Below, in pieces: positions 1 through 64,000 of a stretch of DNA of 64,000 nt. Position 1 is the first letter of the stretch. Each line of letters starts with the position of its first letter. The position numbers were made by a program, and so were the translations under genes. The notes under the pieces are model-generated. The model was not told the DNA's origin. It saw only the letters and a program-made list of their open reading frames with translations, and did not search any database. Source of the stretch: Butyrivibrio sp. (GTDB lineage Bacteria; Bacillota; Clostridia; Lachnospirales; Lachnospiraceae); the NCBI GenBank assembly GCA_015056625.1, contig SVFY01000001.1, positions 1 through 64,000 of the forward strand, in the 5' to 3' direction.

Positions 1-180
1 TTTATTCTAGTGTAACAATAAAAGTAATTGATGTTTACAAAAAGTGGTCAAGTGTCTACTTTTACATTACCACTTCAGTTATATTGCAATAAGTGCCCGC
101 GGTATCAATAATGCACACGGACCTTATCGATATAATGTAAAAACAATGGTACCCCATTTTGAAAAACAGCCATTTTTAGC
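1..180. other. Gene-free left edge
   Basis: No supported gene lies here. A TATAAT occurs at 131-136 but has no convincing -35 partner. The segment lies beyond the terminator of the minus-strand operon, so it probably belongs to the spacer towards a gene outside the window. Confidence 0.4.
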
Positions 181-214
181 AAAAAAGCCGCATCGGCGTT
201 AACCGATGCGGCTT
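181..214 (-). terminator. Rho-independent terminator of the larB-STAS run
   Basis: A perfect 10-bp GC-rich stem (187-196 with 203-212, loop of 6) is followed on the minus strand by six T residues (complement of 181-186). It sits just after the STAS gene stop and is the only strong terminator seen between the STAS gene and the larB promoter some 11 kb upstream. Confidence 0.9.
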
Positions 215-232
215 ACTTAATATTCTGATATA

Positions 233-529
233 TTACTCGATTGTAAGGATGTCTACAAATCCTGTTACCTCAAAGATCTCCTGGATCTCTTCGTTAACAT
301 TCTTGATAACCATGCTACCCTGCTTGTTCATAACCTTCTGAGCTGAAAGCAGAACACGAAGTCCAGCAGATGAAATGTACTCAAGCTTCTCAAAGTTAAA
401 CTCCAGCTTAGTGATACCTTCAAGAGCTGACTTAAGCTCGTCATCAAGCTGTGGAGCAGTTGTTGTATCAAGTCTTCCCTCAAGAGCGATTGTAAGTTCA
501 TTTCCATTAGCAGTTTTGTTAATTGTCAT
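233..529 (-). CDS. STAS-domain anti-sigma factor antagonist (SpoIIAA/RsbV-like)
   Basis: This 98-residue protein is a single STAS domain, the usual size for a stand-alone anti-anti-sigma factor. The characteristic helix motif ISSAGLRVL follows the central strand; its serines are where a partner GHKL kinase would phosphorylate in family members. Such proteins bind anti-sigma kinases or other partners in a phosphorylation-dependent way. The start has a GAGGTGG ribosome site. It lies 21 nt downstream of a duplicated protein with E-E motifs faintly like a GHKL N-box, but no intact RsbW-like kinase, PP2C phosphatase or sigma factor is adjacent, so its target is unknown. The STAS assignment is solid; the pathway is open. 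Confidence 0.88.
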   Translation of the reverse strand: MTINKTANGNELTIALEGRLDTTTAPQLDDELKSALEGITKLEFNFEKLEYISSAGLRVLLSAQKVMNKQGSMVIKNVNEEIQEIFEVTGFVDILTIE

Positions 530-550
530 TTAGTCCACCTCTTTCGTTTT

Positions 551-1759
551 TTATTTAATATCACATACGATTGTCATGTCGATCCTGTTGCCCTTGACAC
601 CAACCAGCACGTCCTTGGCAAGACTTGCCACGATTGACTTTTCAAGCTCGTCCCAAGCCTGCTTAACTTCTTCACTGCCGTCGATGTTTTCTTTAAGAGC
701 ATCTCTGTACTCGTAAAGAGACCACATGATTCCAGAATCTGCCATTCCCTCTACTCCGTTGTACATACCCATTGTACCATAATTGACAAATCCGCCGCCA
801 TACTCCTGCTGAAGTTTCATGACATTGCTGTAATTAAGAAGACCATTTTCGATGATGTCTCCTACCTTGCCCATGAAGCCCTTAACAAGAGTGTTCTCCT
901 TCTGAGAAGCAACTCCAAGAAGTCCTTCCTTCTTGTCCTGGCTCATCTCTGTCTTACCAGATACTCTGATGCAGCACTCGTGATTATACTTCTCAAACCA
1001 GATAGCTGCGTGGTAATCAGCAGTAAGAGCCTTGAGCATTCCCACAGTCTCTTCAAAAAGAAGCTTCATATGAACAGCATCCTTTGGCTTAAGGTCAAGA
1101 TCCTCTAAAAGTTCATCAACCTTATTGAAGGACTGGATGTCATTCTTTTTACTGCTGTCTATAAATGTAAATGGAGTGATAGCCTGTGGAACTCTTGATC
1201 CAACTGTGCTAAGGGCCTCTGAGAAGTCCTTGGTCACTACCATTTTCACATTGCTCTTGTCCACATAAACATCTATATCGTCTGCAAGCTTGGCAACCAG
1301 TGATCTCTCAAGATCATCCCATGCTTCCTGTGAGTATGGATCCTGCTCTCTCTTGGTGTAAACCTCCTGGAGATAATCCTTTAAGTTCCACTCCTCGTCG
1401 TCAATTCCCTGCATAAGGAACATTGACTTTAATACTCCAAAGAAACCTTTCTCGCTGCTGTTCTCACCTGAGCTAGATACTGAAATAAGCTCCTGCTGCT
1501 TAGCCTTGTCCATATGATTTTCTGCTGAGAGGTAAATTCTGGTAACCCTGCTTGTTCCCTCAAGCCAGAAATCCATGATACCTAAACCGATAATGGATTT
1601 CGCAAGCCTTAAAACTTCCTCACACAAAAGCTTAAGTCTTAGCTGATCCTTGTCCTTAAGGCCCACATCAAAGATGTAATCATCGATCAGCTGATTAGCG
1701 CCTTCTAGTTTTGCTTCTACGTCAGCAATTTTTATATGACTTGTCTCTACGTATCGCAT
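551..1759 (-). CDS. Internally duplicated protein of unknown function, possibly GHKL-derived
   Basis: This 402-residue protein consists of two homologous halves, about residues 42-180 and 231-402. Matching landmarks are LKLLCEEVLRL with MKLLFEETVGM, GFFGVLKSMF with GFMGKVGDII, and AWDDLERSLVAKLADDI with AWDELEKSIVASLAKDV. The L-L-x-E-E helix recalls the N-box helix of GHKL anti-sigma kinases, but the metal-binding Asn and the glycine-rich ATP lid are not visible, so ATP binding is doubtful. No signal peptide or membrane segment is present. The start has a very strong GAGGAGG site. It precedes the STAS gene by 21 nt, which suggests a protein partnership. I do not recognise a named family and assign no function. 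Confidence 0.75.
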   Translation of the reverse strand: MRYVETSHIKIADVEAKLEGANQLIDDYIFDVGLKDKDQLRLKLLCEEVLRLAKSIIGLGIMDFWLEGTSRVTRIYLSAENHMDKAKQQELISVSSSGENSSEKGFFGVLKSMFLMQGIDDEEWNLKDYLQEVYTKREQDPYSQEAWDDLERSLVAKLADDIDVYVDKSNVKMVVTKDFSEALSTVGSRVPQAITPFTFIDSSKKNDIQSFNKVDELLEDLDLKPKDAVHMKLLFEETVGMLKALTADYHAAIWFEKYNHECCIRVSGKTEMSQDKKEGLLGVASQKENTLVKGFMGKVGDIIENGLLNYSNVMKLQQEYGGGFVNYGTMGMYNGVEGMADSGIMWSLYEYRDALKENIDGSEEVKQAWDELEKSIVASLAKDVLVGVKGNRIDMTIVCDIK

Positions 1760-1802
1760 ATTTCCTCCTCATATATCGTTATATCAATCATGATATCACA
1801 TT

Positions 1803-2726
1803 TTAGTGCACAAGTGCATTAGCAATATCTTTTTGCATATCAATAGCAGCAGCTCTTGCAGCATCACCAACCCTGCCGTCTGCAAACTGCTTGTAGTTAT
1901 CGCTCTTCCATGCAGCAATAATGCCTCTTGAGGAATTGACAATAGCTCCGAGGCCGTCCTTGTCAAAGAAGTGAACAAGGTCTTTTCCCTTACCGCCCTG
2001 TGCTCCATAGCCGGGAACAAGGATGTAGGCGTGAGGCATGATCTGCCTGAGGACCTTACCCATCTCCGGGTAGGTTGCTCCAACAACTGCGCCTACGTTA
2101 CTGTAGGAGCCGTCCATGGACTCAAGTCCCCACTTCTCCACCTGCTCTCCAACTATCTCATAGAGAGGGCGTCCGTCAATGAGCCTGTCCTGGAATTCTC
2201 CACTTGATGGATTGGAAGTCTTAACAAGGACAAAGATTCCCTTGTCCTCTCTGTTGCACACATCGATAAATGGCTTTACTCCGTCTGATCCAAGATATGG
2301 ATTGACTGTTGCAAAGTCCTCATCAAAGCCTCTAAAGCTCTCTCCTTCAATGCTTACGCTTCCAAGATGTCCAACAGCGTAAGACTCTGATGTTGAGCCA
2401 ATATCGCCTCTCTTGATATCTCCGATGACAATAAGGCCCTTTTCCTTGCAGTACTCCACAGTCTTTTTAAAGGTGATAAGCCCTGGGATACCAAGCTCTT
2501 CATACATGGCGATCTGAGGCTTAACTGCAGGAACAATATCGTAAATACTGTCGATGATCTCCTTGTTGAACAGCCAGAAGGCTTCAGCTGCGCCCTCTAA
2601 GTTCCTGCCTTTCTCTTCAAAGCATCTCTCCTTCATGGCATCGGGGATAAATGCAAGCTTAGGGTCCAGTCCCACCACAATTGGTGCTCCTGTTTTTTCA
2701 ATCTTGTCGATCAGTTTGGAAATCAT
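1803..2726 (-). CDS. pyrF: Orotidine 5'-phosphate decarboxylase (class 2 length)
   Basis: PyrF decarboxylates OMP to UMP, the last step of de novo pyrimidine synthesis in the cytoplasm. The 307-residue length and the active-site stretch VIGDIKRGDIGSTSESYA (D-x-K-x-x-D) are typical of the longer PyrF type. VVGLDPKL near the N-terminus and the C-terminal VNSSRGII phosphate-binding segment are also present. The start has an AAGG ribosome site. It is unusual to find pyrF without other pyr genes; here it sits between a receiver-only protein (28 nt upstream) and the duplicated unknown protein, inside a signalling run. The enzyme assignment is firm. Confidence 0.95.
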   Translation of the reverse strand: MISKLIDKIEKTGAPIVVGLDPKLAFIPDAMKERCFEEKGRNLEGAAEAFWLFNKEIIDSIYDIVPAVKPQIAMYEELGIPGLITFKKTVEYCKEKGLIVIGDIKRGDIGSTSESYAVGHLGSVSIEGESFRGFDEDFATVNPYLGSDGVKPFIDVCNREDKGIFVLVKTSNPSSGEFQDRLIDGRPLYEIVGEQVEKWGLESMDGSYSNVGAVVGATYPEMGKVLRQIMPHAYILVPGYGAQGGKGKDLVHFFDKDGLGAIVNSSRGIIAAWKSDNYKQFADGRVGDAARAAAIDMQKDIANALVH

Positions 2727-2754
2727 TTTAAGTCTACCTTCCTTGATGTATTTT

Positions 2755-3528
2755 TTATCTGTTCTTTCTTGCCTCCATCAGTAAGAAGAACTCGTCGATG
2801 GCTCCGATGAGCTTCTCCTTGGGCATGGATTTAAGAAGATACTTAGCTGGTTTAAGGGAAACCACCTTCATTACAGACTCTTTGTCGTCCTTGGCTGTAA
2901 GGAAGATTACCGGGATATTATTGAGCTTACTGTGCTCTCTCATAGCCTTTAATACTTCAGGGCCGCTCATGACTGGCATCTCGTAGTCAAGCAGCACCAG
3001 ATCCACATGGGTCTGTTCAAGGAAAGTCAGTGCGATCTTGCCTGAGCTTGCCATGTACACGTGGTACTTAACTGACAGCCAGGTCTTCATCATTCTGAGC
3101 ATGGCTCCATCGTCGTCTATGATCAGCACTTTCTTTCGAAGGCTCTCATCCACAGCGCTGTAGTCCACCACCATATCCAGATGGTCAGTCAGGGCCTTGA
3201 CGTCTAAGGGTCTTAGGTATGTCTCCTGTATTTTCTCTTTTGCTATAAATGAAGTAGCCAGTGTCAGCTCTTCATTATTGCCTATGAGATACAAAAGAAA
3301 TCTCTCTGAATCAATGTGTTCATTGAGATACTTAAAGAGCGGAATATTATCCGGTGTAAGATCTCCCAGATAGAGAATATATATCTCAGGCCTGCCCTGG
3401 ATGCAATCGATCGCATCAGGAAAAGGCATGGCCATCTCAACTTTATAATCGTTTTTTTGAAGTCCCACTGATATGGCGTTTATCATAAAACTCTTTTGCA
3501 CACCAATCAGCAATACTCTCTTGTCCAT
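2755..3528 (-). CDS. Double-receiver response regulator without an output domain
   Basis: The 257-residue protein has two receiver-like folds. The C-terminal one (about residues 131-250) is complete: acidic pocket in VLIIDDDG, phosphoacceptor Asp in LVLLDYEMPVMSG, then the FLTA threonine and the conserved lysine in LKPAKYLLKS. The N-terminal one (about 1-120) keeps the fold pattern but lacks the acidic pocket and acceptor Asp, so it is a pseudo-receiver. There is no DNA-binding or enzymatic domain. It lies 40 nt downstream of the hybrid kinase, whose receiver and Hpt domains could pass a phosphate to it. Its output, probably by protein contact, is unknown. Confidence 0.85.
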   Translation of the reverse strand: MDKRVLLIGVQKSFMINAISVGLQKNDYKVEMAMPFPDAIDCIQGRPEIYILYLGDLTPDNIPLFKYLNEHIDSERFLLYLIGNNEELTLATSFIAKEKIQETYLRPLDVKALTDHLDMVVDYSAVDESLRKKVLIIDDDGAMLRMMKTWLSVKYHVYMASSGKIALTFLEQTHVDLVLLDYEMPVMSGPEVLKAMREHSKLNNIPVIFLTAKDDKESVMKVVSLKPAKYLLKSMPKEKLIGAIDEFFLLMEARKNR

Positions 3529-3568
3529 TAAAAAACCTCACTAAAAAACTATTCAAAGTCACTACATT

Positions 3569-6500
3569 TCACAATACATTTAAAAGTCCATCTCTGTCAA
3601 CTGCGGCAAGAAGGCGCTTAACTTCAAGGAATTTGTTCTTGTAGTCAGCAGGGATCCTGTATCCCTCAAGCATTGCCACAATGTCGTCAGCGCTGTCAAA
3701 AAACGACCCTGAAACAAATTCTTTTATAGAAGCAAATGCTCCTTCAAGCTCCTCCGGACTTATTAGGGGCTTTCCATTGTCGTCTTCTGCGAAAAGGACC
3801 TCCAGCTTTTTGTCATAGCTTCTGTAAAGAGAAAGAAGTCCCGGAGTCAACACCTCTATTTCATCAATGTCGCCGCCGTTTCCACAGGCTTCCAGATACT
3901 CTGCCTTTTCGGAAAGGTCAAGGGCTCCGATGGCCCTGGCCGAGCTCTTAAGGCCATGTACATAGATGGTGTAATCCCTGATGTTCTTTTCCATCTCATA
4001 GCGCTCTATGAGCCCTGCTCTCTCGTCGATGGACAGCCAGAAATCCCTCATTACATCCCTGGCAGCCACAGCAGATCCGCACCTGTCTATTGCAGAATTG
4101 ACATCGATGCCGTTTATCTTAAGAAGCTCCTGCATGACTTCTTTTTCGTTGTCATCATTGTCTGTATCATGCTCCACATAGGTCTTATCTCCAGGCCTTG
4201 AGACCTTATCCTCCGGAAGATAAGAAAGGATCATCTCCTCAAGCTTAACAGGATCAACAGGCTTTGACATATAATTGGTAAAGCCCTCCCTGAAATACAT
4301 TTCACGGGAACCTGATATGGCATTGGCTGTCAGGGCAATAACAGGAGTTTCACTGTTAGGATTGTCCTTTAGCTCATTCATGGCGTGGAAGGTCTGGATA
4401 CCGTCCATCTCAGGCATTCTGTGGTCAAGGAAGATGATATCGTACTTGGTTTTCTTTATAAGGTCAAGAGCTTCCATTCCACTGGTGGCAGTATCGATCT
4501 GCATCTTGGTCTGCTTAAGAAGTCCCTCGATAACCGTAAGGTTAGTCCTTGTATCGTCAACCACAAGTATCCTGGCAGACTCTGCCTGGAAGCTCTCCTT
4601 GTAACCATGGATATCCTCATGGGCTTCCTTGATCCTCTGGGCAAAGTCTCCAACTTTGTCCCAGTTAACTACCTTCTGTCTTATGACAAAAGAAAATACG
4701 CTTCCCTTACCATATTCGCTGTTAACTTCAAGCTTACTGCCCATAAGGCCAAGTAGGCTGGTGACAATGCTGATACCAAGGCCGGTTCCTTCAATGGTCC
4801 TGTTTTTCTTTTCATCTATCCTCTCAAAGGCAGTAAGAAGCTTGTCCATATCCTCCTGTCTTATTCCGATTCCTGTGTCAGAGACGCTAACCTTAAGATC
4901 GATATAGTCCTCATCATCGTCAAAGAATTCCTCATCTGCGGCCACTTCATATGAGACCTTTAAAGTAACAGCCCCTTCTTCCGTATATTTCACAGCATTG
5001 GTTATGATGTTGATGATACACTGCTTGATCCTTATCTCATCTCCAAAAAGGATGTGGGGAATATTCTCATCAACATCTACAAATAGCTTAAGGCTCTTTT
5101 CCCTGGCCCTCATCTCTGACATATTGACGATGTCGTTCATAAGAGACCCCAACTCATACTCGACAGGGATGATCTCCATCTTGCCAGCTTCGATCTTGGA
5201 AAAGTCCAGGATGTCATTTATAAGAGCAAGCAGTGTCTTACCAGAACTCTGGATATCACGGGCATAGCCAAGTATTTCCTGATCCTTGCTCTCCCTCAGG
5301 ATCATTTCATCAAAACCAAGGACCGCATTGATAGGGGTCCTGATCTCGTGGGAAATATTGGAAAGAAATCGGGACTTGGCTTCGTTAGCCGACTTGGCGC
5401 TCTGAAGCTGGTCCTCAATGGATTGTCTTGCCTTAACAAGTTCTATGTACTCAACCAGTCTGTAAACTGTAAGATCCATGGCATGATACAGATCTTCAAT
5501 CTCGTCGTTGGTGTGGATATCCAGATCATGAACTGCTTTGATACTGGCATTAAGGTACCCTTCTTTGGCGTTGTAAATGCCTGCCATTGCCTTGGACATG
5601 GCTCTTATGGGTCTTGCTATCCTGTATTGGGCATATCTGTTGACGAACACAGCAAGAGGAATAACGATTATAGATATGAGCATGGCAAGGCGAACACTGT
5701 AGCGGTAGTTTATCCTTCCATCGCCCAGTAAAGTATCAGCAAAATACTGTCCCTCTTGCTTGCCTTCATTTATGAGCTGGAAGCTTACCCTGCTCTCAAG
5801 TCTCTCAGCACTGTTTATCTTCGAAAGGTCATATTCAGGGCTTGATATGCTTTCTTCAGAATAGCTGTAATCATGCATTGTTGGTATAAGAGTGTTGGAT
5901 GCAAACTCCGCAGACAGGCCCAACACCAGTGCCTCGAAGACGATGATGTTCATGACCACGCTGCCAATCTTTGATCTGTGCTCCACCTCATATTTGTCGT
6001 CCTCAGTCAGAACGCTGCGGTCCACATAATATTTACCGTTTGCCAGTAGGATTTTTACCTTGTCAGGGAATTTACTAAAGATCAGATAGACTATTGTACT
6101 GCTAAGAAGTGAGCCAGGCAGGCTGTTTAAAAAGAAATATATCACCTGCAAGATTGTCAGAGACCTGATGCCACCAGCACTAAGGAGCATAAGAAGTATA
6201 CCCCAGAAGGTCCCTACGAGGTTCATCATAAAGAATGTTACCGGAAAGACCTTATACCACTTATTAAACCAACGCCTTCTGGTTATAAGGTCAACTACGA
6301 TAACCACAACAAGATATATAAATGTAAGATAGGAAAAAGAGCTGTTGATAAAAGTCCTGTGAAGGAACACCAAAAGGACACTGGCCATTCCCGGAATGCT
6401 TCCGCCAAGCGCAGTTGTTACCACTATGGGAACATACCTTAAGGAATACACAAGCCCGGCAGCACTAAACCCTGCCCCATCAAAATAGGGCAGGAAGTTG

Positions 6501-6610
6501 CCATAAAAGATCATATAGGTAGAAGTGAATATGATCATCGCAATATTGATCAGATCTGACTTCACACTTCTCTGTTCCTTGGGTCTGCCTATGATGCTGA
6601 ATACATCCAT
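3569..6610 (-). CDS. Membrane hybrid sensor histidine kinase (TM sensor-HisKA-HATPase-REC-Hpt)
   Basis: This 1013-residue kinase starts with a multi-pass membrane sensor (roughly residues 20-185), an extracytoplasmic loop of about 85 residues between two further TM helices (about 218 and 310), and a HAMP-like linker. The HisKA His is H421 in SNISHEIRTPINAVLGF; the HATPase domain has the N-box NIITNAVKYT and the glycine motifs DTGIGI and GTGLGIS. A receiver follows with acceptor D729 (FLDHRMPEMDG), then an Hpt domain with H885 (VHGLKSSARAIG). All phosphorelay residues are present. It lies 31 nt downstream of a hydrogenase gene and 40 nt upstream of a receiver-only gene, so a complete multistep relay is encoded. 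The ligand is unknown. Confidence 0.93.
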   Translation of the reverse strand: MDVFSIIGRPKEQRSVKSDLINIAMIIFTSTYMIFYGNFLPYFDGAGFSAAGLVYSLRYVPIVVTTALGGSIPGMASVLLVFLHRTFINSSFSYLTFIYLVVVIVVDLITRRRWFNKWYKVFPVTFFMMNLVGTFWGILLMLLSAGGIRSLTILQVIYFFLNSLPGSLLSSTIVYLIFSKFPDKVKILLANGKYYVDRSVLTEDDKYEVEHRSKIGSVVMNIIVFEALVLGLSAEFASNTLIPTMHDYSYSEESISSPEYDLSKINSAERLESRVSFQLINEGKQEGQYFADTLLGDGRINYRYSVRLAMLISIIVIPLAVFVNRYAQYRIARPIRAMSKAMAGIYNAKEGYLNASIKAVHDLDIHTNDEIEDLYHAMDLTVYRLVEYIELVKARQSIEDQLQSAKSANEAKSRFLSNISHEIRTPINAVLGFDEMILRESKDQEILGYARDIQSSGKTLLALINDILDFSKIEAGKMEIIPVEYELGSLMNDIVNMSEMRAREKSLKLFVDVDENIPHILFGDEIRIKQCIINIITNAVKYTEEGAVTLKVSYEVAADEEFFDDDEDYIDLKVSVSDTGIGIRQEDMDKLLTAFERIDEKKNRTIEGTGLGISIVTSLLGLMGSKLEVNSEYGKGSVFSFVIRQKVVNWDKVGDFAQRIKEAHEDIHGYKESFQAESARILVVDDTRTNLTVIEGLLKQTKMQIDTATSGMEALDLIKKTKYDIIFLDHRMPEMDGIQTFHAMNELKDNPNSETPVIALTANAISGSREMYFREGFTNYMSKPVDPVKLEEMILSYLPEDKVSRPGDKTYVEHDTDNDDNEKEVMQELLKINGIDVNSAIDRCGSAVAARDVMRDFWLSIDERAGLIERYEMEKNIRDYTIYVHGLKSSARAIGALDLSEKAEYLEACGNGGDIDEIEVLTPGLLSLYRSYDKKLEVLFAEDDNGKPLISPEELEGAFASIKEFVSGSFFDSADDIVAMLEGYRIPADYKNKFLEVKRLLAAVDRDGLLNVL

Positions 6611-6641
6611 ATATATCGCCCCTCACAGCGGTATAAGAAAA

Positions 6642-8114
6642 TCACATGTGACCGTCTCTGTGCATGGAGAACTTATCCATAGGATAGTTCTTAAGGTTCT
6701 CAAGTACTTTTCTGTCATCTGCCTTGGAGAGCAAAGTCTCTCTGGCCTTATTGATGTCGCTGATATTCTTGTGTCTTGAAGGTCCACCTACGCAGCCTCC
6801 AGGACAAACCATTCCCTCAATGAAATCTTCAGGGAGCTTTCCAACCTTAAGGAGGGTGAGAGCTTTTTTACACTCTGCTCCGCCTGCTGCCCTAAGGAGC
6901 TTGAGCTGTGATGTATCTTCGCCTCTCTCCTGCATGCACTCGATAACTGCATTAGCAACTCCGCCGCTGGCAGCAAAGCGCTTGCCCCAGATAGAAGACT
7001 CCTGATAGCCTTCAGGAACCGGCTCAAACTTAACATCTTTTGATCTCATGAGGGCTCTGAGCTCTCCGTAAGTTACTACGTAATCTGCGTTATCAGGAAC
7101 TGAAGTATCCTGAGCCTCAGCCTTTTTAGCGATGCAAGGTCCGATAAATACTGTGACACAGCCTGGTCTTGTGGCTTTTAAATATCTTGAGATAGCACAC
7201 ATAGGTGATACGGTGCTGGACATGTTTTCCTTGTACTGATCAGGGAAGTGTTTCTTTAACATATTGATAAATGCAGGGCAGCATGAAGTTGTCATCTTGT
7301 GGCCTTCCTTGTAAGCCTCAGACCACTCTTCAGACTCGTAAGCAGCTGTCATATCACCGCCAAGTCCAACCTCAACCATGTCTGCAAAACCAATCTTCTT
7401 AAGTCCCTCCTTGATGGAGCCCATGGAGATATCCTCACCAAACTGTCCCTCTGTTGCAGGAGCGCACATGGCGATAACTTCTTTTCCTGCCTTGATCTCC
7501 TTGATGATGTCCACAAGGAAAGTCTTACTTCCGATAGCAGCAAATGGGCAGCTGTGGATGCAGTGGCCACACTGGATGCACTTGTCCTCATCAATCTTGC
7601 AGTAGCCATACTCATCATAGGTGATAGCACCTACAGGGCAGGCCTTCTTACAAGGTCTCTCAAGGTGCACAATTGCGTTATAAGGACATGCATTTGCACA
7701 CATTCCGCATTCTTTACATTTGGCAGGATCTATATGCATATGGGTATCACCAGGGGTGATAGCGCCAAACTTACAGGAACTAAGGCAGGCCTTACCCATG
7801 CAAAAACGACAGTTATCAGTTACTGAATAAGCAGCGATAGGACACTCATCACAGGCTGGGTCAATAACCTGAACAATGTTCTTGGAATCAGGATTGTAGC
7901 TGGGAGCCTTGGCATTTGCAAGGTTGATCCTCTGACGTACGATCTCTCTTTCTTTATATACACAGCATCTGTACTCAGGCTTAGGACCTGGAATCATCTT
8001 AAGTACAAGCTGTTCGATGTGCTCCTGGTCGTTTTCACCATTCCACTCAAGTCTGCACACTTCCTCCATGATCTTGTGCTTAAAGCTGTTCATACTCGCA
8101 TCGTTTGTTACCAT
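6642..8114 (-). CDS. Monomeric [FeFe]-hydrogenase, group-B-like
   Basis: The 490-residue protein has an N-terminal region rich in ferredoxin-type motifs (CMGKACLSSC, CKECGMCANAC, CIQCGHCIHSC) followed by the H-cluster domain. H-cluster motifs are TSCCPAF (around residue 277), GPCIAKKAEA (around 326) and MVCPGGCVGG near the C-terminus. The first two differ slightly from the classical group A motifs, which is why I place it near group B; that group includes poorly characterised H2-related or sensory enzymes. I chose the ATG at 8114 because GGAGGAG lies 8 nt upstream; an earlier in-frame ATG at 8144 has no such site. It follows an ABC ATPase gene and precedes a sensor kinase, so a signalling role is possible but unproven. 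Confidence 0.85.
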   Translation of the reverse strand: MVTNDASMNSFKHKIMEEVCRLEWNGENDQEHIEQLVLKMIPGPKPEYRCCVYKEREIVRQRINLANAKAPSYNPDSKNIVQVIDPACDECPIAAYSVTDNCRFCMGKACLSSCKFGAITPGDTHMHIDPAKCKECGMCANACPYNAIVHLERPCKKACPVGAITYDEYGYCKIDEDKCIQCGHCIHSCPFAAIGSKTFLVDIIKEIKAGKEVIAMCAPATEGQFGEDISMGSIKEGLKKIGFADMVEVGLGGDMTAAYESEEWSEAYKEGHKMTTSCCPAFINMLKKHFPDQYKENMSSTVSPMCAISRYLKATRPGCVTVFIGPCIAKKAEAQDTSVPDNADYVVTYGELRALMRSKDVKFEPVPEGYQESSIWGKRFAASGGVANAVIECMQERGEDTSQLKLLRAAGGAECKKALTLLKVGKLPEDFIEGMVCPGGCVGGPSRHKNISDINKARETLLSKADDRKVLENLKNYPMDKFSMHRDGHM

Positions 8115-8163
8115 AAAAAAATCTCCTCCAAAAAAACTAAACAAAAATGTTACTTATATCAAA

Positions 8164-8754
8164 TCAGGGTTTCGTACCAAGATCTATGAGTCTGCCAAAC
8201 TCAAGACCTTTTGTATCGTGGGTGGTTATTACAAGTGGCCCTGTTCCCTGTTTGTCTCTAATGTAGGCTATTGCCGCTTCCCGCGACTTGTCATCAAGTC
8301 CCGTAAAGGGCTCGTCCATAATAAGGACGTCGCTTGGGATCGCGCAGGCTCTTACTATTGCTACCCTGCGCCTCTGTCCTCCTGACAGCTCTTTTACCGG
8401 TTTGAAAAGAGCGTCTTCAGGAAGTAGTTTTTTTAGCTCCTCTATAACTGTCTGCCGAAAGACCTTCTTGCTTACCATGGTCACGTTGGTGACAGCATCA
8501 TAATCTTCGCAGAGTCTGTCCTCCTGGAACACAACACCGGAATTGATAAAGGGATATTTATAATCCCCAAGGAGCTTAACTGTTCCGTTATCCGGCTCCT
8601 CAAGACCAAGTATAAGGCGAAGAAGCGTTGTCTTTCCGCAGCCTGAAGGGCCTGTTAAGATGTAGCTGTGCTCCGATTCAATATTCAGATTAAAATTATC
8701 AAGTACCTTCTGTCCATTAAAGGACTTGGATACATCTCTTATCTCTATTGTCAT
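8164..8754 (-). CDS. NitT/TauT-type ABC transporter ATP-binding protein
   Basis: This 196-residue ATPase powers import by the adjacent permease and binding protein. Walker A is GPSGCGKTT, the signature is LSGGQRRRVAIVRA, Walker B is VLIMDEPFTGLD and the switch histidine is in ITTHD. It is somewhat shorter than the usual 240-260 residues of SsuB/TauB, with a trimmed C-terminus. It starts 8 nt after the permease stop, with an AGGAA site. The family imports anions or small organics such as sulfonates, thiamin precursors or nitrate; the substrate cannot be read from sequence. Confidence 0.9.
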   Translation of the reverse strand: MTIEIRDVSKSFNGQKVLDNFNLNIESEHSYILTGPSGCGKTTLLRLILGLEEPDNGTVKLLGDYKYPFINSGVVFQEDRLCEDYDAVTNVTMVSKKVFRQTVIEELKKLLPEDALFKPVKELSGGQRRRVAIVRACAIPSDVLIMDEPFTGLDDKSREAAIAYIRDKQGTGPLVITTHDTKGLEFGRLIDLGTKP

Positions 8755-8762
8755 GTGGTTTC

Positions 8763-9488
8763 CTAGATCATGTCAAATAGTAGCGAAATAATTTTCTCGC
8801 AGATAAAGGATACAAGGACAACAACTATTGTCCATGCAAAAAGCTCTGCTGTCTCAAGGTATATCTTGGATAGATACAGTCCATTCCCTATGGTGCCGAG
8901 GGGCTGACCTATGACCTCTGCAGCTATTCCGCTTTTAAAGCTCATTCCAATCGCCAGTTTAAAGGCACTTTTGAAAAAAGGCTTAAGCTGAGGCAGGTAT
9001 ATGTACCGAAGAAGCCTTGTTCCCGGCATGCGGTAGACCTTTGCCATCTCAAGGAGTTTTACGTCTGTACTCTTAAGTCCCTCAAGGGTGTTAAGGTACA
9101 GGATAGGGAAAACTACCATACTGCAGATCACAATAGAAATGTTTCTGCTTCCAAACCAGATGAGCAAAAGAATCACAAAACTGGCCACAGGAATTGATTT
9201 AAGTGCAGATACAAGTGGCCTTAAGAAATCTTCAAGCCATATCTCGTGCTTTGCAAAATATGCAAGGACAATACCCAGAACTGATCCAAGCATAAATCCA
9301 AGGAGGATCCTTGCTGTTGTCTGCCATACACTTCCCCAGAAGCTTCCTGTCTGTACAAGACCAGACAGCGCTATAACTGTATCTACAGGTCCTGCCAGCA
9401 GTATTCTGTTATGTACTATGAATGCTGCCAGCTGCCAGATCACAATCCAGGCAGCTGCAGCTATGATACGTCTGATACTTTTGGGCAT
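8763..9488 (-). CDS. NitT/TauT-type ABC transporter permease
   Basis: This 241-residue inner-membrane permease has about six hydrophobic segments, a size and pattern typical of SsuC/TauC. The cytoplasmic coupling (EAA) region is recognisable around LEMAKVYRMPGTRLLRYIYLPQLKPFF, where a Tyr-Leu-Pro motif follows the coupling helix. It is 51 nt downstream of the binding-protein gene and 8 nt upstream of the ATPase gene, completing a three-gene importer. The substrate is unknown. Confidence 0.9.
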   Translation of the reverse strand: MPKSIRRIIAAAAWIVIWQLAAFIVHNRILLAGPVDTVIALSGLVQTGSFWGSVWQTTARILLGFMLGSVLGIVLAYFAKHEIWLEDFLRPLVSALKSIPVASFVILLLIWFGSRNISIVICSMVVFPILYLNTLEGLKSTDVKLLEMAKVYRMPGTRLLRYIYLPQLKPFFKSAFKLAIGMSFKSGIAAEVIGQPLGTIGNGLYLSKIYLETAELFAWTIVVVLVSFICEKIISLLFDMI

Positions 9489-9539
9489 CTTACAATGTCC
9501 TTCTTTTTCACTTTTTTATACGATAAGCGTAAGGAATTA

Positions 9540-10547
9540 TCATCCCTCGTAGTAGAAATCATCTGATGGAAGCGCTCCTCCAACAGACTTGGGATCCTGC
9601 TCAAATAAAACTTCAAGATATCCAGAGAGGGTCTTCTTTATATCTTTTCCCGAAATGCAGACTACAGCACAGTTAGGAATAGCCTTCTTGGCAAGAGGCT
9701 CCTTGGCGATGATGCCCTGTGAAACTGTAAGCATTGCAGTCTTTTCAAGGTCTGATGTAGCTCTGTCAGCGCTGTACTTATGAGCCTTGATGAAGGCATC
9801 CACAGCACCCTTATGTTCCTTTAAGAAGCTGTTTGTTACTACTGTTACGCCAGTTACGATCTTGCAGGAGTCATTGACCTTTTCCCACTCATCTTCAAAG
9901 GCAAATGCAACCTTCAGATCTCCATTCTGAAGACATGCAGCTGTTACAAAAGGCTGTGGAAGTACAGCCACTGCTGTTTTATCCTCTGCAAGAAGTGAAA
10001 CGATCTCTGTAGGCTCAGACTTGAACTCTACTCTGCAGTTGTTTATACCATTTTTCTCAAGAAGATATCTGAGTGTATACTCAGGAGTAGCTCCCTGGCC
10101 AGTTGAATAAACTGTTCTGCCATCAAGGTCTGCAAGTGAAGTTACGCTCTCATCAGCAGTTACGCAGTTAAGAACTGAAAGTGTGTTTATATCTATTACG
10201 GAAACTCCACCCTCAACCTTGCTGTTCATAACACAGGCAACGTTTGAAGGTACAAGACCAATATCCACATTTCCGGCAACCATTGCTGCCATAATATCTG
10301 ATCCCTGAGTGTACATTTCAAAATCACACTTGATCTCAGCATCGCCGTTCTTGGAATCTTCTATAAGATTCGCAACGCCAATTGTTGTTGGTCCCTTAAG
10401 GGCTGCAACTCTGATGGTCACATCATCATTTACTGCCTGTGAACCACAACCTGTAAGAGCGCCTGCCACCATTCCAAGTACCATTACAAGGATCAGGGCA
10501 AGTGCTATTGTTGAAACTAACTTCTTAGATCTTCTACTGATTGACAT
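9540..10547 (-). CDS. NitT/TauT-type ABC transporter substrate-binding lipoprotein
   Basis: This 335-residue protein begins with a basic n-region, a hydrophobic stretch and the lipobox GALTGC, so the mature protein should be anchored to the outer face of the membrane. The body has the features of the type-2 periplasmic-binding (SsuA/NMT1-like) fold, for example the segments VAGNVDIGLVPSN and LDGRTVYSTGQGATPEYTLRY. It is first of the three transporter genes and starts about 29 nt after larB. Linkage to larB could suggest transport related to nickel-pincer cofactor or hydrogenase chemistry, but that is inference only. Confidence 0.9.
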   Translation of the reverse strand: MSISRRSKKLVSTIALALILVMVLGMVAGALTGCGSQAVNDDVTIRVAALKGPTTIGVANLIEDSKNGDAEIKCDFEMYTQGSDIMAAMVAGNVDIGLVPSNVACVMNSKVEGGVSVIDINTLSVLNCVTADESVTSLADLDGRTVYSTGQGATPEYTLRYLLEKNGINNCRVEFKSEPTEIVSLLAEDKTAVAVLPQPFVTAACLQNGDLKVAFAFEDEWEKVNDSCKIVTGVTVVTNSFLKEHKGAVDAFIKAHKYSADRATSDLEKTAMLTVSQGIIAKEPLAKKAIPNCAVVCISGKDIKKTLSGYLEVLFEQDPKSVGGALPSDDFYYEG

Positions 10548-10576
10548 AGTACCAAACTACCTTCTTTCTCTCACTC

Positions 10577-11356
10577 TTATTTTTGATTGATCATGCTCGC
10601 AAGGAATCCGGCTCCAAAGCCGTTATCGATGTTGACAACACTGACTCCGCTGGCACAGGAATTGAGCATGGACAAAAGAGCTGACAGCCCTCCAAAGGAA
10701 GCTCCATATCCCACACTGGTGGGAACTGCAATGACTGGGCAATCAGCAAGGCCGCCAACCACACTGGCCAGAGCACCTTCCATGCCTGCAATTGCGATCA
10801 CCACATTAGCTGTCATGATCTCTTCCATAGGCTCTTTTGCCATAAGCCTGTGAATGCCAGCAACACCCACATCATAGAGCCTTACAACGTTGTTACCATA
10901 AAACTCAGCTGTAAGAGCTGCCTCCTCAGCAACAGGCATATCACTGGTGCCACCGGTGGCAATGACTATCTTGCCAACCTTTTGTTCAGGGTCATCTGGC
11001 TGCTTACTTCCAAAGGCAATACCAACTTTACTGAGTTCGTCGTAAAAGAGTTCTCTTGTAGTCTCGGTCTTACCCTGGTTAAAGTAGTCCGCTGCCTCTT
11101 TGGACATCCTGGTGATCAGGACCTTGCTCTGACCATGGCTAAGAAGCTTTTCAGCTATCTTAAGGATCTGATCCGGAGTCTTGCCTGCGCCATAGATAAC
11201 TTCTGGCTTGCCCTGCCTGATCCCTCTGTGGAGATCCGGCTTTGCAAATCCCATGTCTTCAAAAGGAGCTTCCTTTAGTTTAAGGAGCGCATCCTCCAGG
11301 CTGACATCTCCACTCTTTACGCCGTCAAGCAGGCGCCTTAAATCTCTTTCTTCCAT
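10577..11356 (-). CDS. larB: Nickel-pincer cofactor biosynthesis protein LarB (AIR-carboxylase-like)
   Basis: LarB carboxylates and hydrolyses nicotinic acid adenine dinucleotide in synthesis of the nickel-pincer nucleotide of lactate racemase. The protein (259 residues from the chosen start) has the N-terminal helical region ending in DLHRGIRQGKPEVIYGAGKTP and a PurE-like C-terminal domain with IVIATGGTSDMPVAEEAALTAE and AIAGMEGALASVVGGL, which are LarB/CpmA hallmarks. I chose the ATG at 11356 because GGAG lies 7 nt upstream; a GTG at 11392 would add 12 residues. No larA, larC or larE is visible, so either they lie elsewhere or this LarB serves another enzyme. It heads the run that continues into the ABC transporter. 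Confidence 0.88.
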   Translation of the reverse strand: MEERDLRRLLDGVKSGDVSLEDALLKLKEAPFEDMGFAKPDLHRGIRQGKPEVIYGAGKTPDQILKIAEKLLSHGQSKVLITRMSKEAADYFNQGKTETTRELFYDELSKVGIAFGSKQPDDPEQKVGKIVIATGGTSDMPVAEEAALTAEFYGNNVVRLYDVGVAGIHRLMAKEPMEEIMTANVVIAIAGMEGALASVVGGLADCPVIAVPTSVGYGASFGGLSALLSMLNSCASGVSVVNIDNGFGAGFLASMINQK

Positions 11357-11405
11357 AAATGGTCTCCATAGTGCAAAGTCTTGTGCGCACACTAATCTAA
11401 TTTAT

Positions 11406-11436
11406 AGTATAACATTATTTAGGAACATACTGCCAA
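11406..11436 (-). promoter_or_regulatory. Probable promoter of the larB run
   Basis: On the minus strand a TATACT -10 (11406-11411) with an extended -10 TG, and a TTGGCA -35-like hexamer (11431-11436), are separated by 19 bp. The spacing is long but the extended -10 compensates. It is followed about 50 nt later by the larB ATG. Confidence 0.5.
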
Positions 11437-11451
11437 TTATTTCACAAATTA

Positions 11452-11478
11452 AAGGCCGTGGCGAAAAGCCACGGCCTT
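11452..11478 (-). terminator. Hairpin terminator after the S51/EAL fusion gene
   Basis: An 11-bp perfect stem (11452-11462 with 11468-11478, loop of 5) follows the stop of the fusion gene. The stem sequence AAGGCCGTGGC is identical to that of the terminator at 15723-15749. The trailing U-run on the minus strand is short. Confidence 0.8.
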
Positions 11479-11494
11479 GTTCATCCATATGTAG

Positions 11495-13855
11495 TTATCC
11501 AAGCATTTTCTCAAATTCAGCTTCAGGAACCGGTTTGTGGAAGTAGTACCCTTGTATATAGTCGCAGTCATAGCTCTTTAGGAACTTGTACTGCAGCTCG
11601 GTTTCAACTCCTTCTGCGGTAACCTTGGCTCCTATCATGTGAGCCAGACCAATGGTGGTGATGATGATGGATTCCACCTTGGGATTTTTTCCGATCTTTC
11701 TTATAAAGCCCATATCCAGCTTGATGATATCAAAGCTAAAGCTCTCAAGCATTGAAAGGGAGCTCATTCCACTGCCGTAGTCATCAAGAAGGATCTTTAT
11801 CCCCTGTTTTTTCATCTCACTCAGGTAGTCAATAGCTTTGGCCTCAAGATCTGCATAGGCAGACTCAGTAACCTCGAACCTGATAAGGCTTGTGTCTATC
11901 TTTAGCTCTTTTATCTTCTTGAATATACTCTCAATAAAAGCAGTATCATAAAAATCTATTCTGGAGAGATTAATAGCGCAGGGAACAGCTTTTTTTCCAT
12001 TCCTGGCGCACCTTAGTACCAGCTTCATTACGCGTTCTAACATGTATTTATCAAGGATTGATATCTTGCCTTCAGACTCAAGAACTGGAATGAAATCAGA
12101 AGGAGGCACCATTCCAAGGCCCTTATGTGGCCATCTGACCAGCACTTCTGCGCTTACTATTTCTCCTGTCCTGGCGTCAACAACAGGCTGATAATATGGT
12201 TCAAACTCTTTTGCCTTGATGCTTTTTTCAAAATCAGCAAGAAGAGTCATCTGCCGCAGATAATTGTCCTTGATAGCGTCGTCATAATAGGCAAACAGGT
12301 CGCTCTTTCCACTGGCGATGCTCTTTTCTGCAAGCTTGGCACCATCGATCAGCTGAGTTATCTCTAGCTTTTTGTTCTTGATTGAATAGATCCCGCAGCT
12401 GATCTCATAGTTAAACTCTTTTGAATCAGTCTTAAAGGACTGTCTGCTCATGGACCGCAGGTTGTCCGGAGTTAGATTTTCATCAGAAGTAATAAGGACA
12501 AAGTGGTCACTTTCCAGTCTTGCAAGTATAAGCGGCTTCAAATATTTTCTTATGACATCTCTAGTCTGGTAGATGACAAGATCACCGTTCTTATCGCCAA
12601 AGAGTTCGTTTACTACTTTGAAACCCTTAACGTTGGTATAAACGAGAGAAAAATGGCTGTCTTTGGGACGTTCCTTTAAAAAGAGCTTTCCCCTCTCCAC
12701 AAAACCGGTCCTGGCATATTCATCTGTAAGCCAGTCGTGGTCAAGGGCAGTAGTGATATCAAAGAACAAAAACAGCAGCCAGTCAGGATACCCCGGAACT
12801 TTTCTGACACGAAGGATCTTGGCCTGCCTGCCAGAAGGAGTTTCGATATGAACAGTTCTTACGAAATTGCCCTTTTCCTCCATCTCTTTGATTACGTTGG
12901 AAAGAGCCACATTGCTAAGGAAATATGACTGTTCCTCTTCCCATAAAAGCTGAGAAAGCCTGAAGCTTATATCGTTGTACTTAAGGCGGCCGGACTCAAA
13001 AACTTCCTTAAATTCCTCACTTACGTGATACACCTCGCACACATTGGTATTGATATTGACGGAGACCACCAGGTCATAAACGTCTTCTAAGATTGTCTTT
13101 ATAACAGGCTGCTCATAAACACCCATCAGAGGAATTATGGTCCCGGGCTTAAGAGGAGTTATCTTGCCATCCTCTATAAGTTCGCCAACACCTCTGAAGA
13201 TGGTCTTGCCATTTTTCACCTTAAAATAGCTGCCGTCGGTGATCATGTAGAATCTGCTTCCGAAGCTGTCCGGGATTACCACGTCATTGATCAGATCTTT
13301 CCCATCAAGGGTCACTGTCTTAAGATATTCTGAATGTGGTATCAGCTCAATATTGGTAAGATCAAGGCCTTCAGAAAAGCGGACATAGTTAGGATCTGCG
13401 GCTTCTCCGGCAAGCTCCGGAACAAGATATACATTATATGCAGCGTTCATAGAACCAGCACTTAGTCCGATCACGATTCCGCCATAGGATAAAAGAGCTT
13501 CTTTAAGCCCAAGCCTTTTCATAAAAGCAAGCTGATCCGGCGCATGACCACCTGAAAGATAGATCACATCTGCCCAGGCAACGAGCTCAGCAAGAGCCTT
13601 CTTATCTTTATCTGTCAGCATACGAAGCTCTGACACTTTAAGATCCTTCATCTCGAATGCATCAAGAAGGCATCGTTTCTGATGATCATTTTCACGATCT
13701 GCTTTGGGGTCACAGGGAACATAAAGGATGTTTGCAGACTCAGGCCATTCCTGCTTAAGGTCCTCAAAAAAGCCATAGCATTCCCCAGGATCTTTTTTCT
13801 CGTAATGATCTATCTCCTGATATGGAATAAAGCTGCCTGTAAGATACAAAACCAT
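11495..13855 (-). CDS. S51-peptidase-like / PAS-like / degenerate GGDEF / EAL fusion protein
   Basis: This 786-residue protein joins an N-terminal peptidase E (S51) class domain (about 1-245) to a c-di-GMP module. The first part starts MVLYLTGSFIP, has SGGHAPDQ and the nucleophile elbow GLSAGS (S132), and a candidate His in LIPHSEY (H174). A PAS-like segment (about 252-370), a GGDEF-like domain whose signature is degraded to RLESDHF (446-452) and an EAL domain (540-786) follow. The EAL part keeps EVLVR, AINLSR, EVTES, LLDDYGSG, IKLDMGF, TAEGVE and IQGYYF, so phosphodiesterase activity is likely. The ATG at 13855 has AGGAG 7 nt upstream; an in-frame ATG at 13996 would overlap the neighbouring gene. 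I know no named protein with this domain order. Confidence 0.85.
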   Translation of the reverse strand: MVLYLTGSFIPYQEIDHYEKKDPGECYGFFEDLKQEWPESANILYVPCDPKADRENDHQKRCLLDAFEMKDLKVSELRMLTDKDKKALAELVAWADVIYLSGGHAPDQLAFMKRLGLKEALLSYGGIVIGLSAGSMNAAYNVYLVPELAGEAADPNYVRFSEGLDLTNIELIPHSEYLKTVTLDGKDLINDVVIPDSFGSRFYMITDGSYFKVKNGKTIFRGVGELIEDGKITPLKPGTIIPLMGVYEQPVIKTILEDVYDLVVSVNINTNVCEVYHVSEEFKEVFESGRLKYNDISFRLSQLLWEEEQSYFLSNVALSNVIKEMEEKGNFVRTVHIETPSGRQAKILRVRKVPGYPDWLLFLFFDITTALDHDWLTDEYARTGFVERGKLFLKERPKDSHFSLVYTNVKGFKVVNELFGDKNGDLVIYQTRDVIRKYLKPLILARLESDHFVLITSDENLTPDNLRSMSRQSFKTDSKEFNYEISCGIYSIKNKKLEITQLIDGAKLAEKSIASGKSDLFAYYDDAIKDNYLRQMTLLADFEKSIKAKEFEPYYQPVVDARTGEIVSAEVLVRWPHKGLGMVPPSDFIPVLESEGKISILDKYMLERVMKLVLRCARNGKKAVPCAINLSRIDFYDTAFIESIFKKIKELKIDTSLIRFEVTESAYADLEAKAIDYLSEMKKQGIKILLDDYGSGMSSLSMLESFSFDIIKLDMGFIRKIGKNPKVESIIITTIGLAHMIGAKVTAEGVETELQYKFLKSYDCDYIQGYYFHKPVPEAEFEKMLG

Positions 13856-13914
13856 TGGTTTTCTCCTATATGTCTGCAACAATGAGGTATATACAAAATT
13901 AATTGTATCACTTT

Positions 13915-14544
13915 TTATGCGTTTTGGGTCATCACCCAGGAAAAAGCCTTGGCAGTTCTTATATCTGGATCCCTGAAGTGATTGCCAGGGTTCCACTCAA
14001 GGGTTGTTACAATCTGCTTGTTTTGAAGGAGTACATGGGCCATTCGAATTGCGTCACCTACTGTCGCCATAACAGGGTTTCTTGCCTTTTCTTCCTTATC
14101 TCCAAGGCTTAGATACACTTTGGAAGCTTTCATGTTGCTTTTTTCCATGTAATCTACAAATCCCGGAAACCAGATAGATGGGGATGCTGCTGCAACGCCC
14201 TCAAAGATATCCGTCTGATAAGCTGCCCACAGAGCAAAGAGTCCCGCAAGAGAGTATCCGCCTATGTAGTAGGCTTTGCTGCAGTCAGTGCACAGGGAGA
14301 GTACCTCTTTTAAGGCAGCGTCTGCGTTACCGCCAAAGTCCTCTTTTCCAAACACAGCTGGAGCCTGCCAGGGTGAAAGGTCATTGTTCCAGTTATTGAT
14401 CTTCAGCGCAACAAGGCGAAAGTCCGTCTTGGCATTTTTACTTATAAGAGCGACCTCGTTTTTTATTCCTTCAAGGTCATGTTCGTCCACCATCTGGATC
14501 AAGACTATATTCGCATCAGGGTTTCCAAATTCTAGTTTATTCAT
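13915..14544 (-). CDS. Alpha/beta-hydrolase, probable esterase
   Basis: The 209-residue cytoplasmic protein has the nucleophile elbow GGYSLAGLFALWAA (G-x-S-x-x-G, esterase D/enterochelin-esterase style), a following ASPSIWFPGF segment and a C-terminal candidate catalytic His in NPGNHF. The Asp of the triad is probably in SLGDKEEK. Substrate is unknown. Its start codon has no close ribosome site; the nearest AGGAG is about 17 nt upstream, so initiation may be weak. It is divergent from the Rpn-type gene and lies 59 nt upstream of the S51/EAL fusion gene, which may be co-transcribed. Confidence 0.8.
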   Translation of the reverse strand: MNKLEFGNPDANIVLIQMVDEHDLEGIKNEVALISKNAKTDFRLVALKINNWNNDLSPWQAPAVFGKEDFGGNADAALKEVLSLCTDCSKAYYIGGYSLAGLFALWAAYQTDIFEGVAAASPSIWFPGFVDYMEKSNMKASKVYLSLGDKEEKARNPVMATVGDAIRMAHVLLQNKQIVTTLEWNPGNHFRDPDIRTAKAFSWVMTQNA

Positions 14545-14563
14545 AGTGTTATTCCGTAAACTC

Positions 14564-14625
14564 CTTAAGACTTTCTTAAGATTAACAGCAGAAATTCTTA
14601 AGATTGCTGTTGTCCTATTTACAAT
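14564..14625 (+). promoter_or_regulatory. Direct-repeat box (three CTTAAGA copies) with a promoter for the Rpn-type gene
   Basis: CTTAAGA occurs at 14564-14570, 14575-14581 and 14597-14603, spaced 11 and 22 bp, that is one and two helical turns. A TACAAT -10 lies at 14620-14625, placing the third copy at the -35 position with 17-bp spacing. Eleven-bp direct repeats are typical of OmpR-family regulators; NTTAAG-N5-WTTAAG is the known CiaR motif in streptococci. A dyad (14584-14590 with 14605-14611) overlaps the box. Regulation by an OmpR-type activator is inferred. Confidence 0.55.
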
Positions 14626-14723
14626 GATATCACAGGATGCTATAGTCCCTTCTGTTGGATTTCTTATCCAGCTTCTGCTCCAATCGGAGCAAGTAATTCC
14701 AAGATTTATTAAAGGAGTTTTTT

Positions 14724-15695
14724 ATGCAAATTCAAAACAAGAATTACAAAGACACTGTCTTTAGGCGTCTTTTCAGTGACAAAGCCAACCTGCTTGAACT
14801 TTACAACGCCATCAACAAGACAAACTACACTGATCCAGGTGCCCTGACGATCAAAACGTTAAAAGGAATGGTATTCCTCAACATGAAGAATGACGTATCA
14901 TTCCTTATCGACTACGAGATCAATCTATATGAACACAATTCAACACTATGTCCAAACATTCCTCTTAGAGATCTCTTTTACATCGCAAGTTCCTATAAGA
15001 AAATGGTCCATCTAAAAGATACCTACAAAAGCGAACTTCTTCAAATTCCAGCGCCAAGGTTCTTTGTGTTCTACAATGGCAACGCGCCTCTCCCAGATAA
15101 AAAAGAATATCGATTGTCTGATATGTTCATGAAGAAAACAAAAAAGCCTGAACTTGAACTGGTTGTAACTGCGCTCAATATCAACGAAGGCAGAAATCAA
15201 GAGCTTATGCAGTCCTGTAAAACACTAAAAGAGTATTCCATTTTCGTTTCAAAGGTGAGAAAATATACTCACAAAGCAAAGCTTGAGCATTCTAAAGAAG
15301 AATATGACAAGAATAAGAAGGGGATCATCGAACAGGCAGTTACCACAGCCATTGATGAGAGTATAAAGGAAGATGTCCTTCGGGATTTCTTCGTAGCTAA
15401 CAGGAAGGAGGCCATTGATATGTGTTCGCTTGAATGTACAGCAGAAGAGCAACTGCAGGTATTTGCTGATGAGGCATATGACAAAGGGTTAGCACAAGGT
15501 ATTTCTCAAGGTATTTCTCAAGGTATCTCTCAAGGTATTACCCAAGGCGTGTCTCAAGGAATAACAAGTGTCAATGAACTGTATTCATGGCTTTTTGAAA
15601 ATGGCAGATCTTCAGATGTATTAAGAGCGACTTCTGATCCTGACTATCTTGAAGTTCTATTTAAAGAATACAGAGATGCAACTGGAATACAGTAA
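14724..15695 (+). CDS. Rpn-family (YhgA-like) PD-(D/E)XK recombination-promoting nuclease
   Basis: The 323-residue protein starts with the family hallmark YKDTVFRRLFSDKANLLELYNAI and has the nuclease core D57...FLIDYEINLYEHNS, with acidic residues D63, E65 and E70 followed by N-I-P-L-R. In Rpn proteins this fold gives RecA-independent recombination-promoting nuclease activity linked to phage defence. The C-terminal third carries six tetrapeptide repeats QG(I/V)(S/T) before an alpha-helical tail. The start has AAAGGAG at ideal distance. An in-frame ATG at codon 233 has its own perfect AAGGAGG (separate entry). It is one of only two plus-strand genes and is bounded by its own promoter and terminator, fitting a stand-alone accessory gene. 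Confidence 0.8.
   Translation: MQIQNKNYKDTVFRRLFSDKANLLELYNAINKTNYTDPGALTIKTLKGMVFLNMKNDVSFLIDYEINLYEHNSTLCPNIPLRDLFYIASSYKKMVHLKDTYKSELLQIPAPRFFVFYNGNAPLPDKKEYRLSDMFMKKTKKPELELVVTALNINEGRNQELMQSCKTLKEYSIFVSKVRKYTHKAKLEHSKEEYDKNKKGIIEQAVTTAIDESIKEDVLRDFFVANRKEAIDMCSLECTAEEQLQVFADEAYDKGLAQGISQGISQGISQGITQGVSQGITSVNELYSWLFENGRSSDVLRATSDPDYLEVLFKEYRDATGIQ
15420..15695 (+). CDS. Candidate internal in-frame C-terminal product (RpnS-like) of the Rpn gene
   Basis: An ATG at 15420, in frame with the larger gene (codon 233), is preceded by AAGGAGG at 15405-15411 with exactly 8 nt between, as good as any ribosome site in the window. It would yield a 91-residue protein containing the QGIS repeats and the C-terminal helical tail but no nuclease core. 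In E. coli, Rpn genes make small C-terminal proteins from internal starts that inhibit the toxic full-length nuclease. By that precedent this is a candidate intragenic antitoxin; expression is not shown. Confidence 0.55.
   Translation: MCSLECTAEEQLQVFADEAYDKGLAQGISQGISQGISQGITQGVSQGITSVNELYSWLFENGRSSDVLRATSDPDYLEVLFKEYRDATGIQ
15495..15566 (+). repeat. 12-bp tandem repeat, six units, in the Rpn-type gene
   Basis: Six consecutive units of CAAGGTATTTCT and variants encode QGIS, QGIS, QGIS, QGIT, QGVS, QGIT. The first three units are nearly identical. Unit length is a multiple of three, so copy changes would alter protein length without breaking the frame. Confidence 0.9.
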
Positions 15696-15722
15696 TACAC
15701 CATATCTTTTCTTAGATATAGC

Positions 15723-15752
15723 AAGGCCGTGGCATTTCGCCACGGCCTTTAA
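15723..15752 (+). terminator. Hairpin terminator after the Rpn-type gene
   Basis: An 11-bp perfect stem (15723-15733 with 15739-15749, loop of 5) ends in TTTAATAT. The stem sequence equals that at 11452-11478. Because the opposite-strand zinc-ribbon gene ends at 15789, it could terminate both directions. Confidence 0.85.
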
Positions 15753-15788
15753 TATACTGATCACGCTCATATTGAGAGTTTACAATTC

Positions 15789-16025
15789 TCAGGCATTCTT
15801 AAGCTCTTTATACTGTGCTCCAGTAAGTACCTCTGAATCACCGCAGCAAGGGCATACGATAAGGCGCTTTGAAGTCCAGCCAAGAACTGGGATGTAGAAC
15901 AGTGTTACTGCAAACTTCTCTCTTGCAAGAGTTCTCTCTACATCGTGATGGCAGTTAGGGCATACGCATCTGCCAAGATTTCTGTCCAATTTGATCTTCT
16001 TTCTTGTTCCGTATAAAATAAACAT
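15789..16025 (-). CDS. Small zinc-ribbon protein
   Basis: The 78-residue protein has two cysteine knuckles, CVCPNCHHD near residue 22 and CPCCGDSE near residue 58, the spacing of a zinc-ribbon. A hydrophobic stretch (FAVTLFYIPVLGW) between them could touch or enter the membrane. It starts 16 nt after the neighbouring 141-residue gene, with a GGAG site, so both are likely co-transcribed. Similar small zinc-ribbon proteins occur in Lachnospiraceae without assigned function. No function is claimed. Confidence 0.75.
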   Translation of the reverse strand: MFILYGTRKKIKLDRNLGRCVCPNCHHDVERTLAREKFAVTLFYIPVLGWTSKRLIVCPCCGDSEVLTGAQYKELKNA

Positions 16026-16041
16026 CTTTACTCTCCTCCTA

Positions 16042-16467
16042 TTAAGCTATAAGGCTTCCTTCATTTGCTTTGCAGCGCTCTGCAAGTGTGCTAAGTACAG
16101 TATTGAAATCAGGTACGTTCTGTACTTTTGAACATTTTGAGAAATAGAAGGTCTCGCCATTAATAGTCTCTACAGCTACAGCCTTGAAGTTGTAGTCGTA
16201 AGAGCCATAGAAGCAGTTTGAGCAGTAAACATTTGTGATATCCTTGATAGGAAGGATAACAATGCTTCTCTTGAAATCCCCAAAGTGACATACATAGTTT
16301 GCAGTGATCATAACCTGCGCCTTGGCAAGATTAAGTACGCCAGCACCCTGAGACTCAGTAAGGAAAGAGTTAAGGTATTCTTTACCACGTCCGTTTTCAA
16401 GGGCTTTTTCCACTGCCTGTGCGTTTTTCTCCTTGTCCATGTTAAATACTTTTTCGAATTTTAACAT
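16042..16467 (-). CDS. Conserved-looking protein of unknown function
   Basis: This 141-residue soluble protein (MLKFEKVFNMDKEK...) has alternating beta-strand-like segments such as RSIVILPIKDITNVYCSNCFY and FKAVAVETINGETFYFSKC, a pattern that could form a small PH-like or beta-barrel fold; this is a guess. I chose the ATG at 16467 because AAGGAGG lies 8 nt upstream and a clear promoter predicts transcription starting near 16500, ruling out the in-frame ATG there. It is followed by the zinc-ribbon gene. I do not recognise the family with confidence. Confidence 0.75.
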   Translation of the reverse strand: MLKFEKVFNMDKEKNAQAVEKALENGRGKEYLNSFLTESQGAGVLNLAKAQVMITANYVCHFGDFKRSIVILPIKDITNVYCSNCFYGSYDYNFKAVAVETINGETFYFSKCSKVQNVPDFNTVLSTLAERCKANEGSLIA

Positions 16468-16506
16468 CTTTTTTTCCTCCTTAGGTGGAATAGCCACCAA
16501 GGCAGG

Positions 16507-16535
16507 ATTATACTACAGCGGCAGGGATTGTTCAA
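16507..16535 (-). promoter_or_regulatory. Sigma-A-type promoter of the 141-residue protein/zinc-ribbon pair
   Basis: On the minus strand a perfect TATAAT (16507-16512) and TTGAAC (16530-16535) are spaced by exactly 17 bp. The predicted start of transcription near 16500 leaves about 30 nt of leader with a strong ribosome site. Confidence 0.75.
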
Positions 16536-16605
16536 GTTTTAACAAGCCGTTATTCGCAATTTGATGCTTTTAGTATGTTTTCGGTTATCATTCACTGTTT
16601 TGATG

Positions 16606-18117
16606 TCATCTTTTCACCTGCTCAGAAAGTGATTCCTCCAAGAGCCTGGGATTCTCGATCAGAGTCTTCATAAGCCTGATTGAGCGGGCATAGTAGAAGC
16701 CGTCAGATATTCTCTCATCTATTGTAAATGCCAGATCAAGCTCTTTTTTCATGGTGACATTTCCGTCCTGATCGTGGTAAGGCTTGAACTTCTTGGTTCC
16801 TATTATAATAAAGATTGAATTGGTTCCCCAGTTCATCAGGTGGTGATATCCAATATCAAGGCCAAGGGATCCAAGGTTTGACAGCACTACAGAACACTGG
16901 TAAGGGTCTGTTGCTATAACAGAATGTGGCATCCAGCCGTGTCTGTCTAAAAACCTTGCTATAGCACCGATAAGGTGTTTACCCGGGATCTTCATAATAA
17001 AGTTCATGGCTTCGGTGGACTCATCGTCCTCCTTCTTGCAGAGAGCTATCTGCTCTCTTACTTTATGACTTATGGTGAAAAGAGTGTCCGTATCCTCTGC
17101 AACAATCCTTGCAAGAGTCTCATCTGCATCATCCCTGAACTCTTTTTTTACCGTAAAAGCTGCCGTGACACATCTTCTCTGGTACATGGTCTGGTTGGCG
17201 ATAAAACGGTTCATCTGAGGTCTTTGCCTTATGGTCCTGAGAGCCGCAGCTATAATTATGTCAAAGATAGCAATTCTTTCATCAGGGTGCTCTTTGTTAT
17301 AGTTTCTTATGTATTCCTCTGTACCTGCAATTTCCACTGAGAGCTTCATGTAGGCCTCATTGTCACATCTGTTTGGATACATCAGTGGCATAATGTAGTG
17401 CATGGAATCTATGTCTCTTATAAGCTCTCCGTCACGCCGATCTCCGATTCTTCTTTTTCCCAATTTAATATCCCTTCCAAATAAAACAATTTCCAGAAAC
17501 AAATAAAGTATAACTGCAGCACATACATCGATAAAGGAATGCTGCTTAACAAAACACACCGATATGCATATCATAAATGACCACAGGGCTAAGAGAACCT
17601 TTTTTATGAGCTTGTGATCTCTTGCTGCAAGATGCGCTGACAAAACAGCCAGGGTATATCCCACATGAAGCGACGGACAAACTCCCGTAGGTGTATCCAC
17701 CTTATAAATATACCCCAGAAGCCTTGTAAGAACGTTATCATGTGCAAAAGCTTCCGGCCTCATGTTCTGAACAGAGGGCCACAGGATATAAGTGATGACA
17801 GCTATTATCTGCATACCTACGATGAGCTTTTGCGCCCTGACAAAGCCCTTTATGTCATATAGCACAAAATAAAGGAGCGACAATACCATGAAAAAATACC
17901 AGGATACATAGAATATAACAAAATATTCATTGAAAGGTATCAGATCATCGATCCTGCTGTGGACCACGTGACAGCTGCTCTCCGGGATAAAATTCTCTGT
18001 CACGAGATACATGACAAGGTATCCTACCCACCCCAGCAGCAACAGTAAATGCCTGTATTCATTACTTGTAATATTGGATAGTCTTAGTTTTCTATAATCA
18101 ACAACCGGTTTTTTCAT
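16606..18117 (-). CDS. PAP2-type phosphatase / E2-like acyltransferase fusion membrane protein
   Basis: The N-terminal half of this 503-residue protein has about six membrane segments with PAP2 signatures: an Arg-Pro at 120-121, CPSLHVGY (around 148) and VKQHSFIDV (around 190), as in lipid phosphatases and inositol-phosphotransferases. Residues about 225-503 resemble the catalytic domain of 2-oxoacid dehydrogenase E2/chloramphenicol acetyltransferases, including the C-terminal RLMKTLIENPRLLE. The catalytic motif DHRxxDG is changed to DERISDG (467-473), so the acyl-transfer His is missing. Its ATG overlaps the stop of the PlsC-like gene (TAATG), indicating translational coupling. A role in membrane lipid or glycolipid processing is inferred. 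Confidence 0.75.
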   Translation of the reverse strand: MKKPVVDYRKLRLSNITSNEYRHLLLLLGWVGYLVMYLVTENFIPESSCHVVHSRIDDLIPFNEYFVIFYVSWYFFMVLSLLYFVLYDIKGFVRAQKLIVGMQIIAVITYILWPSVQNMRPEAFAHDNVLTRLLGYIYKVDTPTGVCPSLHVGYTLAVLSAHLAARDHKLIKKVLLALWSFMICISVCFVKQHSFIDVCAAVILYLFLEIVLFGRDIKLGKRRIGDRRDGELIRDIDSMHYIMPLMYPNRCDNEAYMKLSVEIAGTEEYIRNYNKEHPDERIAIFDIIIAAALRTIRQRPQMNRFIANQTMYQRRCVTAAFTVKKEFRDDADETLARIVAEDTDTLFTISHKVREQIALCKKEDDESTEAMNFIMKIPGKHLIGAIARFLDRHGWMPHSVIATDPYQCSVVLSNLGSLGLDIGYHHLMNWGTNSIFIIIGTKKFKPYHDQDGNVTMKKELDLAFTIDERISDGFYYARSIRLMKTLIENPRLLEESLSEQVKR

Positions 18118-18875
18118 TATAATCTTTCATTAAACGGATAATCTTTTTTTGAAACATTGGGGTAAGGCACCACCCGGTGTCTTGGCTGGGCGTAAGCAAG
18201 CTCCGATATGCTCTCCTGAAGGTACTTACATATCCTCTCAGCTTCATCTTTTTGGGAAGCCTTAGGGTCGTACATTATGGGCTTTCCAAATACCAGCTTG
18301 TGAAGTCCGGGGCAGACATACATAGGCACAAAAGGGACAGGCTCTTTATACTGTCTGTAGTAGTACTTGGCCACATGGACAAACCCCCTCTGAAACTCAT
18401 GAACTATATTGTTATATTCTGTGTAGTCCTCAGGAAAAATAACAATCATAGCTCCCTCTTTAAGCTTGTCGCAGGATAGCTGAAAGGTCTTCATGACGCG
18501 CTTATCCCTGTAAACAGGCAGTGTATCTGCATTAGTAAAAATAATCTCCGCAAGGCCCGGGATTATATATGAAAAGAGCCTATAAAAAGGCCTTAGGAGA
18601 GCCGGCTTTTTTGACCAGAAATCCTTGTAGGCATAGTCTGCAACCCGCTCTCTTTCCATCATCTCAGAAATACACCAGGTGTAGTGTTTCCTGGGAAAAT
18701 AAAGCTCTGCTGCAATAGGGCCATAGGCCTGGGAGTGATTGCCAACAACTATTGCAGGCCCGTCAGGAAGGTTCTCGCCTTTTTCTGTCTGATATGCAGG
18801 TATCACAATGGATACTATCTTCCTTGCTATCCTGTACACTATGTGTTTCAATTTCCACCTCCGGATGGGATTCAT
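18117..18875 (-). CDS. PlsC-like lysophospholipid acyltransferase family protein
   Basis: The 252-residue protein resembles 1-acylglycerol-3-phosphate acyltransferases: block I reads VVGNHSQAYGP and block III VIFPEDYTEYNNIVHEFQRGFVHVA, with a proline block PVPFVPMYV. The canonical HxxxxD is HSQAYG here, so the catalytic Asp is replaced by Gly, which questions classical activity. A start at ATG 18875 lacks a properly spaced ribosome site; a TTG at 18851 has GGAGG 6 nt upstream and may be the true start (eight residues shorter). It is coupled to the PAP2/E2-like gene downstream. Confidence 0.75.
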   Translation of the reverse strand: MNPIRRWKLKHIVYRIARKIVSIVIPAYQTEKGENLPDGPAIVVGNHSQAYGPIAAELYFPRKHYTWCISEMMERERVADYAYKDFWSKKPALLRPFYRLFSYIIPGLAEIIFTNADTLPVYRDKRVMKTFQLSCDKLKEGAMIVIFPEDYTEYNNIVHEFQRGFVHVAKYYYRQYKEPVPFVPMYVCPGLHKLVFGKPIMYDPKASQKDEAERICKYLQESISELAYAQPRHRVVPYPNVSKKDYPFNERL

Positions 18876-18907
18876 TCCCCAAAGTAAGAGTATAACCTAT
18901 TTTAAAG

Positions 18908-18953
18908 AAAAAAGCAGATGCTGAGAAGTAAATCTTTCTCAACGCCTGCTTTT
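18908..18953. terminator. Orphan terminator-like hairpin between divergent genes
   Basis: The stem pairs 18911-18917 with 18946-18952 and 18922-18927 with 18936-18941 across a small internal loop. T-rich tracts flank it on both strands (six T on the minus strand). No gene ends here on either strand, so it may be an attenuator of the PlsC-like operon or the end of a small RNA. Confidence 0.45.
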
Positions 18954-19003
18954 CTTCCTTATACGAATGAAAAATAGTAGGGGAAATTTTTTTGATTTAT
19001 GAC

Positions 19004-19009
19004 TATAAT
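19004..19009 (+). promoter_or_regulatory. -10 element of the small 65-residue gene
   Basis: A perfect TATAAT lies 35 nt before the ATG at 19044. No good -35 is visible. Its position means an in-frame ATG at 18999 would be upstream of the transcript start. Confidence 0.45.
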
Positions 19010-19043
19010 AGGAAAAGAAAAACATGTTTGGGAGAGCCAGGTT

Positions 19044-19241
19044 ATGAATATTCATCTTTGCAAAGGGGACGAGACTTTAGAACAGGCCCTACAATATGTC
19101 AATGAACACGACAAAGAAAATAAAAAATATACCTTTGATAAGGAGTCTGACAGATGCTACATAGGAGATGATGCCTTTGTATCAGCGCCTGTACTTATCA
19201 ATTACAAGAATACCTACTACGCACTTCACGAAGTAGAATGA
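19044..19241 (+). CDS. Small protein of unknown function
   Basis: This 65-residue acidic, soluble protein (MNIHLCKGDETLEQALQYVNEHDK...) has no recognisable motif, signal peptide or membrane segment. The start at 19044 is chosen because GGGAG lies 9 nt upstream and the TATAAT at 19004 predicts transcription from about 19016; an ATG at 18999 would lie before that point. It is one of only two plus-strand genes and is bounded by its own -10 element and a terminator, so it appears to be a real monocistronic gene. No function is assigned. Confidence 0.65.
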   Translation: MNIHLCKGDETLEQALQYVNEHDKENKKYTFDKESDRCYIGDDAFVSAPVLINYKNTYYALHEVE

Positions 19242-19257
19242 TCAGGTGCGCAAACAA

Positions 19258-19287
19258 AGAGAGACGGTATGAGCCGTCTCTATCTTT
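19258..19287 (+). terminator. Terminator of the 65-residue gene
   Basis: An 8-bp perfect stem (19260-19267 with 19274-19281, loop TATGAG) is followed by TATCTTTTCT. It may also stop the converging minus-strand operon ending at 19301. Confidence 0.8.
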
Positions 19288-19300
19288 TCTCATTCATGTA

Positions 19301-19876
19301 TTACTGTATATCCTCTATTAGTCTTCTCTTGCCACCTATAGATTCATAGACAAAGATCTCGCAGTTTTTGGGCCTTGGGCGCCAGATGATACCGCTCTTT
19401 TTATTTTCAAGATACCCTCTTATGGGTCTGATGATACCACCATGACAGGCTACCAGTACATTCTCGTAGTCCTTCTTTTCAAGGTCTTCAATAAAGGATG
19501 CTGTCCTCTCACGCATCTGTTTAATAGTCTCAACCCCCTTAGGTGCCGGGAATATCTCTGGCATGGACCAGTATGCGATCATCCTTGGTCCTGTGGCAAA
19601 ATAGCCCATAAGCTCATACTTGCCAAAATCTGCCTCAATGATCCTCTCATCAGTTATGATCTGATCCTCACTGACATTACCAATGATGGACGCTGTCTTC
19701 ACCGCCCTTATAAGGGGACTTGAATATACCGCGTCAAACTTAATATCCCCAAGCTGTTTTCTTCTCTCGGTAGCCTGGGCTATTCCAACTTCGTTAAGGG
19801 GGATATCACTTCTGCCCTGCATCATTCTCTTTTTGTTATAGTCAGTCTGTCCATGTCTTGTAAGATATATCTTCAT
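19301..19876 (-). CDS. Histidine phosphatase family protein (phosphoglycerate-mutase-like)
   Basis: The 191-residue protein opens with the catalytic motif YLTRHGQTDYN and has the second histidine in VACHGGIIR, with the acidic EADFGKYE between them. This is the cofactor-dependent mutase/phosphatase superfamily, whose members act on sugar phosphates, alpha-ribazole phosphate or nucleotides; the substrate cannot be told. Its start overlaps the rsgA stop by 4 nt (ATGA), so it is translationally coupled as last gene of the cluster. In other Firmicutes rpe and thiN usually follow rsgA. Confidence 0.88.
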   Translation of the reverse strand: MKIYLTRHGQTDYNKKRMMQGRSDIPLNEVGIAQATERRKQLGDIKFDAVYSSPLIRAVKTASIIGNVSEDQIITDERIIEADFGKYELMGYFATGPRMIAYWSMPEIFPAPKGVETIKQMRERTASFIEDLEKKDYENVLVACHGGIIRPIRGYLENKKSGIIWRPRPKNCEIFVYESIGGKRRLIEDIQ

Positions 19877-20790
19877 CTCTTTTTCCCTTTTGAGTAATCT
19901 GGTCTCATTCCCTTAAGCTCAGAATAGATAACCTTGTAGTTGTCGTATCTGACCTTTGAAACTTTTCCTTCATTTACTGCGTTCTTGACGCCGCAGTCTG
20001 GCTCAGCTATATGTGAGCAGCCTCCAAACCTGCATTCCGGTTCATATTCTACAAACTCAGGATAATAATTCATAAGAGAATCCGTATTTACATCCCGAAG
20101 CTCCAATGAAGTAAATCCAGGAGTGTCTATTATGAAGGTCTCTCCCTCATCATCTGTAAGCTCTTTTACCAAAAAGAGCTCTGAATGCCTTGTAGTGTTC
20201 TTGCCTCTGTCGATCTTTTTTGAAAGCTCTCCTGTCTGCATGCTGGCATCAGGTACAAGCTTATTTAAAAGAGATGACTTGCCAACGCCGCTTGGTCCTG
20301 CAAGGGTTGAAGTTTTGCCCTTTAAAAGAGCCTTAAGCTCATCAAGGCCGCGTTCCTCCTTTACGCTAATGAAAAGTACCTGGTATCCACACTTTTCATA
20401 TGCGTCGTAAAGCTCCTGCTGTTCCTCCCCCGTTGCTATATCCTGCTTGTTAAAGCAGATGATAACCGGAAGCCCCACCTGCCTCATGGAGATAAGGAAC
20501 TTATCAAGAAGGTTGTAATTGGGGTTTGGCTTAACAATGGCAAACAAAATAACCGCCTGGTCTACATTGGCAACAGGCGGTCTTATAAGCGTATTGGTCC
20601 TTGGCAGGATCTTTACAAGATTGCCCTGCCTCTGGTCCTCATCTATTATTTCAATCTCAACATTATCGCCTACTATTGGTTTTATACCATCTTTGCGAAA
20701 GATCCCCTTGGCCTTGCATTCATAGACTAATGGCCCTTTGACCTCCACATAGTAAAACCCGGCGATACCCTTGACTATCCTTCCCTGCAT
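19873..20790 (-). CDS. rsgA: Ribosome small-subunit-dependent GTPase A
   Basis: RsgA is a late 30S assembly factor whose GTPase is stimulated by the ribosome. The 305-residue protein has the N-terminal OB fold, then circularly permuted GTPase motifs in the order NKQD (G4), GPSGVGKSSLLN (G1), DTPGF (G3), and a C-terminal zinc finger CRFGGCSHIAEPDCGVKNAV. Length and order match the family. It starts directly after prkC, the standard order in Firmicutes. In several Gram-positive bacteria PrkC phosphorylates RsgA, so functional coupling is plausible. Confidence 0.96.
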   Translation of the reverse strand: MQGRIVKGIAGFYYVEVKGPLVYECKAKGIFRKDGIKPIVGDNVEIEIIDEDQRQGNLVKILPRTNTLIRPPVANVDQAVILFAIVKPNPNYNLLDKFLISMRQVGLPVIICFNKQDIATGEEQQELYDAYEKCGYQVLFISVKEERGLDELKALLKGKTSTLAGPSGVGKSSLLNKLVPDASMQTGELSKKIDRGKNTTRHSELFLVKELTDDEGETFIIDTPGFTSLELRDVNTDSLMNYYPEFVEYEPECRFGGCSHIAEPDCGVKNAVNEGKVSKVRYDNYKVIYSELKGMRPDYSKGKKR

Positions 20791-20796
20791 AAAGGG

Positions 20797-22836
20797 TTAA
20801 TTCTCCTGAGTAAATGTCACTGCTCTGGTTACTGTGTACTCGATGCTGTCTCCACCAGTTGTTTCCCCTGTATCAGGATTGGTGGTGGTTGGAGTTGTTG
20901 CAGTATAAACAAAAGTGATGGTTCCTGTAGGTGCTGTAATACCCTTATAGGTGCCCTGAACAGGGAAATCAGATGTTGTGGTGCTAAGAAGTGTGGTGCC
21001 ATCTGAAGTCACCAGAGTAACCTTAACAGGAATGCCATAATTGTAGTTCTCGCCTTCAGTAGGTGCTGAAATATCGGCGTTATAGCTGTATGTAACACTT
21101 GCAGGGCCTGTTGAGAGTTCCATGTTTATCTTGGTACCCTCTGATACTGACGTGCCAAAGGCAATGCTCTGGGCACAGATCTTACCTGTAAGATTGGCAT
21201 CCTCGTTGGATGTCTGAACGATGGTCCCCTGCTGAAGTCCTGCCTCAACAAGAGCGATAACTGCGTCCTCTTCTGTCATGCCAATAACATTGGGAACTGT
21301 AACCTGTCCCTCTGATACTGCTGTTGAAACCTCGGTTGTTGCTGCAGCCTTGCTGTAGTTTGAGCCATCGCTGATGTAAACCTTGATGGTTGATCCGCTC
21401 TTTGCTCTCTCCCCTGCAGAAGGAGAAGTTGAAACTACTGTATCCTTGGCAGCTGTATTCTTGGAATCTGCCTCTTTGCTGACCTTAAAGCCCTTATCAT
21501 CCTGAAGGATCGAAACGGCCTCTGCGTATGTCTTACCAGTAACATCGGGGATCTGTATGCCATCTGCATTGTCCCCTGAATCTGCTGTGATGGACTGTGC
21601 TGCGCTTCCATCCTGTGAAGCTTCATCAGATGCGCCAAACAGCCCAAGGCTTCTTCCAATAAGAAGCAATACTATAAATCCAACAAGTGCAGCTGAAATG
21701 ATGGCCATAATGATGGTCATCTTCTCAATCTTGCTGCCACCCTGATTGGATGAAGAAGAACTGCGGCGGTTCCTGTTTCGCGGCCTGTCGTAGTCATATA
21801 GGTCATCCATCTCGTCGTAGTCAGATCTCTTTTTCCTGCGGCCGCTGTCATAATCATCATAGTGGTCGTCCTCATCGTACTCGCCCATGACGTCAGCCTT
21901 AAGTCTCATCTGCTCAGTGTCAGATAATCTCTCTTTTTCTTCGTCAAGCTCTTCCTGGGAAGCGACTCTGGTAGCGCCCTCTTCATCAGGATCTACAAGA
22001 TTAACAAAATCTTTATCAGGAGTTATAAGTGATCTCTTAAGGTCTGCAATAAGCTCAGCAGCGCTCTGATAACGTCTGTCCGGGCTCTTCTGGCAGCACT
22101 TAAGGACGATCTTCTCAACACTTATAGGGATTTCAGGATTGTACTCAACAGGGCTTGGAAGGTCTTCCTGAATGTGCTTGATGGCAATGGCAACAGTTGT
22201 ATCGCCATTAAAAGGAACTCTTCCTGTGAGCATTTCAAACAGTGTGATACCCAGTGAATAGATATCACTCTTGGCGTCGCTGTAGCCGCCTCTTGCCTGC
22301 TCAGGTGATGTGTAGTGAACTGATCCCATGACATTGGAAGTTATGGTGTTGCTGGTAGCTGCCTTGGCAATACCAAAGTCTGTTACCTTAACCTTGCCTT
22401 CCTTGCTGATCATAATGTTCTGAGGCTTGATATCCCTGTGGATAATGCCGTTGTTGTGGGCAGCCTCAAGCCCCATTGCAACCTGGATTGCAATGCTGAC
22501 AGCCTCTTTTACTGAGAGACGGGATTTCTTTTCAATATATTTCTTAAGTGTGATGCCATCAACCAGCTCCATTACTATGTAGTTGATGCCATCCTCGTCG
22601 CCAACGTCATAGACATTAACAGTGTTTGGATGCAGAAGTCCTGCTGTGGACTGAGCCTCCACGCGGAACTTGGACACGAAGTTCTCATTCTCAGAAAACT
22701 CCTGCTTAAGCACCTTCACTGCCACAAGCCTGTTTAATTTATGATCTTTTGCCTTATATACATCGGACATTCCGCCGGTGCCGATCTTTTCAAGCACCTC
22801 ATAGCGATCTCCGATCACCATCCCTATCTTAACCAT
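20797..22836 (-). CDS. prkC: Membrane Ser/Thr protein kinase with PASTA domains (PrkC/StkP type)
   Basis: This 679-residue Hanks-type kinase senses cell-wall fragments and controls cell-wall and translation proteins. The kinase domain (1-270) has GTGGMSDVYKA, the HRDIKPQN catalytic loop and DFGIAK. A low-complexity acidic/basic linker and one TM helix (about 375-400) precede two PASTA repeats, IPDVTGKTYAEAV and VPNVIGMTEEDAV, followed by a threonine-rich extracellular tail of about 120 residues. Many family members have three or four PASTA units, so two is on the low side. GGAGG lies 5 nt before the ATG. The gene overlaps stp by 8 nt. Confidence 0.95.
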   Translation of the reverse strand: MVKIGMVIGDRYEVLEKIGTGGMSDVYKAKDHKLNRLVAVKVLKQEFSENENFVSKFRVEAQSTAGLLHPNTVNVYDVGDEDGINYIVMELVDGITLKKYIEKKSRLSVKEAVSIAIQVAMGLEAAHNNGIIHRDIKPQNIMISKEGKVKVTDFGIAKAATSNTITSNVMGSVHYTSPEQARGGYSDAKSDIYSLGITLFEMLTGRVPFNGDTTVAIAIKHIQEDLPSPVEYNPEIPISVEKIVLKCCQKSPDRRYQSAAELIADLKRSLITPDKDFVNLVDPDEEGATRVASQEELDEEKERLSDTEQMRLKADVMGEYDEDDHYDDYDSGRRKKRSDYDEMDDLYDYDRPRNRNRRSSSSSNQGGSKIEKMTIIMAIISAALVGFIVLLLIGRSLGLFGASDEASQDGSAAQSITADSGDNADGIQIPDVTGKTYAEAVSILQDDKGFKVSKEADSKNTAAKDTVVSTSPSAGERAKSGSTIKVYISDGSNYSKAAATTEVSTAVSEGQVTVPNVIGMTEEDAVIALVEAGLQQGTIVQTSNEDANLTGKICAQSIAFGTSVSEGTKINMELSTGPASVTYSYNADISAPTEGENYNYGIPVKVTLVTSDGTTLLSTTTSDFPVQGTYKGITAPTGTITFVYTATTPTTTNPDTGETTGGDSIEYTVTRAVTFTQEN

Positions 22837-23590
22837 CTATTCCTCCATCGCGCGGGGTCTCTTCTGCAAAGGGCTCGATCAGAATAACTGCAATGTTGTC
22901 CTTGCCGCCATTGTTGTTGGCAGCCACAACCAGCTTTTGAGCCTTCTCAACTATATCCCTCTGGCCGCTTACTATCATGCGGATCTCTTCATCCTCAAGC
23001 ATGTTTGTAAGACCGTCAGAACACAGAAGGACCATGTCCCCACGATTTAACTCCACATTAAAAAAGTCGATGTCTACTGTTTCAGTGGCACCGATTGCCC
23101 TAGTGATTATATTTTTATCCAGATGAGTCCTTGCGGTCTCTCTGTCAATACCACCCATTCTGACCATCTCTTCCACCAGGGAGTGATCCCTTGTGATCTG
23201 AGTGATCTTGTCATTTATCACGTAGAGTCTTGAATCTCCTACGTTGGCAACCTGCAGATATCTTCCAAGAACTGTGCATGCCACAACTGTGGTGCCCATT
23301 CCAAAAAGTTCCTCATTCTCTGCTGCCTTTTCGCGAAGCTTGCGGTTGGCAATCTTGATGGCGTTTTCCAAGATCCTTACAGGGCTCTTTTCAAAGCTCT
23401 TTTCAATCTCTTCAACCATTGTGTCTACAGTAAATCTTGAAGCATAGTCGCCTGCGTTGTGGCCACCCATGCCGTCAGCAACAATGAACACGTTGGAGAG
23501 ATTGCCAATCTTCCTGTCAGAAGAAAAGACATAATCCTGATTCAGTTTTCTCTTTTTTCCGATGTCGGTAATGGAAAAAGTCTTAAGCAA
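22829..23590 (-). CDS. stp: PP2C-type Ser/Thr phosphatase (PrpC/Stp)
   Basis: The 253-residue enzyme dephosphorylates PrkC and its targets. Metal-binding motifs are visible: NQDYVFSS near the N-terminus, VADGMGGHNAG, LLCSDGLTNML and GGKDNIAVI. The start is TTG at 23590 with GGAGG 6 nt upstream. It overlaps prkC by 8 nt, giving matched expression of kinase and phosphatase, the standard arrangement. Confidence 0.95.
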   Translation of the reverse strand: MLKTFSITDIGKKRKLNQDYVFSSDRKIGNLSNVFIVADGMGGHNAGDYASRFTVDTMVEEIEKSFEKSPVRILENAIKIANRKLREKAAENEELFGMGTTVVACTVLGRYLQVANVGDSRLYVINDKITQITRDHSLVEEMVRMGGIDRETARTHLDKNIITRAIGATETVDIDFFNVELNRGDMVLLCSDGLTNMLEDEEIRMIVSGQRDIVEKAQKLVVAANNNGGKDNIAVILIEPFAEETPRDGGIDG

Positions 23591-23644
23591 AATTGCCTCC
23601 TGGTGGTACCTCTAAATTTCATCACGGAAAAAAAGCAGGTGGTC

Positions 23645-24709
23645 CTATTTTCCTTGTAAATGGCGCCTTCGCAACTGCCCGCAGGCTCCATCAATATCCC
23701 TGCCCATTTCTCTTCTAATAGTAACATTTATTCGGCTTTTTTCAAGTTTATTTTTGAATGCTACAGCCCCAGAGCGGTCTGTGGGCTTAAAGTCTCTCTC
23801 TTTGATGGGGTTCACCGGAATAAGGTTAACAACTGCGTTAAGCCCTGACAAAAGAGCTGACAACTCTCTTGCATCTTCCTCGGTGTCATTAACTCCCGCA
23901 ACCAGTGAATACTCAAAGGTAAGCTGTCGACCTGTCTTTTCAAAATACACTTTGCATGCATCCAGAACCTCACTGATGCTGTATTTATTAGCTATTGGCA
24001 TTAGTTCTTTTCGCTTTTTATCATTGGATGCGTGAAGGGAAAGCGCAAGATTAATAGAGAGTCTTTCATCTGCCAGTCTCAAAATATTGGGAACTATTCC
24101 GCAGGTTGAAACTGTAAGGTTTCTCTGCCCCAAGTTCATTCCGTTTTCATCGGTGAGAAGGCGGATGAATTTAAGGAGATTGTCGTAGTTATCAAGAGGC
24201 TCTCCGCTTCCCATAACAACAACTCTTCCAATCTTTTCTCCAGTGTATCTTGCAATGGAATAGATCTGATCCAGCATCTCTGAAGGCAGGAGGTTTCTTA
24301 CAACGCCGTCAAGTGTAGATGCGCAGAACTTGCATCCCATGCGGCATCCCACCTGGGATGAAATGCAGATGCTGACTCCGAATCTGTACTTCATAAAAAC
24401 GCTCTCAATGACGTTTCCGTCTGAGAGTGCAAAAAGAAATTTCTTGGTCTCATCGATGTGAGACTCCTGTACCTCAACTACTTCAAGGCTTGTAAAAGAA
24501 AAGTCCCTGGCCAGCTTCTCCTTAAGGGACTTGGGGATATTGGTCATTTCATCATATCCCGCTGCCTGCTTGACATGGAGCCACTCATAGAGCTGTTTTG
24601 CCCTGAAAGCAGGCTCATTCATGTCCTTTATGCATTCCTTAAGTTCATCAATATCGAGGGACTTTAAGTCTATTTTATTGTCTGTTGCTAAAATATATTC
24701 TTTTTCCAT
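23645..24709 (-). CDS. rlmN: 23S rRNA (adenine-2503-C2) methyltransferase / tRNA A37 (dual-specificity) RlmN
   Basis: RlmN is a radical-SAM enzyme that methylates C2 of A2503 in 23S rRNA and of A37 in some tRNAs. The 354-residue protein has the cluster motif CRMGCKFC, the preceding ISSQVG, the GSGEPLDN loop, and the C-terminal catalytic Cys in GACGQLR; the second methylating Cys is in the SVSTCG-like segment VSTCGIVPN. Length matches the family. It sits upstream of stp as in most Clostridia, but an FtsX-type permease gene separates it from rsmB. Confidence 0.96.
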   Translation of the reverse strand: MEKEYILATDNKIDLKSLDIDELKECIKDMNEPAFRAKQLYEWLHVKQAAGYDEMTNIPKSLKEKLARDFSFTSLEVVEVQESHIDETKKFLFALSDGNVIESVFMKYRFGVSICISSQVGCRMGCKFCASTLDGVVRNLLPSEMLDQIYSIARYTGEKIGRVVVMGSGEPLDNYDNLLKFIRLLTDENGMNLGQRNLTVSTCGIVPNILRLADERLSINLALSLHASNDKKRKELMPIANKYSISEVLDACKVYFEKTGRQLTFEYSLVAGVNDTEEDARELSALLSGLNAVVNLIPVNPIKERDFKPTDRSGAVAFKNKLEKSRINVTIRREMGRDIDGACGQLRRRHLQGK

Positions 24710-24725
24710 AAGTTAATACTGATCA

Positions 24726-25940
24726 TCACTCGGTTCTAAGAGCTTCGATAGGATCAAGATCTGCTGCTCTCTTGGCGGGATAGATTCCAAAGAAAAGACC
24801 TATCGCTGTGGATATCATAACTACAATTGCTACCAGCATAGGATTTACCATGAAAGAGAATCCTACTACTTTGCAGATAAGGGCTGCTATTGAAAGACCA
24901 AAAGCAATGCCGATTATTCCTCCTGTGAAGGTAAGGATAGCTGCCTCTGCAAGGAACTGCACAAGAATTGAAGATGTTGTGGCTCCAAGGGACTTTCTGA
25001 TACCAATCTCCCTGGTCCTTTCTGTAACAGATACTGTCATGATATTCATAACGCCAATACCGCCAACAAGAAGTGAAATTGCTGCGATAATGGCTACTAC
25101 TGAAGTTACAATGTTTAATATAGAGTTGGTTGTCTGGTCAAATCCAGATCCGGAGGATATCTTTACCGCATTTTCTCCCCGGAGCTCCATTATATTCTCA
25201 ACAACCGGTCTTGCCTGTGACAGAACCTGGTTCTTAAAGTCACTATCCAGGTAGATATTAAAAGTGGTGACGGAATTATCGATGTTCATATCAAAGGAAT
25301 TGGCCACTGCTGTATATGGAGCATCCATGGCTATCATTGCATCATCACCCCAGCTTGCGTAGGCCATGTCCATGGAAGTGTCTTCCCTTATACCAACGAC
25401 TGTAAAATCAGCTGTAAGGTCATAGGCTGTGATCGATAATGTCTTTCCTATAACCTCCTCATAGCCAAAGAGATTATTGGCCGCTGACTGGCTAAGAACA
25501 ACTACATTTTTGGCATCATCCACATCACCCTGGTTGTAGTATCTGCCGTGCAGCATCTTGATACCAGAGGACTCCTTTGAAGCTTCCATTCCGCCAGTTA
25601 GCATTACTGAAAAGCTGTTTCTTCCTGCCACAGCGGTGCCAAAAGCACTTAGATTTGGGCTGACGCCGTAGATGTCGCTTAGAGCCCCCTGTATAGCAAG
25701 CAGGTTCTCATAAGTAAATGTCTTATCTGTCTTGGTGACATCAAGACTCACAGAAACAGATGTAGCTCCGATGGAATCTATTTCACTGTTGATGGTGGCT
25801 TTCATACCATCACCGATTATAAGCACTGTAAGCACGGAAGAAATACCGATTATGATACCAAGCATGGTAAGAAATGATCTTCCCTTGTTGCTGCCGATGC
25901 TGGCCAGTGCGCTTTTAATATACTCTCCAAATGTTCCCAT
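24726..25940 (-). CDS. MacB/FtsX-type ABC transporter permease, orphan
   Basis: This 404-residue protein has an N-terminal TM helix (MLGIIIGISSVLTVLIIG), a large extracytoplasmic MacB-PCD-like domain (about 45-275), and three C-terminal TM helices with the VTERTREIGIRKSLGATTSSI coupling motif and the ending PAKRAADLDPIEALRTE. MacB-type permeases pair with an ATPase and often an HlyD-like protein to move peptides, lipoproteins or drugs, or to transmit signals. No ATPase or adaptor gene is near, so the partner must be elsewhere. It splits the usual rsmB-rlmN pair. AGGAG is 8 nt before the ATG. Confidence 0.9.
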   Translation of the reverse strand: MGTFGEYIKSALASIGSNKGRSFLTMLGIIIGISSVLTVLIIGDGMKATINSEIDSIGATSVSVSLDVTKTDKTFTYENLLAIQGALSDIYGVSPNLSAFGTAVAGRNSFSVMLTGGMEASKESSGIKMLHGRYYNQGDVDDAKNVVVLSQSAANNLFGYEEVIGKTLSITAYDLTADFTVVGIREDTSMDMAYASWGDDAMIAMDAPYTAVANSFDMNIDNSVTTFNIYLDSDFKNQVLSQARPVVENIMELRGENAVKISSGSGFDQTTNSILNIVTSVVAIIAAISLLVGGIGVMNIMTVSVTERTREIGIRKSLGATTSSILVQFLAEAAILTFTGGIIGIAFGLSIAALICKVVGFSFMVNPMLVAIVVMISTAIGLFFGIYPAKRAADLDPIEALRTE

Positions 25941-25955
25941 GTAATAAACTCCTGA

Positions 25956-27356
25956 TCATACCCTCTTGAGCCTTGCGATAAAAAATCCATCTGTGCCAAA
26001 AGCTCCCGGGATAAGCTGAATATAACCATTTTTTGCAGACTTATCAAGTTCCTGCCCAAAAGCGCCCTCTTTAAGCGCCTTGGGGAGCCTTCCTGAAAAG
26101 TCCACTGTCTCAAATGGAAGCTCAGTGCAGATGCGCTTTACCATCTCCTCATTCTCAGCCCTGTCCACGGTACATGTGGAGTACATCAAAGTTCCCCCTG
26201 GTTTAACATAGTCCCAGACTGTCTTTATGATCTCCCACTGAAGATTTGACAGTTCACTAAGCCCCTTCTTAGAAGCATTATATTTGATATCGTTCTTTCT
26301 GCCAATTATTCCAAGTCCTGAGCATGGCAGATCGAGGTAGATGACGTCCGCCTTATTTTCCATGTTGCGGTCATGGATCTTGGCGTCGTGAAGCTCAACC
26401 TTTAGGTTGGACAGTCCCATTCGCTCTGCGTTTTCCCTGATGAGCTCACACTTTCTTTCTGATACATCCCTGGATAAAACTGTGGCTGCTCTCTCTGCTG
26501 CATGAAGGCTCTTTCCGCCAGGAGCTGCACAGACATCAACAACAACGTCAGATGGCTCTATTTCTGCCATCTCAGTTACAAGCATTGAGCTTACATCCTG
26601 CACAAAGAATGCACCTTCTTCAAACCCTGGAAGAAACCTTATATTATCAGTTTTTTCAAGATCAAGGGCATAGGGCAGGATGCTGCTCTTTTTAACAACT
26701 ACTCCTGCATTCTCAAGCCTTTCTATATAATCAGCCATGAGCTTATCATCACTGTCCCCGTCCTTGCCATACAGCTTTTTAATGGCAGGAAGACTAAGTC
26801 TTACCGTAGTTGGTCTTGGCTCCAAAAAGAACTTTAGCATCCCTTCAGTTTTTTCAAAGCCGTAGATGTCAAGCCACATGTTGCATATCCACTCCGGCAT
26901 TGAGTAAAGGGTTGAAAGGTACTTTGCTCCCCCGTCAACAGATCTGTCAGGATAAGCTATCTTGTCCCTGTTTCTTGCAATGTTTCTAAGAACGCCGTTT
27001 ACAAAGCCCTTAAGTCCCTGGAACTTGTGCTTTCCTGCAAGCTTTACTGCTTCGTTACAGGCGGCTGAATCCGGAATGGAATCCATGAACAGTATCTGGT
27101 ACACACTCATCCTAAGGAGGTTCCTTATAAAGGGCTGCATCTTATCTGTGGGGGTCTTGGAAAAAGAGTTGAGGATATGGTCGATCTGGATCTGTCTTTC
27201 TATACATCCGTCCACAACTCTCTTCATAAAGGCCTTGTCCCTGGTCTCAAGATAATCATATTTATTTAAGCTGTCCTTTAAAAGAGATGGCTTTCTTACG
27301 CCATCTCTCTCATATTCCATAAGTATATTTAAAACCAGTTCTCTGACATTTGCCAT
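25956..27356 (-). CDS. rsmB: 16S rRNA (cytosine-967-C5) methyltransferase RsmB
   Basis: The 466-residue enzyme has an N-terminal NusB-like helical domain (1-140, including LRMSVYQILFMDSIPDSAACNEAVKLAG) and a SAM-dependent catalytic domain with VVDVCAAPGGKSLHAAE, the DLPCSGLG cysteine motif and the STCTVDRAENE cysteine motif, so both catalytic cysteines are present. It methylates C967 of 16S rRNA. It begins 6 nt after yugP, in the conserved fmt-yugP-rsmB order. Confidence 0.96.
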   Translation of the reverse strand: MANVRELVLNILMEYERDGVRKPSLLKDSLNKYDYLETRDKAFMKRVVDGCIERQIQIDHILNSFSKTPTDKMQPFIRNLLRMSVYQILFMDSIPDSAACNEAVKLAGKHKFQGLKGFVNGVLRNIARNRDKIAYPDRSVDGGAKYLSTLYSMPEWICNMWLDIYGFEKTEGMLKFFLEPRPTTVRLSLPAIKKLYGKDGDSDDKLMADYIERLENAGVVVKKSSILPYALDLEKTDNIRFLPGFEEGAFFVQDVSSMLVTEMAEIEPSDVVVDVCAAPGGKSLHAAERAATVLSRDVSERKCELIRENAERMGLSNLKVELHDAKIHDRNMENKADVIYLDLPCSGLGIIGRKNDIKYNASKKGLSELSNLQWEIIKTVWDYVKPGGTLMYSTCTVDRAENEEMVKRICTELPFETVDFSGRLPKALKEGAFGQELDKSAKNGYIQLIPGAFGTDGFFIARLKRV

Positions 27357-27362
27357 AAAACA

Positions 27363-28064
27363 TTAGTCCCTTCGTCTTCCATTCAAAAGAACAAATCTCA
27401 TAAGCTGAACAGCAGCTGCTGCCGCGCTGGCCACATAGGTCATAGCCGCTGCTTTTAGCACTTTTCTGCCATAGCCCACTTCTTCAAAGGACAAAAGTCC
27501 TGACTCTTCAAGAATCGTAAGGGCTCTTCTTGATGCATCAAACTCCACAGGGAGAGTTATGAGCTGAAAAAGAACCGCCAGTGAAAACACCCATATTCCA
27601 ACAGTTATAAGTGGAGAAATGCTAAGAATAAGTCCTAAAGCAATGATAGGTACTCCTGCCTTTGATCCAAAGCTTGCCATCGGAAGGATCGAAGTTCTTA
27701 TTCTTAAAGGAAGATATCCTTCCTGGTGCTGGAGCACATGACCGCACTCATGGGCTGCTACGCTTATTGCTGCAACGCTTGTTGAATTATAGGTCGCCTC
27801 AGACAGGTTGACTGCCCTGTTTCTCGGGTCGAAATTATCAGTAAGGTCCCCGCCGATGTACTGCACTATAACATCATCGATGCCATTTCTTCTAAGGATC
27901 TCAAGAGCTGCCTGAGCCCCTGTAAATCCGCAGCCGGCAAGGACTTTAGAGTACTTCTTGTAAACTGACTTGACTCTAAAGCTTGTTATCATGCAGACGA
28001 GCGCCATCACCACCACCAGCATGTACATAATAAAATCTACATCCAAACCTCTTGAGTAATACAT
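27363..28064 (-). CDS. yugP: Membrane neutral zinc metallopeptidase (YugP family)
   Basis: The 233-residue protein has an N-terminal TM helix, the zinc motif AAHECGHVLQH, downstream membrane segments (around 150-170 and the C-terminus) and the EFDASRRA third-ligand region. YugP homologues are widely conserved in Firmicutes, frequently next to fmt and rsmB as here, but their physiological substrate is poorly defined. A GGC-rich weak ribosome site precedes the ATG. Confidence 0.92.
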   Translation of the reverse strand: MYYSRGLDVDFIMYMLVVVMALVCMITSFRVKSVYKKYSKVLAGCGFTGAQAALEILRRNGIDDVIVQYIGGDLTDNFDPRNRAVNLSEATYNSTSVAAISVAAHECGHVLQHQEGYLPLRIRTSILPMASFGSKAGVPIIALGLILSISPLITVGIWVFSLAVLFQLITLPVEFDASRRALTILEESGLLSFEEVGYGRKVLKAAAMTYVASAAAAAVQLMRFVLLNGRRRD

Positions 28065-28079
28065 TTTTTTGCCTTTCTA

Positions 28080-29075
28080 TTATTTCAGGATCGTTCCGAT
28101 CTCCAGCTTGTTTCCAAGAAGGAACGACTTTACATCCATTCTCTTTTTTCCCTCAAGCTGTACCTCTAATACCTGAAGATAGTCGTTTCCACAGCTTACT
28201 ACAAATGAATCCCTTGTCAAAAGAACTATCATTCCAGGCTCTGACTCCTTTGCCCTTAAGTCCTCTTCCTGTTTGCCGGTAAAAGCTTCATAGTCCTTGC
28301 AAAGTCTCTTAAAATCTATCTCAGATAAGGTCCTTGCCTGCCAGATCTTGAGCATCTTGCTACCAAGGTAAGTAAAGGCAGAAGGCCATGGATTTAAGCC
28401 TCTTACAAGGTTTCTTATCTCTTCTGCGTCCCATTCAAAGTCAATCCTTCCCATGTCTTTGGAAAGCTTGCCGCACTTAGTTGCCCTTTCCTCGTCCTGG
28501 GGAACAGGAGTAAGTTCGCCTCTTTCTATCTTGGGAAGAGCTTCTACTATCAGCTCGCCGCCAAGAGCTGCCAGCTTGTCAAATAGTCCTCCTCCAGTCT
28601 CATCCTCTGAAATAGGGATCTCTCTTTGAAGAAGTATATCTCCTGTGTCCATACCTGCTGCCATCTGCATGATGGTGACGCCGGTAGTTTTTTTGCCATC
28701 AATTATTGCCTGCTGGATAGGAGCAGCACCTCTGTACTCAGGAAGGATCGAAGCGTGGATATTGACGCATCCAAATCTTGGTATATCAAGGATCTCCTGG
28801 GATAATATTTGTCCAAAGGCTGCCACCACATAGATGTCAGCATCATATTTTTTAAGCTCCTCTACGTTCTCTGGAAGCTTGATCCTCACTGGCTGAAATA
28901 CCGGTATGCCATGTTCAAGGGCACAGGCCTTAACGTCTGAAATCTGAAGTTCTCCGCTTCTCCCCTTTGGCTTATCAGGCTGGGTCACTACAAGTAGGAC
29001 CTCATGCCCCGCCTCAATTATCTTTTCAAGGGCTGACCTTGCAAAGTCAGGGGTTCCCATAAAAACTATTTTCAT
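28080..29075 (-). CDS. fmt: Methionyl-tRNA formyltransferase
   Basis: Fmt formylates Met-tRNAfMet for translation initiation using 10-formyl-THF. The 331-residue length is standard. Visible are IVFMGTPDFA at the N-terminus, the HASILPEYRGAAPIQQAI active-site segment with the catalytic His, GVTIMQMAAGMDTGDIL, and the C-terminal tRNA-binding domain with NPWPSAFT. A strong AAGGAG precedes the ATG. It normally follows def directly, but here the MATE-GHKL-HD fusion gene lies between them. Confidence 0.97.
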   Translation of the reverse strand: MKIVFMGTPDFARSALEKIIEAGHEVLLVVTQPDKPKGRSGELQISDVKACALEHGIPVFQPVRIKLPENVEELKKYDADIYVVAAFGQILSQEILDIPRFGCVNIHASILPEYRGAAPIQQAIIDGKKTTGVTIMQMAAGMDTGDILLQREIPISEDETGGGLFDKLAALGGELIVEALPKIERGELTPVPQDEERATKCGKLSKDMGRIDFEWDAEEIRNLVRGLNPWPSAFTYLGSKMLKIWQARTLSEIDFKRLCKDYEAFTGKQEEDLRAKESEPGMIVLLTRDSFVVSCGNDYLQVLEVQLEGKKRMDVKSFLLGNKLEIGTILK

Positions 29076-29087
29076 ATATTTTTCTCC

Positions 29088-31742
29088 TTAAAGACGCTTT
29101 AGGATAACCTTTTTTTGACTTATTGTAAAGGCTGATCTCTTCGCCACCACATCTCTGCAGTAGTCCAGAGTTTTCTGCATCTTACCTGTCATCTCCACAA
29201 GGCCATCTATTATTTCCTGCTCATCGCTCTCATAGAAAAGGACGAAGGCTCCTCCCGTCATGACCATGTTCTTGATGGCATTCAGTTTTTTGTTTTCAAC
29301 GATCTCAACTTCATCCGTCAGGGAATCTATGTCGTAAAGAACGATAGGGTTCCTGGTTGCCACCACATCGATCTCATCAGCAAGCCTTATGAGACTTGCA
29401 AGGTATGGAAGGTTTATGGTGTTTCCATCTGGGACCTTAAGATCAGACGGATACTCTTTTTCATCCAGAAGATCTGTCTTTCTGTGTCCTCTTGCGATCT
29501 GCTTGATGGCAAAAGTATGGGCATCTGATGGGATCTCGAACACATCCTTATACTTGTCAATAAAGAATCCACTAAAGTCATTGTGGTGAGTTCTCACAAA
29601 ATCGGCCTTGGTAGCATCCGGATGCTTTTCAAAAAACTTGGAAGCCCCAAAGGTTTCCTTACACTCATCATAATCCTTTTCACTTATTCCCATACCTGCA
29701 TCATGGAGGTAACATGCCATGAGAAGGCAGTAAACTTCATCCTTGTTGAGCTTTTCAATCTGCTCTTTTCCAATGAGCCTGTTGCAGGAATCAATTACTG
29801 TAAGGCTGTGAAGCTCTGAGTGATCAGTGTACTCAGGGAAAAGACGTCTGTATCTTGTAAGGACTTTGCCACAGGCAAAAACTGAATCCCTAAACTTCTG
29901 GTGAAGCTCCTTATCCAGAGCTCTTAATCTTTTTTCCAAAAGAAAATCCGCTTCTTCTTTTTCAATGAGGTTCCTAAGCTTAACTGTGACAGTAAGTACG
30001 TTGAGACCAAGCATATTCTGGTAATTTACGTCATCTGCAATGTCGTAGACCATTCGAATGCCCAGATTGTCTAAGCCGCAGTCTTCTGATGACAGCTCAG
30101 CAAGCTCCTTTGGATCAAAGGCAGGGCAGTCGTCCTTAAGACGTAGCACCAGTCTGTCCTCTAAAAAGATTGCCATGGCAGTTAAGAAATGACTCTTTTT
30201 ATCTGCCAAAAAGCCTCTTGTCACGATATTTGCTGCGATCTCCTCAACACAAAGTGCCGCGTAGTAGGAGCTCTTTTTATCCACATCATGCTCAATACAG
30301 AACTCCTGTATCCTGGCTGCAGCGTTTGAAGCGCCATCCAGAGTGCTTATGGAAACATCAAGAACGTCAGCTGGAGAAGTGCCAAAGCCTGGCTTTATAA
30401 ACATCATCTCATCGATGTTTCTTGGAACATGCCTCCAATAGATAATGCAGTAGATCGGAACCAAAAGGATCGTCATTACAATACCTATAGGATTGGCAAG
30501 CCACACACCCATAGCCCCCATAACAGGAGCAAGTACGATGGATGGAATGACCATTGAGAAAAAGCCATCAAATATGGACTGGATATTTACAAACAGATTG
30601 TGCCCCATGGCCTGCAGATAATTGGTAAATATCTGGCATATAAGGATAAGGGGAATGCAGAAGGAATATATCACAAAGAGCTGATATGCCAGGTGATATA
30701 CGTTTGAATTTTTGTCTGGAAAAAAGATCCCTGTAAGGATGGGAGATATGGCAAAGATCACTGCTGCCACTACCACAGAAAGGGCCAGTCCCTTTGTAAA
30801 TACAAGGCGAAGGGTCTTTCTCATGGAGATCTTGTCTTCTTCTCCAACAAATACGCTTATGAGCATCCTTACCAGAGCACCGTTTCCAAGGCAGAAAGCA
30901 ATGAATATACCGCATACCATGTTAAATGAGGACATGGCTGAAAGGCCATCATTTCCTGCAAACTTAAGAAGGAGTCTGTTGATGACCATATATCTTAGTG
31001 CAATGCAAAAAACAAGCATAGCTCCTGGAAATCCGATCTTGATAAGGGGCCATAGGTCTTTCCAAAGAATCTTGGAAAAGCTGTAGCGAAGCTGCGCCTT
31101 TTTAGTAAAGTAATAGGGCACAAGAATAAGGAAATAGGTAAGATTACTAAAAGATGTTGCAAGGGCAAGTCCCCAGATACCCATATCAAGGATTGCCACA
31201 AAAACAACGTCAAGGACCACATTTGAAATGATCATTCCGGCAATTCCAACGTAGCCCCTTAGTGACTGCCTCTCCATCTGCAAAAATGCAGCCAGCTGCT
31301 GGGCAAACAACATTGGAAGTATGCCGATACCATAGCCTACGATATAGGTCACAAGGGCACCTTCAAGCTCTTTGTTTGCACCAAGAAGTACCGCAAGCGG
31401 TCCCGGAATGATGAAACTGACAGCGGTTAAAATAACGCCTACTATCAGGGTGATAGTAATGTTAAGTGAAAAGATGCCTTCAGTATTGCTGCTCTCTCCC
31501 CTTCCCATATATCTTCCGCACAGGACAGCAGTTCCTCCAAGGAGAACTGATCCCACAGCGGTCATGATCTCAACCATGGAATAATAAAGTCCAATGACTC
31601 CCACGGCGGATGCATCTATATAACGCCCAGCCATTGCACCATCCACGATGGTGTTGATGGCTCCCATGGCAAATATCAGTATCTGCACTGGCAGCATACC
31701 AAAAAACAGCCTCGAAAGAAGTTTGTCAGAGTTATTTTTCAT
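29088..31742 (-). CDS. MATE transporter - GHKL ATPase - HD hydrolase triple fusion
   Basis: Residues 1-445 of this 884-residue protein form a complete 12-helix MATE-family transporter. Residues about 455-595 resemble an RsbW-like GHKL ATPase: N-box ALCVEEIAANIVTRG with N505, a DDCPAF stretch for the G1 box, and LDNLGIRMV. Residues about 625-800 form an HD metal-hydrolase domain with H645, HD at 680-681, H719/H720, H753 and D789, all canonical metal-ligand classes. MATE proteins export drugs or metabolites by cation antiport; the cytoplasmic pair suggests regulation of transport by nucleotide binding and hydrolysis. It lies between def and fmt, 12 nt before fmt. The triple fusion is unusual; its function is unknown. 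Confidence 0.88.
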   Translation of the reverse strand: MKNNSDKLLSRLFFGMLPVQILIFAMGAINTIVDGAMAGRYIDASAVGVIGLYYSMVEIMTAVGSVLLGGTAVLCGRYMGRGESSNTEGIFSLNITITLIVGVILTAVSFIIPGPLAVLLGANKELEGALVTYIVGYGIGILPMLFAQQLAAFLQMERQSLRGYVGIAGMIISNVVLDVVFVAILDMGIWGLALATSFSNLTYFLILVPYYFTKKAQLRYSFSKILWKDLWPLIKIGFPGAMLVFCIALRYMVINRLLLKFAGNDGLSAMSSFNMVCGIFIAFCLGNGALVRMLISVFVGEEDKISMRKTLRLVFTKGLALSVVVAAVIFAISPILTGIFFPDKNSNVYHLAYQLFVIYSFCIPLILICQIFTNYLQAMGHNLFVNIQSIFDGFFSMVIPSIVLAPVMGAMGVWLANPIGIVMTILLVPIYCIIYWRHVPRNIDEMMFIKPGFGTSPADVLDVSISTLDGASNAAARIQEFCIEHDVDKKSSYYAALCVEEIAANIVTRGFLADKKSHFLTAMAIFLEDRLVLRLKDDCPAFDPKELAELSSEDCGLDNLGIRMVYDIADDVNYQNMLGLNVLTVTVKLRNLIEKEEADFLLEKRLRALDKELHQKFRDSVFACGKVLTRYRRLFPEYTDHSELHSLTVIDSCNRLIGKEQIEKLNKDEVYCLLMACYLHDAGMGISEKDYDECKETFGASKFFEKHPDATKADFVRTHHNDFSGFFIDKYKDVFEIPSDAHTFAIKQIARGHRKTDLLDEKEYPSDLKVPDGNTINLPYLASLIRLADEIDVVATRNPIVLYDIDSLTDEVEIVENKKLNAIKNMVMTGGAFVLFYESDEQEIIDGLVEMTGKMQKTLDYCRDVVAKRSAFTISQKKVILKRL

Positions 31743-31771
31743 GGGTGGACCTCTCTTAAGGATTTATAGTA

Positions 31772-32281
31772 TTATTCCTGGTCTTCGTACTCTTCCTGTT
31801 GTCTTGCTATAAGTTCCTCATTATCGACCAGTTCTCCCTCAACCTTCTCAACGTACATATGGCCGTCAAGATGATCAAGTTCATGGCATATAGCCCTTGC
31901 AAGAAGCTCTTCGCCTTCGATTATGTATTCATTGCCATCAAGGTCTGTGGCCTTTGCTTTTACATAATTAGGTCTTGTCACGATCCCGCTCTTTCCAGGA
32001 ATAGACAGACATCCCTCGTAGCCTGTCTGCTCGCCGCTAGTCTCAAGGATTGTTGGATTGATCATAACGATAGGGTCGTCAGCTTCCGGTGATATATCTA
32101 TTACAACAATTCTCTTAAGAACACCAACCTGAGGTGCTGCAAGGCCTACGCCGTTAGCTTCGTACATAGTATCAAGCATATCCTCAACCAGTTCCTTAAC
32201 TCTTGGAGTTATCTCTTTTACCTCCCTGCACTCTTTTGCAAGTACGTCGTCTCCATATTCTCTGATAGTTCTAAGTGCCAT
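31772..32281 (-). CDS. def: Peptide deformylase
   Basis: Def removes the N-formyl group from nascent proteins. All three metal motifs are present in this 169-residue protein: GVGLAAPQVG (motif 1), EGCLSIPG (motif 2, Cys ligand) and HELDHLDG (motif 3, two His ligands and the catalytic Glu). The C-terminal acidic tail DNEELIARQQEEYEDQE is longer than in minimal forms. It follows priA by 56 nt, the conserved order. Confidence 0.97.
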   Translation of the reverse strand: MALRTIREYGDDVLAKECREVKEITPRVKELVEDMLDTMYEANGVGLAAPQVGVLKRIVVIDISPEADDPIVMINPTILETSGEQTGYEGCLSIPGKSGIVTRPNYVKAKATDLDGNEYIIEGEELLARAICHELDHLDGHMYVEKVEGELVDNEELIARQQEEYEDQE

Positions 32282-32337
32282 TATTTATCAACCTTTCTAT
32301 ACTAAATCTTACTATTTGATCAGCCTATACAAGAAGT

Positions 32338-34593
32338 TTACCCATGCATTGGATCAAAGTCAAATTGTGTGGTGACCCCTTTAAGCTCTCCCATCTGTTC
32401 CAGATCCTTGACGTAGCGCTCAAGGGTATCCTTAAGCATAACCAGTTTGTCGTAGTCATCGTGCTTTACATATATAGCCATTCTGTAGATGTCGTTGATC
32501 CTTGCTATTGGCGCAAGAGCCGGTCCGATAAACACCGCTCCCTTCACCTTTTGCTGCTCCATCATGGCTCTGAACCTGGAGGCATATTTCATGCCCTCAT
32601 CCTCGTCCCTGCTCTGGATCTGAACACAGAGCATATGGGAAATTGGCGGGTATCTCAAAAGGTCTCTGTAGGCGATCTCTTCTTCGTAAAAAGCCTTATA
32701 ATCCTGCCTTGCAGCGGTCTGGATGCTGTAGTGCTCAGGGTCATAGCTCTGGATCACCACATTTCCTTCCTTGGAGCCTCTGCCTGCTCTTCCTGCCGCC
32801 TGGGTAAGGAGCTGGAATGTTCTCTCACTGGCCCTGTAATCACTGGCGTAAAGAGACATATCAGCCGCAAGTATTCCCACCAGAGTAACATCAGGGAAAT
32901 CGTGACCCTTTACTATCATCTGGGTTCCCACAAGCACATCTGCTTCCTTATTGGAAAAAGCTGACAATATGCTGTCGTAGCTTCCCTTGGTCCTTGTGGT
33001 ATCTGCATCCATCCTAAGGACTCTGGCTGCTGGCCAGAACTTTTTCACCTCGTCCTCTATCTGCTCGGTTCCTGCCCTGAAGGAAGATACGTATTTTGAG
33101 CCGCACTTTGGGCAGACCTTTGGTCTTATCTCCTCGTGACCGCAGTAGTGGCACACAAGTCTTCCGCCTCTGTGCTCCGACAAAGAGACGTCGCAGTGAG
33201 GGCACTTAAACACGTGTCCGCAGCTTCTGCAGGAAATAAAGCCAGCCAGTCCTCTTCTGTTGATGAACAGCATTGTCTGCTCGCCTTTTGACAATCTGTC
33301 CTCAATAAGCTCTTTAAGCCTTCTGGAAAAGATAGATCTGTTGCCGCTTCTAAGTTCCTCTCTAAGGTCAGCCATCTCTACCTTAGGAAGTGTTCCTCCG
33401 GTAAGCCTTCTGTTTAGTTCAAACAGATGGTACTTTCCATTTTGAGCCCTGTAGTAGGACTCAAGGGACGGGGTTGCTGATCCAAGCACCACCGCTGCCC
33501 CGTCAGGAAGAAGGTTTGATAGCTCAATTGCTGTTTCCCTTGCATGATACTTGGGACTGTTTTCGCTCTTATAGGTGGATTCGTGCTCCTCATCGATTAT
33601 GATCATTCCCGTGTTGGGAAATGGGGTGAAAAGAGCTGATCTTGGCCCTATTATTATGTCTATATCGCCGCTTCTTGCCCTCTCCATCTGATCATACTTC
33701 TCCCCTGGAGAAAGAGAAGAGTTCATTACTGACACCCTGTCTCCAAAGTGCCTGTAAAAGCGCATAAGGGTCTGATAAGTAAGCGCTATCTCAGGGATCA
33801 GCACTATAGCCTGCTTTCCTCTTTTTATCATGTCGTCAATAAGGGCTATGTAGACCTCTGTCTTACCACTGCCTGTGATGCCGTGGATAAGATAGGTATC
33901 TCTTTTGCCCTCATCGTAGTCTCTTTTGACAGTATCTACGATGTTCTGCTGCTCAGGGCTTAAGATCTTGTCCTTGTACCTGTCTGATGTGGCTGCAACA
34001 GGATTTCTAAAGTACTCCTCTTCTTCGATCCTTATCATCCCTGTGTCTGCCATGCTCTTTAGGGTTACTGCGCTGACACCAAGCTTACTGGTTATAAGCT
34101 CGTACGGGATCCTCTCAGACGGGTTTTCCAGGAGTTCTTTAAGTATCCTCTCCCTGGCCTTCTGTTTCTTGCGAACGCTTTCATTATAGGCATCTCTGGC
34201 CTCCCTCTCCGGAAGGCGAAGGCTCACAAACTTGTGGACCTGTCTCTTTTGCTTTTTATAAGTGGGAACAACGGTCTTGAGGGCCGCGATCATGGTTGAG
34301 CCGTAGTATCTCTTCATCCATGCAGCAAGCTTAATGGAGATATCCTCCGCCGTATCGATCCCCTCTGAGAGGGATATGATTTCTTTTATCTTGTCCTCTT
34401 CCCAGTTTGTATCGCTGGTGAGCTCTATGACGTAGCCTTTTCTTCTGGTATTCCCCCTTCCAAAGGGCACGTCAACACTGCATCCGATCTCCACCTGGCC
34501 AAGGAGCCTGTCCGGGATCCGATACTGAAAGAGGCGGTCAACCTTCTCGTGGGATATGTCTATTATGATGTTTGCATACTTGGGAAAAGACAC
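32338..34593 (-). CDS. priA: Primosomal protein N' (replication-restart helicase)
   Basis: PriA is the 3'-5' helicase that reloads the replisome at stalled forks. The 751-residue protein has the N-terminal DNA-binding domain (PDRLLGQVEIGCSVDVPFG), Walker A GITGSGKTEVY, DEEH box IIIDEEHESTYKSE, paired zinc motifs CRSCGHVFKCPHC and CHYCGHEEIRPKVCPKCG, and the QAAGRAGRG motif VI. The start is GTG at 34593 with GGAGG 5 nt upstream. It sits between murE and def as commonly seen in Firmicutes clusters. Confidence 0.97.
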   Translation of the reverse strand: MSFPKYANIIIDISHEKVDRLFQYRIPDRLLGQVEIGCSVDVPFGRGNTRRKGYVIELTSDTNWEEDKIKEIISLSEGIDTAEDISIKLAAWMKRYYGSTMIAALKTVVPTYKKQKRQVHKFVSLRLPEREARDAYNESVRKKQKARERILKELLENPSERIPYELITSKLGVSAVTLKSMADTGMIRIEEEEYFRNPVAATSDRYKDKILSPEQQNIVDTVKRDYDEGKRDTYLIHGITGSGKTEVYIALIDDMIKRGKQAIVLIPEIALTYQTLMRFYRHFGDRVSVMNSSLSPGEKYDQMERARSGDIDIIIGPRSALFTPFPNTGMIIIDEEHESTYKSENSPKYHARETAIELSNLLPDGAAVVLGSATPSLESYYRAQNGKYHLFELNRRLTGGTLPKVEMADLREELRSGNRSIFSRRLKELIEDRLSKGEQTMLFINRRGLAGFISCRSCGHVFKCPHCDVSLSEHRGGRLVCHYCGHEEIRPKVCPKCGSKYVSSFRAGTEQIEDEVKKFWPAARVLRMDADTTRTKGSYDSILSAFSNKEADVLVGTQMIVKGHDFPDVTLVGILAADMSLYASDYRASERTFQLLTQAAGRAGRGSKEGNVVIQSYDPEHYSIQTAARQDYKAFYEEEIAYRDLLRYPPISHMLCVQIQSRDEDEGMKYASRFRAMMEQQKVKGAVFIGPALAPIARINDIYRMAIYVKHDDYDKLVMLKDTLERYVKDLEQMGELKGVTTQFDFDPMHG

Positions 34594-34608
34594 ATTGCCC
34601 TCCTAAAG

Positions 34609-36102
34609 TCAGTTTACTCCACGCTCTTTTAATATGTCTGCGATAAGTTCTCTCTCATCCATGTGGTACTTGACACCCTTGATCTCCTGGTAATCCTCGT
34701 GGCCCTTACCAGCAAGAACTATGATGTCGCCCTGCTCGCCGTGATCTATGGCATAGGCGATGGCTTCTTTTCTGTCTGTTATCTTGATGTACTTGCCATC
34801 AGTCTTTTTGATACCTGTCTCAATGTCGTTTATGATGTCCTCTGGCTCCTCAAATCTTGGGTTGTCAGAAGTAATGATGGTAAAGTCAGCGTACTTTCCA
34901 GATACTTCACCCATCTCAAAACGGCGCAGCTTACTTCTGTTTCCACCGCAGCCAAAGAGGCAGATAAGCCTGTTTGGACGGTAATCGCGAAGAGTTGTAA
35001 GAAGGCTCTTAAGAGCCATTGCGTTGTGGGCGTAGTCGATCATAAGTGTGAAATCATCAGATACCTTCACCATCTCGATCCTTCCCTTAACCTTGGCATC
35101 TTTAAGGGCTGCTGCAATCTCCTCCGGAGTGCAGTCAAAGTGTCTTGCCACAGCTATTGCGCACAGAGCGTTGTAAACACTGAACTTACCAGGAGTTACC
35201 ACTTCTGCATGGACATTTATAAGTCCCTCTGTATCAAAGAAGACACCGAGATTCCCTGGTTTTCTGATGTATGCAAGGTTAATAGCCCTGATGTCCACAT
35301 CCTTGTTAAAGCCGTAGGTCTCGACCTCACAGGTGTGTCCCTCAAGGATATCGTCTGTGTGGATGTCATCGCCGTTGCAGATACCAATCCTGCACTGTTT
35401 AAATAACAGTCCCTTGCAGTGCATATAGTCGTCGAAATCCTTGTGCTCATTAGGTCCGATGTGGTCTGCCTCGATATTGGTGAAGATACCTATATCAAAG
35501 ATAAAGCCCTGGCTTCTATGAAGCATAAGTCCTTGGGATGAAACCTCCATTACTACAGCATCGCATCCGGCTTCTACCATTCTGGCCATGTACTCCTGAA
35601 GATTATAAGACTCCGGAGTTGTGTTTTCTGCATGGATGTGCTCATCACCTATGATAACTTCTATTGTACCAATAAGACCAACCTTGTGGCCTGCATTTTC
35701 AAGCATTGACCTTATGAGATATGTAGTTGTGGTCTTACCCTTGGTTCCTGTGATTCCAATTGTTTTAAGCTTGCTGGCAGGGTGATCAAAATATGCAGCA
35801 GATATAAATGCCATTGCATATCTTGTATCCTTGACTCTGACAACAGGCATATCGCAGTCTTCTGGAAGCTCAACGTCACTTTCTGCCACAATTGCTCCTG
35901 CATTTTTGCTGGCAGCCTCTGCCGCTACGCTGTGTCCGTCGAAGTTAGCGCCCTTGATGCAGATGAAAAGAGATCCTTCCTCGATCTTCCTGTTGTCGTT
36001 CACAACATTTTTTATTTCAACCATCTCCGGGTCGATCATCTGTGATGAATTACCCTTGGTTACAGTATATTCCAGCCCCTCAAGCAATTTTTTCAATTTC
36101 AT
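34609..36102 (-). CDS. murE: UDP-N-acetylmuramyl-tripeptide synthetase, probably meso-DAP type
   Basis: MurE adds the third amino acid to the peptidoglycan stem peptide. The 497-residue protein has the ATP site GITGTKGKTTTTY, the carbamylated-lysine region, and SDNPRFEEPEDI; DNPR is the motif associated with meso-diaminopimelate specificity. I chose the ATG at 36102 because GGAGG lies 8 nt upstream and within the extra five codons a start at 36117 would add. It is first in the 16-kb housekeeping cluster, behind a CRP/FNR-length palindrome. Confidence 0.95.
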   Translation of the reverse strand: MKLKKLLEGLEYTVTKGNSSQMIDPEMVEIKNVVNDNRKIEEGSLFICIKGANFDGHSVAAEAASKNAGAIVAESDVELPEDCDMPVVRVKDTRYAMAFISAAYFDHPASKLKTIGITGTKGKTTTTYLIRSMLENAGHKVGLIGTIEVIIGDEHIHAENTTPESYNLQEYMARMVEAGCDAVVMEVSSQGLMLHRSQGFIFDIGIFTNIEADHIGPNEHKDFDDYMHCKGLLFKQCRIGICNGDDIHTDDILEGHTCEVETYGFNKDVDIRAINLAYIRKPGNLGVFFDTEGLINVHAEVVTPGKFSVYNALCAIAVARHFDCTPEEIAAALKDAKVKGRIEMVKVSDDFTLMIDYAHNAMALKSLLTTLRDYRPNRLICLFGCGGNRSKLRRFEMGEVSGKYADFTIITSDNPRFEEPEDIINDIETGIKKTDGKYIKITDRKEAIAYAIDHGEQGDIIVLAGKGHEDYQEIKGVKYHMDERELIADILKERGVN

Positions 36103-36157
36103 CTCAATGCCCTCCATTTTTTATTTTTTCGACACAATTCTGACACATTTATATATT

Positions 36158-36190
36158 ATTATAATAATCAAGATGTGAGCAATCACATCT
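36158..36190 (-). promoter_or_regulatory. murE promoter region with a perfect CRP/FNR-like palindrome
   Basis: AGATGTGAGCAATCACATCT (36171-36190) is a perfect dyad with 8-bp arms and a 4-nt centre. The core TGTGA-N4-TCACA has the 14-bp geometry of FNR/PrfA-type sites with CRP-type half-sites. A TATAAT lies on the minus strand at 36158-36163, so the dyad would overlap its -35 region. A regulatory role is inferred. Confidence 0.5.
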
Positions 36191-36205
36191 CCCCCTCATA
36201 AGAAA

Positions 36206-36246
36206 CCGCAGGCACACGCGTAACGCGTGTGTTTTTGTGGTTTTAG
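36206..36246. terminator. Strong hairpin between recJ and murE
   Basis: An 8-bp perfect GC-rich stem (36213-36220 with 36224-36231, loop TAA) is flanked by a further outer AACC/GGTT pairing. T5 follows on the plus strand; the minus-strand tail is weaker. It lies between the murE promoter region and the recJ 3' end, so it probably ends recJ transcription and insulates the two units. Confidence 0.6.
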
Positions 36247-36294
36247 GGGTTCTTTTTTTTGCTTTTTTTACGTCTACCCTGATGTTTTACCCAA

Positions 36295-38106
36295 TCACAG
36301 GCAGTAATCACTCATCACCATCTGAATGGTATTTTTCCCCATGTAGCTGTTGATATTTGGATAGTATGCAACCTTGATCATCATACTGCCATCAGTATAT
36401 CCGTTATAAAGGTCATCTGCTGCCCCATCTCCAAAGCTCTCGTTAAGGAATCCATTAAAGCTTTCAAGATCCCCAAAATACATCATTTCAAATATTTTTC
36501 CGCTGTCATCAGACACCCTGTATTTTCCACAGTTCCTGTTTTTTCCAAGTACCCTTCCTGATAAAAGCTTTACATTCCTGTGGGCAAACACAGGCTTGGT
36601 ATTGCCATTTCCAAAGGGCTCAAGAAGTGAAAACTCATAAATAAGGTCTTCATCAACAGCGCTAAAGGGAAGGGCCATATCAAGGTGAAGCACGGGAACA
36701 AAGTCCTCCTCAGATAAGGAGCAGTTCTCATTGAGGCGCTTTCTTAGTTCTTCTATGTTGCTTACAGGAAGTGACAGTCCTGCTGCCATTTTGTGTCCGC
36801 CAAACTTGGTAAAGAGCTCTTTCACCCTGGAAAGCTCTGCGAACATGTCGTAGTTATCAATGGACCTTCCTGATCCCTTGGCCATTTTTTCAGCCTGGCC
36901 TTCACTATCTTCATCCTCTTCCCTTGCTGCCTCTGTAAGGATAATGGTTGGTCTGTTATATTTTTCCCTGATCCTGCCGGCAATGATACCAGCTATGGAT
37001 TCATGTACCTCAGGTAAAAATACCACAAGGACCTTGGGAAGTGCGCCTGCGCTCATCTCAATATCAATAAGGTCGCTGGCTCTGTCTACGCCCTTGACTG
37101 TCATATCCTTCCTGGAGTCGTTGAGTTCTTTAAGGTCAGTGGCTATAGTAACTGCCTTGTTGTAGTCATCTTCCAAAAACAGTGACATGGCCCTTGATGC
37201 CAGATCAAGCCTTCCGGATGCGTTAAGACATGGACCAATAACAAAGCCGTAGTGAAAAGCTGACATTGCATCAGCATTTAGCTTGTTTACGTTTATAAGG
37301 GCCTTAAGTCCAATATTTTCAGTATCTGCGATCCTCTTAAGGGACTCTTTTACGATCACTCTGTTTTCATCCCTAAGCTCCATGACATCACAGACCGTGG
37401 CAAGTCCCGCAAAAACCAGCATCTCATCAAAAAAGTCCTGCACTTTGCTTTCGCCCATGCGCCCAAGCTCTGTAGCTACAACCTGAAGGAACTTGTACGC
37501 CACTACTGCTCCGCAGATCTCCTTAAAAGAGCTGCCATCGTCCCTTCTCTTGGGATCTATAACAGCGTCTGCCTCTGGAAGGATCTCCTTGTCAGAATCT
37601 ATCGGAACCTCGTGGTGATCCGTCACCACAACGGTCATACCCTTATTTTTGGCGTAGGATATCTGCTCAGATGCTGCAATGCCATTGTCACAGGTAAGGA
37701 TCATATTCTTGCCTGCTTCGTATGCATCCTCCACCAGCTTGATGCTAAGTCCGTACCCGTCCTTGACCCTGTCAGGAAGAACATAGTCAACGTCAGCTCC
37801 AAACATCCTAAGGCCGCTTACCAGAATGAAGGTTGAACAGATACCATCCACATCATAGTCACCAATAACCCTGATGGCGCTCTTTTTGTTTATCTCATCT
37901 ATTATGATGGCAGCACCCTTTTTGATATCGAAGAGCTGATAAGGGTCGTGCATTAAAGACTTATCCCCTTTAAGATACATCTCTATAGCTTCATCTGAAG
38001 TAATGCCTCTGTTTGTAAGAAGTCTTGCAGTGATGTCCCTGATACCAAACCTTTTAGCCGTAGCCTGAAAGTCTGACTTCTTCATGCTCACCATCCATTT
38101 TGACAT
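36295..38106 (-). CDS. recJ: Single-stranded-DNA-specific exonuclease RecJ
   Basis: RecJ degrades ssDNA 5'-3' in recombination and mismatch or base-excision repair. The 603-residue protein has the DHH phosphoesterase motifs VIGDYDVDGICST, CDNGIA and VVTDHHEVP, an acidic DP-KRRDD motif, and the DHHA1 domain with GSGRSIDNYDMFAEL and KFGGHKMAAGLS. Length is typical. GAGGTG precedes the ATG. It is 93 nt downstream of the secDF gene and its terminator. Confidence 0.96.
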   Translation of the reverse strand: MSKWMVSMKKSDFQATAKRFGIRDITARLLTNRGITSDEAIEMYLKGDKSLMHDPYQLFDIKKGAAIIIDEINKKSAIRVIGDYDVDGICSTFILVSGLRMFGADVDYVLPDRVKDGYGLSIKLVEDAYEAGKNMILTCDNGIAASEQISYAKNKGMTVVVTDHHEVPIDSDKEILPEADAVIDPKRRDDGSSFKEICGAVVAYKFLQVVATELGRMGESKVQDFFDEMLVFAGLATVCDVMELRDENRVIVKESLKRIADTENIGLKALINVNKLNADAMSAFHYGFVIGPCLNASGRLDLASRAMSLFLEDDYNKAVTIATDLKELNDSRKDMTVKGVDRASDLIDIEMSAGALPKVLVVFLPEVHESIAGIIAGRIREKYNRPTIILTEAAREEDEDSEGQAEKMAKGSGRSIDNYDMFAELSRVKELFTKFGGHKMAAGLSLPVSNIEELRKRLNENCSLSEEDFVPVLHLDMALPFSAVDEDLIYEFSLLEPFGNGNTKPVFAHRNVKLLSGRVLGKNRNCGKYRVSDDSGKIFEMMYFGDLESFNGFLNESFGDGAADDLYNGYTDGSMMIKVAYYPNINSYMGKNTIQMVMSDYCL

Positions 38107-38150
38107 ATCACACCTCTAAATAAAATAATAAAAAAAGCTCATTATATTGC

Positions 38151-38183
38151 AAAAGGTGCAGGCTGTTAAACCTGCACCTTTAA
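38151..38183 (-). terminator. Terminator of the scfA-scfB-secDF unit
   Basis: An 11-bp perfect stem (38152-38162 with 38171-38181, loop of 8) lies 19 nt after the secDF stop. The minus-strand tail is CCTTTTGC, a short T-run. Confidence 0.8.
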
Positions 38184-38199
38184 AAATACTCTGGTTAAA

Positions 38200-40500
38200 T
38201 TATTCAGCAGTCTTCTTGGCAAAGAATGTCTTAAAGCCAGTCTTAAGGTCGTACCACAGAGGTGATGCAACGAAGATTGATGAATATGTTCCGCTTATTA
38301 CACCAACCATGAGAGGAAGTGCAAATGCCTTGATATCAGCTACACCAAATACATAAAGAGCAAGTACTGTGAAGAAGGTTGTAATTGATGTGAAAAGGCT
38401 TCGTGTAACAGTCTGTGAAACTGATGTGTTAACAAGCTGTGCCATTTCCTTCTTGCCGGTTGCAAGATGCTGATTCTCACGGATACGGTCAAAGGTTACG
38501 ATGGTATCGTTGATTGAGTAACCAATGATCGTAAGTACTACTGCGATGAATGTATTACCAACAGCAAGTCTTGTAAATGCGTAAGATACGATCACGATAA
38601 GAGCGTCGTGTGCAAGAGCGATGATAGCTGCAGCACCGAACTTGATGTCCTTGAATCTGATCCAGATGTAGATAAGCATAAGGATAAGAGCAATAACAAG
38701 AGCCTCAATGGCTGTAGCTCTCATCTCGGAGCTGATGACACCGCTGATGGTCTCAGCTGCAATATTGTCGGAAGCAACGCCGTAATTGGTTTCAAGTACC
38801 TGCTCTACAGCCTCTCTCTGATCAATATTAAGGGTTGATGTCTTGAAGATAACCTGGTTGGTTCCTGCAACTGTCTGGATCAGGATCTCCTGAATGCCTG
38901 CTGCATTTTTGATATCCTGTGAAACAGTCTGCTCAAGCTCTGAAAGCTCATACGCCCTGTCAAACGTAACGGTTGTGGATGTACCGCCTACGAAATCCAG
39001 ACTGTAGTTGAAGGCTCCCTTGCCTGAACCGGCATTGACTCCCATAACCACAAGTCCGGCAACGATGATGCCACATGAAATTGCGTAAAAGATCTTTCTC
39101 TTGCCAACAAAATCAATCTTGGGAGCATCCTTGGCCTTGCCGTACAGAGCAGGGCTCTTAAGACCGATGCCATAGAGGATTGAAGTGATGGTCCTTGTCA
39201 CAACCAGGGCTGTGAACATTGAAAGGATGATACCAAGGATAAGGGTCTCAGCAAAACCTCTGATACTTCCGGTTCCCAAAAACCACAGAACCGCCGCAAC
39301 AATAAGAGTTGTTATATTACCGTCAAGGATTGATGAAAGGGCCTTGTTATATCCGTTCTTTCTCGCTTCATTAACGTCCTTGCCTGATCTTATCTCCTCC
39401 TTGATCCTGGAGAAAACAAGAACGTTGGCATCTACCGCCATACCGATTGAAAGTATGATACCGGCAATACCGGGAAGTGTAAGTGTCATCTCAAATGCGG
39501 AGAGAAGGAACACCATAAGTCCTGTATAGAATGCAAGGGCAAGTGTTGCTGAAAGACCAAGTATTCTGAAGAATACGATCATGAATACTGCAATAAGGGC
39601 AAATCCCACAGCAGCTGCAATAAGGCTGGTCCTGATTGCGTCTGAACCAAGCTGGGCTCCTACAACGTTTGAACGAAGTTCGTTGAGCTGAAGCTTAAGT
39701 CCACCGATACGGATCATGGAAGCAAGATTATCTGCTGCCTCGTATGACTCCATACCTGTAATAACTGCCTTACCATCTGTGATAGCAGCCTGAACATTAG
39801 GAACGCTGATGAACTGTCCATCATAGTAGATACCGATGCTCTCACCTGCTGCATAAGCCTTGGTTGTCGCATCAGCAAAAGCCTTTGCTCCGTTTTCTGT
39901 AAACTCAAGAGAAACAACAGGCTCCTGTGCGCCGTATGAATCCTGCTGATATACAGCCTGAGCTACTTCTACGTCGTTACCGCCAAGGACGATAGAACCT
40001 TCTGCCTGAAGCTCTTCAATAGTCTTGTTGAGCTGCCAGCCATAAATGAAGTTGCCGTCCTCATCTGTCTCAAGTGAACCATCCTCTTTAATTCCAGAGT
40101 GGTATGTGTAATTGTCTGCGCCAGAAGCATCTGTCTGAGCGATGAAATACAGATTACCAGGCTGACCAAGATCCTCTAATATCTTGTTTGCATCAGATAC
40201 GCCAGGGATCTCAATGTTGATCCTGTTTGAACCTTCCTGATAAACCAGCGCCTCTGTACTGTACTGCTGTACACGCTGCTGGAGCTTGAAGATAGTATCA
40301 GACATATCCTCTTTGCTTGGATTCTCATCACCTACTACCTCGTATGTGATGCTGACACCACCTGCAAGATCAAGACCAAGATCGATGCTTGAAAGTGATC
40401 CTGACTTGTCTGCGCCAAGACCGTTTACAGCCGCGTATCCAAGTCCCCCAAGAAGTCCCAGACACAGAATCAGCGCCAAAACATACTTTAACCGTTTCAT
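38200..40500 (-). CDS. secDF: Fused protein translocase subunit SecDF
   Basis: SecDF uses the proton gradient to pull secreted proteins through SecYEG. The 766-residue protein is a single-chain fusion: a SecD half with first TM helix, the SLDLGLDLAGGVS motif, periplasmic domain with the LQQRVQ region, and GIAGIILSIGMAVDANVLVFSRIKEE; then a SecF half (from about residue 470) with SLDFVGGTS, a second domain and YSINDTIVTFDRIRE. Both halves keep the motif-D aspartates. It lies 18 nt downstream of the SCIFF maturase gene, an association known for SCIFF loci. Confidence 0.96.
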   Translation of the reverse strand: MKRLKYVLALILCLGLLGGLGYAAVNGLGADKSGSLSSIDLGLDLAGGVSITYEVVGDENPSKEDMSDTIFKLQQRVQQYSTEALVYQEGSNRINIEIPGVSDANKILEDLGQPGNLYFIAQTDASGADNYTYHSGIKEDGSLETDEDGNFIYGWQLNKTIEELQAEGSIVLGGNDVEVAQAVYQQDSYGAQEPVVSLEFTENGAKAFADATTKAYAAGESIGIYYDGQFISVPNVQAAITDGKAVITGMESYEAADNLASMIRIGGLKLQLNELRSNVVGAQLGSDAIRTSLIAAAVGFALIAVFMIVFFRILGLSATLALAFYTGLMVFLLSAFEMTLTLPGIAGIILSIGMAVDANVLVFSRIKEEIRSGKDVNEARKNGYNKALSSILDGNITTLIVAAVLWFLGTGSIRGFAETLILGIILSMFTALVVTRTITSILYGIGLKSPALYGKAKDAPKIDFVGKRKIFYAISCGIIVAGLVVMGVNAGSGKGAFNYSLDFVGGTSTTVTFDRAYELSELEQTVSQDIKNAAGIQEILIQTVAGTNQVIFKTSTLNIDQREAVEQVLETNYGVASDNIAAETISGVISSEMRATAIEALVIALILMLIYIWIRFKDIKFGAAAIIALAHDALIVIVSYAFTRLAVGNTFIAVVLTIIGYSINDTIVTFDRIRENQHLATGKKEMAQLVNTSVSQTVTRSLFTSITTFFTVLALYVFGVADIKAFALPLMVGVISGTYSSIFVASPLWYDLKTGFKTFFAKKTAE

Positions 40501-40518
40501 AATCCTATAATCCTCCGT

Positions 40519-41952
40519 TTAACCTTCTTCGGCTAATGCCGCTTTTATCATAATCGCACACTCGATGCGCTTCTTCTGAAGCTCACATCCGTGCTTATAT
40601 GTCGTATTGATGTCGCCATTGAAGTTATATGCATTGGCAGCACATCCGCCGCTGCAATAGTATCTGGCAAAACATTTCTCGCATTCAGGCCTTGAGTAGA
40701 CGTTGCTCTTTTTGAACATCTCTCTGATGTCAGGTCTTGTGATGCCATCAAAGACATTGCCCATGATGAAATCTTCATTACCTACAAACTGATGACATGG
40801 ATAGAGGTCTCCCCATGGAGTAACTCCAAGGTACTCACATCCTGAACCACAGCCAGAGAGTCTCTTGGCTACACATGGTCCGCCTTCAAGGTCTATGTTA
40901 AAGTGGAAGAAGTTGAAGCCTTTTCCCTCTTTATGCTTCTTTATATAATACTGGGCAAGCTTGTCATACTCCTCGCAGAGCTTGGGGATATCCTCATCCT
41001 TAAGGGAGTACCAGTCCTCGGGCTTGGCTACAACAGGCTCAACTGAGATCTGTTTAAAGCCCAGCTCCACAAGATGCTTGACATCCTCTGAAAAGTCCAG
41101 ATTGTTGTGAGTAAAGGTTCCTCTTACGAAGTACCTTAGCTGGTGACGGGATTCTGCCACCTTCTGGAACTTGGGAACGATGTCGTCGTAGCTTCCCTGT
41201 CCACCCTTTCTTGGTCTCATGAAGTCGTGAACCTCTTTACGGCCGTCTATTGAAAGGACTATGTTGCCCATTTCCTTATTTACATATTCAAGGATCTCAT
41301 CATTAAGAAGAGTTCCATTGGTTGTGATGGTAAATCTGAAGTTCTTGTTCTTTTCTTTTTCAATGCTGCGACCGTACTCTACGATCTGCTTGACTACTTC
41401 CCAGTTCATAAGGGGTTCGCCGCCAAAGAAATCAACTTCAAGATTTCTTCTGTTTCCTGAGTTGGCCACAAGGAAATCCAGTGCCTTCTTACCAACTTCA
41501 AAGCTCATGAGAGCTCTTCTTCCGTGGTACTCACCCTCATCAGCAAAACAGTACTTGCATCTGAGGTTGCAGTCATGGGCGATGTTGAGACAAAGCGCCT
41601 TGACTACTGTTTCCCTGTTCTGGAAATCATCTACATAATTCTCATATACATCATCTGTATAAAGAACCTCTGAAGCACGAAGCTCCAATATCTCTGAAAT
41701 AGCCTCTCCTAAATCCTCAGAAGAGTATCTGGATGAAAGATCCTTGTCTTTGCTCACTTCATTAAAGAGCTTCTGGAAATCCTCATCCCCTTCCTTGTCA
41801 GTCTCATTAGCTGCTGCAGTTCCGTGATAGGAAACCAGCATCTTTTCCACAACTGGAACAAGGTCGTAAACAACGTCATCAACAACGTGTACTGAGCCTG
41901 AATTGACGTCAAGTACGATGTTGTAGCCGCCGTTCCTGTATGCATGAACCAT
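40519..41952 (-). CDS. scfB: Radical-SAM SPASM maturase of the SCIFF peptide
   Basis: ScfB installs thioether (sactionine/ranthionine-type) crosslinks in the six-cysteine peptide ScfA. The 477-residue protein has a RiPP-recognition-like N-terminus (MVHAYRNGGYNIVLDVNSG), the radical-SAM motif CNLRCKYCFADEGEYHG (about residue 130) and a C-terminal SPASM region with repeated cysteines, including CEKCFARYYCSGGCAANA. Length and motifs match the SCIFF maturase family. AGGAG precedes the ATG. It is downstream of scfA, separated by two hairpins, and upstream of secDF. Confidence 0.95.
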   Translation of the reverse strand: MVHAYRNGGYNIVLDVNSGSVHVVDDVVYDLVPVVEKMLVSYHGTAAANETDKEGDEDFQKLFNEVSKDKDLSSRYSSEDLGEAISEILELRASEVLYTDDVYENYVDDFQNRETVVKALCLNIAHDCNLRCKYCFADEGEYHGRRALMSFEVGKKALDFLVANSGNRRNLEVDFFGGEPLMNWEVVKQIVEYGRSIEKEKNKNFRFTITTNGTLLNDEILEYVNKEMGNIVLSIDGRKEVHDFMRPRKGGQGSYDDIVPKFQKVAESRHQLRYFVRGTFTHNNLDFSEDVKHLVELGFKQISVEPVVAKPEDWYSLKDEDIPKLCEEYDKLAQYYIKKHKEGKGFNFFHFNIDLEGGPCVAKRLSGCGSGCEYLGVTPWGDLYPCHQFVGNEDFIMGNVFDGITRPDIREMFKKSNVYSRPECEKCFARYYCSGGCAANAYNFNGDINTTYKHGCELQKKRIECAIMIKAALAEEG

Positions 41953-41978
41953 ATAAAAATACTCCTAACTAACTAGCG

Positions 41979-42030
41979 TTTCTTGTCATGTTGACAAGAA
42001 ATAGGCAGCGACCATACCTGGGTCGCTGCC
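41979..42030 (-). promoter_or_regulatory. Two tandem hairpins between scfA and scfB
   Basis: In transcript order, a 10-bp GC-rich perfect stem (42021-42030 with 42004-42013) is followed by a 10-bp AT-richer perfect stem (41992-42001 with 41979-41988). No long U-run follows either, so they look like processing or partial-termination structures that would give more scfA than scfB mRNA. Confidence 0.65.
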
Positions 42031-42059
42031 CCAAATAATTGCCAAATTATCGAAAAATC

Positions 42060-42206
42060 TTACTTGCTAAGCTGCTCACAGCTCTGGTTTCCTACTGTGC
42101 AGGAAGTCTTGCAAGCTGACTGGCATGATGTCTGGCACTCGCCGCATCCACCCTTCTTCATGGACTCCTTAAGGTTTCTTGTTACTAATGACTTAACATG
42201 CTTCAT
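42060..42206 (-). CDS. scfA: SCIFF ranthipeptide precursor (six cysteines in forty-five residues)
   Basis: This 48-residue peptide has the family hallmarks: MKHVKSLVTRNLKES leader and a core with cysteines in CGECQTSCQSACKTSCT followed by a last cysteine near the C-terminus (NQSCEQLSK). SCIFF peptides are nearly universal in Clostridia and receive several thioether bonds from the adjacent radical-SAM enzyme; published work links ranthipeptides to quorum-sensing-like control, while export and role remain debated. The ATG has GGAGG 8 nt upstream. The gene is preceded by a clear promoter and followed by the hairpin pair. Confidence 0.95.
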   Translation of the reverse strand: MKHVKSLVTRNLKESMKKGGCGECQTSCQSACKTSCTVGNQSCEQLSK

Positions 42207-42268
42207 AATATTGCCTCCTACTTGAATATGCTAAAAACGTGCATTTCGAGTTTAATTTACGTCGATTC

Positions 42269-42297
42269 AGTATATCATAAAATATTAATAAGTTAAA
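42269..42297 (-). promoter_or_regulatory. scfA promoter
   Basis: An extended -10 TGATATACT (TATACT at 42269-42274) and a weak TTTAAC -35 (42292-42297) are spaced 17 bp. The -35 overlaps the last codons of the upstream CNNM/CBS gene. The leader before the scfA ATG is about 55 nt. Confidence 0.6.
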
Positions 42298-43564
42298 GGT
42301 TTTTTTCTTCCGGAGCAGAATTAACAGTGATAAGGACTTTGGTGATCCTGTTGCCCTTAACACCGCGGGCTGTAAGGGTTGTTCCATCATCCAGTGTAAC
42401 AGTCTCCCCATATCCCGGAAGTCTGTCCAAAGCCTCTATCATAAGACCGCCGATGGAGTCATAGTCCTCAGAATTAAGACTGGTACCAAGCTCATCATTG
42501 ATATCACTAAGTTTCATATTACCTTCCACAAGGTATCTTCTGCCACCGATATTTTTGATAAGGTTGATCTCGTCAAGGTCGTACTCATCCCTGATCTCAC
42601 CCACGATCTCCTCAAGAAGGTCCTCCAAAGTGATCATACCAACTGTTGCGCCGTACTCAGAGAGCACAAAAGCAACGTTCTGGGATTTTTCCCTCATCTC
42701 CACCAGAAGATCCGCTGTCTTTTTGAATTCGTAGGTGTAGTAAGCCTTTCTTAGGTGATCGCTGATCTTGAAGTTTTCTTTATCCTCAAGAAGGATCAGA
42801 TCCTTGACGTTGATAAGGCCAATGATGTTATCCTGGTCGCCGCCGTCATACACAGGGATCCTGGTGTACATGTTCTCCTTAAAGATCTTCATGACCTCGC
42901 TGTAGTCAGCATCTGTGCTGACACAGGACATATCGATCCTGGGGATCATTATATCTTTTGCCACCGCATCTGAAAAATCGAACACATTGTAGATGATCTC
43001 TTTTTCGCCGCTTTCTATTACTCCGTCCTCGTGGCTTACGTCCACGTAGGTCTTAAGCTCATTCTCAGTCATGGCCTTGCGGTTTTCCGTATCCACATTG
43101 AGGATCTTAAGGACCACTGTGGCAAAGCCATTGATGATGAAGCTAAATGGTGTCATCACAAAAAGCAGTACGGAAATAACTCCCGAATACCAGAGGGACA
43201 TATTCTCAGCGTAGGCTGTTGCAATGGTCTTGGGTACGATCTCGCCAAAAATAAGGACCACAAGGGTAAGGATTCCGGTTCCGATACCTATTGCAAAGCT
43301 GCCAAACATGTCGGTCACAAGCACCGTCATAAGAGCAGATGCGCTTAAGTTTACTATATTATTGCCAATAAGAACTGCAGACAGGACTTTTTGTATATCC
43401 CCTGTAAGGTCCAACACCCTTCCAGCCCTTTTGTTGCCCTCATCAAAAAGAGCCTTCATCCTGACCTTGTTGCAGGTCATAAGAGCTGTTTCTGCAGATG
43501 AAAAGAATGCAGACAAAAGCACAAGCACCACTAGGATCAATATCCTGATCACATGAATATCCAA
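42293..43564 (-). CDS. CNNM/CBS-domain membrane protein (hemolysin C/CorC family)
   Basis: The 423-residue protein has an N-terminal CNNM domain with about four TM helices (LSAFFSSAETALMTCNKVR), two CBS domains (about 205-335, including MIPRIDMSCVSTDADYSE and SQNVAFVLSEYGATVGMITLEDLLEEIVGE) and a C-terminal CorC/HlyC transporter-associated domain. Family members export or sense Mg2+/Co2+; true hemolysis is doubtful. The start is TTG at 43564 with AGGAG 9 nt upstream. It follows hisS by 18 nt and is likely co-transcribed. Confidence 0.93.
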   Translation of the reverse strand: MDIHVIRILILVVLVLLSAFFSSAETALMTCNKVRMKALFDEGNKRAGRVLDLTGDIQKVLSAVLIGNNIVNLSASALMTVLVTDMFGSFAIGIGTGILTLVVLIFGEIVPKTIATAYAENMSLWYSGVISVLLFVMTPFSFIINGFATVVLKILNVDTENRKAMTENELKTYVDVSHEDGVIESGEKEIIYNVFDFSDAVAKDIMIPRIDMSCVSTDADYSEVMKIFKENMYTRIPVYDGGDQDNIIGLINVKDLILLEDKENFKISDHLRKAYYTYEFKKTADLLVEMREKSQNVAFVLSEYGATVGMITLEDLLEEIVGEIRDEYDLDEINLIKNIGGRRYLVEGNMKLSDINDELGTSLNSEDYDSIGGLMIEALDRLPGYGETVTLDDGTTLTARGVKGNRITKVLITVNSAPEEKNL

Positions 43565-43582
43565 CTGACAGATCTCCTTCCA

Positions 43583-44848
43583 TTAACTAAGAGGATTTAA
43601 ATAAAACTCCTTAAAGTCTGTGTAGCCCTGGTCAGAAAGCTGCTGCTTCTGGAACTTCTTGTTCTTGTTCATTCTGACAACAAGAACCTGCTTGCCCAGA
43701 GCTCTTTCCTTCTGAGCTTCTTTGATGATCTCAGAAAGCCTGTCTCCGCCGATTCCCTTCTCAATAAGGAAGGCCTCTTTTTCGCCCTCGCCAGGAATCT
43801 TAAAGCCCTCGTCCATCATGATCATGATGATCCTCTCAAAGCCAATGGAGAAGCCACAGGCAGGAGTGTCCTGTCCAAGGAACTTGCCAACCATCTTGTC
43901 ATATCTTCCGCCGCCACCGCAACTTCCGCCGTACTGTGGCATTGATACTTCGAAGATTGTTCCTGTATAGTAGCTCATTCCACGAACGAGAGTAGGGTCA
44001 AACACCATCTCAAACTTAGAAGTCTTGGTTGCATCTACAGATGCAATGATCTCTGAAAGACCTTCCCTTACCTCATCTGAAAGGAAGTCTCCAAGCATAT
44101 CTGCAATGACCTTAAGGCCATCAAGTCCCTCTTTTCCCTCAGCTGCTCTGAAAAGGTCGAGATACTTGTCGATGGAAGCCTTATCAAAGCCTTCCTTAAG
44201 AAGCTCCTCAGATACGCCATCAATTCCGATCTTGTCCATCTTGTCGAGTGTGATGAACACCTCGTCGTAGCGATCCTCAGGAAAAGAACTATAGGCAGCC
44301 ATAGCCTTGAGGATCTGCCTGTCATTGATCCTTATTTTAAAGTCTTCAAAGCCAAGTCTTCCAAGGGTTGTTGTAGTTGCAAGGATAAGCTCTATCTCAG
44401 CAAGGTTTGAAGCCTCTCCCAAAATATCAATATCGCACTGCATGAACTGACGATATCTCCCCTTCTGAGGTCTGTCAGCTCTCCAAACATTTCCCATCTG
44501 AAGCGCCTTGAATGGAGAAGGGAGCTCTCCCTGGTGCGCTGCATAGAAACGCACAAGAGGAACTGTAAGGTCATAGCGAAGACCGGAATCAGTAAGATCA
44601 TTCTCGCTCTGTGCTGTCTCAAGATTGAGCTTCTCGCCCCTCTTCATTACCTTGAAGATGAGCTTTTCATTTTCTCCGCCCTGCTTGCTGTTGAGATTAG
44701 CAAGGCTCTCCACTGCAGGAGTCTCAATAGATGTAAAACCAAACTCGCCATAGGTTTTTTTTATGATGCCAATGGCATAATCCCTAAGCTGCATCTCAGC
44801 CGGGAGAATATCCTTCATACCGGTTACAGGTTTTTTAACAAGTGACAT
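43583..44848 (-). CDS. hisS: Histidyl-tRNA synthetase
   Basis: HisS charges tRNAHis. The 421-residue class II synthetase has motif 1 around GFTSIETPAVES, motif 2 in VWRADRPQKGRYRQFMQCDIDILGE, the histidine loops (LVRGMSYYTGTIFE) and motif 3 in FSIGFERI, plus a C-terminal anticodon-binding domain. GGAGGATAG precedes the ATG. It heads the hisS-CNNM/CBS unit. The 105-nt upstream gap holds a promoter and a leader hairpin but is too short for a complete T-box. Confidence 0.97.
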   Translation of the reverse strand: MSLVKKPVTGMKDILPAEMQLRDYAIGIIKKTYGEFGFTSIETPAVESLANLNSKQGGENEKLIFKVMKRGEKLNLETAQSENDLTDSGLRYDLTVPLVRFYAAHQGELPSPFKALQMGNVWRADRPQKGRYRQFMQCDIDILGEASNLAEIELILATTTTLGRLGFEDFKIRINDRQILKAMAAYSSFPEDRYDEVFITLDKMDKIGIDGVSEELLKEGFDKASIDKYLDLFRAAEGKEGLDGLKVIADMLGDFLSDEVREGLSEIIASVDATKTSKFEMVFDPTLVRGMSYYTGTIFEVSMPQYGGSCGGGGRYDKMVGKFLGQDTPACGFSIGFERIIMIMMDEGFKIPGEGEKEAFLIEKGIGGDRLSEIIKEAQKERALGKQVLVVRMNKNKKFQKQQLSDQGYTDFKEFYLNPLS

Positions 44849-44872
44849 AAAACTATCCTCCTAATACAAATC

Positions 44873-44912
44873 CAGTGTGACGCTCTTTAGGTGACAAACG
44901 GGCGACACACTG
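44873..44912 (-). other. Leader hairpin in the hisS 5' region
   Basis: CAGTGTG (44873-44879) pairs with CACACTG (44906-44912), with a G-C pairing inside. It sits between the promoter and the hisS ribosome site. No T-box consensus (AGGGTGGNACCGCG) is present, so it is only a candidate leader structure. Confidence 0.4.
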
Positions 44913-44916
44913 ATAG

Positions 44917-44946
44917 ATTGTACTATATTAGCGCCTTTTTTGGCAA
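44917..44946 (-). promoter_or_regulatory. hisS promoter
   Basis: TTGCCA (44941-44946, five of six matches) and TACAAT (44917-44922, five of six) are spaced 18 bp on the minus strand, just downstream of the EAL gene stop. Confidence 0.65.
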
Positions 44947-44953
44947 CGTATTA

Positions 44954-46909
44954 TTAATGGTTGTTGTTTCTAAGAAACTCAAGAAAACTGTCCTTTGGCA
45001 TTGGCCTTGCATAAAAGAATCCCTGGATGTTGTCACAGCCAACTCTTATGATCTGCTTGGCCTGTTCCTCTGTTTCAACTCCCTCTGCCACAATTTCTTT
45101 TCCCAAAGCTTTGATGATCTTGACCATATTGATCATAACCATGTAGCTTGTCTCTGATTCAAAGGCTGACTGGACAATACTCTTGTCAAGCTTAAAGAGA
45201 TTAACAGGAAGAGACGCGATCCTGGCAATGTTGGAGTATCCTGTTCCAAAGTCATCCATGGAGAACTTGATTCCCTTTTCCATAAGTATTTCTATATTCT
45301 CTTCCATAGCAGAAGAAATGCCTTCTGAGAAAGTCTCAGTCACCTCAAAGTTGATCTGATCAGGACTTATGCCATACCTATTCATGGTCCTTAAGATGTT
45401 ATCTGCAAGATTCGCCTGGATGCAGTCTACAACCGACAGATTCACCTCCACGTATTCAAGGCCATGGGCCGTGGCATCAGATTCTGAGAGCATCTTACAT
45501 ACGCTGTCAAGAACGAAGGCGTCAATCTCAATGACCTTACCATTTCTTTCTGCCACTGGCATGAACACAGCAGGTGATATGAATCCAAGATGGGGATCCC
45601 TCAGTCTTAACAATGCCTCGCAGGATACGAACCTGCCCTTTTCAGGGTTGTAGATAGGCTGATAATATACTTCCAAAAGCCCGTCATCGAGAGCTCTTTT
45701 AACTATAGAATCTATCTTCTTGTCGTGTTCAACGTGCTTGAGGTTAAGGTCTGAAACTCTGAGCACATCCTTGTTGTGGCGAAGTATAGCCTTATTGATG
45801 ACACCTCTTACCTCATTGAACTTATCAAGACTGTCTATCTCATCAGGAAATCCTATTACATATGGATGCTGAATGAGCCTTACTTCCTCGTCGTTGATTA
45901 TCCAGTTCTCCTTAAAGCGTTTCCTGATCTGTTCTGCCACCTTCTCGATCATCTGATCATCAGGATCAACCCCGGGGAACACCAATAGAAAGCTTCCATC
46001 ATCGGTAAAAAAGATATTTCCATCCTGGCTCATCTGCTTAAGGTAGGAGGTTATCTGGTTCAAAAGCTCAGACACAGCCTCTAATGACTGACCGCCTGTA
46101 ATTGCATTAAGTCTCTCAATGTACACTCCAAATACAGTGAACATCTTCTTCTGGATAAGGTTGTTTCCAACGATGAAATCCAGGGCATTTCTGGTTCCTG
46201 CCCCAGACTGGCTATCCACGAACTCGCTGGGATTCTGGAAAGTGTAAACACAAAGAAGGATGGACAGGGATACTGCAAACTCAAAAAGAGAAGTTGACCT
46301 TGTCAAAAAGCGCACTGGTACAGACAGAAGCATCAACAGGAAATAAGCTACTAGCGAAACCTGTTTTTCAGTGCTCATTCCCCTTGCATATTTAAAGAAC
46401 AGATAGATGGCAAATGGGAAATAGATCCACAGGCCAAGGCCTACTGTAATACCCTGAGGGTATCTGTAGCGAAGGTCCCCTATTTCGTCGAAATAGTAGA
46501 AGAAATCAATTACAAAGCCGCTCACAAAGAATACGAGCATATAAAGCTGTGGCAGGAAAAGGATAGTTTTTTTCCAGAACTTATCAATTTCTAGCCTGTA
46601 GATCGAGAGCATATAGAGCATGGACAGATAGGCCATGGTATAGGCGCACAGCTTCTCCACCACTACCACAGTGTTGTTAAAATCGCTGGAAAAAGCCACA
46701 TGGATAGCGTTTATGTTCATCCAGAGGCTGTGGAACAGGCCAGCGCTATTAAGCAGCACCGCATCTGCAATGATAAACCCAAAAATCTGCTTTTGCCTGT
46801 TGTCATACACCTCTTCTGAGGCATTGATAACAAACGCAACCAGAATTATGAGCAAGGATGCGATGGAGAAATATATATTGTAATTGTAGGGGTCCATGCC
46901 AAAAACCAT
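44954..46909 (-). CDS. Membrane c-di-GMP phosphodiesterase (EAL), canonical
   Basis: The 651-residue protein has about seven or eight N-terminal TM helices (residues 10-225), a degenerate GGDEF-like middle part with no GGDEF signature, and a C-terminal EAL domain (about 400-645). Catalytic motifs are intact: SCEALLRLRDP, EVNLSV, NFEVTE, SMDDFGTGYS, FKLDKS, VAEGVETEEQ and IQGFFY. It should hydrolyse c-di-GMP to pGpG. GAGGG precedes the ATG. The gene starts 2 nt after the stop of a degenerate paralogue, so the pair is co-translated and may form a heterodimer. Confidence 0.92.
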   Translation of the reverse strand: MVFGMDPYNYNIYFSIASLLIILVAFVINASEEVYDNRQKQIFGFIIADAVLLNSAGLFHSLWMNINAIHVAFSSDFNNTVVVVEKLCAYTMAYLSMLYMLSIYRLEIDKFWKKTILFLPQLYMLVFFVSGFVIDFFYYFDEIGDLRYRYPQGITVGLGLWIYFPFAIYLFFKYARGMSTEKQVSLVAYFLLMLLSVPVRFLTRSTSLFEFAVSLSILLCVYTFQNPSEFVDSQSGAGTRNALDFIVGNNLIQKKMFTVFGVYIERLNAITGGQSLEAVSELLNQITSYLKQMSQDGNIFFTDDGSFLLVFPGVDPDDQMIEKVAEQIRKRFKENWIINDEEVRLIQHPYVIGFPDEIDSLDKFNEVRGVINKAILRHNKDVLRVSDLNLKHVEHDKKIDSIVKRALDDGLLEVYYQPIYNPEKGRFVSCEALLRLRDPHLGFISPAVFMPVAERNGKVIEIDAFVLDSVCKMLSESDATAHGLEYVEVNLSVVDCIQANLADNILRTMNRYGISPDQINFEVTETFSEGISSAMEENIEILMEKGIKFSMDDFGTGYSNIARIASLPVNLFKLDKSIVQSAFESETSYMVMINMVKIIKALGKEIVAEGVETEEQAKQIIRVGCDNIQGFFYARPMPKDSFLEFLRNNNH

Positions 46910-46911
46910 CT

Positions 46912-48864
46912 TTATCCCTCTTCAAAATACTCGTCGATATATTTTACAAAAGAGCTGTCCTTCATAGGTCTTCCCATGTAGTCTCCCATAAGGAAATCAC
47001 AGCCGATCTTCTCGGCAATCTCTTTTTCTTTTTCCGAATCGATGCCAGTTGCACCAACGAAAATACTGATATCGTGGAACAGGTTTACGATTCCGCAGGC
47101 AACCCGGAACATAACATCAGACTCTCCTGCTTTTACCAGGATCTCGTGGTCAAGGTTCACCTGTGTCACAGGAAGGGCAAGAATCTTATCAAGATCGCCG
47201 TATCCGCTTCCGAATTTATCCACAACAATAGAACACTTCATCTCACCAAGGAGCTTTAGGTTTCTTTCAGCAACAGAGTTCATGGTGGACACAGTGGTCT
47301 CAGTAAGCTTTAGGGTTATCCAGGAGGCTTCTGCTCTCTCTTCCCTTATGATCTTCTTAAGACGCCTTACAAGGTCATTTCTTGAAATCTCGCCCTGGCT
47401 CATGCCTACAATAGCCCTGTACCTGCCATTCTTGTCCCCTGCATTCCAAAAAGCCAGCGCTCTGCAGGCCTTTCTGTAGACAAATTCATCTGTTTCAAGA
47501 AGCGCCTGGCTTACTCTGGTATCCGGAATGTTGCCTCTCATATCAATCTCATTTCCGTATTCGTCAATAAAGAAACAAAGAGCGTCAGCACAGTAATTGA
47601 TCTTGTAAGCCTTGGACAGCATAGGCTGGAACTTCACCAGGGCCGTCTTCTTGTCAATGTTGTTCCTTGCAATGACATCATAGTCCATTACCTTTTCCAG
47701 TTCATCGATGCCAGTCTTATGGATATCCACGATCACATCTTTATCCAGCTCAATGCCGTCAATTACAGCATCCACCTTGGTTATGAGCTCAGCAGCAGTC
47801 TTGTAGTCGCTTGGGTAGTTGATCATAAAGCAGTGTCCCTCTGCCTTGATGGACATGTTGCCAAACGCCCATGGCTCATGAAGTCTTTGCGCGATGGCAT
47901 GCAATAGAGCATTTATCTTCTTTGAGTCTGTGGAATGGATGATCACAGCAAATACGTAATCAGAGTACCTGTATGCGTAGCTCTGAAGCCTGTAATCTTT
48001 TCTGCCAACATTCTTGAGGTAGTTTGCGATCTTTTTCATGACACTAAGAGCCTGGGCATAACCGATCTCGTCGCTCAAAGCTCTGATGTTATCTATAGTC
48101 ACAAAGATTGTAGTGTTGGCATTATTTCTTTCTGTTTTTATATCAAGGCCTTCAAGGAAAGCCTTTCTGTTTAAGATATTGAGGCTGTCATCTACCATCT
48201 CACTTGGGTTTTGGAGTGAGATATAAACCAGAGTGATGGAAAGGGCGCTCATGAGGTTTTCGATGAGAACGTTGGGGAATAAGAACTGAACTATGACTCC
48301 CGCCACCACCAGCACAACATAGGAAAGGATAACCATCTTGGTCCTGTTTCTCATGTATTTCTTGTATTTGAACAGGATAAAACAGCCATAACCCATGTAA
48401 TAAGTGGCAAGGACATAGTACATAAAGATAAGTGGTCCTCTGTGGTAAAGACCATTTTGATCATAGTAGAAAAGAATCGGAACAAAAATATTGATGAGGA
48501 CCAGAACCACACCAATGACATGGCCCAGCATTACAGTGACGAAATCTATAGGTTTTCTAATGTCCACATATATATCAAGGACGGAAAGGATATAGATAAG
48601 ATAGCAGAATCCGGAACCTAAATGGGCTATAAAATAAACAGAGCCAAAGAACATCTCAAGGGGATGATACCAGAAAGCAACCACAGGCTTTATCTGCATG
48701 TAGGTTTCACACCGCTCTGCCACAGAAGCTGCAAAAACAGCCAAAAAAAGCATACCATAAGCTCTCTGTCTGTATGCTGGAACCAGCTTTCTGGACAGAG
48801 AGACAACAGCTATTGTAAGTAATATGCAAATAGCGCAGATATCAAAGTAAAAAATATAATGCAT
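46912..48864 (-). CDS. Membrane protein with degenerate GGDEF/EAL domains
   Basis: This 650-residue protein has the same layout as its downstream neighbour: several TM helices (residues 5-220), a GGDEF-like domain (about 235-370) without the signature, and an EAL-like domain. In the latter, the EAL motif is lost around ALCFFIDE, DDFG is VDKFGSGYG, and the catalytic AEGVE is GATGID, so phosphodiesterase activity is very unlikely. It keeps TLKLTETT and FLMGDYMGRP. A non-catalytic c-di-GMP sensor or regulatory partner of the active EAL protein is the likely role. GGAGG lies 6 nt before the ATG. Confidence 0.85.
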   Translation of the reverse strand: MHYIFYFDICAICILLTIAVVSLSRKLVPAYRQRAYGMLFLAVFAASVAERCETYMQIKPVVAFWYHPLEMFFGSVYFIAHLGSGFCYLIYILSVLDIYVDIRKPIDFVTVMLGHVIGVVLVLINIFVPILFYYDQNGLYHRGPLIFMYYVLATYYMGYGCFILFKYKKYMRNRTKMVILSYVVLVVAGVIVQFLFPNVLIENLMSALSITLVYISLQNPSEMVDDSLNILNRKAFLEGLDIKTERNNANTTIFVTIDNIRALSDEIGYAQALSVMKKIANYLKNVGRKDYRLQSYAYRYSDYVFAVIIHSTDSKKINALLHAIAQRLHEPWAFGNMSIKAEGHCFMINYPSDYKTAAELITKVDAVIDGIELDKDVIVDIHKTGIDELEKVMDYDVIARNNIDKKTALVKFQPMLSKAYKINYCADALCFFIDEYGNEIDMRGNIPDTRVSQALLETDEFVYRKACRALAFWNAGDKNGRYRAIVGMSQGEISRNDLVRRLKKIIREERAEASWITLKLTETTVSTMNSVAERNLKLLGEMKCSIVVDKFGSGYGDLDKILALPVTQVNLDHEILVKAGESDVMFRVACGIVNLFHDISIFVGATGIDSEKEKEIAEKIGCDFLMGDYMGRPMKDSSFVKYIDEYFEEG

Positions 48865-48888
48865 GCGCCGCCTCCGGCTTTATTTGGA

Positions 48889-49128
48889 TCAGAGCCACTT
48901 AAGAGGATTGCTTATCTCTTTTGCTCTGGAAAAGATATCATCACTGTTTCTTTTTAAGTACTCTTCCAGATTTCTGATCTCTTCATCGGAAAAGCCATTC
49001 TGCCTCTGGATGATTCCCTCAGGAAGAACACCCTCAGCCAGCTGTCTGCCTGAATCTGTATCTCTTTCAAATTGTACTCTTATGACCTTCTTGCCCTCCT
49101 TGTTTCTAAGGATTGCTGAATAAGTCAT
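48889..49128 (-). CDS. Small protein of unknown function
   Basis: This about 79-residue soluble protein begins MTYSAILRNKEGKKVIRVQFERD and ends in an alpha-helical, charged region (FSDEEIRNLEEYLKRNSDDI). Alternative starts are ATG 49149 (7 residues longer) and 49227; the last lies inside the terminator hairpin of the sugar operon and is unlikely. A weak GTGAG site precedes 49128. It is 24 nt upstream of the degenerate EAL gene and could be its operon partner. I do not recognise the family. Confidence 0.6.
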   Translation of the reverse strand: MTYSAILRNKEGKKVIRVQFERDTDSGRQLAEGVLPEGIIQRQNGFSDEEIRNLEEYLKRNSDDIFSRAKEISNPLKWL

Positions 49129-49189
49129 AGTAATCTCACTATCAAGCATAGGCCTTTCCCTGTATCCCAAAGTCTTAGGGACGAACAAT

Positions 49190-49231
49190 AAAAATAGTGC
49201 TATCGGAGCGCAAAGTTCCGATAACACTATT
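49190..49231 (-). terminator. Terminator of the sugar operon
   Basis: A long stem pairs 49193-49199 with 49225-49231 and 49202-49207 with 49217-49222, with one mismatch region, and is followed on the minus strand by TTTTTATTGTT. It lies 19 nt after the beta-galactosidase stop. Confidence 0.9.
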
Positions 49232-49249
49232 ATACGTCAAATTATGCAA

Positions 49250-51439
49250 TTATGAAATATCGATAATATCTAATGCCGTCAAATGAACACCAAGGAGCCG
49301 GCATGCTTTGCCATCCTCCATCTTTGGCCAGTTCTGAAGATAGATGGCATCTGTCTCTTTTAAAGGCTCGATCTCAAGGTCAAAAGATATCTCTTTTCCA
49401 TTGCCATAAATATCAAAAAATCTCTTAAGTCCAACCTCAAAGTCCTGTCCAGTGTAGAAGTTGTCGCTTACAAGCTCTCCATCCTTGTAGAGGGAAGCAG
49501 TAGAGCCCTCATAAGAGATATTTGCAAAGATCTCAGAAAAGCCATCAAGGCTTCCTGGAAGTGTGATCTTGTATCTTGTGTCGCTTATCTTTTCAAAGGA
49601 AGCTCTCTTGTCATTAAGGATAGCGTTTGTGCCCTCGTAGACTGCAAAAACATCACCTGTTAAGAACTCACCAGAACCTGTTGTTCCAGACACCTTGGCA
49701 AAGCCTGCAGGTACTTTTTCAATGTCAGGATATATCCTGAAGGATGGCTTTACCCTTCCTTCGTCCTCTGAAACTGAAACATAGAGCTTTACCCTGCCAT
49801 CAGCAGTTGTGACTGCTTCGCCCTTTGAAATGATCAGGTGCTGTCTTCCGTCAATTGTGACCTTGACTGCATGAAGAGCCTCATCCTTGGTGAGGGTTAT
49901 GATGCTGTTGCCATCGAGATCTCCTGTGACATCAGCATTTATCTCCCTGTCAGTATCTGTGTAGAATACGTAGGCATCCTTACCTGATCCACAAGCGTCC
50001 CTAAGTATGCAAAGAGGAGTGGCATCTACAGTTAAAAGAGCTTTTTCTCCTACCTTCATGCCAAATGGGTAAAAGAAATAATCTCCATCTTCGATATCTC
50101 TTTTGCCAAAGGAAGCGAGAACCTGGCCATTTTCTGAATATGCGATAAGCTCCTGGTCCTTATGAGCTGCCATCTCGTATCTTCTCTGGTAGTTATTTAC
50201 AAAAAGGTATCCTCTCTTTATATCACCATCAGTCTTGTATCTGACCGCACTTCTAAGACTCTTTAAGTCATCAGGCTTTAATGGATTACCTGGCTGCGCA
50301 GTGTAAGCCATATCTGTCAGGTCATCGCCAAAGTCGTGGATGAAGGTACCAAGGAGCCTTACATGTCTGTAGGTATCCTCCATCTGGCCATACTCACGAA
50401 GGGGAGCGTTAAAGTCATAGGAGCAGATAGGAAGGTCATTGGGATAGCCTGTTTCTCTTGATTCCTGCAAAGTTGTAAGCTTGCCCTTTGGATTGGTGCC
50501 GCCATGGTACATATAGTAGCCCACAAGGTTTGCACCGCTTGCGATCTTGACCATGGTCATGGCCTCTGTATCATCGCCTGTAGCAACGGGTCTTCTGTGC
50601 TTCGTTACCTGAAGCCCGCCTCCAAGCTCTGCTGTAAGATATGGGAACTTGTCCATGTCAAAGGTGATGCCATCTCCAAGGCCGTGGTCTGATCCGATGT
50701 TGTGGTCATTCCTCTCCCTTGTGAAGATATAATTGCCGCTTGGTTCGATCTCTGTGGTCCTCTGATCCCATGGTGCTTCGCAGTAGCCGCCCATTACCGG
50801 CAGCATTCCACCTGTCACAGCGCCTCCCCAGCCTGTTGCAGTATAGATAGGAGTTACAAAGCCAATCTCTTTTGCCATGGCTAAGAGGGTCTTCATGTGC
50901 TCTTCGCCCTCTTCTCCGTTCTTACCGCCGCAGTGGCCATATTCATTTTCGATCTGGATACCTATTACAGGGCCGCCCTCTCCAATAAAGAAGCCCCTTG
51001 CCTGCTCATAGGTCTTTTCATAAAAAGCTCTTACGTGCTGAAGGTACCTTGGAGCGCTAGTCCTTACTTCATAGCCGCCTTCCTTAGCGTCCTGTAAAAG
51101 CCAGTCAGGGAAGCCTCCGTTTCTTGCTTCGCCGTGGGCCCATGGGCCAATTCGAAGGATGCAGTATAGTCCGCATTTTTTAACTGTTTCAAGGAATTTC
51201 TTAAGATTTCTATCCCCTGTAAAATCAAACTCTCCGTGAACCTCTTCGTGGTGGATCCAGATAACATACAGTGAAACTATGTCTATCCCACCAGCCTTCA
51301 TTTTCAAAAGTTCTTCTTCCCAGTACTTGTTTGGGTATCTGCTAAAATGCATCTCTCCCATCATGGGAAAAAAGCGCTTTCCATCTACCAGTAAGCTGAT
51401 CTGGTCGAAGGTCACTTCTGACCTGTCTGTGATCTTCAT
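49250..51439 (-). CDS. Beta-galactosidase, glycoside hydrolase family 35
   Basis: The 729-residue enzyme lacks a signal peptide, so it acts on imported oligosaccharides in the cytoplasm. The GH35 barrel begins with FFPMMGEMHFSRYP, has RIGPWAHGEARNGGFP, the acid/base Glu in GIQIENEYG and the nucleophile Glu in YLTAELGGG; the C-terminal half is beta-rich. It should release terminal beta-galactose, though some members use other galactosides. AGGAG precedes the ATG by 6 nt. It is 10 nt downstream of lacI-type gene and last in the operon with a MalEFG-like importer. Confidence 0.92.
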   Translation of the reverse strand: MKITDRSEVTFDQISLLVDGKRFFPMMGEMHFSRYPNKYWEEELLKMKAGGIDIVSLYVIWIHHEEVHGEFDFTGDRNLKKFLETVKKCGLYCILRIGPWAHGEARNGGFPDWLLQDAKEGGYEVRTSAPRYLQHVRAFYEKTYEQARGFFIGEGGPVIGIQIENEYGHCGGKNGEEGEEHMKTLLAMAKEIGFVTPIYTATGWGGAVTGGMLPVMGGYCEAPWDQRTTEIEPSGNYIFTRERNDHNIGSDHGLGDGITFDMDKFPYLTAELGGGLQVTKHRRPVATGDDTEAMTMVKIASGANLVGYYMYHGGTNPKGKLTTLQESRETGYPNDLPICSYDFNAPLREYGQMEDTYRHVRLLGTFIHDFGDDLTDMAYTAQPGNPLKPDDLKSLRSAVRYKTDGDIKRGYLFVNNYQRRYEMAAHKDQELIAYSENGQVLASFGKRDIEDGDYFFYPFGMKVGEKALLTVDATPLCILRDACGSGKDAYVFYTDTDREINADVTGDLDGNSIITLTKDEALHAVKVTIDGRQHLIISKGEAVTTADGRVKLYVSVSEDEGRVKPSFRIYPDIEKVPAGFAKVSGTTGSGEFLTGDVFAVYEGTNAILNDKRASFEKISDTRYKITLPGSLDGFSEIFANISYEGSTASLYKDGELVSDNFYTGQDFEVGLKRFFDIYGNGKEISFDLEIEPLKETDAIYLQNWPKMEDGKACRLLGVHLTALDIIDIS

Positions 51440-51449
51440 AACTTGCTCC

Positions 51450-52445
51450 TCATTTCGTACTTTCTTTTAAAATAACTTCATAGCCGCCCAGGGTCTTGCT
51501 GGACACATAGCCCCCGGCAATCATATCAAGAAGTGTCTTGGCTGCATTCGCACCAAGATTTCTGTCGTTAAAATTAAGGGACGTAACTGACGGCACAGCG
51601 TTCTCCAAAATAGAACTGTTGTAGAAGGATGCAATGCGAAGGTCTTCAGGGATCCTTATGTGCTCATCCCTGCACCTGGACATAACTTCTCCCGCTACGG
51701 CATCATCCATGCATACTATTCCGTCGATGTTTTTCTTTTGCAGTTCCTTTAGTATGTTTCCAACCTTTGATACATCCTCAACCTCAAGGTAGATAAGACC
51801 TTGGTCAACAGGAATGCCCGCCTCTTCAAAGGCAGCTAAAAAGCCTTCATGCCTTGTCCTTGTTATGATGTGGTTGGTGTTACCGCCAATAAGAGCAAGC
51901 CTCTTAAGCCCCTTGGCAATAAGGATAGACGTCAGTTCCTTGCAGGCAGAGAAATTATCATTGTCCACATAGATTACATCGCTGTCGTAGGTCTTGCCAA
52001 CAGCCACAAATGGAATCCCTGAATTCTTAAGGTAATATACTGCGTTGTCTCTTACCAGGGTCCTTGTAAGAATGATCCCATCCACTTTGTGGTTGTTAAT
52101 GATCCTCTTGATACCTGATATGTCGTCTCCGCTTACCAAGGAAACAATAACATCATATCCAAAGCCTGATGTAACCTCGCTGATGCCTATCATGCAGCGC
52201 TGGAAAAAAGGAAGATCAACTGCATTATAATCATCCGGCCATACCACGCCTATGTTGTAGGTCTTTTGCCCTGCAAGCGCCCTTGCATTTATATTGGGTA
52301 TGTAATTATGTTCTTCGATGAAGCTCATGACCTTCTGCCTGGTGTCATCCCCAACTCTCCCCTTTCCCGAAATAGCTCGGGAAACAGTTGTCTTGGAGAT
52401 TCCAAGGGCTCTGGCCACATCATCGATCGTTATTTTTGAGCCCAT
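51450..52445 (-). CDS. LacI-family transcriptional regulator of the sugar operon
   Basis: The 331-residue protein has the LacI helix-turn-helix ITIDDVARALGISKTTVSRAI and hinge YIPNINARALA (residues 1-58), and a periplasmic-binding-like effector domain (60-331). The effector should be a sugar related to the imported galactoside. It is encoded inside the operon it probably controls, between the permeases and GH35 gene; several 12-bp LacI-type motifs occur upstream of the first gene. Its ribosome site is weak. Confidence 0.93.
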   Translation of the reverse strand: MGSKITIDDVARALGISKTTVSRAISGKGRVGDDTRQKVMSFIEEHNYIPNINARALAGQKTYNIGVVWPDDYNAVDLPFFQRCMIGISEVTSGFGYDVIVSLVSGDDISGIKRIINNHKVDGIILTRTLVRDNAVYYLKNSGIPFVAVGKTYDSDVIYVDNDNFSACKELTSILIAKGLKRLALIGGNTNHIITRTRHEGFLAAFEEAGIPVDQGLIYLEVEDVSKVGNILKELQKKNIDGIVCMDDAVAGEVMSRCRDEHIRIPEDLRIASFYNSSILENAVPSVTSLNFNDRNLGANAAKTLLDMIAGGYVSSKTLGGYEVILKESTK

Positions 52446-52492
52446 AAGTTTATTTTGTCCTTCTTTGCCAAATTCATAAGAAAGTTCTGCTC

Positions 52493-53356
52493 TTAGCCTT
52501 TTACAGCGCCACCTGTTACACCTTCAACATAGTATTTCTGAAGGAACATGAACAGAAGTGTTACAGGAATTGCAACCAAAACGCCGCCTGCACAGAATCT
52601 TGTGAAATATCCCTGATAGTCGTTGGTCCATACCCATCTGGTCATACCTACTGCAACGTTGTAGCTTGTGTCGTGACCAAAAGCTACATATGAAGCAAAT
52701 ACGTAGTCGCACCATGGAGCCATAAATGCAACCAGTGCAGTGTAGATGATTATAGGCTTACTCATTGGGATGATCATTGTAAGGAATATCCTTGCTCTGG
52801 TGGCGCCGTCAATTCTTGCAGCCTCGTCAAGAGCCTTGGGTATTGTATCAAAGTATCCCTTGCAGACATAGTATCCCATTCCAGAGCTTGCAACAGAAAC
52901 CAGGATAAGACCTGGGATAGCGCCAGCCTGAGTAAGTCCAAACTGTTTAAGAAGGAAGTACAGGCAGATCATGGTAAGGAATCCGGGGAACATTCCAAGG
53001 ATCAGCCAGAATCTCATAAGGAATGTTCTTCCTGCAAATCTCATTCTTGAAAGAACGTAGCTTACGCAAAGCTGGATAAGTGTCTGAAGAACTGCCACGC
53101 ACACAGCGATGACTATTGTGTTTTTGTACCATAAAAGGTAATTGGTCTGGGCTGTATCAAAGAGGAACTTGTAGTTATCAAGGCTAAAGCTCTTTGGCAC
53201 AAGGTAATCAACCATTCCGCCATACTCTGTGGCATAGGACCTGAAGCTCTGAAGCACAAGCCCCACGAATGGGAACAGCCAGATAATGCTTATGATCACC
53301 AAAAGTATATATGTAAGTACATTGCTTATTGTTTTCTTTGTTTTGTATGATTTCAT
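52493..53356 (-). CDS. Sugar ABC transporter permease (MalG-like)
   Basis: The 287-residue inner-membrane protein has six TM helices and the coupling loop EAARIDGATRARIFLTMIIPMSKP (EAA motif). It ends with the typical short basic tail GAVKG. Its ATG overlaps the malF-type stop by one base (TAATG). It completes a carbohydrate-uptake-1 importer; no ATPase gene is in the operon, so a shared MsmK/MalK-type ATPase encoded elsewhere is presumably used. Confidence 0.94.
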   Translation of the reverse strand: MKSYKTKKTISNVLTYILLVIISIIWLFPFVGLVLQSFRSYATEYGGMVDYLVPKSFSLDNYKFLFDTAQTNYLLWYKNTIVIAVCVAVLQTLIQLCVSYVLSRMRFAGRTFLMRFWLILGMFPGFLTMICLYFLLKQFGLTQAGAIPGLILVSVASSGMGYYVCKGYFDTIPKALDEAARIDGATRARIFLTMIIPMSKPIIIYTALVAFMAPWCDYVFASYVAFGHDTSYNVAVGMTRWVWTNDYQGYFTRFCAGGVLVAIPVTLLFMFLQKYYVEGVTGGAVKG

Positions 53357-54753
53357 TATTGGAAGCCCTCCTCATCCTTTACTGATGGAAGCATATTGTA
53401 GACAACCAGTGAAATTACCGCTGTCACAACAAATACCATGATACCGATGACCGCTGCCATCCTGTAGTTTGTGTCATTGACTGTCATCTTGTACAGCCAG
53501 GTGATAAGAAGGTCTGTATTACCTGCCTTTTCTGCAAGGTTAACAGATTGTGGTTTACCCTGAGTCAGAAGGTAGATAACGTTGAAGTTGTTAAGGTTTC
53601 CAGTGTACTGTGTAAGAAGGAATGGTCCTGTTACAAACAGCATGTATGGAAGTGTAATGCTCTTAAACATCTGCCATGGATTAGCGCCGTCAATCCTTGC
53701 GCTCTCGTATAGATCCTCTGGAATGTTCATGAGAAGTCCTGTGGCAATGAGCACCATGTAAGGAATACCGATCCAGATATTGACTACAACTACTGTTATT
53801 CTGGCAAGAACCGGATCTGTCCAGAATGGAATGTAAGTCTTGATGATACCCCACTTAATGAGATATCCATTGATAAGTCCGTCGTTAGCGAACATCTTCA
53901 TAACGTAAAGAAGTGATACGAACTGGGGAACAGCTATTGTCATAACTAGAATTGTTCTCCAGAGTTTCTTGAACTTGATCCCCTTTTTGTTGATGAGCAT
54001 TGCTACTCCAAGTCCAAGGAAATAGTTTGTAAATGTAGCAAGGAAGGCCCAAACCAGGGTCCAGATAAGGACATAGGTAAAGGTTGAACCAATTCCAGCT
54101 CCTGAGAATGATACAAGATTTTTAAAGTTCTCAAGTCCCACCCATGTAAAGAGGTTTGATGGTGACTGATGGTTCTTGTCATAGTTGGTAAAGGCAACCA
54201 TGATCATGAACACAATTGGAAGTACAGTAAATACAAATATTCCAGTTACAGGAAGCGCAAGAAGTGTCTTGTGGAAATTCTTGTCAAACAAAGACATGAA
54301 CACTTCATTGTTTGTTGGAAGCTTTTTCCCGTTCTTTAAAAGAAGCTCTTCCTTGCGGTTTTCTCTGATATTGATGTACCAGATAAGAACAAAAACAAAG
54401 ATTGCGAAAAGAGCTAAAACTCCAAACAGCAGGATCAAAAAGCTGTTGTCTCCATATACAGTTTTACGTCCAACCTTTTTGGTTGCAACTGTTCCCAAAG
54501 TGCCTATCTTTGAAAGGTATTTCCATCCAAAGCCGGCCATAAACCAAAAGAACAGCACCTCAAGAGCCAGCAGCGCAGCTCCTATCAGAATCTGCCCTCT
54601 AAGTAGCGGACCAAAGCCAAAGATCAAAAATGATATCTTTGTTCTGAAATCTCCTTCTATGAATGTGGTACCTATCTCTTTAAAACCATTACCCAGGGCT
54701 TTAAAGAAAGTGGCAAAAGCATTCGTTTTATTTTTCCCTGCCTCTTGTGCCAT
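53356..54753 (-). CDS. Sugar ABC transporter permease (MalF-like)
   Basis: The 465-residue permease is longer than minimal MalF-type proteins because of an N-terminal extension with two or three extra TM helices and a charged linker (IRENRKEELLLKNGKKLP). The core TM domain carries the coupling motif ESARIDGANPWQMFKSITLPYM. GGAGG precedes the ATG. A hairpin lies between this gene and the binding-protein gene upstream, a common way to express more binding protein than permease. Confidence 0.94.
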   Translation of the reverse strand: MAQEAGKNKTNAFATFFKALGNGFKEIGTTFIEGDFRTKISFLIFGFGPLLRGQILIGAALLALEVLFFWFMAGFGWKYLSKIGTLGTVATKKVGRKTVYGDNSFLILLFGVLALFAIFVFVLIWYINIRENRKEELLLKNGKKLPTNNEVFMSLFDKNFHKTLLALPVTGIFVFTVLPIVFMIMVAFTNYDKNHQSPSNLFTWVGLENFKNLVSFSGAGIGSTFTYVLIWTLVWAFLATFTNYFLGLGVAMLINKKGIKFKKLWRTILVMTIAVPQFVSLLYVMKMFANDGLINGYLIKWGIIKTYIPFWTDPVLARITVVVVNIWIGIPYMVLIATGLLMNIPEDLYESARIDGANPWQMFKSITLPYMLFVTGPFLLTQYTGNLNNFNVIYLLTQGKPQSVNLAEKAGNTDLLITWLYKMTVNDTNYRMAAVIGIMVFVVTAVISLVVYNMLPSVKDEEGFQ

Positions 54754-54800
54754 ACCTTCTGGCCTCCTTCTATTCCAGCTAATTCTTATTAGTTAAATAC

Positions 54801-54829
54801 AGGCCCGGAAACAAATTGAATCCGAGCCT
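54801..54829 (-). promoter_or_regulatory. Intercistronic hairpin between binding-protein and permease genes
   Basis: A 9-bp stem (54801-54809 with 54821-54829, one G-U) lacks a long T-run. It likely stabilises the binding-protein mRNA or partly stops transcription. Confidence 0.7.
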
Positions 54830-54865
54830 ATATTGAAAGTTACATATTTGGTTGTGCTATACGTA

Positions 54866-56194
54866 TCACTGAGCGTAAGACTCACATGTAGTCTGGAAGT
54901 CTGTAAGAACCTGTGTAAGTGTAGCGTCATCAGCGTCAGCCTTAACCTCACCAGAGATGATTGAATCACCAAGTGATGTTGCAAGTGTCCAGTAATCTCC
55001 AGGATACTGTCCCTGAGGGATTGTGTACTGAAGCTGATCAGCAAGAGCTGAAAGAGCCTCGTCAGCCTTAACTGCATCTGACTGCTGAGCCTTGAGGTTT
55101 GAAGGGCCCCAACCTACTGCATCGTATCTAGCCTGCTGAACTTCCTCACCTGAGAGGTAAGCTGCAAGTGCGTCACAAACTGCGAGCTTCATGTCATCTT
55201 CCTGAGGCTTAACACCAAGAAGCTTGAATCCACCAAAACCGCTCATCTGATATGTCTTGCCATCAGCGCCTTCGAATGTAGGAAGTTTAGCACATGCGTA
55301 GTTGTCACCAAACATATCCTTAGCTGCCTGTGCATCCCAAGTACCATCAACGATTGCTGCGCAGTTAGTTGCGTTAGAAACTGCTGAACCGTTCTGGAAT
55401 GACTTGGAAGAAGCAACCTCAAGCATCTCCTTAAGAGCTACAACGCCCTTATCTGATGCGTATGTTGAGTTGCACTTTGTGAAGTTACCCTGATCGTCAG
55501 TGTCATATGTAAGCTCAGCACCTGTTCCGAAGAAGAATGCTGTCTGATACCAACCTGAGTTAAGCTCGAAGTAGAAGTTCTTGCCTGCTGCTTCGCAATC
55601 AGCGATGATGCCTTCAAGAGTAGAAGGATCTGTTACAACACTCTTATCATAGTAAAGGAAATATCCGTTATCTGATGTAAGAGGATAAGCATATAATGTT
55701 CCACCAACTGTTGCAGCTGCAACTGCACCAGCGTCGTTCTCTGACTTAACAACCTCTGCGTTAGAGTCCTCAACTACCTCAAGAGCTCCAGCAGTAACAA
55801 GTCTTGCGATCTGATCCTGAGCAAATGCATAGATGTCAGCACCAGCCTCAACGTCTGTGATCATGTTACCAGCGGCATCACCTTCACCAACAGCCTCAAC
55901 TGTGAATGTGTATCCGCTCATCTCAGGATGTGCCTCCTGGAACTTAGCGATCTGCTCATTAGTGAAATCAACTACATTATCAGCAACCCAGACCTTAACT
56001 TCGCCTGTGCCATAATCTGTGATCTCTTCTGCTGTCTCTGCCACCTCTGTAGCTGTCTCAGCAACTTCTGTGGCTGTCTCTGCCACCTCTGTAGCTGTCT
56101 CTGCTGCAGTGTCTGCTGCACCATTGCCGCAACCAGCAAGGAGTGTTGCGCCCATAGCAGCTGTTAACATAACAGATACCAATTTCTTTTTCAT
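54866..56194 (-). CDS. Sugar ABC transporter substrate-binding lipoprotein (MalE-like)
   Basis: The 442-residue protein has a lipoprotein signal with lipobox LLAGC, then an unusual tandem linker of AETATEV units (about residues 30-62) and a family-1 extracellular binding fold (from about 65) with EVKVWVADNVVDF and YAYPLTSDNGYFLYYDKS. The linker probably spans the cell wall. GGAGGG precedes the ATG. The neighbouring GH35 enzyme suggests galacto-oligosaccharide uptake; the DNA has a strong promoter and operator motifs just upstream. Confidence 0.94.
   Translation of the reverse strand: MKKKLVSVMLTAAMGATLLAGCGNGAADTAAETATEVAETATEVAETATEVAETAEEITDYGTGEVKVWVADNVVDFTNEQIAKFQEAHPEMSGYTFTVEAVGEGDAAGNMITDVEAGADIYAFAQDQIARLVTAGALEVVEDSNAEVVKSENDAGAVAAATVGGTLYAYPLTSDNGYFLYYDKSVVTDPSTLEGIIADCEAAGKNFYFELNSGWYQTAFFFGTGAELTYDTDDQGNFTKCNSTYASDKGVVALKEMLEVASSKSFQNGSAVSNATNCAAIVDGTWDAQAAKDMFGDNYACAKLPTFEGADGKTYQMSGFGGFKLLGVKPQEDDMKLAVCDALAAYLSGEEVQQARYDAVGWGPSNLKAQQSDAVKADEALSALADQLQYTIPQGQYPGDYWTLATSLGDSIISGEVKADADDATLTQVLTDFQTTCESYAQ
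56029..56106 (-). repeat. 21-bp tandem repeat encoding the lipoprotein linker
   Basis: Three to four units of about 21 bp encode AETATEV repeats directly behind the signal peptide. The unit is divisible by three, so copy changes would only alter linker length. Confidence 0.85.
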
Positions 56195-56238
56195 AATTTA
56201 TTTCCCTCCATTTGTTAAATGTGACTGCGCAAAATTGC

Positions 56239-56250
56239 GCAATCGGTTGC
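56239..56250. promoter_or_regulatory. LacI-type operator motif overlapping the start of transcription
   Basis: GCAATCGGTTGC has dyad symmetry typical of LacI-family sites, with a central CG. It lies about +4 to +15 of the predicted transcript, where binding would block transcription. A TGCGCAA/TTGCGCA dyad overlaps it. Confidence 0.6.
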
Positions 56251-56260
56251 TCACATAAAA

Positions 56261-56289
56261 AGTTTATCCTTTGTGCATTTTTTTGTCAA
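56261..56289 (-). promoter_or_regulatory. Sigma-A promoter of the sugar operon
   Basis: TTGACA (56284-56289) is a perfect -35 and TAAACT (56261-56266) a good -10, spaced by 17 bp. Transcription should start near 56254. Confidence 0.85.
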
Positions 56290-56352
56290 TTAAACATTTT
56301 GAATGATTAATTACGCCTAATTTCATACATATTGCACATTGACTTTTTGTAC

Positions 56353-56401
56353 GGTAACGTTTCCGGAAACGTTGTCGGTAACGTTTTGCGCAATCGGTAA
56401 A
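56353..56401. promoter_or_regulatory. Array of contiguous 12-bp LacI-type motifs
   Basis: Three abutting 12-mers, GGTAACGTTTCC (56353), GGAAACGTTGTC (56365) and GGTAACGTTTTG (56377), are followed by a degenerate copy GCAATCGGTAAA (56390). The first two form a perfect 18-bp palindrome (56356-56373). The array lies roughly 100-150 bp upstream of the predicted transcription start, abutting the dprA stop. Confidence 0.6.
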
Positions 56402-57562
56402 TCACGCTATTTTGCGGTAATATGCGCCATTTTGAGCAATCTTACCGCAGTACGTTAATTCCATTAACGTGGTCAAAAGCTGCGGAACCGAGATTTCTTT
56501 TCCCTTCTTATAGAGTTCTTCCAGGATAAAGGAGCTTGAAACCGGGATAATATCTACGATTCCAAGGATCTCTTCCTCTATTGAGACTTCTGGCTGATCA
56601 TTCATTTCATCCTCAGGGTCCAAATTGCAAAGCGCCAGTTCTTTTTCCTCTTCCTGTGAAGGTGCGTTTGCTGGCGCCTCATACCTTCCTCTCACAGTCC
56701 AGATCCTGTCGATAACGTCTGCTGCAGAGATGGCAACTCCTGCTCCCTGGCTTATAAGGTAGTTACAGCCATCGCTAAGTCTGTCAGAGGCTCTTCCCGG
56801 AACAGCAAACACTTCCCTGCCCTGTTCAAGCGCTGTGTCCACTGTGATGGTGGTTCCTGACTTTCTCCTTGCTTCCACCACCACAAGAACATCTGCAAGA
56901 GCACTGATGATCCTGTTTCTTAGGGGGAAAAATTTGGCGATGGGCTCCATCCCCGGTGGGTACTCTGATATAAGGCCGCCACTTGCTGTGAGTGCATCAT
57001 ATATTTCTTTATTCTCCGGGGGATAGCAGATATCTACTCCGCAGCCCAGAACTCCAAATGAAGCTCCCCCTGCAGCAACAGCAGCATTTTGCGCTATACC
57101 ATCTACGCCCCTGGCCATTCCGCTGATGACCTGGATCCCTGCTATGGCAAGATCTCTTCCAAACTGCCTTGCCATGAATCTTCCATAATCAGAGCACATC
57201 CTGGCCCCAACTACGGCAACTGAAGGGACATTTGGGTCAGGGAGCTTTCCCTTTACATAGATTGCAAAGGGCGCATTGGGGATGTTCTTTAGCTTATCCG
57301 GAAAGTCTTCATCTATCCTTGATACAAACCTGATACCCTTACTTAAAAGCTTGTTCTTCTCGTTTTCAAAGTCCCAGCTATACCTTGATCTTTCTATATT
57401 TTCTACCTGCTTATGGCTCAGCACCTTGGACAGCTCTTTTGAACTTAGTCCATAGACATCCTTGCAGCTAAGCCCGCTGCAAAGGAGCTTGTCCATGCTG
57501 GCATTTCCGATGCTCTCAACATTAAAGAGCCACATCGCGTAATCTTTTTCTTTTAATTCCAA
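56402..57562 (-). CDS. dprA: DNA-processing protein DprA
   Basis: DprA loads RecA on incoming ssDNA during natural transformation. The 386-residue protein has the Rossmann-like core VAVVGARMCSDYGRF, GGLISEYPPGMEPIAKFFPLRNRIISALADVLVVVEA and SGTTITVDTALEQGREVFAVPG, with a C-terminal winged-helix region. The start is TTG at 57562 with GGAGG 8 nt upstream. It lies 3 nt downstream of comM, a common pair in Firmicutes and other bacteria. Confidence 0.95.
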   Translation of the reverse strand: MELKEKDYAMWLFNVESIGNASMDKLLCSGLSCKDVYGLSSKELSKVLSHKQVENIERSRYSWDFENEKNKLLSKGIRFVSRIDEDFPDKLKNIPNAPFAIYVKGKLPDPNVPSVAVVGARMCSDYGRFMARQFGRDLAIAGIQVISGMARGVDGIAQNAAVAAGGASFGVLGCGVDICYPPENKEIYDALTASGGLISEYPPGMEPIAKFFPLRNRIISALADVLVVVEARRKSGTTITVDTALEQGREVFAVPGRASDRLSDGCNYLISQGAGVAISAADVIDRIWTVRGRYEAPANAPSQEEEKELALCNLDPEDEMNDQPEVSIEEEILGIVDIIPVSSSFILEELYKKGKEISVPQLLTTLMELTYCGKIAQNGAYYRKIA

Positions 57563-57565
57563 ATC

Positions 57566-59134
57566 TTAGTCCTCCATCTGACTGTAATATTCTCCATCTG
57601 TTATCCTGTATCCCACGGCTTCCATGAGATGGATCTGTCTTATCTCATCTGATCCGTCAATATCTGCAATTGTTCTGGCAACCCTTAGTATCTTGTGATA
57701 GGCCCTTGCTGAGAGCGCCATGGTGGTAAACACATTTTCAAGGTAGCTCTCCTCCTTGGGGCCCAGGTGGCAGAACTTCTCTATATCCTTGGGGGACATA
57801 TCTGAATTGAACCTTAGCTCTGTCCCCTTAAATCTCTCATCCTGGATCTTTCTTGCTTTTAGTACCCTCTCTCTTATGGTCTTACTTGATTCGTTTGCAC
57901 TTTTGTTTTTCACCGTAAGATCAGAGATATCCACCCTTGGGGCCTCTACACAGATGTCCACCCTGTCAAGGATCGGGCCTGAAATATGGCCAAGGTATCT
58001 TCTTATCTCTGAAGGAGAGCACTTGCACTTATTCCTATCCGGATAATATCCGCAGGGGCAGGGATTAAGCGCTCCCACCAGCTGAAAGTTTGCAGGATAG
58101 GAATAGGTTCCTTTGTTCCTTACGATGTGAACAACCTTATCCTCAAGGGGCTGGCGCAGCATATCAAGCTTGGCTCTTGAAAACTCTGGCATTTCATCAA
58201 GGAAAAGAACTCCTCTGTGAGCCAGGGATATGATCCCTGGTCTTGGAACTGTACCTCCTCCAACAAGGGCCGTCTCAGTAACAAGGTGGTGGGTACTCAT
58301 AAAAGGCCTTTTGGTGATAAGGGCCTGGTTTTCAGAGAGCATTCCTGCAACTGAATATATTGTTGATACTTCAAGGCTCTCATCCAGAGAAAGAGGCGGA
58401 AGGATGGTGGGAAGTCTCTTTGCCACCATGCTCTTACCAGCTCCAGGAGGTCCTATTATCATAAGGTGGTGAAAGCCTGCTGCCGCTATCTCAGCAGCTC
58501 TTTTCACCCCTGACTGACCATTGATATCTGCAAAGTCTAGATCATAGGCGCCTCCTTCAGCCTCCTCAAAAAGTTTTCCCACATCGATAGTTGTGGGAGG
58601 TATCAGCTTATCTCTCTCGCCTTCATCAGCCTGAAGATACAAGGCTGTCTCCTGCAGGGAATCTACACCGATGACCTTTATTCCCGAGATAACAGCTCCT
58701 TCTCTTGCGTTGCTCCTTGGAAGGATGACCTTCTTATAACCCATTTCCCTTGCCTTACTAACAATTGGAAGGATTCCCTTGACCGGCTTTATCTCTCCAT
58801 CAAGGCCCAGTTCTCCTAAAACAACTATATCCTCCAAAACTCTTTCTTGTATCTGTCCCATAGCTGCCATAATCCCAACAGCCACTGGCACATCGATGAC
58901 TACGCCGCTTTTCCTTATACCTGCCGGTGACAGATTAATGGTTATCTTTGCTGCAGGCACTTTTGTTCCTGCATTTTTTAGCGCCACTCTGACTCTGTCT
59001 CCGGCTTCTCTTACTTCTCCTGACATAAATCCAACCATATTAAAGCTGGGCAGCCCGTCAGAGACATCCACTTCTACTTGCATAAGGTATGAAGAGATGC
59101 CATTAGCTGCTCCTGAAGTAACTGAACTAAACAT
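57566..59134 (-). CDS. comM: YifB/ComM-family Mg-chelatase-like AAA+ ATPase
   Basis: ComM-type helicases promote branch migration during integration of transforming DNA. The 522-residue protein has an N-terminal Lon-like domain, Walker A GPPGAGKSMVAK, Walker B LFLDEMPEF, a zinc-binding stretch CPCGYYPDRNKCKC and the C-terminal GHISGPILDRVDI and SARAYHKILRVARTIAD regions. Length matches the family. It is first gene of the comM-dprA unit. Confidence 0.93.
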   Translation of the reverse strand: MFSSVTSGAANGISSYLMQVEVDVSDGLPSFNMVGFMSGEVREAGDRVRVALKNAGTKVPAAKITINLSPAGIRKSGVVIDVPVAVGIMAAMGQIQERVLEDIVVLGELGLDGEIKPVKGILPIVSKAREMGYKKVILPRSNAREGAVISGIKVIGVDSLQETALYLQADEGERDKLIPPTTIDVGKLFEEAEGGAYDLDFADINGQSGVKRAAEIAAAGFHHLMIIGPPGAGKSMVAKRLPTILPPLSLDESLEVSTIYSVAGMLSENQALITKRPFMSTHHLVTETALVGGGTVPRPGIISLAHRGVLFLDEMPEFSRAKLDMLRQPLEDKVVHIVRNKGTYSYPANFQLVGALNPCPCGYYPDRNKCKCSPSEIRRYLGHISGPILDRVDICVEAPRVDISDLTVKNKSANESSKTIRERVLKARKIQDERFKGTELRFNSDMSPKDIEKFCHLGPKEESYLENVFTTMALSARAYHKILRVARTIADIDGSDEIRQIHLMEAVGYRITDGEYYSQMED

Positions 59135-59204
59135 TTCATTTCCTCGTATTCAAATTATTGGTGAAATCACTGTCTGAAGACCTCAAACAGTGTTTAAAAG
59201 ATAT

Positions 59205-59243
59205 AAAAACAAAATCGACCTGCTGATTATATAACAGGTCGAT
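59205..59243 (-). terminator. Terminator of the pilT unit
   Basis: A 9-bp perfect stem (59214-59222 with 59235-59243, loop of 12) is followed on the minus strand by TTTTGTTTTTATA. Two TTAAGA copies 11 bp apart (59255-59260, 59266-59271) precede it in transcript order. Confidence 0.85.
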
Positions 59244-59281
59244 CTAAAAAATCTTTAAGATTTTCTTAAGATTAAAAAATT

Positions 59282-60340
59282 TCATCTGAGCATTTTGTTC
59301 TGCATGGTGTCAGGATCCTGAGCAAACTGAAGAGCAACCTCTCTTGTAACCTTCTGAGCCTTGTAGAGTTCAAGGATTGCATCGTCCATAGTGATCATAC
59401 CCTGCTTTCTGTAGGTCTGCATGTAGGTGATCAGCTGGTGGGACTTACCTTCACGGATAAGGTTACGAACAGCACTGTTGATGTGAAGAACCTCAAATGC
59501 TGCTATACGTGAACCGTCCCCTGTAGGAAGGAGCTGCTGACAGATGATGGCTTCAAGAACGCCTGCCAGCTGTATCCTGATCTGCTGCTGTTGATGAGAT
59601 GGGAATACATCAATAAGTCTGTCCACAGTGTTGGATGCTCCGATGGTATGAACAGTTGAAAGGACAAGATGTCCTGTCTCAGCAGCGGTAATAGCTGTGC
59701 TTATGGTCTCAAGGTCACGCATCTCTCCCACAAGGATAACATCAGGATCCTCACGAAGAGCTGCCCTGAGGGCACTGGCATAGTTGTTTGAGTCAGTACC
59801 GATCTCTCGCTGGTTAACGATGGACATCCTGTGCTGATATGTGAACTCGATAGGGTCCTCCAGTGTGATAACATGGGCTTCCCTGTTGTTGTTGATCTGA
59901 TCGATGATAGATGCAAGAGTTGTGGATTTACCACTTCCGGTAGGACCTGTAACCAGCACCAGACCTCTCTTTTTCTTGTAAAGGTCGATTACTGTGTCAG
60001 GAATTCCAAGAACTTCTGCACTTGGAATAGTGGTGGCAACGACTCTGAATGCCAGGGCATAAGAGCCCCTCTGCTTGAAGACATTAAGTCTGTATCTGCC
60101 CACATGAGGAATTGAAAAAGACATATCGTACTGTCCGTTTTCATCCAGCTTCTCCCTCTGTTTTTCAGACATGATCTCTTCAACGATTGCAAGAGTGTTT
60201 GGCGGCAGCATCTTGCCATAGCTCTCCATTGGGATGAGCTTGCCATTGAGTCTCATCTTGGGTGGAAGACCTACAGTTACGTGAACGTCAGATGCTCCTG
60301 CTTCCTTTGCTTCTTTTAAAACATCTTCTATAAGTGACAT
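59282..60340 (-). CDS. pilT: Type IV pilus retraction ATPase PilT
   Basis: PilT is a hexameric motor that depolymerises type IV pili for twitching or DNA uptake. The 352-residue protein has the N-terminal PAS-like domain, Walker A GPTGSGKSTTLASI, Asp box EDPIEF, Walker B GEMRDLETI and the His-box GHLVLSTVH; the C-terminal retraction motif region AIRNLIREGK reads SAVRNLIREGK here. GGAGC precedes the ATG. No other pil gene is present, so this is a detached pilT; it is 14 nt downstream of an HD-GYP-like gene. Confidence 0.95.
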   Translation of the reverse strand: MSLIEDVLKEAKEAGASDVHVTVGLPPKMRLNGKLIPMESYGKMLPPNTLAIVEEIMSEKQREKLDENGQYDMSFSIPHVGRYRLNVFKQRGSYALAFRVVATTIPSAEVLGIPDTVIDLYKKKRGLVLVTGPTGSGKSTTLASIIDQINNNREAHVITLEDPIEFTYQHRMSIVNQREIGTDSNNYASALRAALREDPDVILVGEMRDLETISTAITAAETGHLVLSTVHTIGASNTVDRLIDVFPSHQQQQIRIQLAGVLEAIICQQLLPTGDGSRIAAFEVLHINSAVRNLIREGKSHQLITYMQTYRKQGMITMDDAILELYKAQKVTREVALQFAQDPDTMQNKMLR

Positions 60341-60354
60341 ATCATGCTCCTTTA

Positions 60355-61476
60355 TCAGACGTAATCAGGTTCTTCTACTGTAATCCCAAGCGCTTTCATC
60401 TTGTCAGTATTCATAACATATCTGTTGTCCATGGTCTTCATGATGTCTACAATTTCCAGGTCGCCATAAGCTCTTCTATTGGACAGATCGATAATTGAAT
60501 TATCTCTAAAACTAAGAACAGTAGGTCTTAAGAAATCATCGTCATTGGTCCTGATGACAAGAGCCTTCTCTCCTGAGTTAAGCTCCACACTGACACCCGG
60601 GATCAGGATGTTAAGTGAATCTATAAGGCCTCTTACCACTCTTGGATCAAACACATCGCTTCTCTTCATCATATTTCTGATGACAACAACCTCTGATGTT
60701 GGTGAATCCTCAAGTCGTACTGCTGTCTCTTTATCAAATATACCAGCAACAACCAAAACTCTTGCTGCCAGAAGTGTCTTCTGGCTCTGGACAGGATTTC
60801 CGTTCCAGTAGTCCAAAAGGATCTTCCTGGCCTGATTGCAGGCTCTCTTGATGTTGGGCTGGAAAGAAAATGCTTCATCAATTATAGGATATCCCTGTAC
60901 CTCATGACCATCGATCACCGCCCTCTCATCCTCAGTGGTGTTCTGCTTGGACTGAAGAGCTGGTGGAAGTGTGAGCTTGCCGATGTCATGGATAACTGCT
61001 GCCATTACCGCTTCGTTCTGCTCAGAGAGCGGAACATTCATGGTGTGAGTGATCATGGCCGCAAGGATAGCCACATTCAGCGAATGCTTGTAGATATAAT
61101 CCTCTTCACTTCTAAGTGCCTGCTGGAAAGTTATCTTTTTCCTGAGGTTTCCATAGCTCTTGATGATCTGTGCACAGATATTGGGAAACTTCTCCTGTTT
61201 ACCCTTGGCCCTGATCTTCTGAAGCTCTTCCATGATCTCGTTGTACATAACGGTCTGGAATCTCTCAAAGTCTATGTCGTCCTGAGTCATAGGTGGTACA
61301 GGCTCAGCAGGCTCAAGAATAAAAAGGCCGATAAGACCAAAACTCTTGATGTTCTCGATGCTCTGGGTGTCCTTAAGTACCGTAGCACGATCGTACAAAA
61401 GAACTCCCTTTTTACTATATATAGGTTTGGCCAGTCGCATTCCCGGCCTCAATTCATCACATTTAATAAACAGCAT
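60355..61476 (-). CDS. Divergent HD-GYP-domain protein
   Basis: The 373-residue protein has an N-terminal segment (about 1-120) and an HD-GYP-like domain with HSLNVAILA, VIHDIGKLTLPPALQ and a GHEVQGYPII segment equivalent to the HPEIGY helix. The motif HHExxDGxGYP is degraded to a QARKILLDYWNGNP stretch, so some metal ligands are missing and c-di-GMP hydrolysis is doubtful. I chose ATG 61476 (GGGGTG 6 nt upstream) over a GTG at 61485. Position before pilT suggests it modulates pilus retraction, possibly by binding c-di-GMP. Confidence 0.8.
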   Translation of the reverse strand: MLFIKCDELRPGMRLAKPIYSKKGVLLYDRATVLKDTQSIENIKSFGLIGLFILEPAEPVPPMTQDDIDFERFQTVMYNEIMEELQKIRAKGKQEKFPNICAQIIKSYGNLRKKITFQQALRSEEDYIYKHSLNVAILAAMITHTMNVPLSEQNEAVMAAVIHDIGKLTLPPALQSKQNTTEDERAVIDGHEVQGYPIIDEAFSFQPNIKRACNQARKILLDYWNGNPVQSQKTLLAARVLVVAGIFDKETAVRLEDSPTSEVVVIRNMMKRSDVFDPRVVRGLIDSLNILIPGVSVELNSGEKALVIRTNDDDFLRPTVLSFRDNSIIDLSNRRAYGDLEIVDIMKTMDNRYVMNTDKMKALGITVEEPDYV

Positions 61477-61511
61477 ATATTGCACCCCAACGCATTAAAT
61501 ACTATATCTCT

Positions 61512-61540
61512 AGTATGAGGCCGCTAAGTGAAAAAATCAA
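61512..61540 (-). promoter_or_regulatory. Promoter of the HD-GYP/pilT unit
   Basis: TTGATT (61535-61540) and CATACT (61512-61517), each four of six matches, are spaced 17 bp; the leader is about 30 nt. Confidence 0.5.
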
Positions 61541-61572
61541 TCAGATATCGCACTTTACCACAAAATATAGTT

Positions 61573-62166
61573 TCAGGTCAGTTCATCAAGGGTACTGCCA
61601 TATGAAGACAAAAATTCATTGACGAAATCAAGGACCTCCGGAAGCTCCTGATAGAGGCTCCTTATGGCCTTGCCTGTGCTCTCTTTTGCAGTCCTGAACT
61701 CAGAATTGCCTGCATTCATCTCTCCGATGCACTTGATAAGGGCCGAGAGCTTGTCAGCTGCCTTGACGAGCTTTCTCATATATCTCTCATCCTCTGAATC
61801 AGCAGGAACAAATATCTCTTCAAAAGAGGGCCTTAGATCATCCGGAAGTTTTTCAAGGAGCTTGGAATCAGCGATAGCCTCAACCTCCTTGTATGCGTGC
61901 TTGAGTTCTTTATTAAAATACTTAACAGGTGTTGGCATATCTCCCGTGATGATCTCAGATGCATCATGGTAAAGGCCTATGAGCGCCGCCTTGTTGGCAT
62001 CAAGATGCTTGCCATAGCGCACATTGCCTATAGTGCAAAGAGCATGGGCAATGATAGCCACCTCCATTGAGTGTTCGCAGAGATTCTCCTGCCTTGTATT
62101 CCTCATAAGAGCCCAGCGCTCGATATATTTCATCCTGGATATAAGCGCAAAGAAATTGTAGTTCAT
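61573..62166 (-). CDS. HD-domain hydrolase, YfbR-like 5'-deoxynucleotidase
   Basis: The 197-residue protein matches YfbR in size and opening: FFALISRMKYIERWALMRNTRQENLCEHSMEVAIIAH. Metal and catalytic motifs are EHS, LYHDASEIITGDMPTPVKY and the later Asp in KAADKLSAL. YfbR dephosphorylates deoxynucleoside 5'-monophosphates. I chose ATG 62166, with AGGGGG 5-6 nt upstream; the reading frame continues to 62277 without homology. The upstream gap holds a periodic inverted-repeat array. Confidence 0.9.
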   Translation of the reverse strand: MNYNFFALISRMKYIERWALMRNTRQENLCEHSMEVAIIAHALCTIGNVRYGKHLDANKAALIGLYHDASEIITGDMPTPVKYFNKELKHAYKEVEAIADSKLLEKLPDDLRPSFEEIFVPADSEDERYMRKLVKAADKLSALIKCIGEMNAGNSEFRTAKESTGKAIRSLYQELPEVLDFVNEFLSSYGSTLDELT

Positions 62167-62265
62167 GGTATCCCCCTTGTATTTGTCTGTTAGCCGTATA
62201 GGCGCGACTATGTTTATTCTATCATATTTATATTGATACTCACGATAAATGTAAACCTGCTCATT

Positions 62266-62520
62266 GCATATAAACATGTATGTTTTTTGGCTTTTATATG
62301 CCTATTTAGTAGAATCTCCAGCAATTCTATCTTATCAAACTCTCAAGAGCATATAAATTTCAGTTCAGTCGATATTGTTATATGCCTTTTCATTCTTGAC
62401 GCCACTTTATTACAACGACAGTGGGAAAATATGCATATAATACCATGTTATAATCCTGATTTTATATGCCAACGCTCTTTGTCACCAAAAAGATATTTCT
62501 ACATTCAGTTGACTTGGCAT
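62266..62520. repeat. 84-bp-periodic array of alternating GCATATAA / TTATATGC motifs
   Basis: The 384-nt gap between yfbR and hemW (62167-62550) contains GCATATAA at 62266, 62349 and 62433 and its inverse TTATATGC at 62294, 62378 and 62462. Periods are 83/84 and 84/84 bp; pairs are 28-29 bp apart. A decayed GCAT lies exactly 84 bp further, at 62517. The sequence between motifs is not repeated, though two intervals contain short dyads (62310-62329; 62402-62406 with 62420-62424). Nothing else recognisable is in the gap. Confidence 0.8.
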
Positions 62521-62550
62521 CACAAAACAACATCTTGCTAATATTATCTT

Positions 62551-63747
62551 TCACAGCAGAAAATCAGCCATTATTGTGTTGCTGACATCAAGACCAGTAT
62601 CAGTAAGACGAAGGCAGGTCTGGTTTGTATAATGATCAGGATCGCTCTCTGAAACAATCTCCAAGTGCCCAGACTTAACATATCTTTCAATCACATCCCC
62701 ATATACCTCAGTTATATCCTGGGAAAAGAGCTGTCTAAACTCCTCTACATCTACTCCCCTCACAAGCCTTAGCCCCAGGAACATGAACTCTTCCATCTGG
62801 CTCTGAAAGCTTAATTCTTCAAGGTTTTCTTTGATACTTGACATGTCAGCAGAAAAATCCACGTATCTGCGCATATCTCTGGTGTTACTCCACCTGACGT
62901 TGTCCACCATTGACGCAGCGCCAAGGCCAAGCCCCAGATAATTGCCTCTCTGCCAGTAAACCTTGTTGTGGGCGCACTCGTAGTTTCCACAAAAAGTGCC
63001 ATTTCCTGCATTTTCTGCAGATACGTCCCTTGCGTAATTTGATATCTCATACCTGTGGTAGCCATGCTCCTTAAGATAGCGCTTGGTCTCGTGATACATG
63101 GCTCTGTCTGTTTCCTCGTCAGGAAGGTGTAAATCCATGTCGTAAAAAGGTGTTCCCTCCTCTACGATAAGGCTGTAGGCGGAAATATGCTCAGGACCCA
63201 TTTCCACAACCTTCTTAAGGGTCTCCATGTAGGAATCAAAGCTCTGGTCAGGAAGAGCGCTCATAACATCGATATTGATGTTGTCAAAACCAGCCTGCCT
63301 TGCATTTTCAAAGGTTTCGGCAAACATCCTGCTGTCGTGGAGCCGGCCGAGCTTTTTTAGCTCATCATCATTAAGGGACTGGGCTCCGATGCTGAGCCTG
63401 TTAAAGCCAGCTTCTTTAAATGCGCAAAGCTTATCATATATAGCTGATGCGGGATTTACCTCAATGCTGATCTCGCAGTCATTACTAAGGTTGAAGGCAC
63501 TCTTTATAGCCTCAAGGGTGTCACAGAGCTTTTCTCCTTCCGGAAAAGAGGGTGTCCCTCCCCCAAAGAAGATCGTCTTTACAACCCTGTCTTCATATTC
63601 TTTGGATGCTTCTTTTATCTCTTTTAAAAGAGCTTCAAAGTAATTATCTCTTTCCTCTTTTCCTGCAGCAAAAGAAAGGAAGTCGCAATATAAGCACTTC
63701 CTTTCACAAAATGGTATATGAACATAAATTGAAATATCTCTGCTCAT
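62551..63747 (-). CDS. hemW: Radical-SAM heme chaperone HemW (coproporphyrinogen-oxidase-like)
   Basis: HemW is related to oxygen-independent coproporphyrinogen oxidase HemN but acts as a heme-binding chaperone. The 398-residue protein has the motif CERKCLYCDF near residue 14, FFGGGTPS, and IEVNPAS, with a C-terminal HemN-C-like domain (FMFLGLRLVRGVDVEEF). The short four-residue extension and cysteine arrangement fit HemW. It lies immediately downstream of lepA, the usual order in Firmicutes. Confidence 0.93.
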   Translation of the reverse strand: MSRDISIYVHIPFCERKCLYCDFLSFAAGKEERDNYFEALLKEIKEASKEYEDRVVKTIFFGGGTPSFPEGEKLCDTLEAIKSAFNLSNDCEISIEVNPASAIYDKLCAFKEAGFNRLSIGAQSLNDDELKKLGRLHDSRMFAETFENARQAGFDNINIDVMSALPDQSFDSYMETLKKVVEMGPEHISAYSLIVEEGTPFYDMDLHLPDEETDRAMYHETKRYLKEHGYHRYEISNYARDVSAENAGNGTFCGNYECAHNKVYWQRGNYLGLGLGAASMVDNVRWSNTRDMRRYVDFSADMSSIKENLEELSFQSQMEEFMFLGLRLVRGVDVEEFRQLFSQDITEVYGDVIERYVKSGHLEIVSESDPDHYTNQTCLRLTDTGLDVSNTIMADFLL

Positions 63748-63774
63748 AACGTATTTAGTAGTTCCATAAAAATA

Positions 63775-64000
63775 TCAGTCTGTGTTGTCAAGCTTCAAGA
63801 CGCTAAGGAATGCTGACTGTGGAACCTCAACATTTCCAATCTGGCGCATCTTCTTTTTACCTTCCTTCTGCTTCTCAAGAAGTTTCTTCTTACGGGTTAT
63901 ATCACCGCCGTAGCACTTGGCAAGAACGTCCTTGCGGTAAGCCTTGACTGTTTCTCTGGCGATGACCTTGCCTCCAACGGAAGCCTGGATCGGTATCTCA
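63775..64000 (-). CDS. lepA: Elongation factor 4 (LepA), C-terminal end, cut by the window edge
   Basis: The open frame entering from the right edge ends at TGA (63775-63777) and encodes the typical LepA C-terminus: [24 protein letters not shown]..., [22 protein letters not shown] and PQSAFLSVL. LepA/EF4 is a translational GTPase that back-translocates or rescues ribosomes. About 75 residues are visible; the start lies outside. It precedes hemW by 27 nt. Confidence 0.93.

Follow-up and report, generated by a model that had tools for sequence, protein, structure and literature searches.

The window, a stretch of 64,000 nucleotides of Butyrivibrio sp. DNA, carries an intergenic array of inverted half-sites that is a real, non-chance feature and that belongs to a large, apparently undescribed system built around a nuclease-like protein. 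We predict that the array is probably a binding platform on which a family protein of ~270 residues bends or wraps DNA. No description of such a system was found in the literature searched, as represented by the matches listed, mostly without subscription papers.

The window array and its relatives

The array lies between two minus-strand genes, one hemW-like and one yfbR-like (Table 1; hemW is a presumed name for the radical SAM gene, taken from a sequence-only reading of the window). It consists of three exact GCATATAA-N20/21-TTATATGC units (62266-62301, 62349-62385 and 62433-62469), with half-site pair spacings of 28, 29 and 29 bp and centre-to-centre distances of 83.5 and 84 bp. This confirmed, at the exact positions, the three alternating GCATATAA/TTATATGC pairs with an 83-84 bp period and 28-29 bp spacing that this sequence-only reading had described. 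The decayed fourth site which it had placed exactly in register did not hold up, since GCATCACA at 62517 matches 5 of 8 letters by eye and no partner arm was seen.

Table 1. Features of the array locus, in window positions
Feature	Position	Strand	Remarks
Orphan three-unit array	62266..62469	.	unit centres 62283.5, 62367, 62451
Half-site GCATATAA, unit 1	62266..62273	+	
Half-site TTATATGC, unit 1	62294..62301	-	
Half-site GCATATAA, unit 2	62349..62356	+	
Half-site TTATATGC, unit 2	62378..62385	-	
Half-site GCATATAA, unit 3	62433..62440	+	
Half-site TTATATGC, unit 3	62462..62469	-	
GCATCACA, proposed 'decayed fourth site'	62517..62524	+	5/8 match (by eye), partner arm absent; excluded from array
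Segment absent from G028 gap	62241..62533	.	about 292 bp; ends by eye, uncertain by a base or two
Flanking gene, YfbR-like 5'-deoxynucleotidase	61573..62169	-	PF12917, E 1.9e-75
Flanking gene, HemW/HemN-like radical SAM protein	62551..63747	-	PF04055 and PF06969

One rival account of such repeats is a chance pattern in A/T-rich DNA. The half-site is indeed A/T-rich, and single loosely spaced GCATATAA pairs also occur by chance (17 of 99 relatives, vs 5 of 99 with the reversed control). However, the 2.74-Mb assembly of the window's genome (G000) contains exactly three GCATATAA-N18-24-TTATATGC pairs, all of them in the window array, and the reversed control gave 0. No other 8-mer formed an inverted-pair array of at least three units within 400 bp in the 64-kb window. 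Comparable arrays were found in 0 of 30 Markov-1 versions of the window and in 0 of 20,000 Markov-1 versions of the gap (67% A+T), which speaks against chance. Like arrays in other species and in another phylum have already refuted this explanation, which retains practically no probability.

These arrays were recovered by searching one genome per species, 84,980 species in all, for a two-unit GCATATAA-type pattern. Of the 64 loci obtained, 15 were excluded as belonging to a different operator type or as probable chance matches (L051, L052, L070, L075, L077, L078, L089, L090, L091, L093, L096, L097, L100, L102 and L107), ten of them after inspection of the sequence and the other five on spacing alone. 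The 49 retained loci belong to Butyrivibrio, Pseudobutyrivibrio, other Lachnospiraceae, a Clostridiales MAG, an unclassified MAG and Fibrobacter, a member of a different phylum. Within the window's genus, the like two-unit pattern matched in 4 of 79 genomes. Exact single units numbered 1 to 25 per genome in 19 array-bearing genomes, and the reversed control was 0 in 19/19. The two-unit search of viral contigs returned one locus; the viral match, L108, was kept in the neighbour comparison and left out of the spacing counts.

The hemW-yfbR gap measures 384 bp in G000, 92 bp in G028 and 105 bp in G021, the latter two being the closest relatives (yfbR 99% identical). G028 lacks the segment given in Table 1, and G021 lacks about 62227-62505 instead (boundaries by eye). 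Because these endpoints differ, separate deletions fit better than one insertion, and the data do not support the clean arrival of the window array in a single step. Like arrays exist in other species, but the window array itself is absent at the same hemW-yfbR place in G028 and G021. Two orphan arrays and one gene-plus-array of G015 have no counterpart at the syntenic places in relatives. Compared with G015 (L022), its close relative G034 (L218) lacks about 620 bp, which in G015 contain an orphan array together with the end of the gene next to it. This looks like a third array loss, again with endpoints of its own. L215 (G046:C135), where G015 has the orphan L020, is without a three-unit array; it contains a single, more widely spaced GCATATAA/TTATATGC pair, which is enclosed in another inverted repeat.

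Helical spacing and A/T phasing

Within a unit, the second half-site starts 27-29 bp after the first (170 units, 51 loci), and the centres of neighbouring GCATATAA units are separated by 62-65, 73-75, 82.5-86, 94-96, 104.5-105.5, 126.5-128 or 137 bp. The best period for the GCATATAA arrays, with orthologous arrays partly double-counted, was 10.55 bp (R 0.93, 119 gaps; null maximum 0.31), and taking each value once per locus gave 10.50 bp (R 0.91, 80 gaps; null maximum 0.38). Single Fibrobacter arrays mix spacings, for example 84, 95.5 and 74.5 bp in L065. Similarly, arrays with other half-sites yielded a period of 10.50 bp (237 gaps, R 0.85; null maximum 0.24), or, with each value taken a single time per array, a best period of 10.80 bp (87 gaps, R 0.80; null maximum 0.35). 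Unit counts are inflated because of tandem duplication and orthologous copies. Unit spacing is quantised at ~10.5 bp in both data sets.

We profiled A/T content on arrays aligned on their unit centres, with half-sites masked. In GCATATAA arrays, A/T reached peaks of about 0.7-0.9 at distances of 0, 9, 21-22, 30-32 and 42-43 bp from the dyad, with dips to 0.43-0.51 at 5, 24-25, 35 and 47 bp, an oscillation which for the whole GCATATAA set stands without a null. The 46 arrays with other half-sites independently displayed the same phase, 40 of them being positive, with an amplitude of 0.042 at 10.5 bp (null maximum 0.016) and a slightly larger one of 0.045 at 11.0 bp. The window array alone showed A/T in the same phase, weakly (p 0.018, one test). 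Phased A/T signals are familiar from histone- or gyrase-wrapped DNA, and the phasing seen here suggests bending or wrapping of the DNA in one direction.

A nuclease-like protein family and its half-sites

The family protein is ~270 aa long and matches no Pfam or NCBIfam family. It combines a long-helix hairpin bearing a three-stranded beta tip with a PD-(D/E)XK-like nuclease domain, whose PD-(D/E)XK-type residues are conserved (E170 and E187 in 108/108 proteins, D201 and E216 in 107/108, K233 in 103/108). By analogy with PD-(D/E)XK families these five residues are presumably catalytic, and a nuclease function is predicted from domain likeness and motif residues. Foldseek against the PDB returned zero matches at E 0.001 or below, and fold matches to the N-terminal part were generic coiled-coil and prefoldin-like only. 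An integrase arm-type beta tip, a guess as to the identity of the tip, was left unconfirmed by the fold matches.

Of 79 genomes in the window's genus, 70 encode family members, with up to 11 matches each, and 61 have two or more matches (fragments included). Across a 398-genome spread of the phylum, 18 genomes gave a family match: five matches were full-length, all in the window's taxonomic family, and 13 covered mainly the C-terminal half. G000 itself encodes one fragment and four paralogs of full length. The contig that contains the window also has a 36-aa open frame, at G000:C22:205890-205988 (L153), which resembles the family C-terminus (E 1e-4) and is perhaps a remnant. A member is encoded by 18 of the 19 genomes picked for GCATATAA arrays (G133 shows none), a co-occurrence that does not prove a matching half-site.

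Family genes adjoin ordinary genes (recA, smpB, rpsI, metK and others; one match each). We found no recurrent partner gene: 192 neighbour proteins formed 129 clusters, and among 67 scanned neighbours, picked from the 110 cluster representatives listed, no Pfam family had more than 3 matches. One clear defence-type match, AbiEi, occurred among these 67. In the largest neighbour clusters (13, 10 and 6 members) the family genes are respectively 56-100, 44-99 and 89-99% identical; because they resemble each other, these clusters look like shared chromosomal places and not like partners.

Could the family be a selfish or homing-type element, with a nuclease that cuts or recombines at the arrays, with the arrays serving as substrate or landing sites, and with orphans as unoccupied, vacated or transposed copies? 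We regard this as unlikely. No target-site duplication or terminal repeats were seen by eye at the compared occupied and empty sites, arrays within one genome share little except half-sites (by eye), and the half-sites are conserved, not eroded. Furthermore, a one-query search found the protein in 1 of 50,697 phage records (no array was found there) and in 0 of 72,556 plasmid records, and the relatives encoded at 10 IMG/VR loci correspond to roughly the C-terminal half alone.

Among 50 array loci compared, a family gene was the nearest neighbour in 8, and the array lay upstream in 7 of these 8. GCATATAA arrays are found upstream of family genes at L053, L061, L065, L068, L074, L087, L098 and L106, and the window half-site is identical to that of the gene-linked GCATATAA arrays. 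We then fetched family genes, which were high-scoring paralogs and not a random sample, and a strict search detected an array of at least three units within 900 bp upstream of 58 of the 110, leaving 52 without one. When the nine array-found genes were excluded, 50 of 101 retained such an array. The mostly coding 900 bp that begin at the start codon gave 0 arrays of at least three units, as did shuffles. Within 600 bp, arrays occurred upstream of 57/110 genes vs after the gene in 7/101. Gene-linked arrays end a median of 120 bp before the called start codon (range 16 to 531); in the TACGTGA group this distance is 16-19 bp in six genes. Arrays downstream only were seen at L083 (one full unit and a half), L114, L248, L258 and L290. 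At L228, L299 and L301, arrays with the same half-site lie on both sides, as if the gene were inside the array.

The gaps holding orphan arrays were tandem at 17 of 35 loci, divergent at 6 and convergent at 6, with 4 at locus edges and 2 overlapping an ORF. Regulation of neighbouring genes by orphan arrays was set aside, as no orientation preference was visible across these 35 loci, a comparison for which no null was computed.

Counted by us from the consensus list, half-sites number more than 20 and include GCATATAA, GTATATAA, TACGTGA, TACGTCC, TGACTAA, CTGTTG, TGCCTA, CCTATA and TTAGCC, with up to 14 units per array. The TGACTAA pattern matched in 26 of 79 genomes (reversed control in 6), and exact TGACTAA units numbered 16, 22 and 30 in G015, G034 and G045, gene-linked ones included. 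In G000, the family gene at G000:C18:44500-48282 (L149) is preceded by its own three-unit TGACTAA array with a period of 83-84 bp; two further exact units lie elsewhere, making five in the assembly. Different array types can occur close together: beside L110, a five-unit TGACTAA orphan array (G015:C7:148865-149194) lies ~1.6 kb from a gene-preceding GCATATAA array. At L304 (G107:C47), a family gene is preceded by a 14-unit CCTATA/TATAGG array of 54-55 bp period, which could pass for a CRISPR array.

One chromosomal place harbours several half-site specificities. Thirteen family genes that are 56-100% identical (L260, L263, L274, L277, L283, L286, L288, L289, L293, L295, L296, L297 and L302) stand beside one conserved neighbour; where an array is present, its half-site is GTCTGC, CTGTTG or TGCCTA. 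The neighbour is RNA-methyltransferase-like in the member scanned, and some of the 13 are without a detected half-site.

Half-site conservation was measured on seven aligned array pairs, hand-chosen for shared flanks or similarity, with one locus used twice and one pair gene-linked. Changes affected 8 of 415 half-site positions vs 194 of 1607 in the rest (p 3e-12). Between arms, we counted 61 one-arm changes, 4 matching two-arm changes and 0 non-matching two-arm changes. These counts bear on whether the units are transcribed RNA hairpins, acting as a structured leader or as small RNAs. In favour of hairpins, all units are inverted repeats, a 5' leader may include the gene-linked arrays, and the 4 matching two-arm changes exceed a rough, uncomputed expectation for independent arms. 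The 61 one-arm changes argue against hairpins, as do arm letters that are identical across units, arrays and phyla, the ~10.5 bp quantisation of spacing and the presence of orphan arrays in all gene orientations. The Rfam scan gave no near-threshold match, its sole hit being a sub-threshold STnc420 at 61613-61667, outside the window array, and a known structured RNA was rejected on this basis. Tandem structured RNA units, one of two possibilities raised by the sequence-only reading, are thus disfavoured, and we judge a hairpin array very improbable.

The more alike two proteins are, the more alike are their half-sites (Mantel r 0.53, 0 of 999). To locate this coupling, we held whole-protein identity constant and kept one member per 80% cluster, leaving 37 proteins. 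Residues 41-70, the beta tip, predicted the half-site (partial r 0.256, 0/2000 permutations). Helix 2 did so weakly (partial r 0.075, 109/2000), and the nuclease domain (-0.08), helix 1 and the middle part were slightly negative. Because only residues 41-70 clearly predict the half-site, the beta tip is the predicted reading head, and the coupling points to the tip as the part that would read the half-site.

The coupling also weighs on the idea that a general host factor, for example gyrase or a nucleoid protein, binds or wraps the arrays. The A/T phasing does resemble wrapping signals known for nucleosomes and gyrase. Against this stand more than 20 half-sites coupled to the protein tip encoded beside the array and the presence of the family in 18/19 array-bearing genomes, so that a general factor is highly unlikely. 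The other possibility of the sequence-only reading, an array of protein-binding sites on one helix face, is supported by the ~10.5-bp spacing, the A/T phase, half-site conservation and the coupling of half-site to protein domain; the link to a nuclease-like family lay beyond what that reading had in view.

Proposed mechanism and comparison with known systems

In the platform that we propose, the beta tip would read each ~8-bp half-site, two inverted half-sites making up one unit. Units whole helical turns apart (5 to 10 or more) would let neighbours assemble on one face, and A/T-rich patches about every turn would allow the bound DNA to be bent or wrapped one way into a compact nucleoprotein. 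Where an array stands beside a family gene, the protein most likely controls its own expression, because gene-linked arrays are mostly upstream, at a median of 120 bp from the start codon. Simple autorepression would fit poorly with the downstream-only and both-side arrays and with the wide range of array-to-start-codon distances. Orphan arrays, the window's included, would bind the same protein in trans elsewhere in the chromosome. No GCATATAA pair lies beside any G000 paralog and no cognate gene adjoins the window array; as the assembly is 85% complete, the array is either an orphan or has its cognate gene in the missing 15%.

The biological role may be self-control, nuclease storage, defence, homing or selfish spread. 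A bolder and unlikely version would be a bacterial nucleosome-like device, in which a mobile single-gene nuclease module builds DNA-wrapped particles on helically phased arrays whose half-site code can evolve. Arrays scattered over the chromosome would store and restrain the nuclease as a DNA-based antitoxin, and array loss or invasion by foreign DNA would free it.

If the platform reading is true, most genomes of a rumen genus contain a protein-DNA system, not described before and present several times over, which forms phased and probably wrapped complexes and in which a natural code links a beta tip of ~30 residues to ~8-bp sites. Control of a bacterial nuclease by DNA wrapping would become testable, and the tip would offer a new DNA-recognition scaffold with many natural specificities. 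The system would also account for intergenic repeats otherwise taken for junk or false CRISPR arrays.

Like the window array, CRISPR arrays are regular intergenic repeats. Unlike them, the window array is conserved over 8-10 bp only, is self-inverted and lacks long near-identical direct repeats (direct repeats within it are at most 13 nt), and the identified flanking genes are not cas; a CRISPR array was rejected on these grounds, as the sequence-only reading had held. Bacteroidetes operator pairs, which we take to be of XRE/HipB type, share TTATATGC/GCATATAA letters with the window half-sites. Their half-sites are 12 bp apart, with a ~40-bp period and few sites, whereas the window array shows 28-29 and 83.5-84 bp. 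Sites of the TTATATGCN4GCATATAA type, in few copies with a period of ~40 bp, were seen at L077, L089, L107, L051, L078 and similar loci in Bacteroidetes and others; those read adjoin small HTH-like genes (by eye).

Among nuclease systems, PDC-S68, a group of PADLOC candidate phage-defence proteins, shares the C-terminal nuclease domain (best E 2e-20 to 2e-26, five proteins scanned). Its models span ~1200-1270 positions, whereas the family protein has ~270 residues with a hairpin and beta tip and is accompanied by phased arrays; the match is not full-length and takes in no more than roughly the final 115-130 of ~1220 model positions. The family differs from I-Bth0305I and other VSR-type PD-(D/E)XK homing endonucleases, and from TnsA, in having no PDB Foldseek match (E at or below 0.001) and no recurrent partner gene among the scanned neighbours.

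Plasmid iterons and partition-site arrays are cognate to a binding protein, lie on one helix face beside its gene, and differ in specificity between paralogs. The family arrays are like them in all these respects: they are cognate, occupy one face of the helix, lie beside the gene and have a specificity per paralog. They differ from iterons in their inverted half-sites ~28 bp apart, their spacing of 5-10 turns, their nuclease-type protein and their chromosomal orphans. Parts of the system resemble iterons, operators and homing nucleases, but we know of no other in which inverted units in helical phase and an A/T wrapping signal go together with a half-site code specific to each paralog and a reader of nuclease type.
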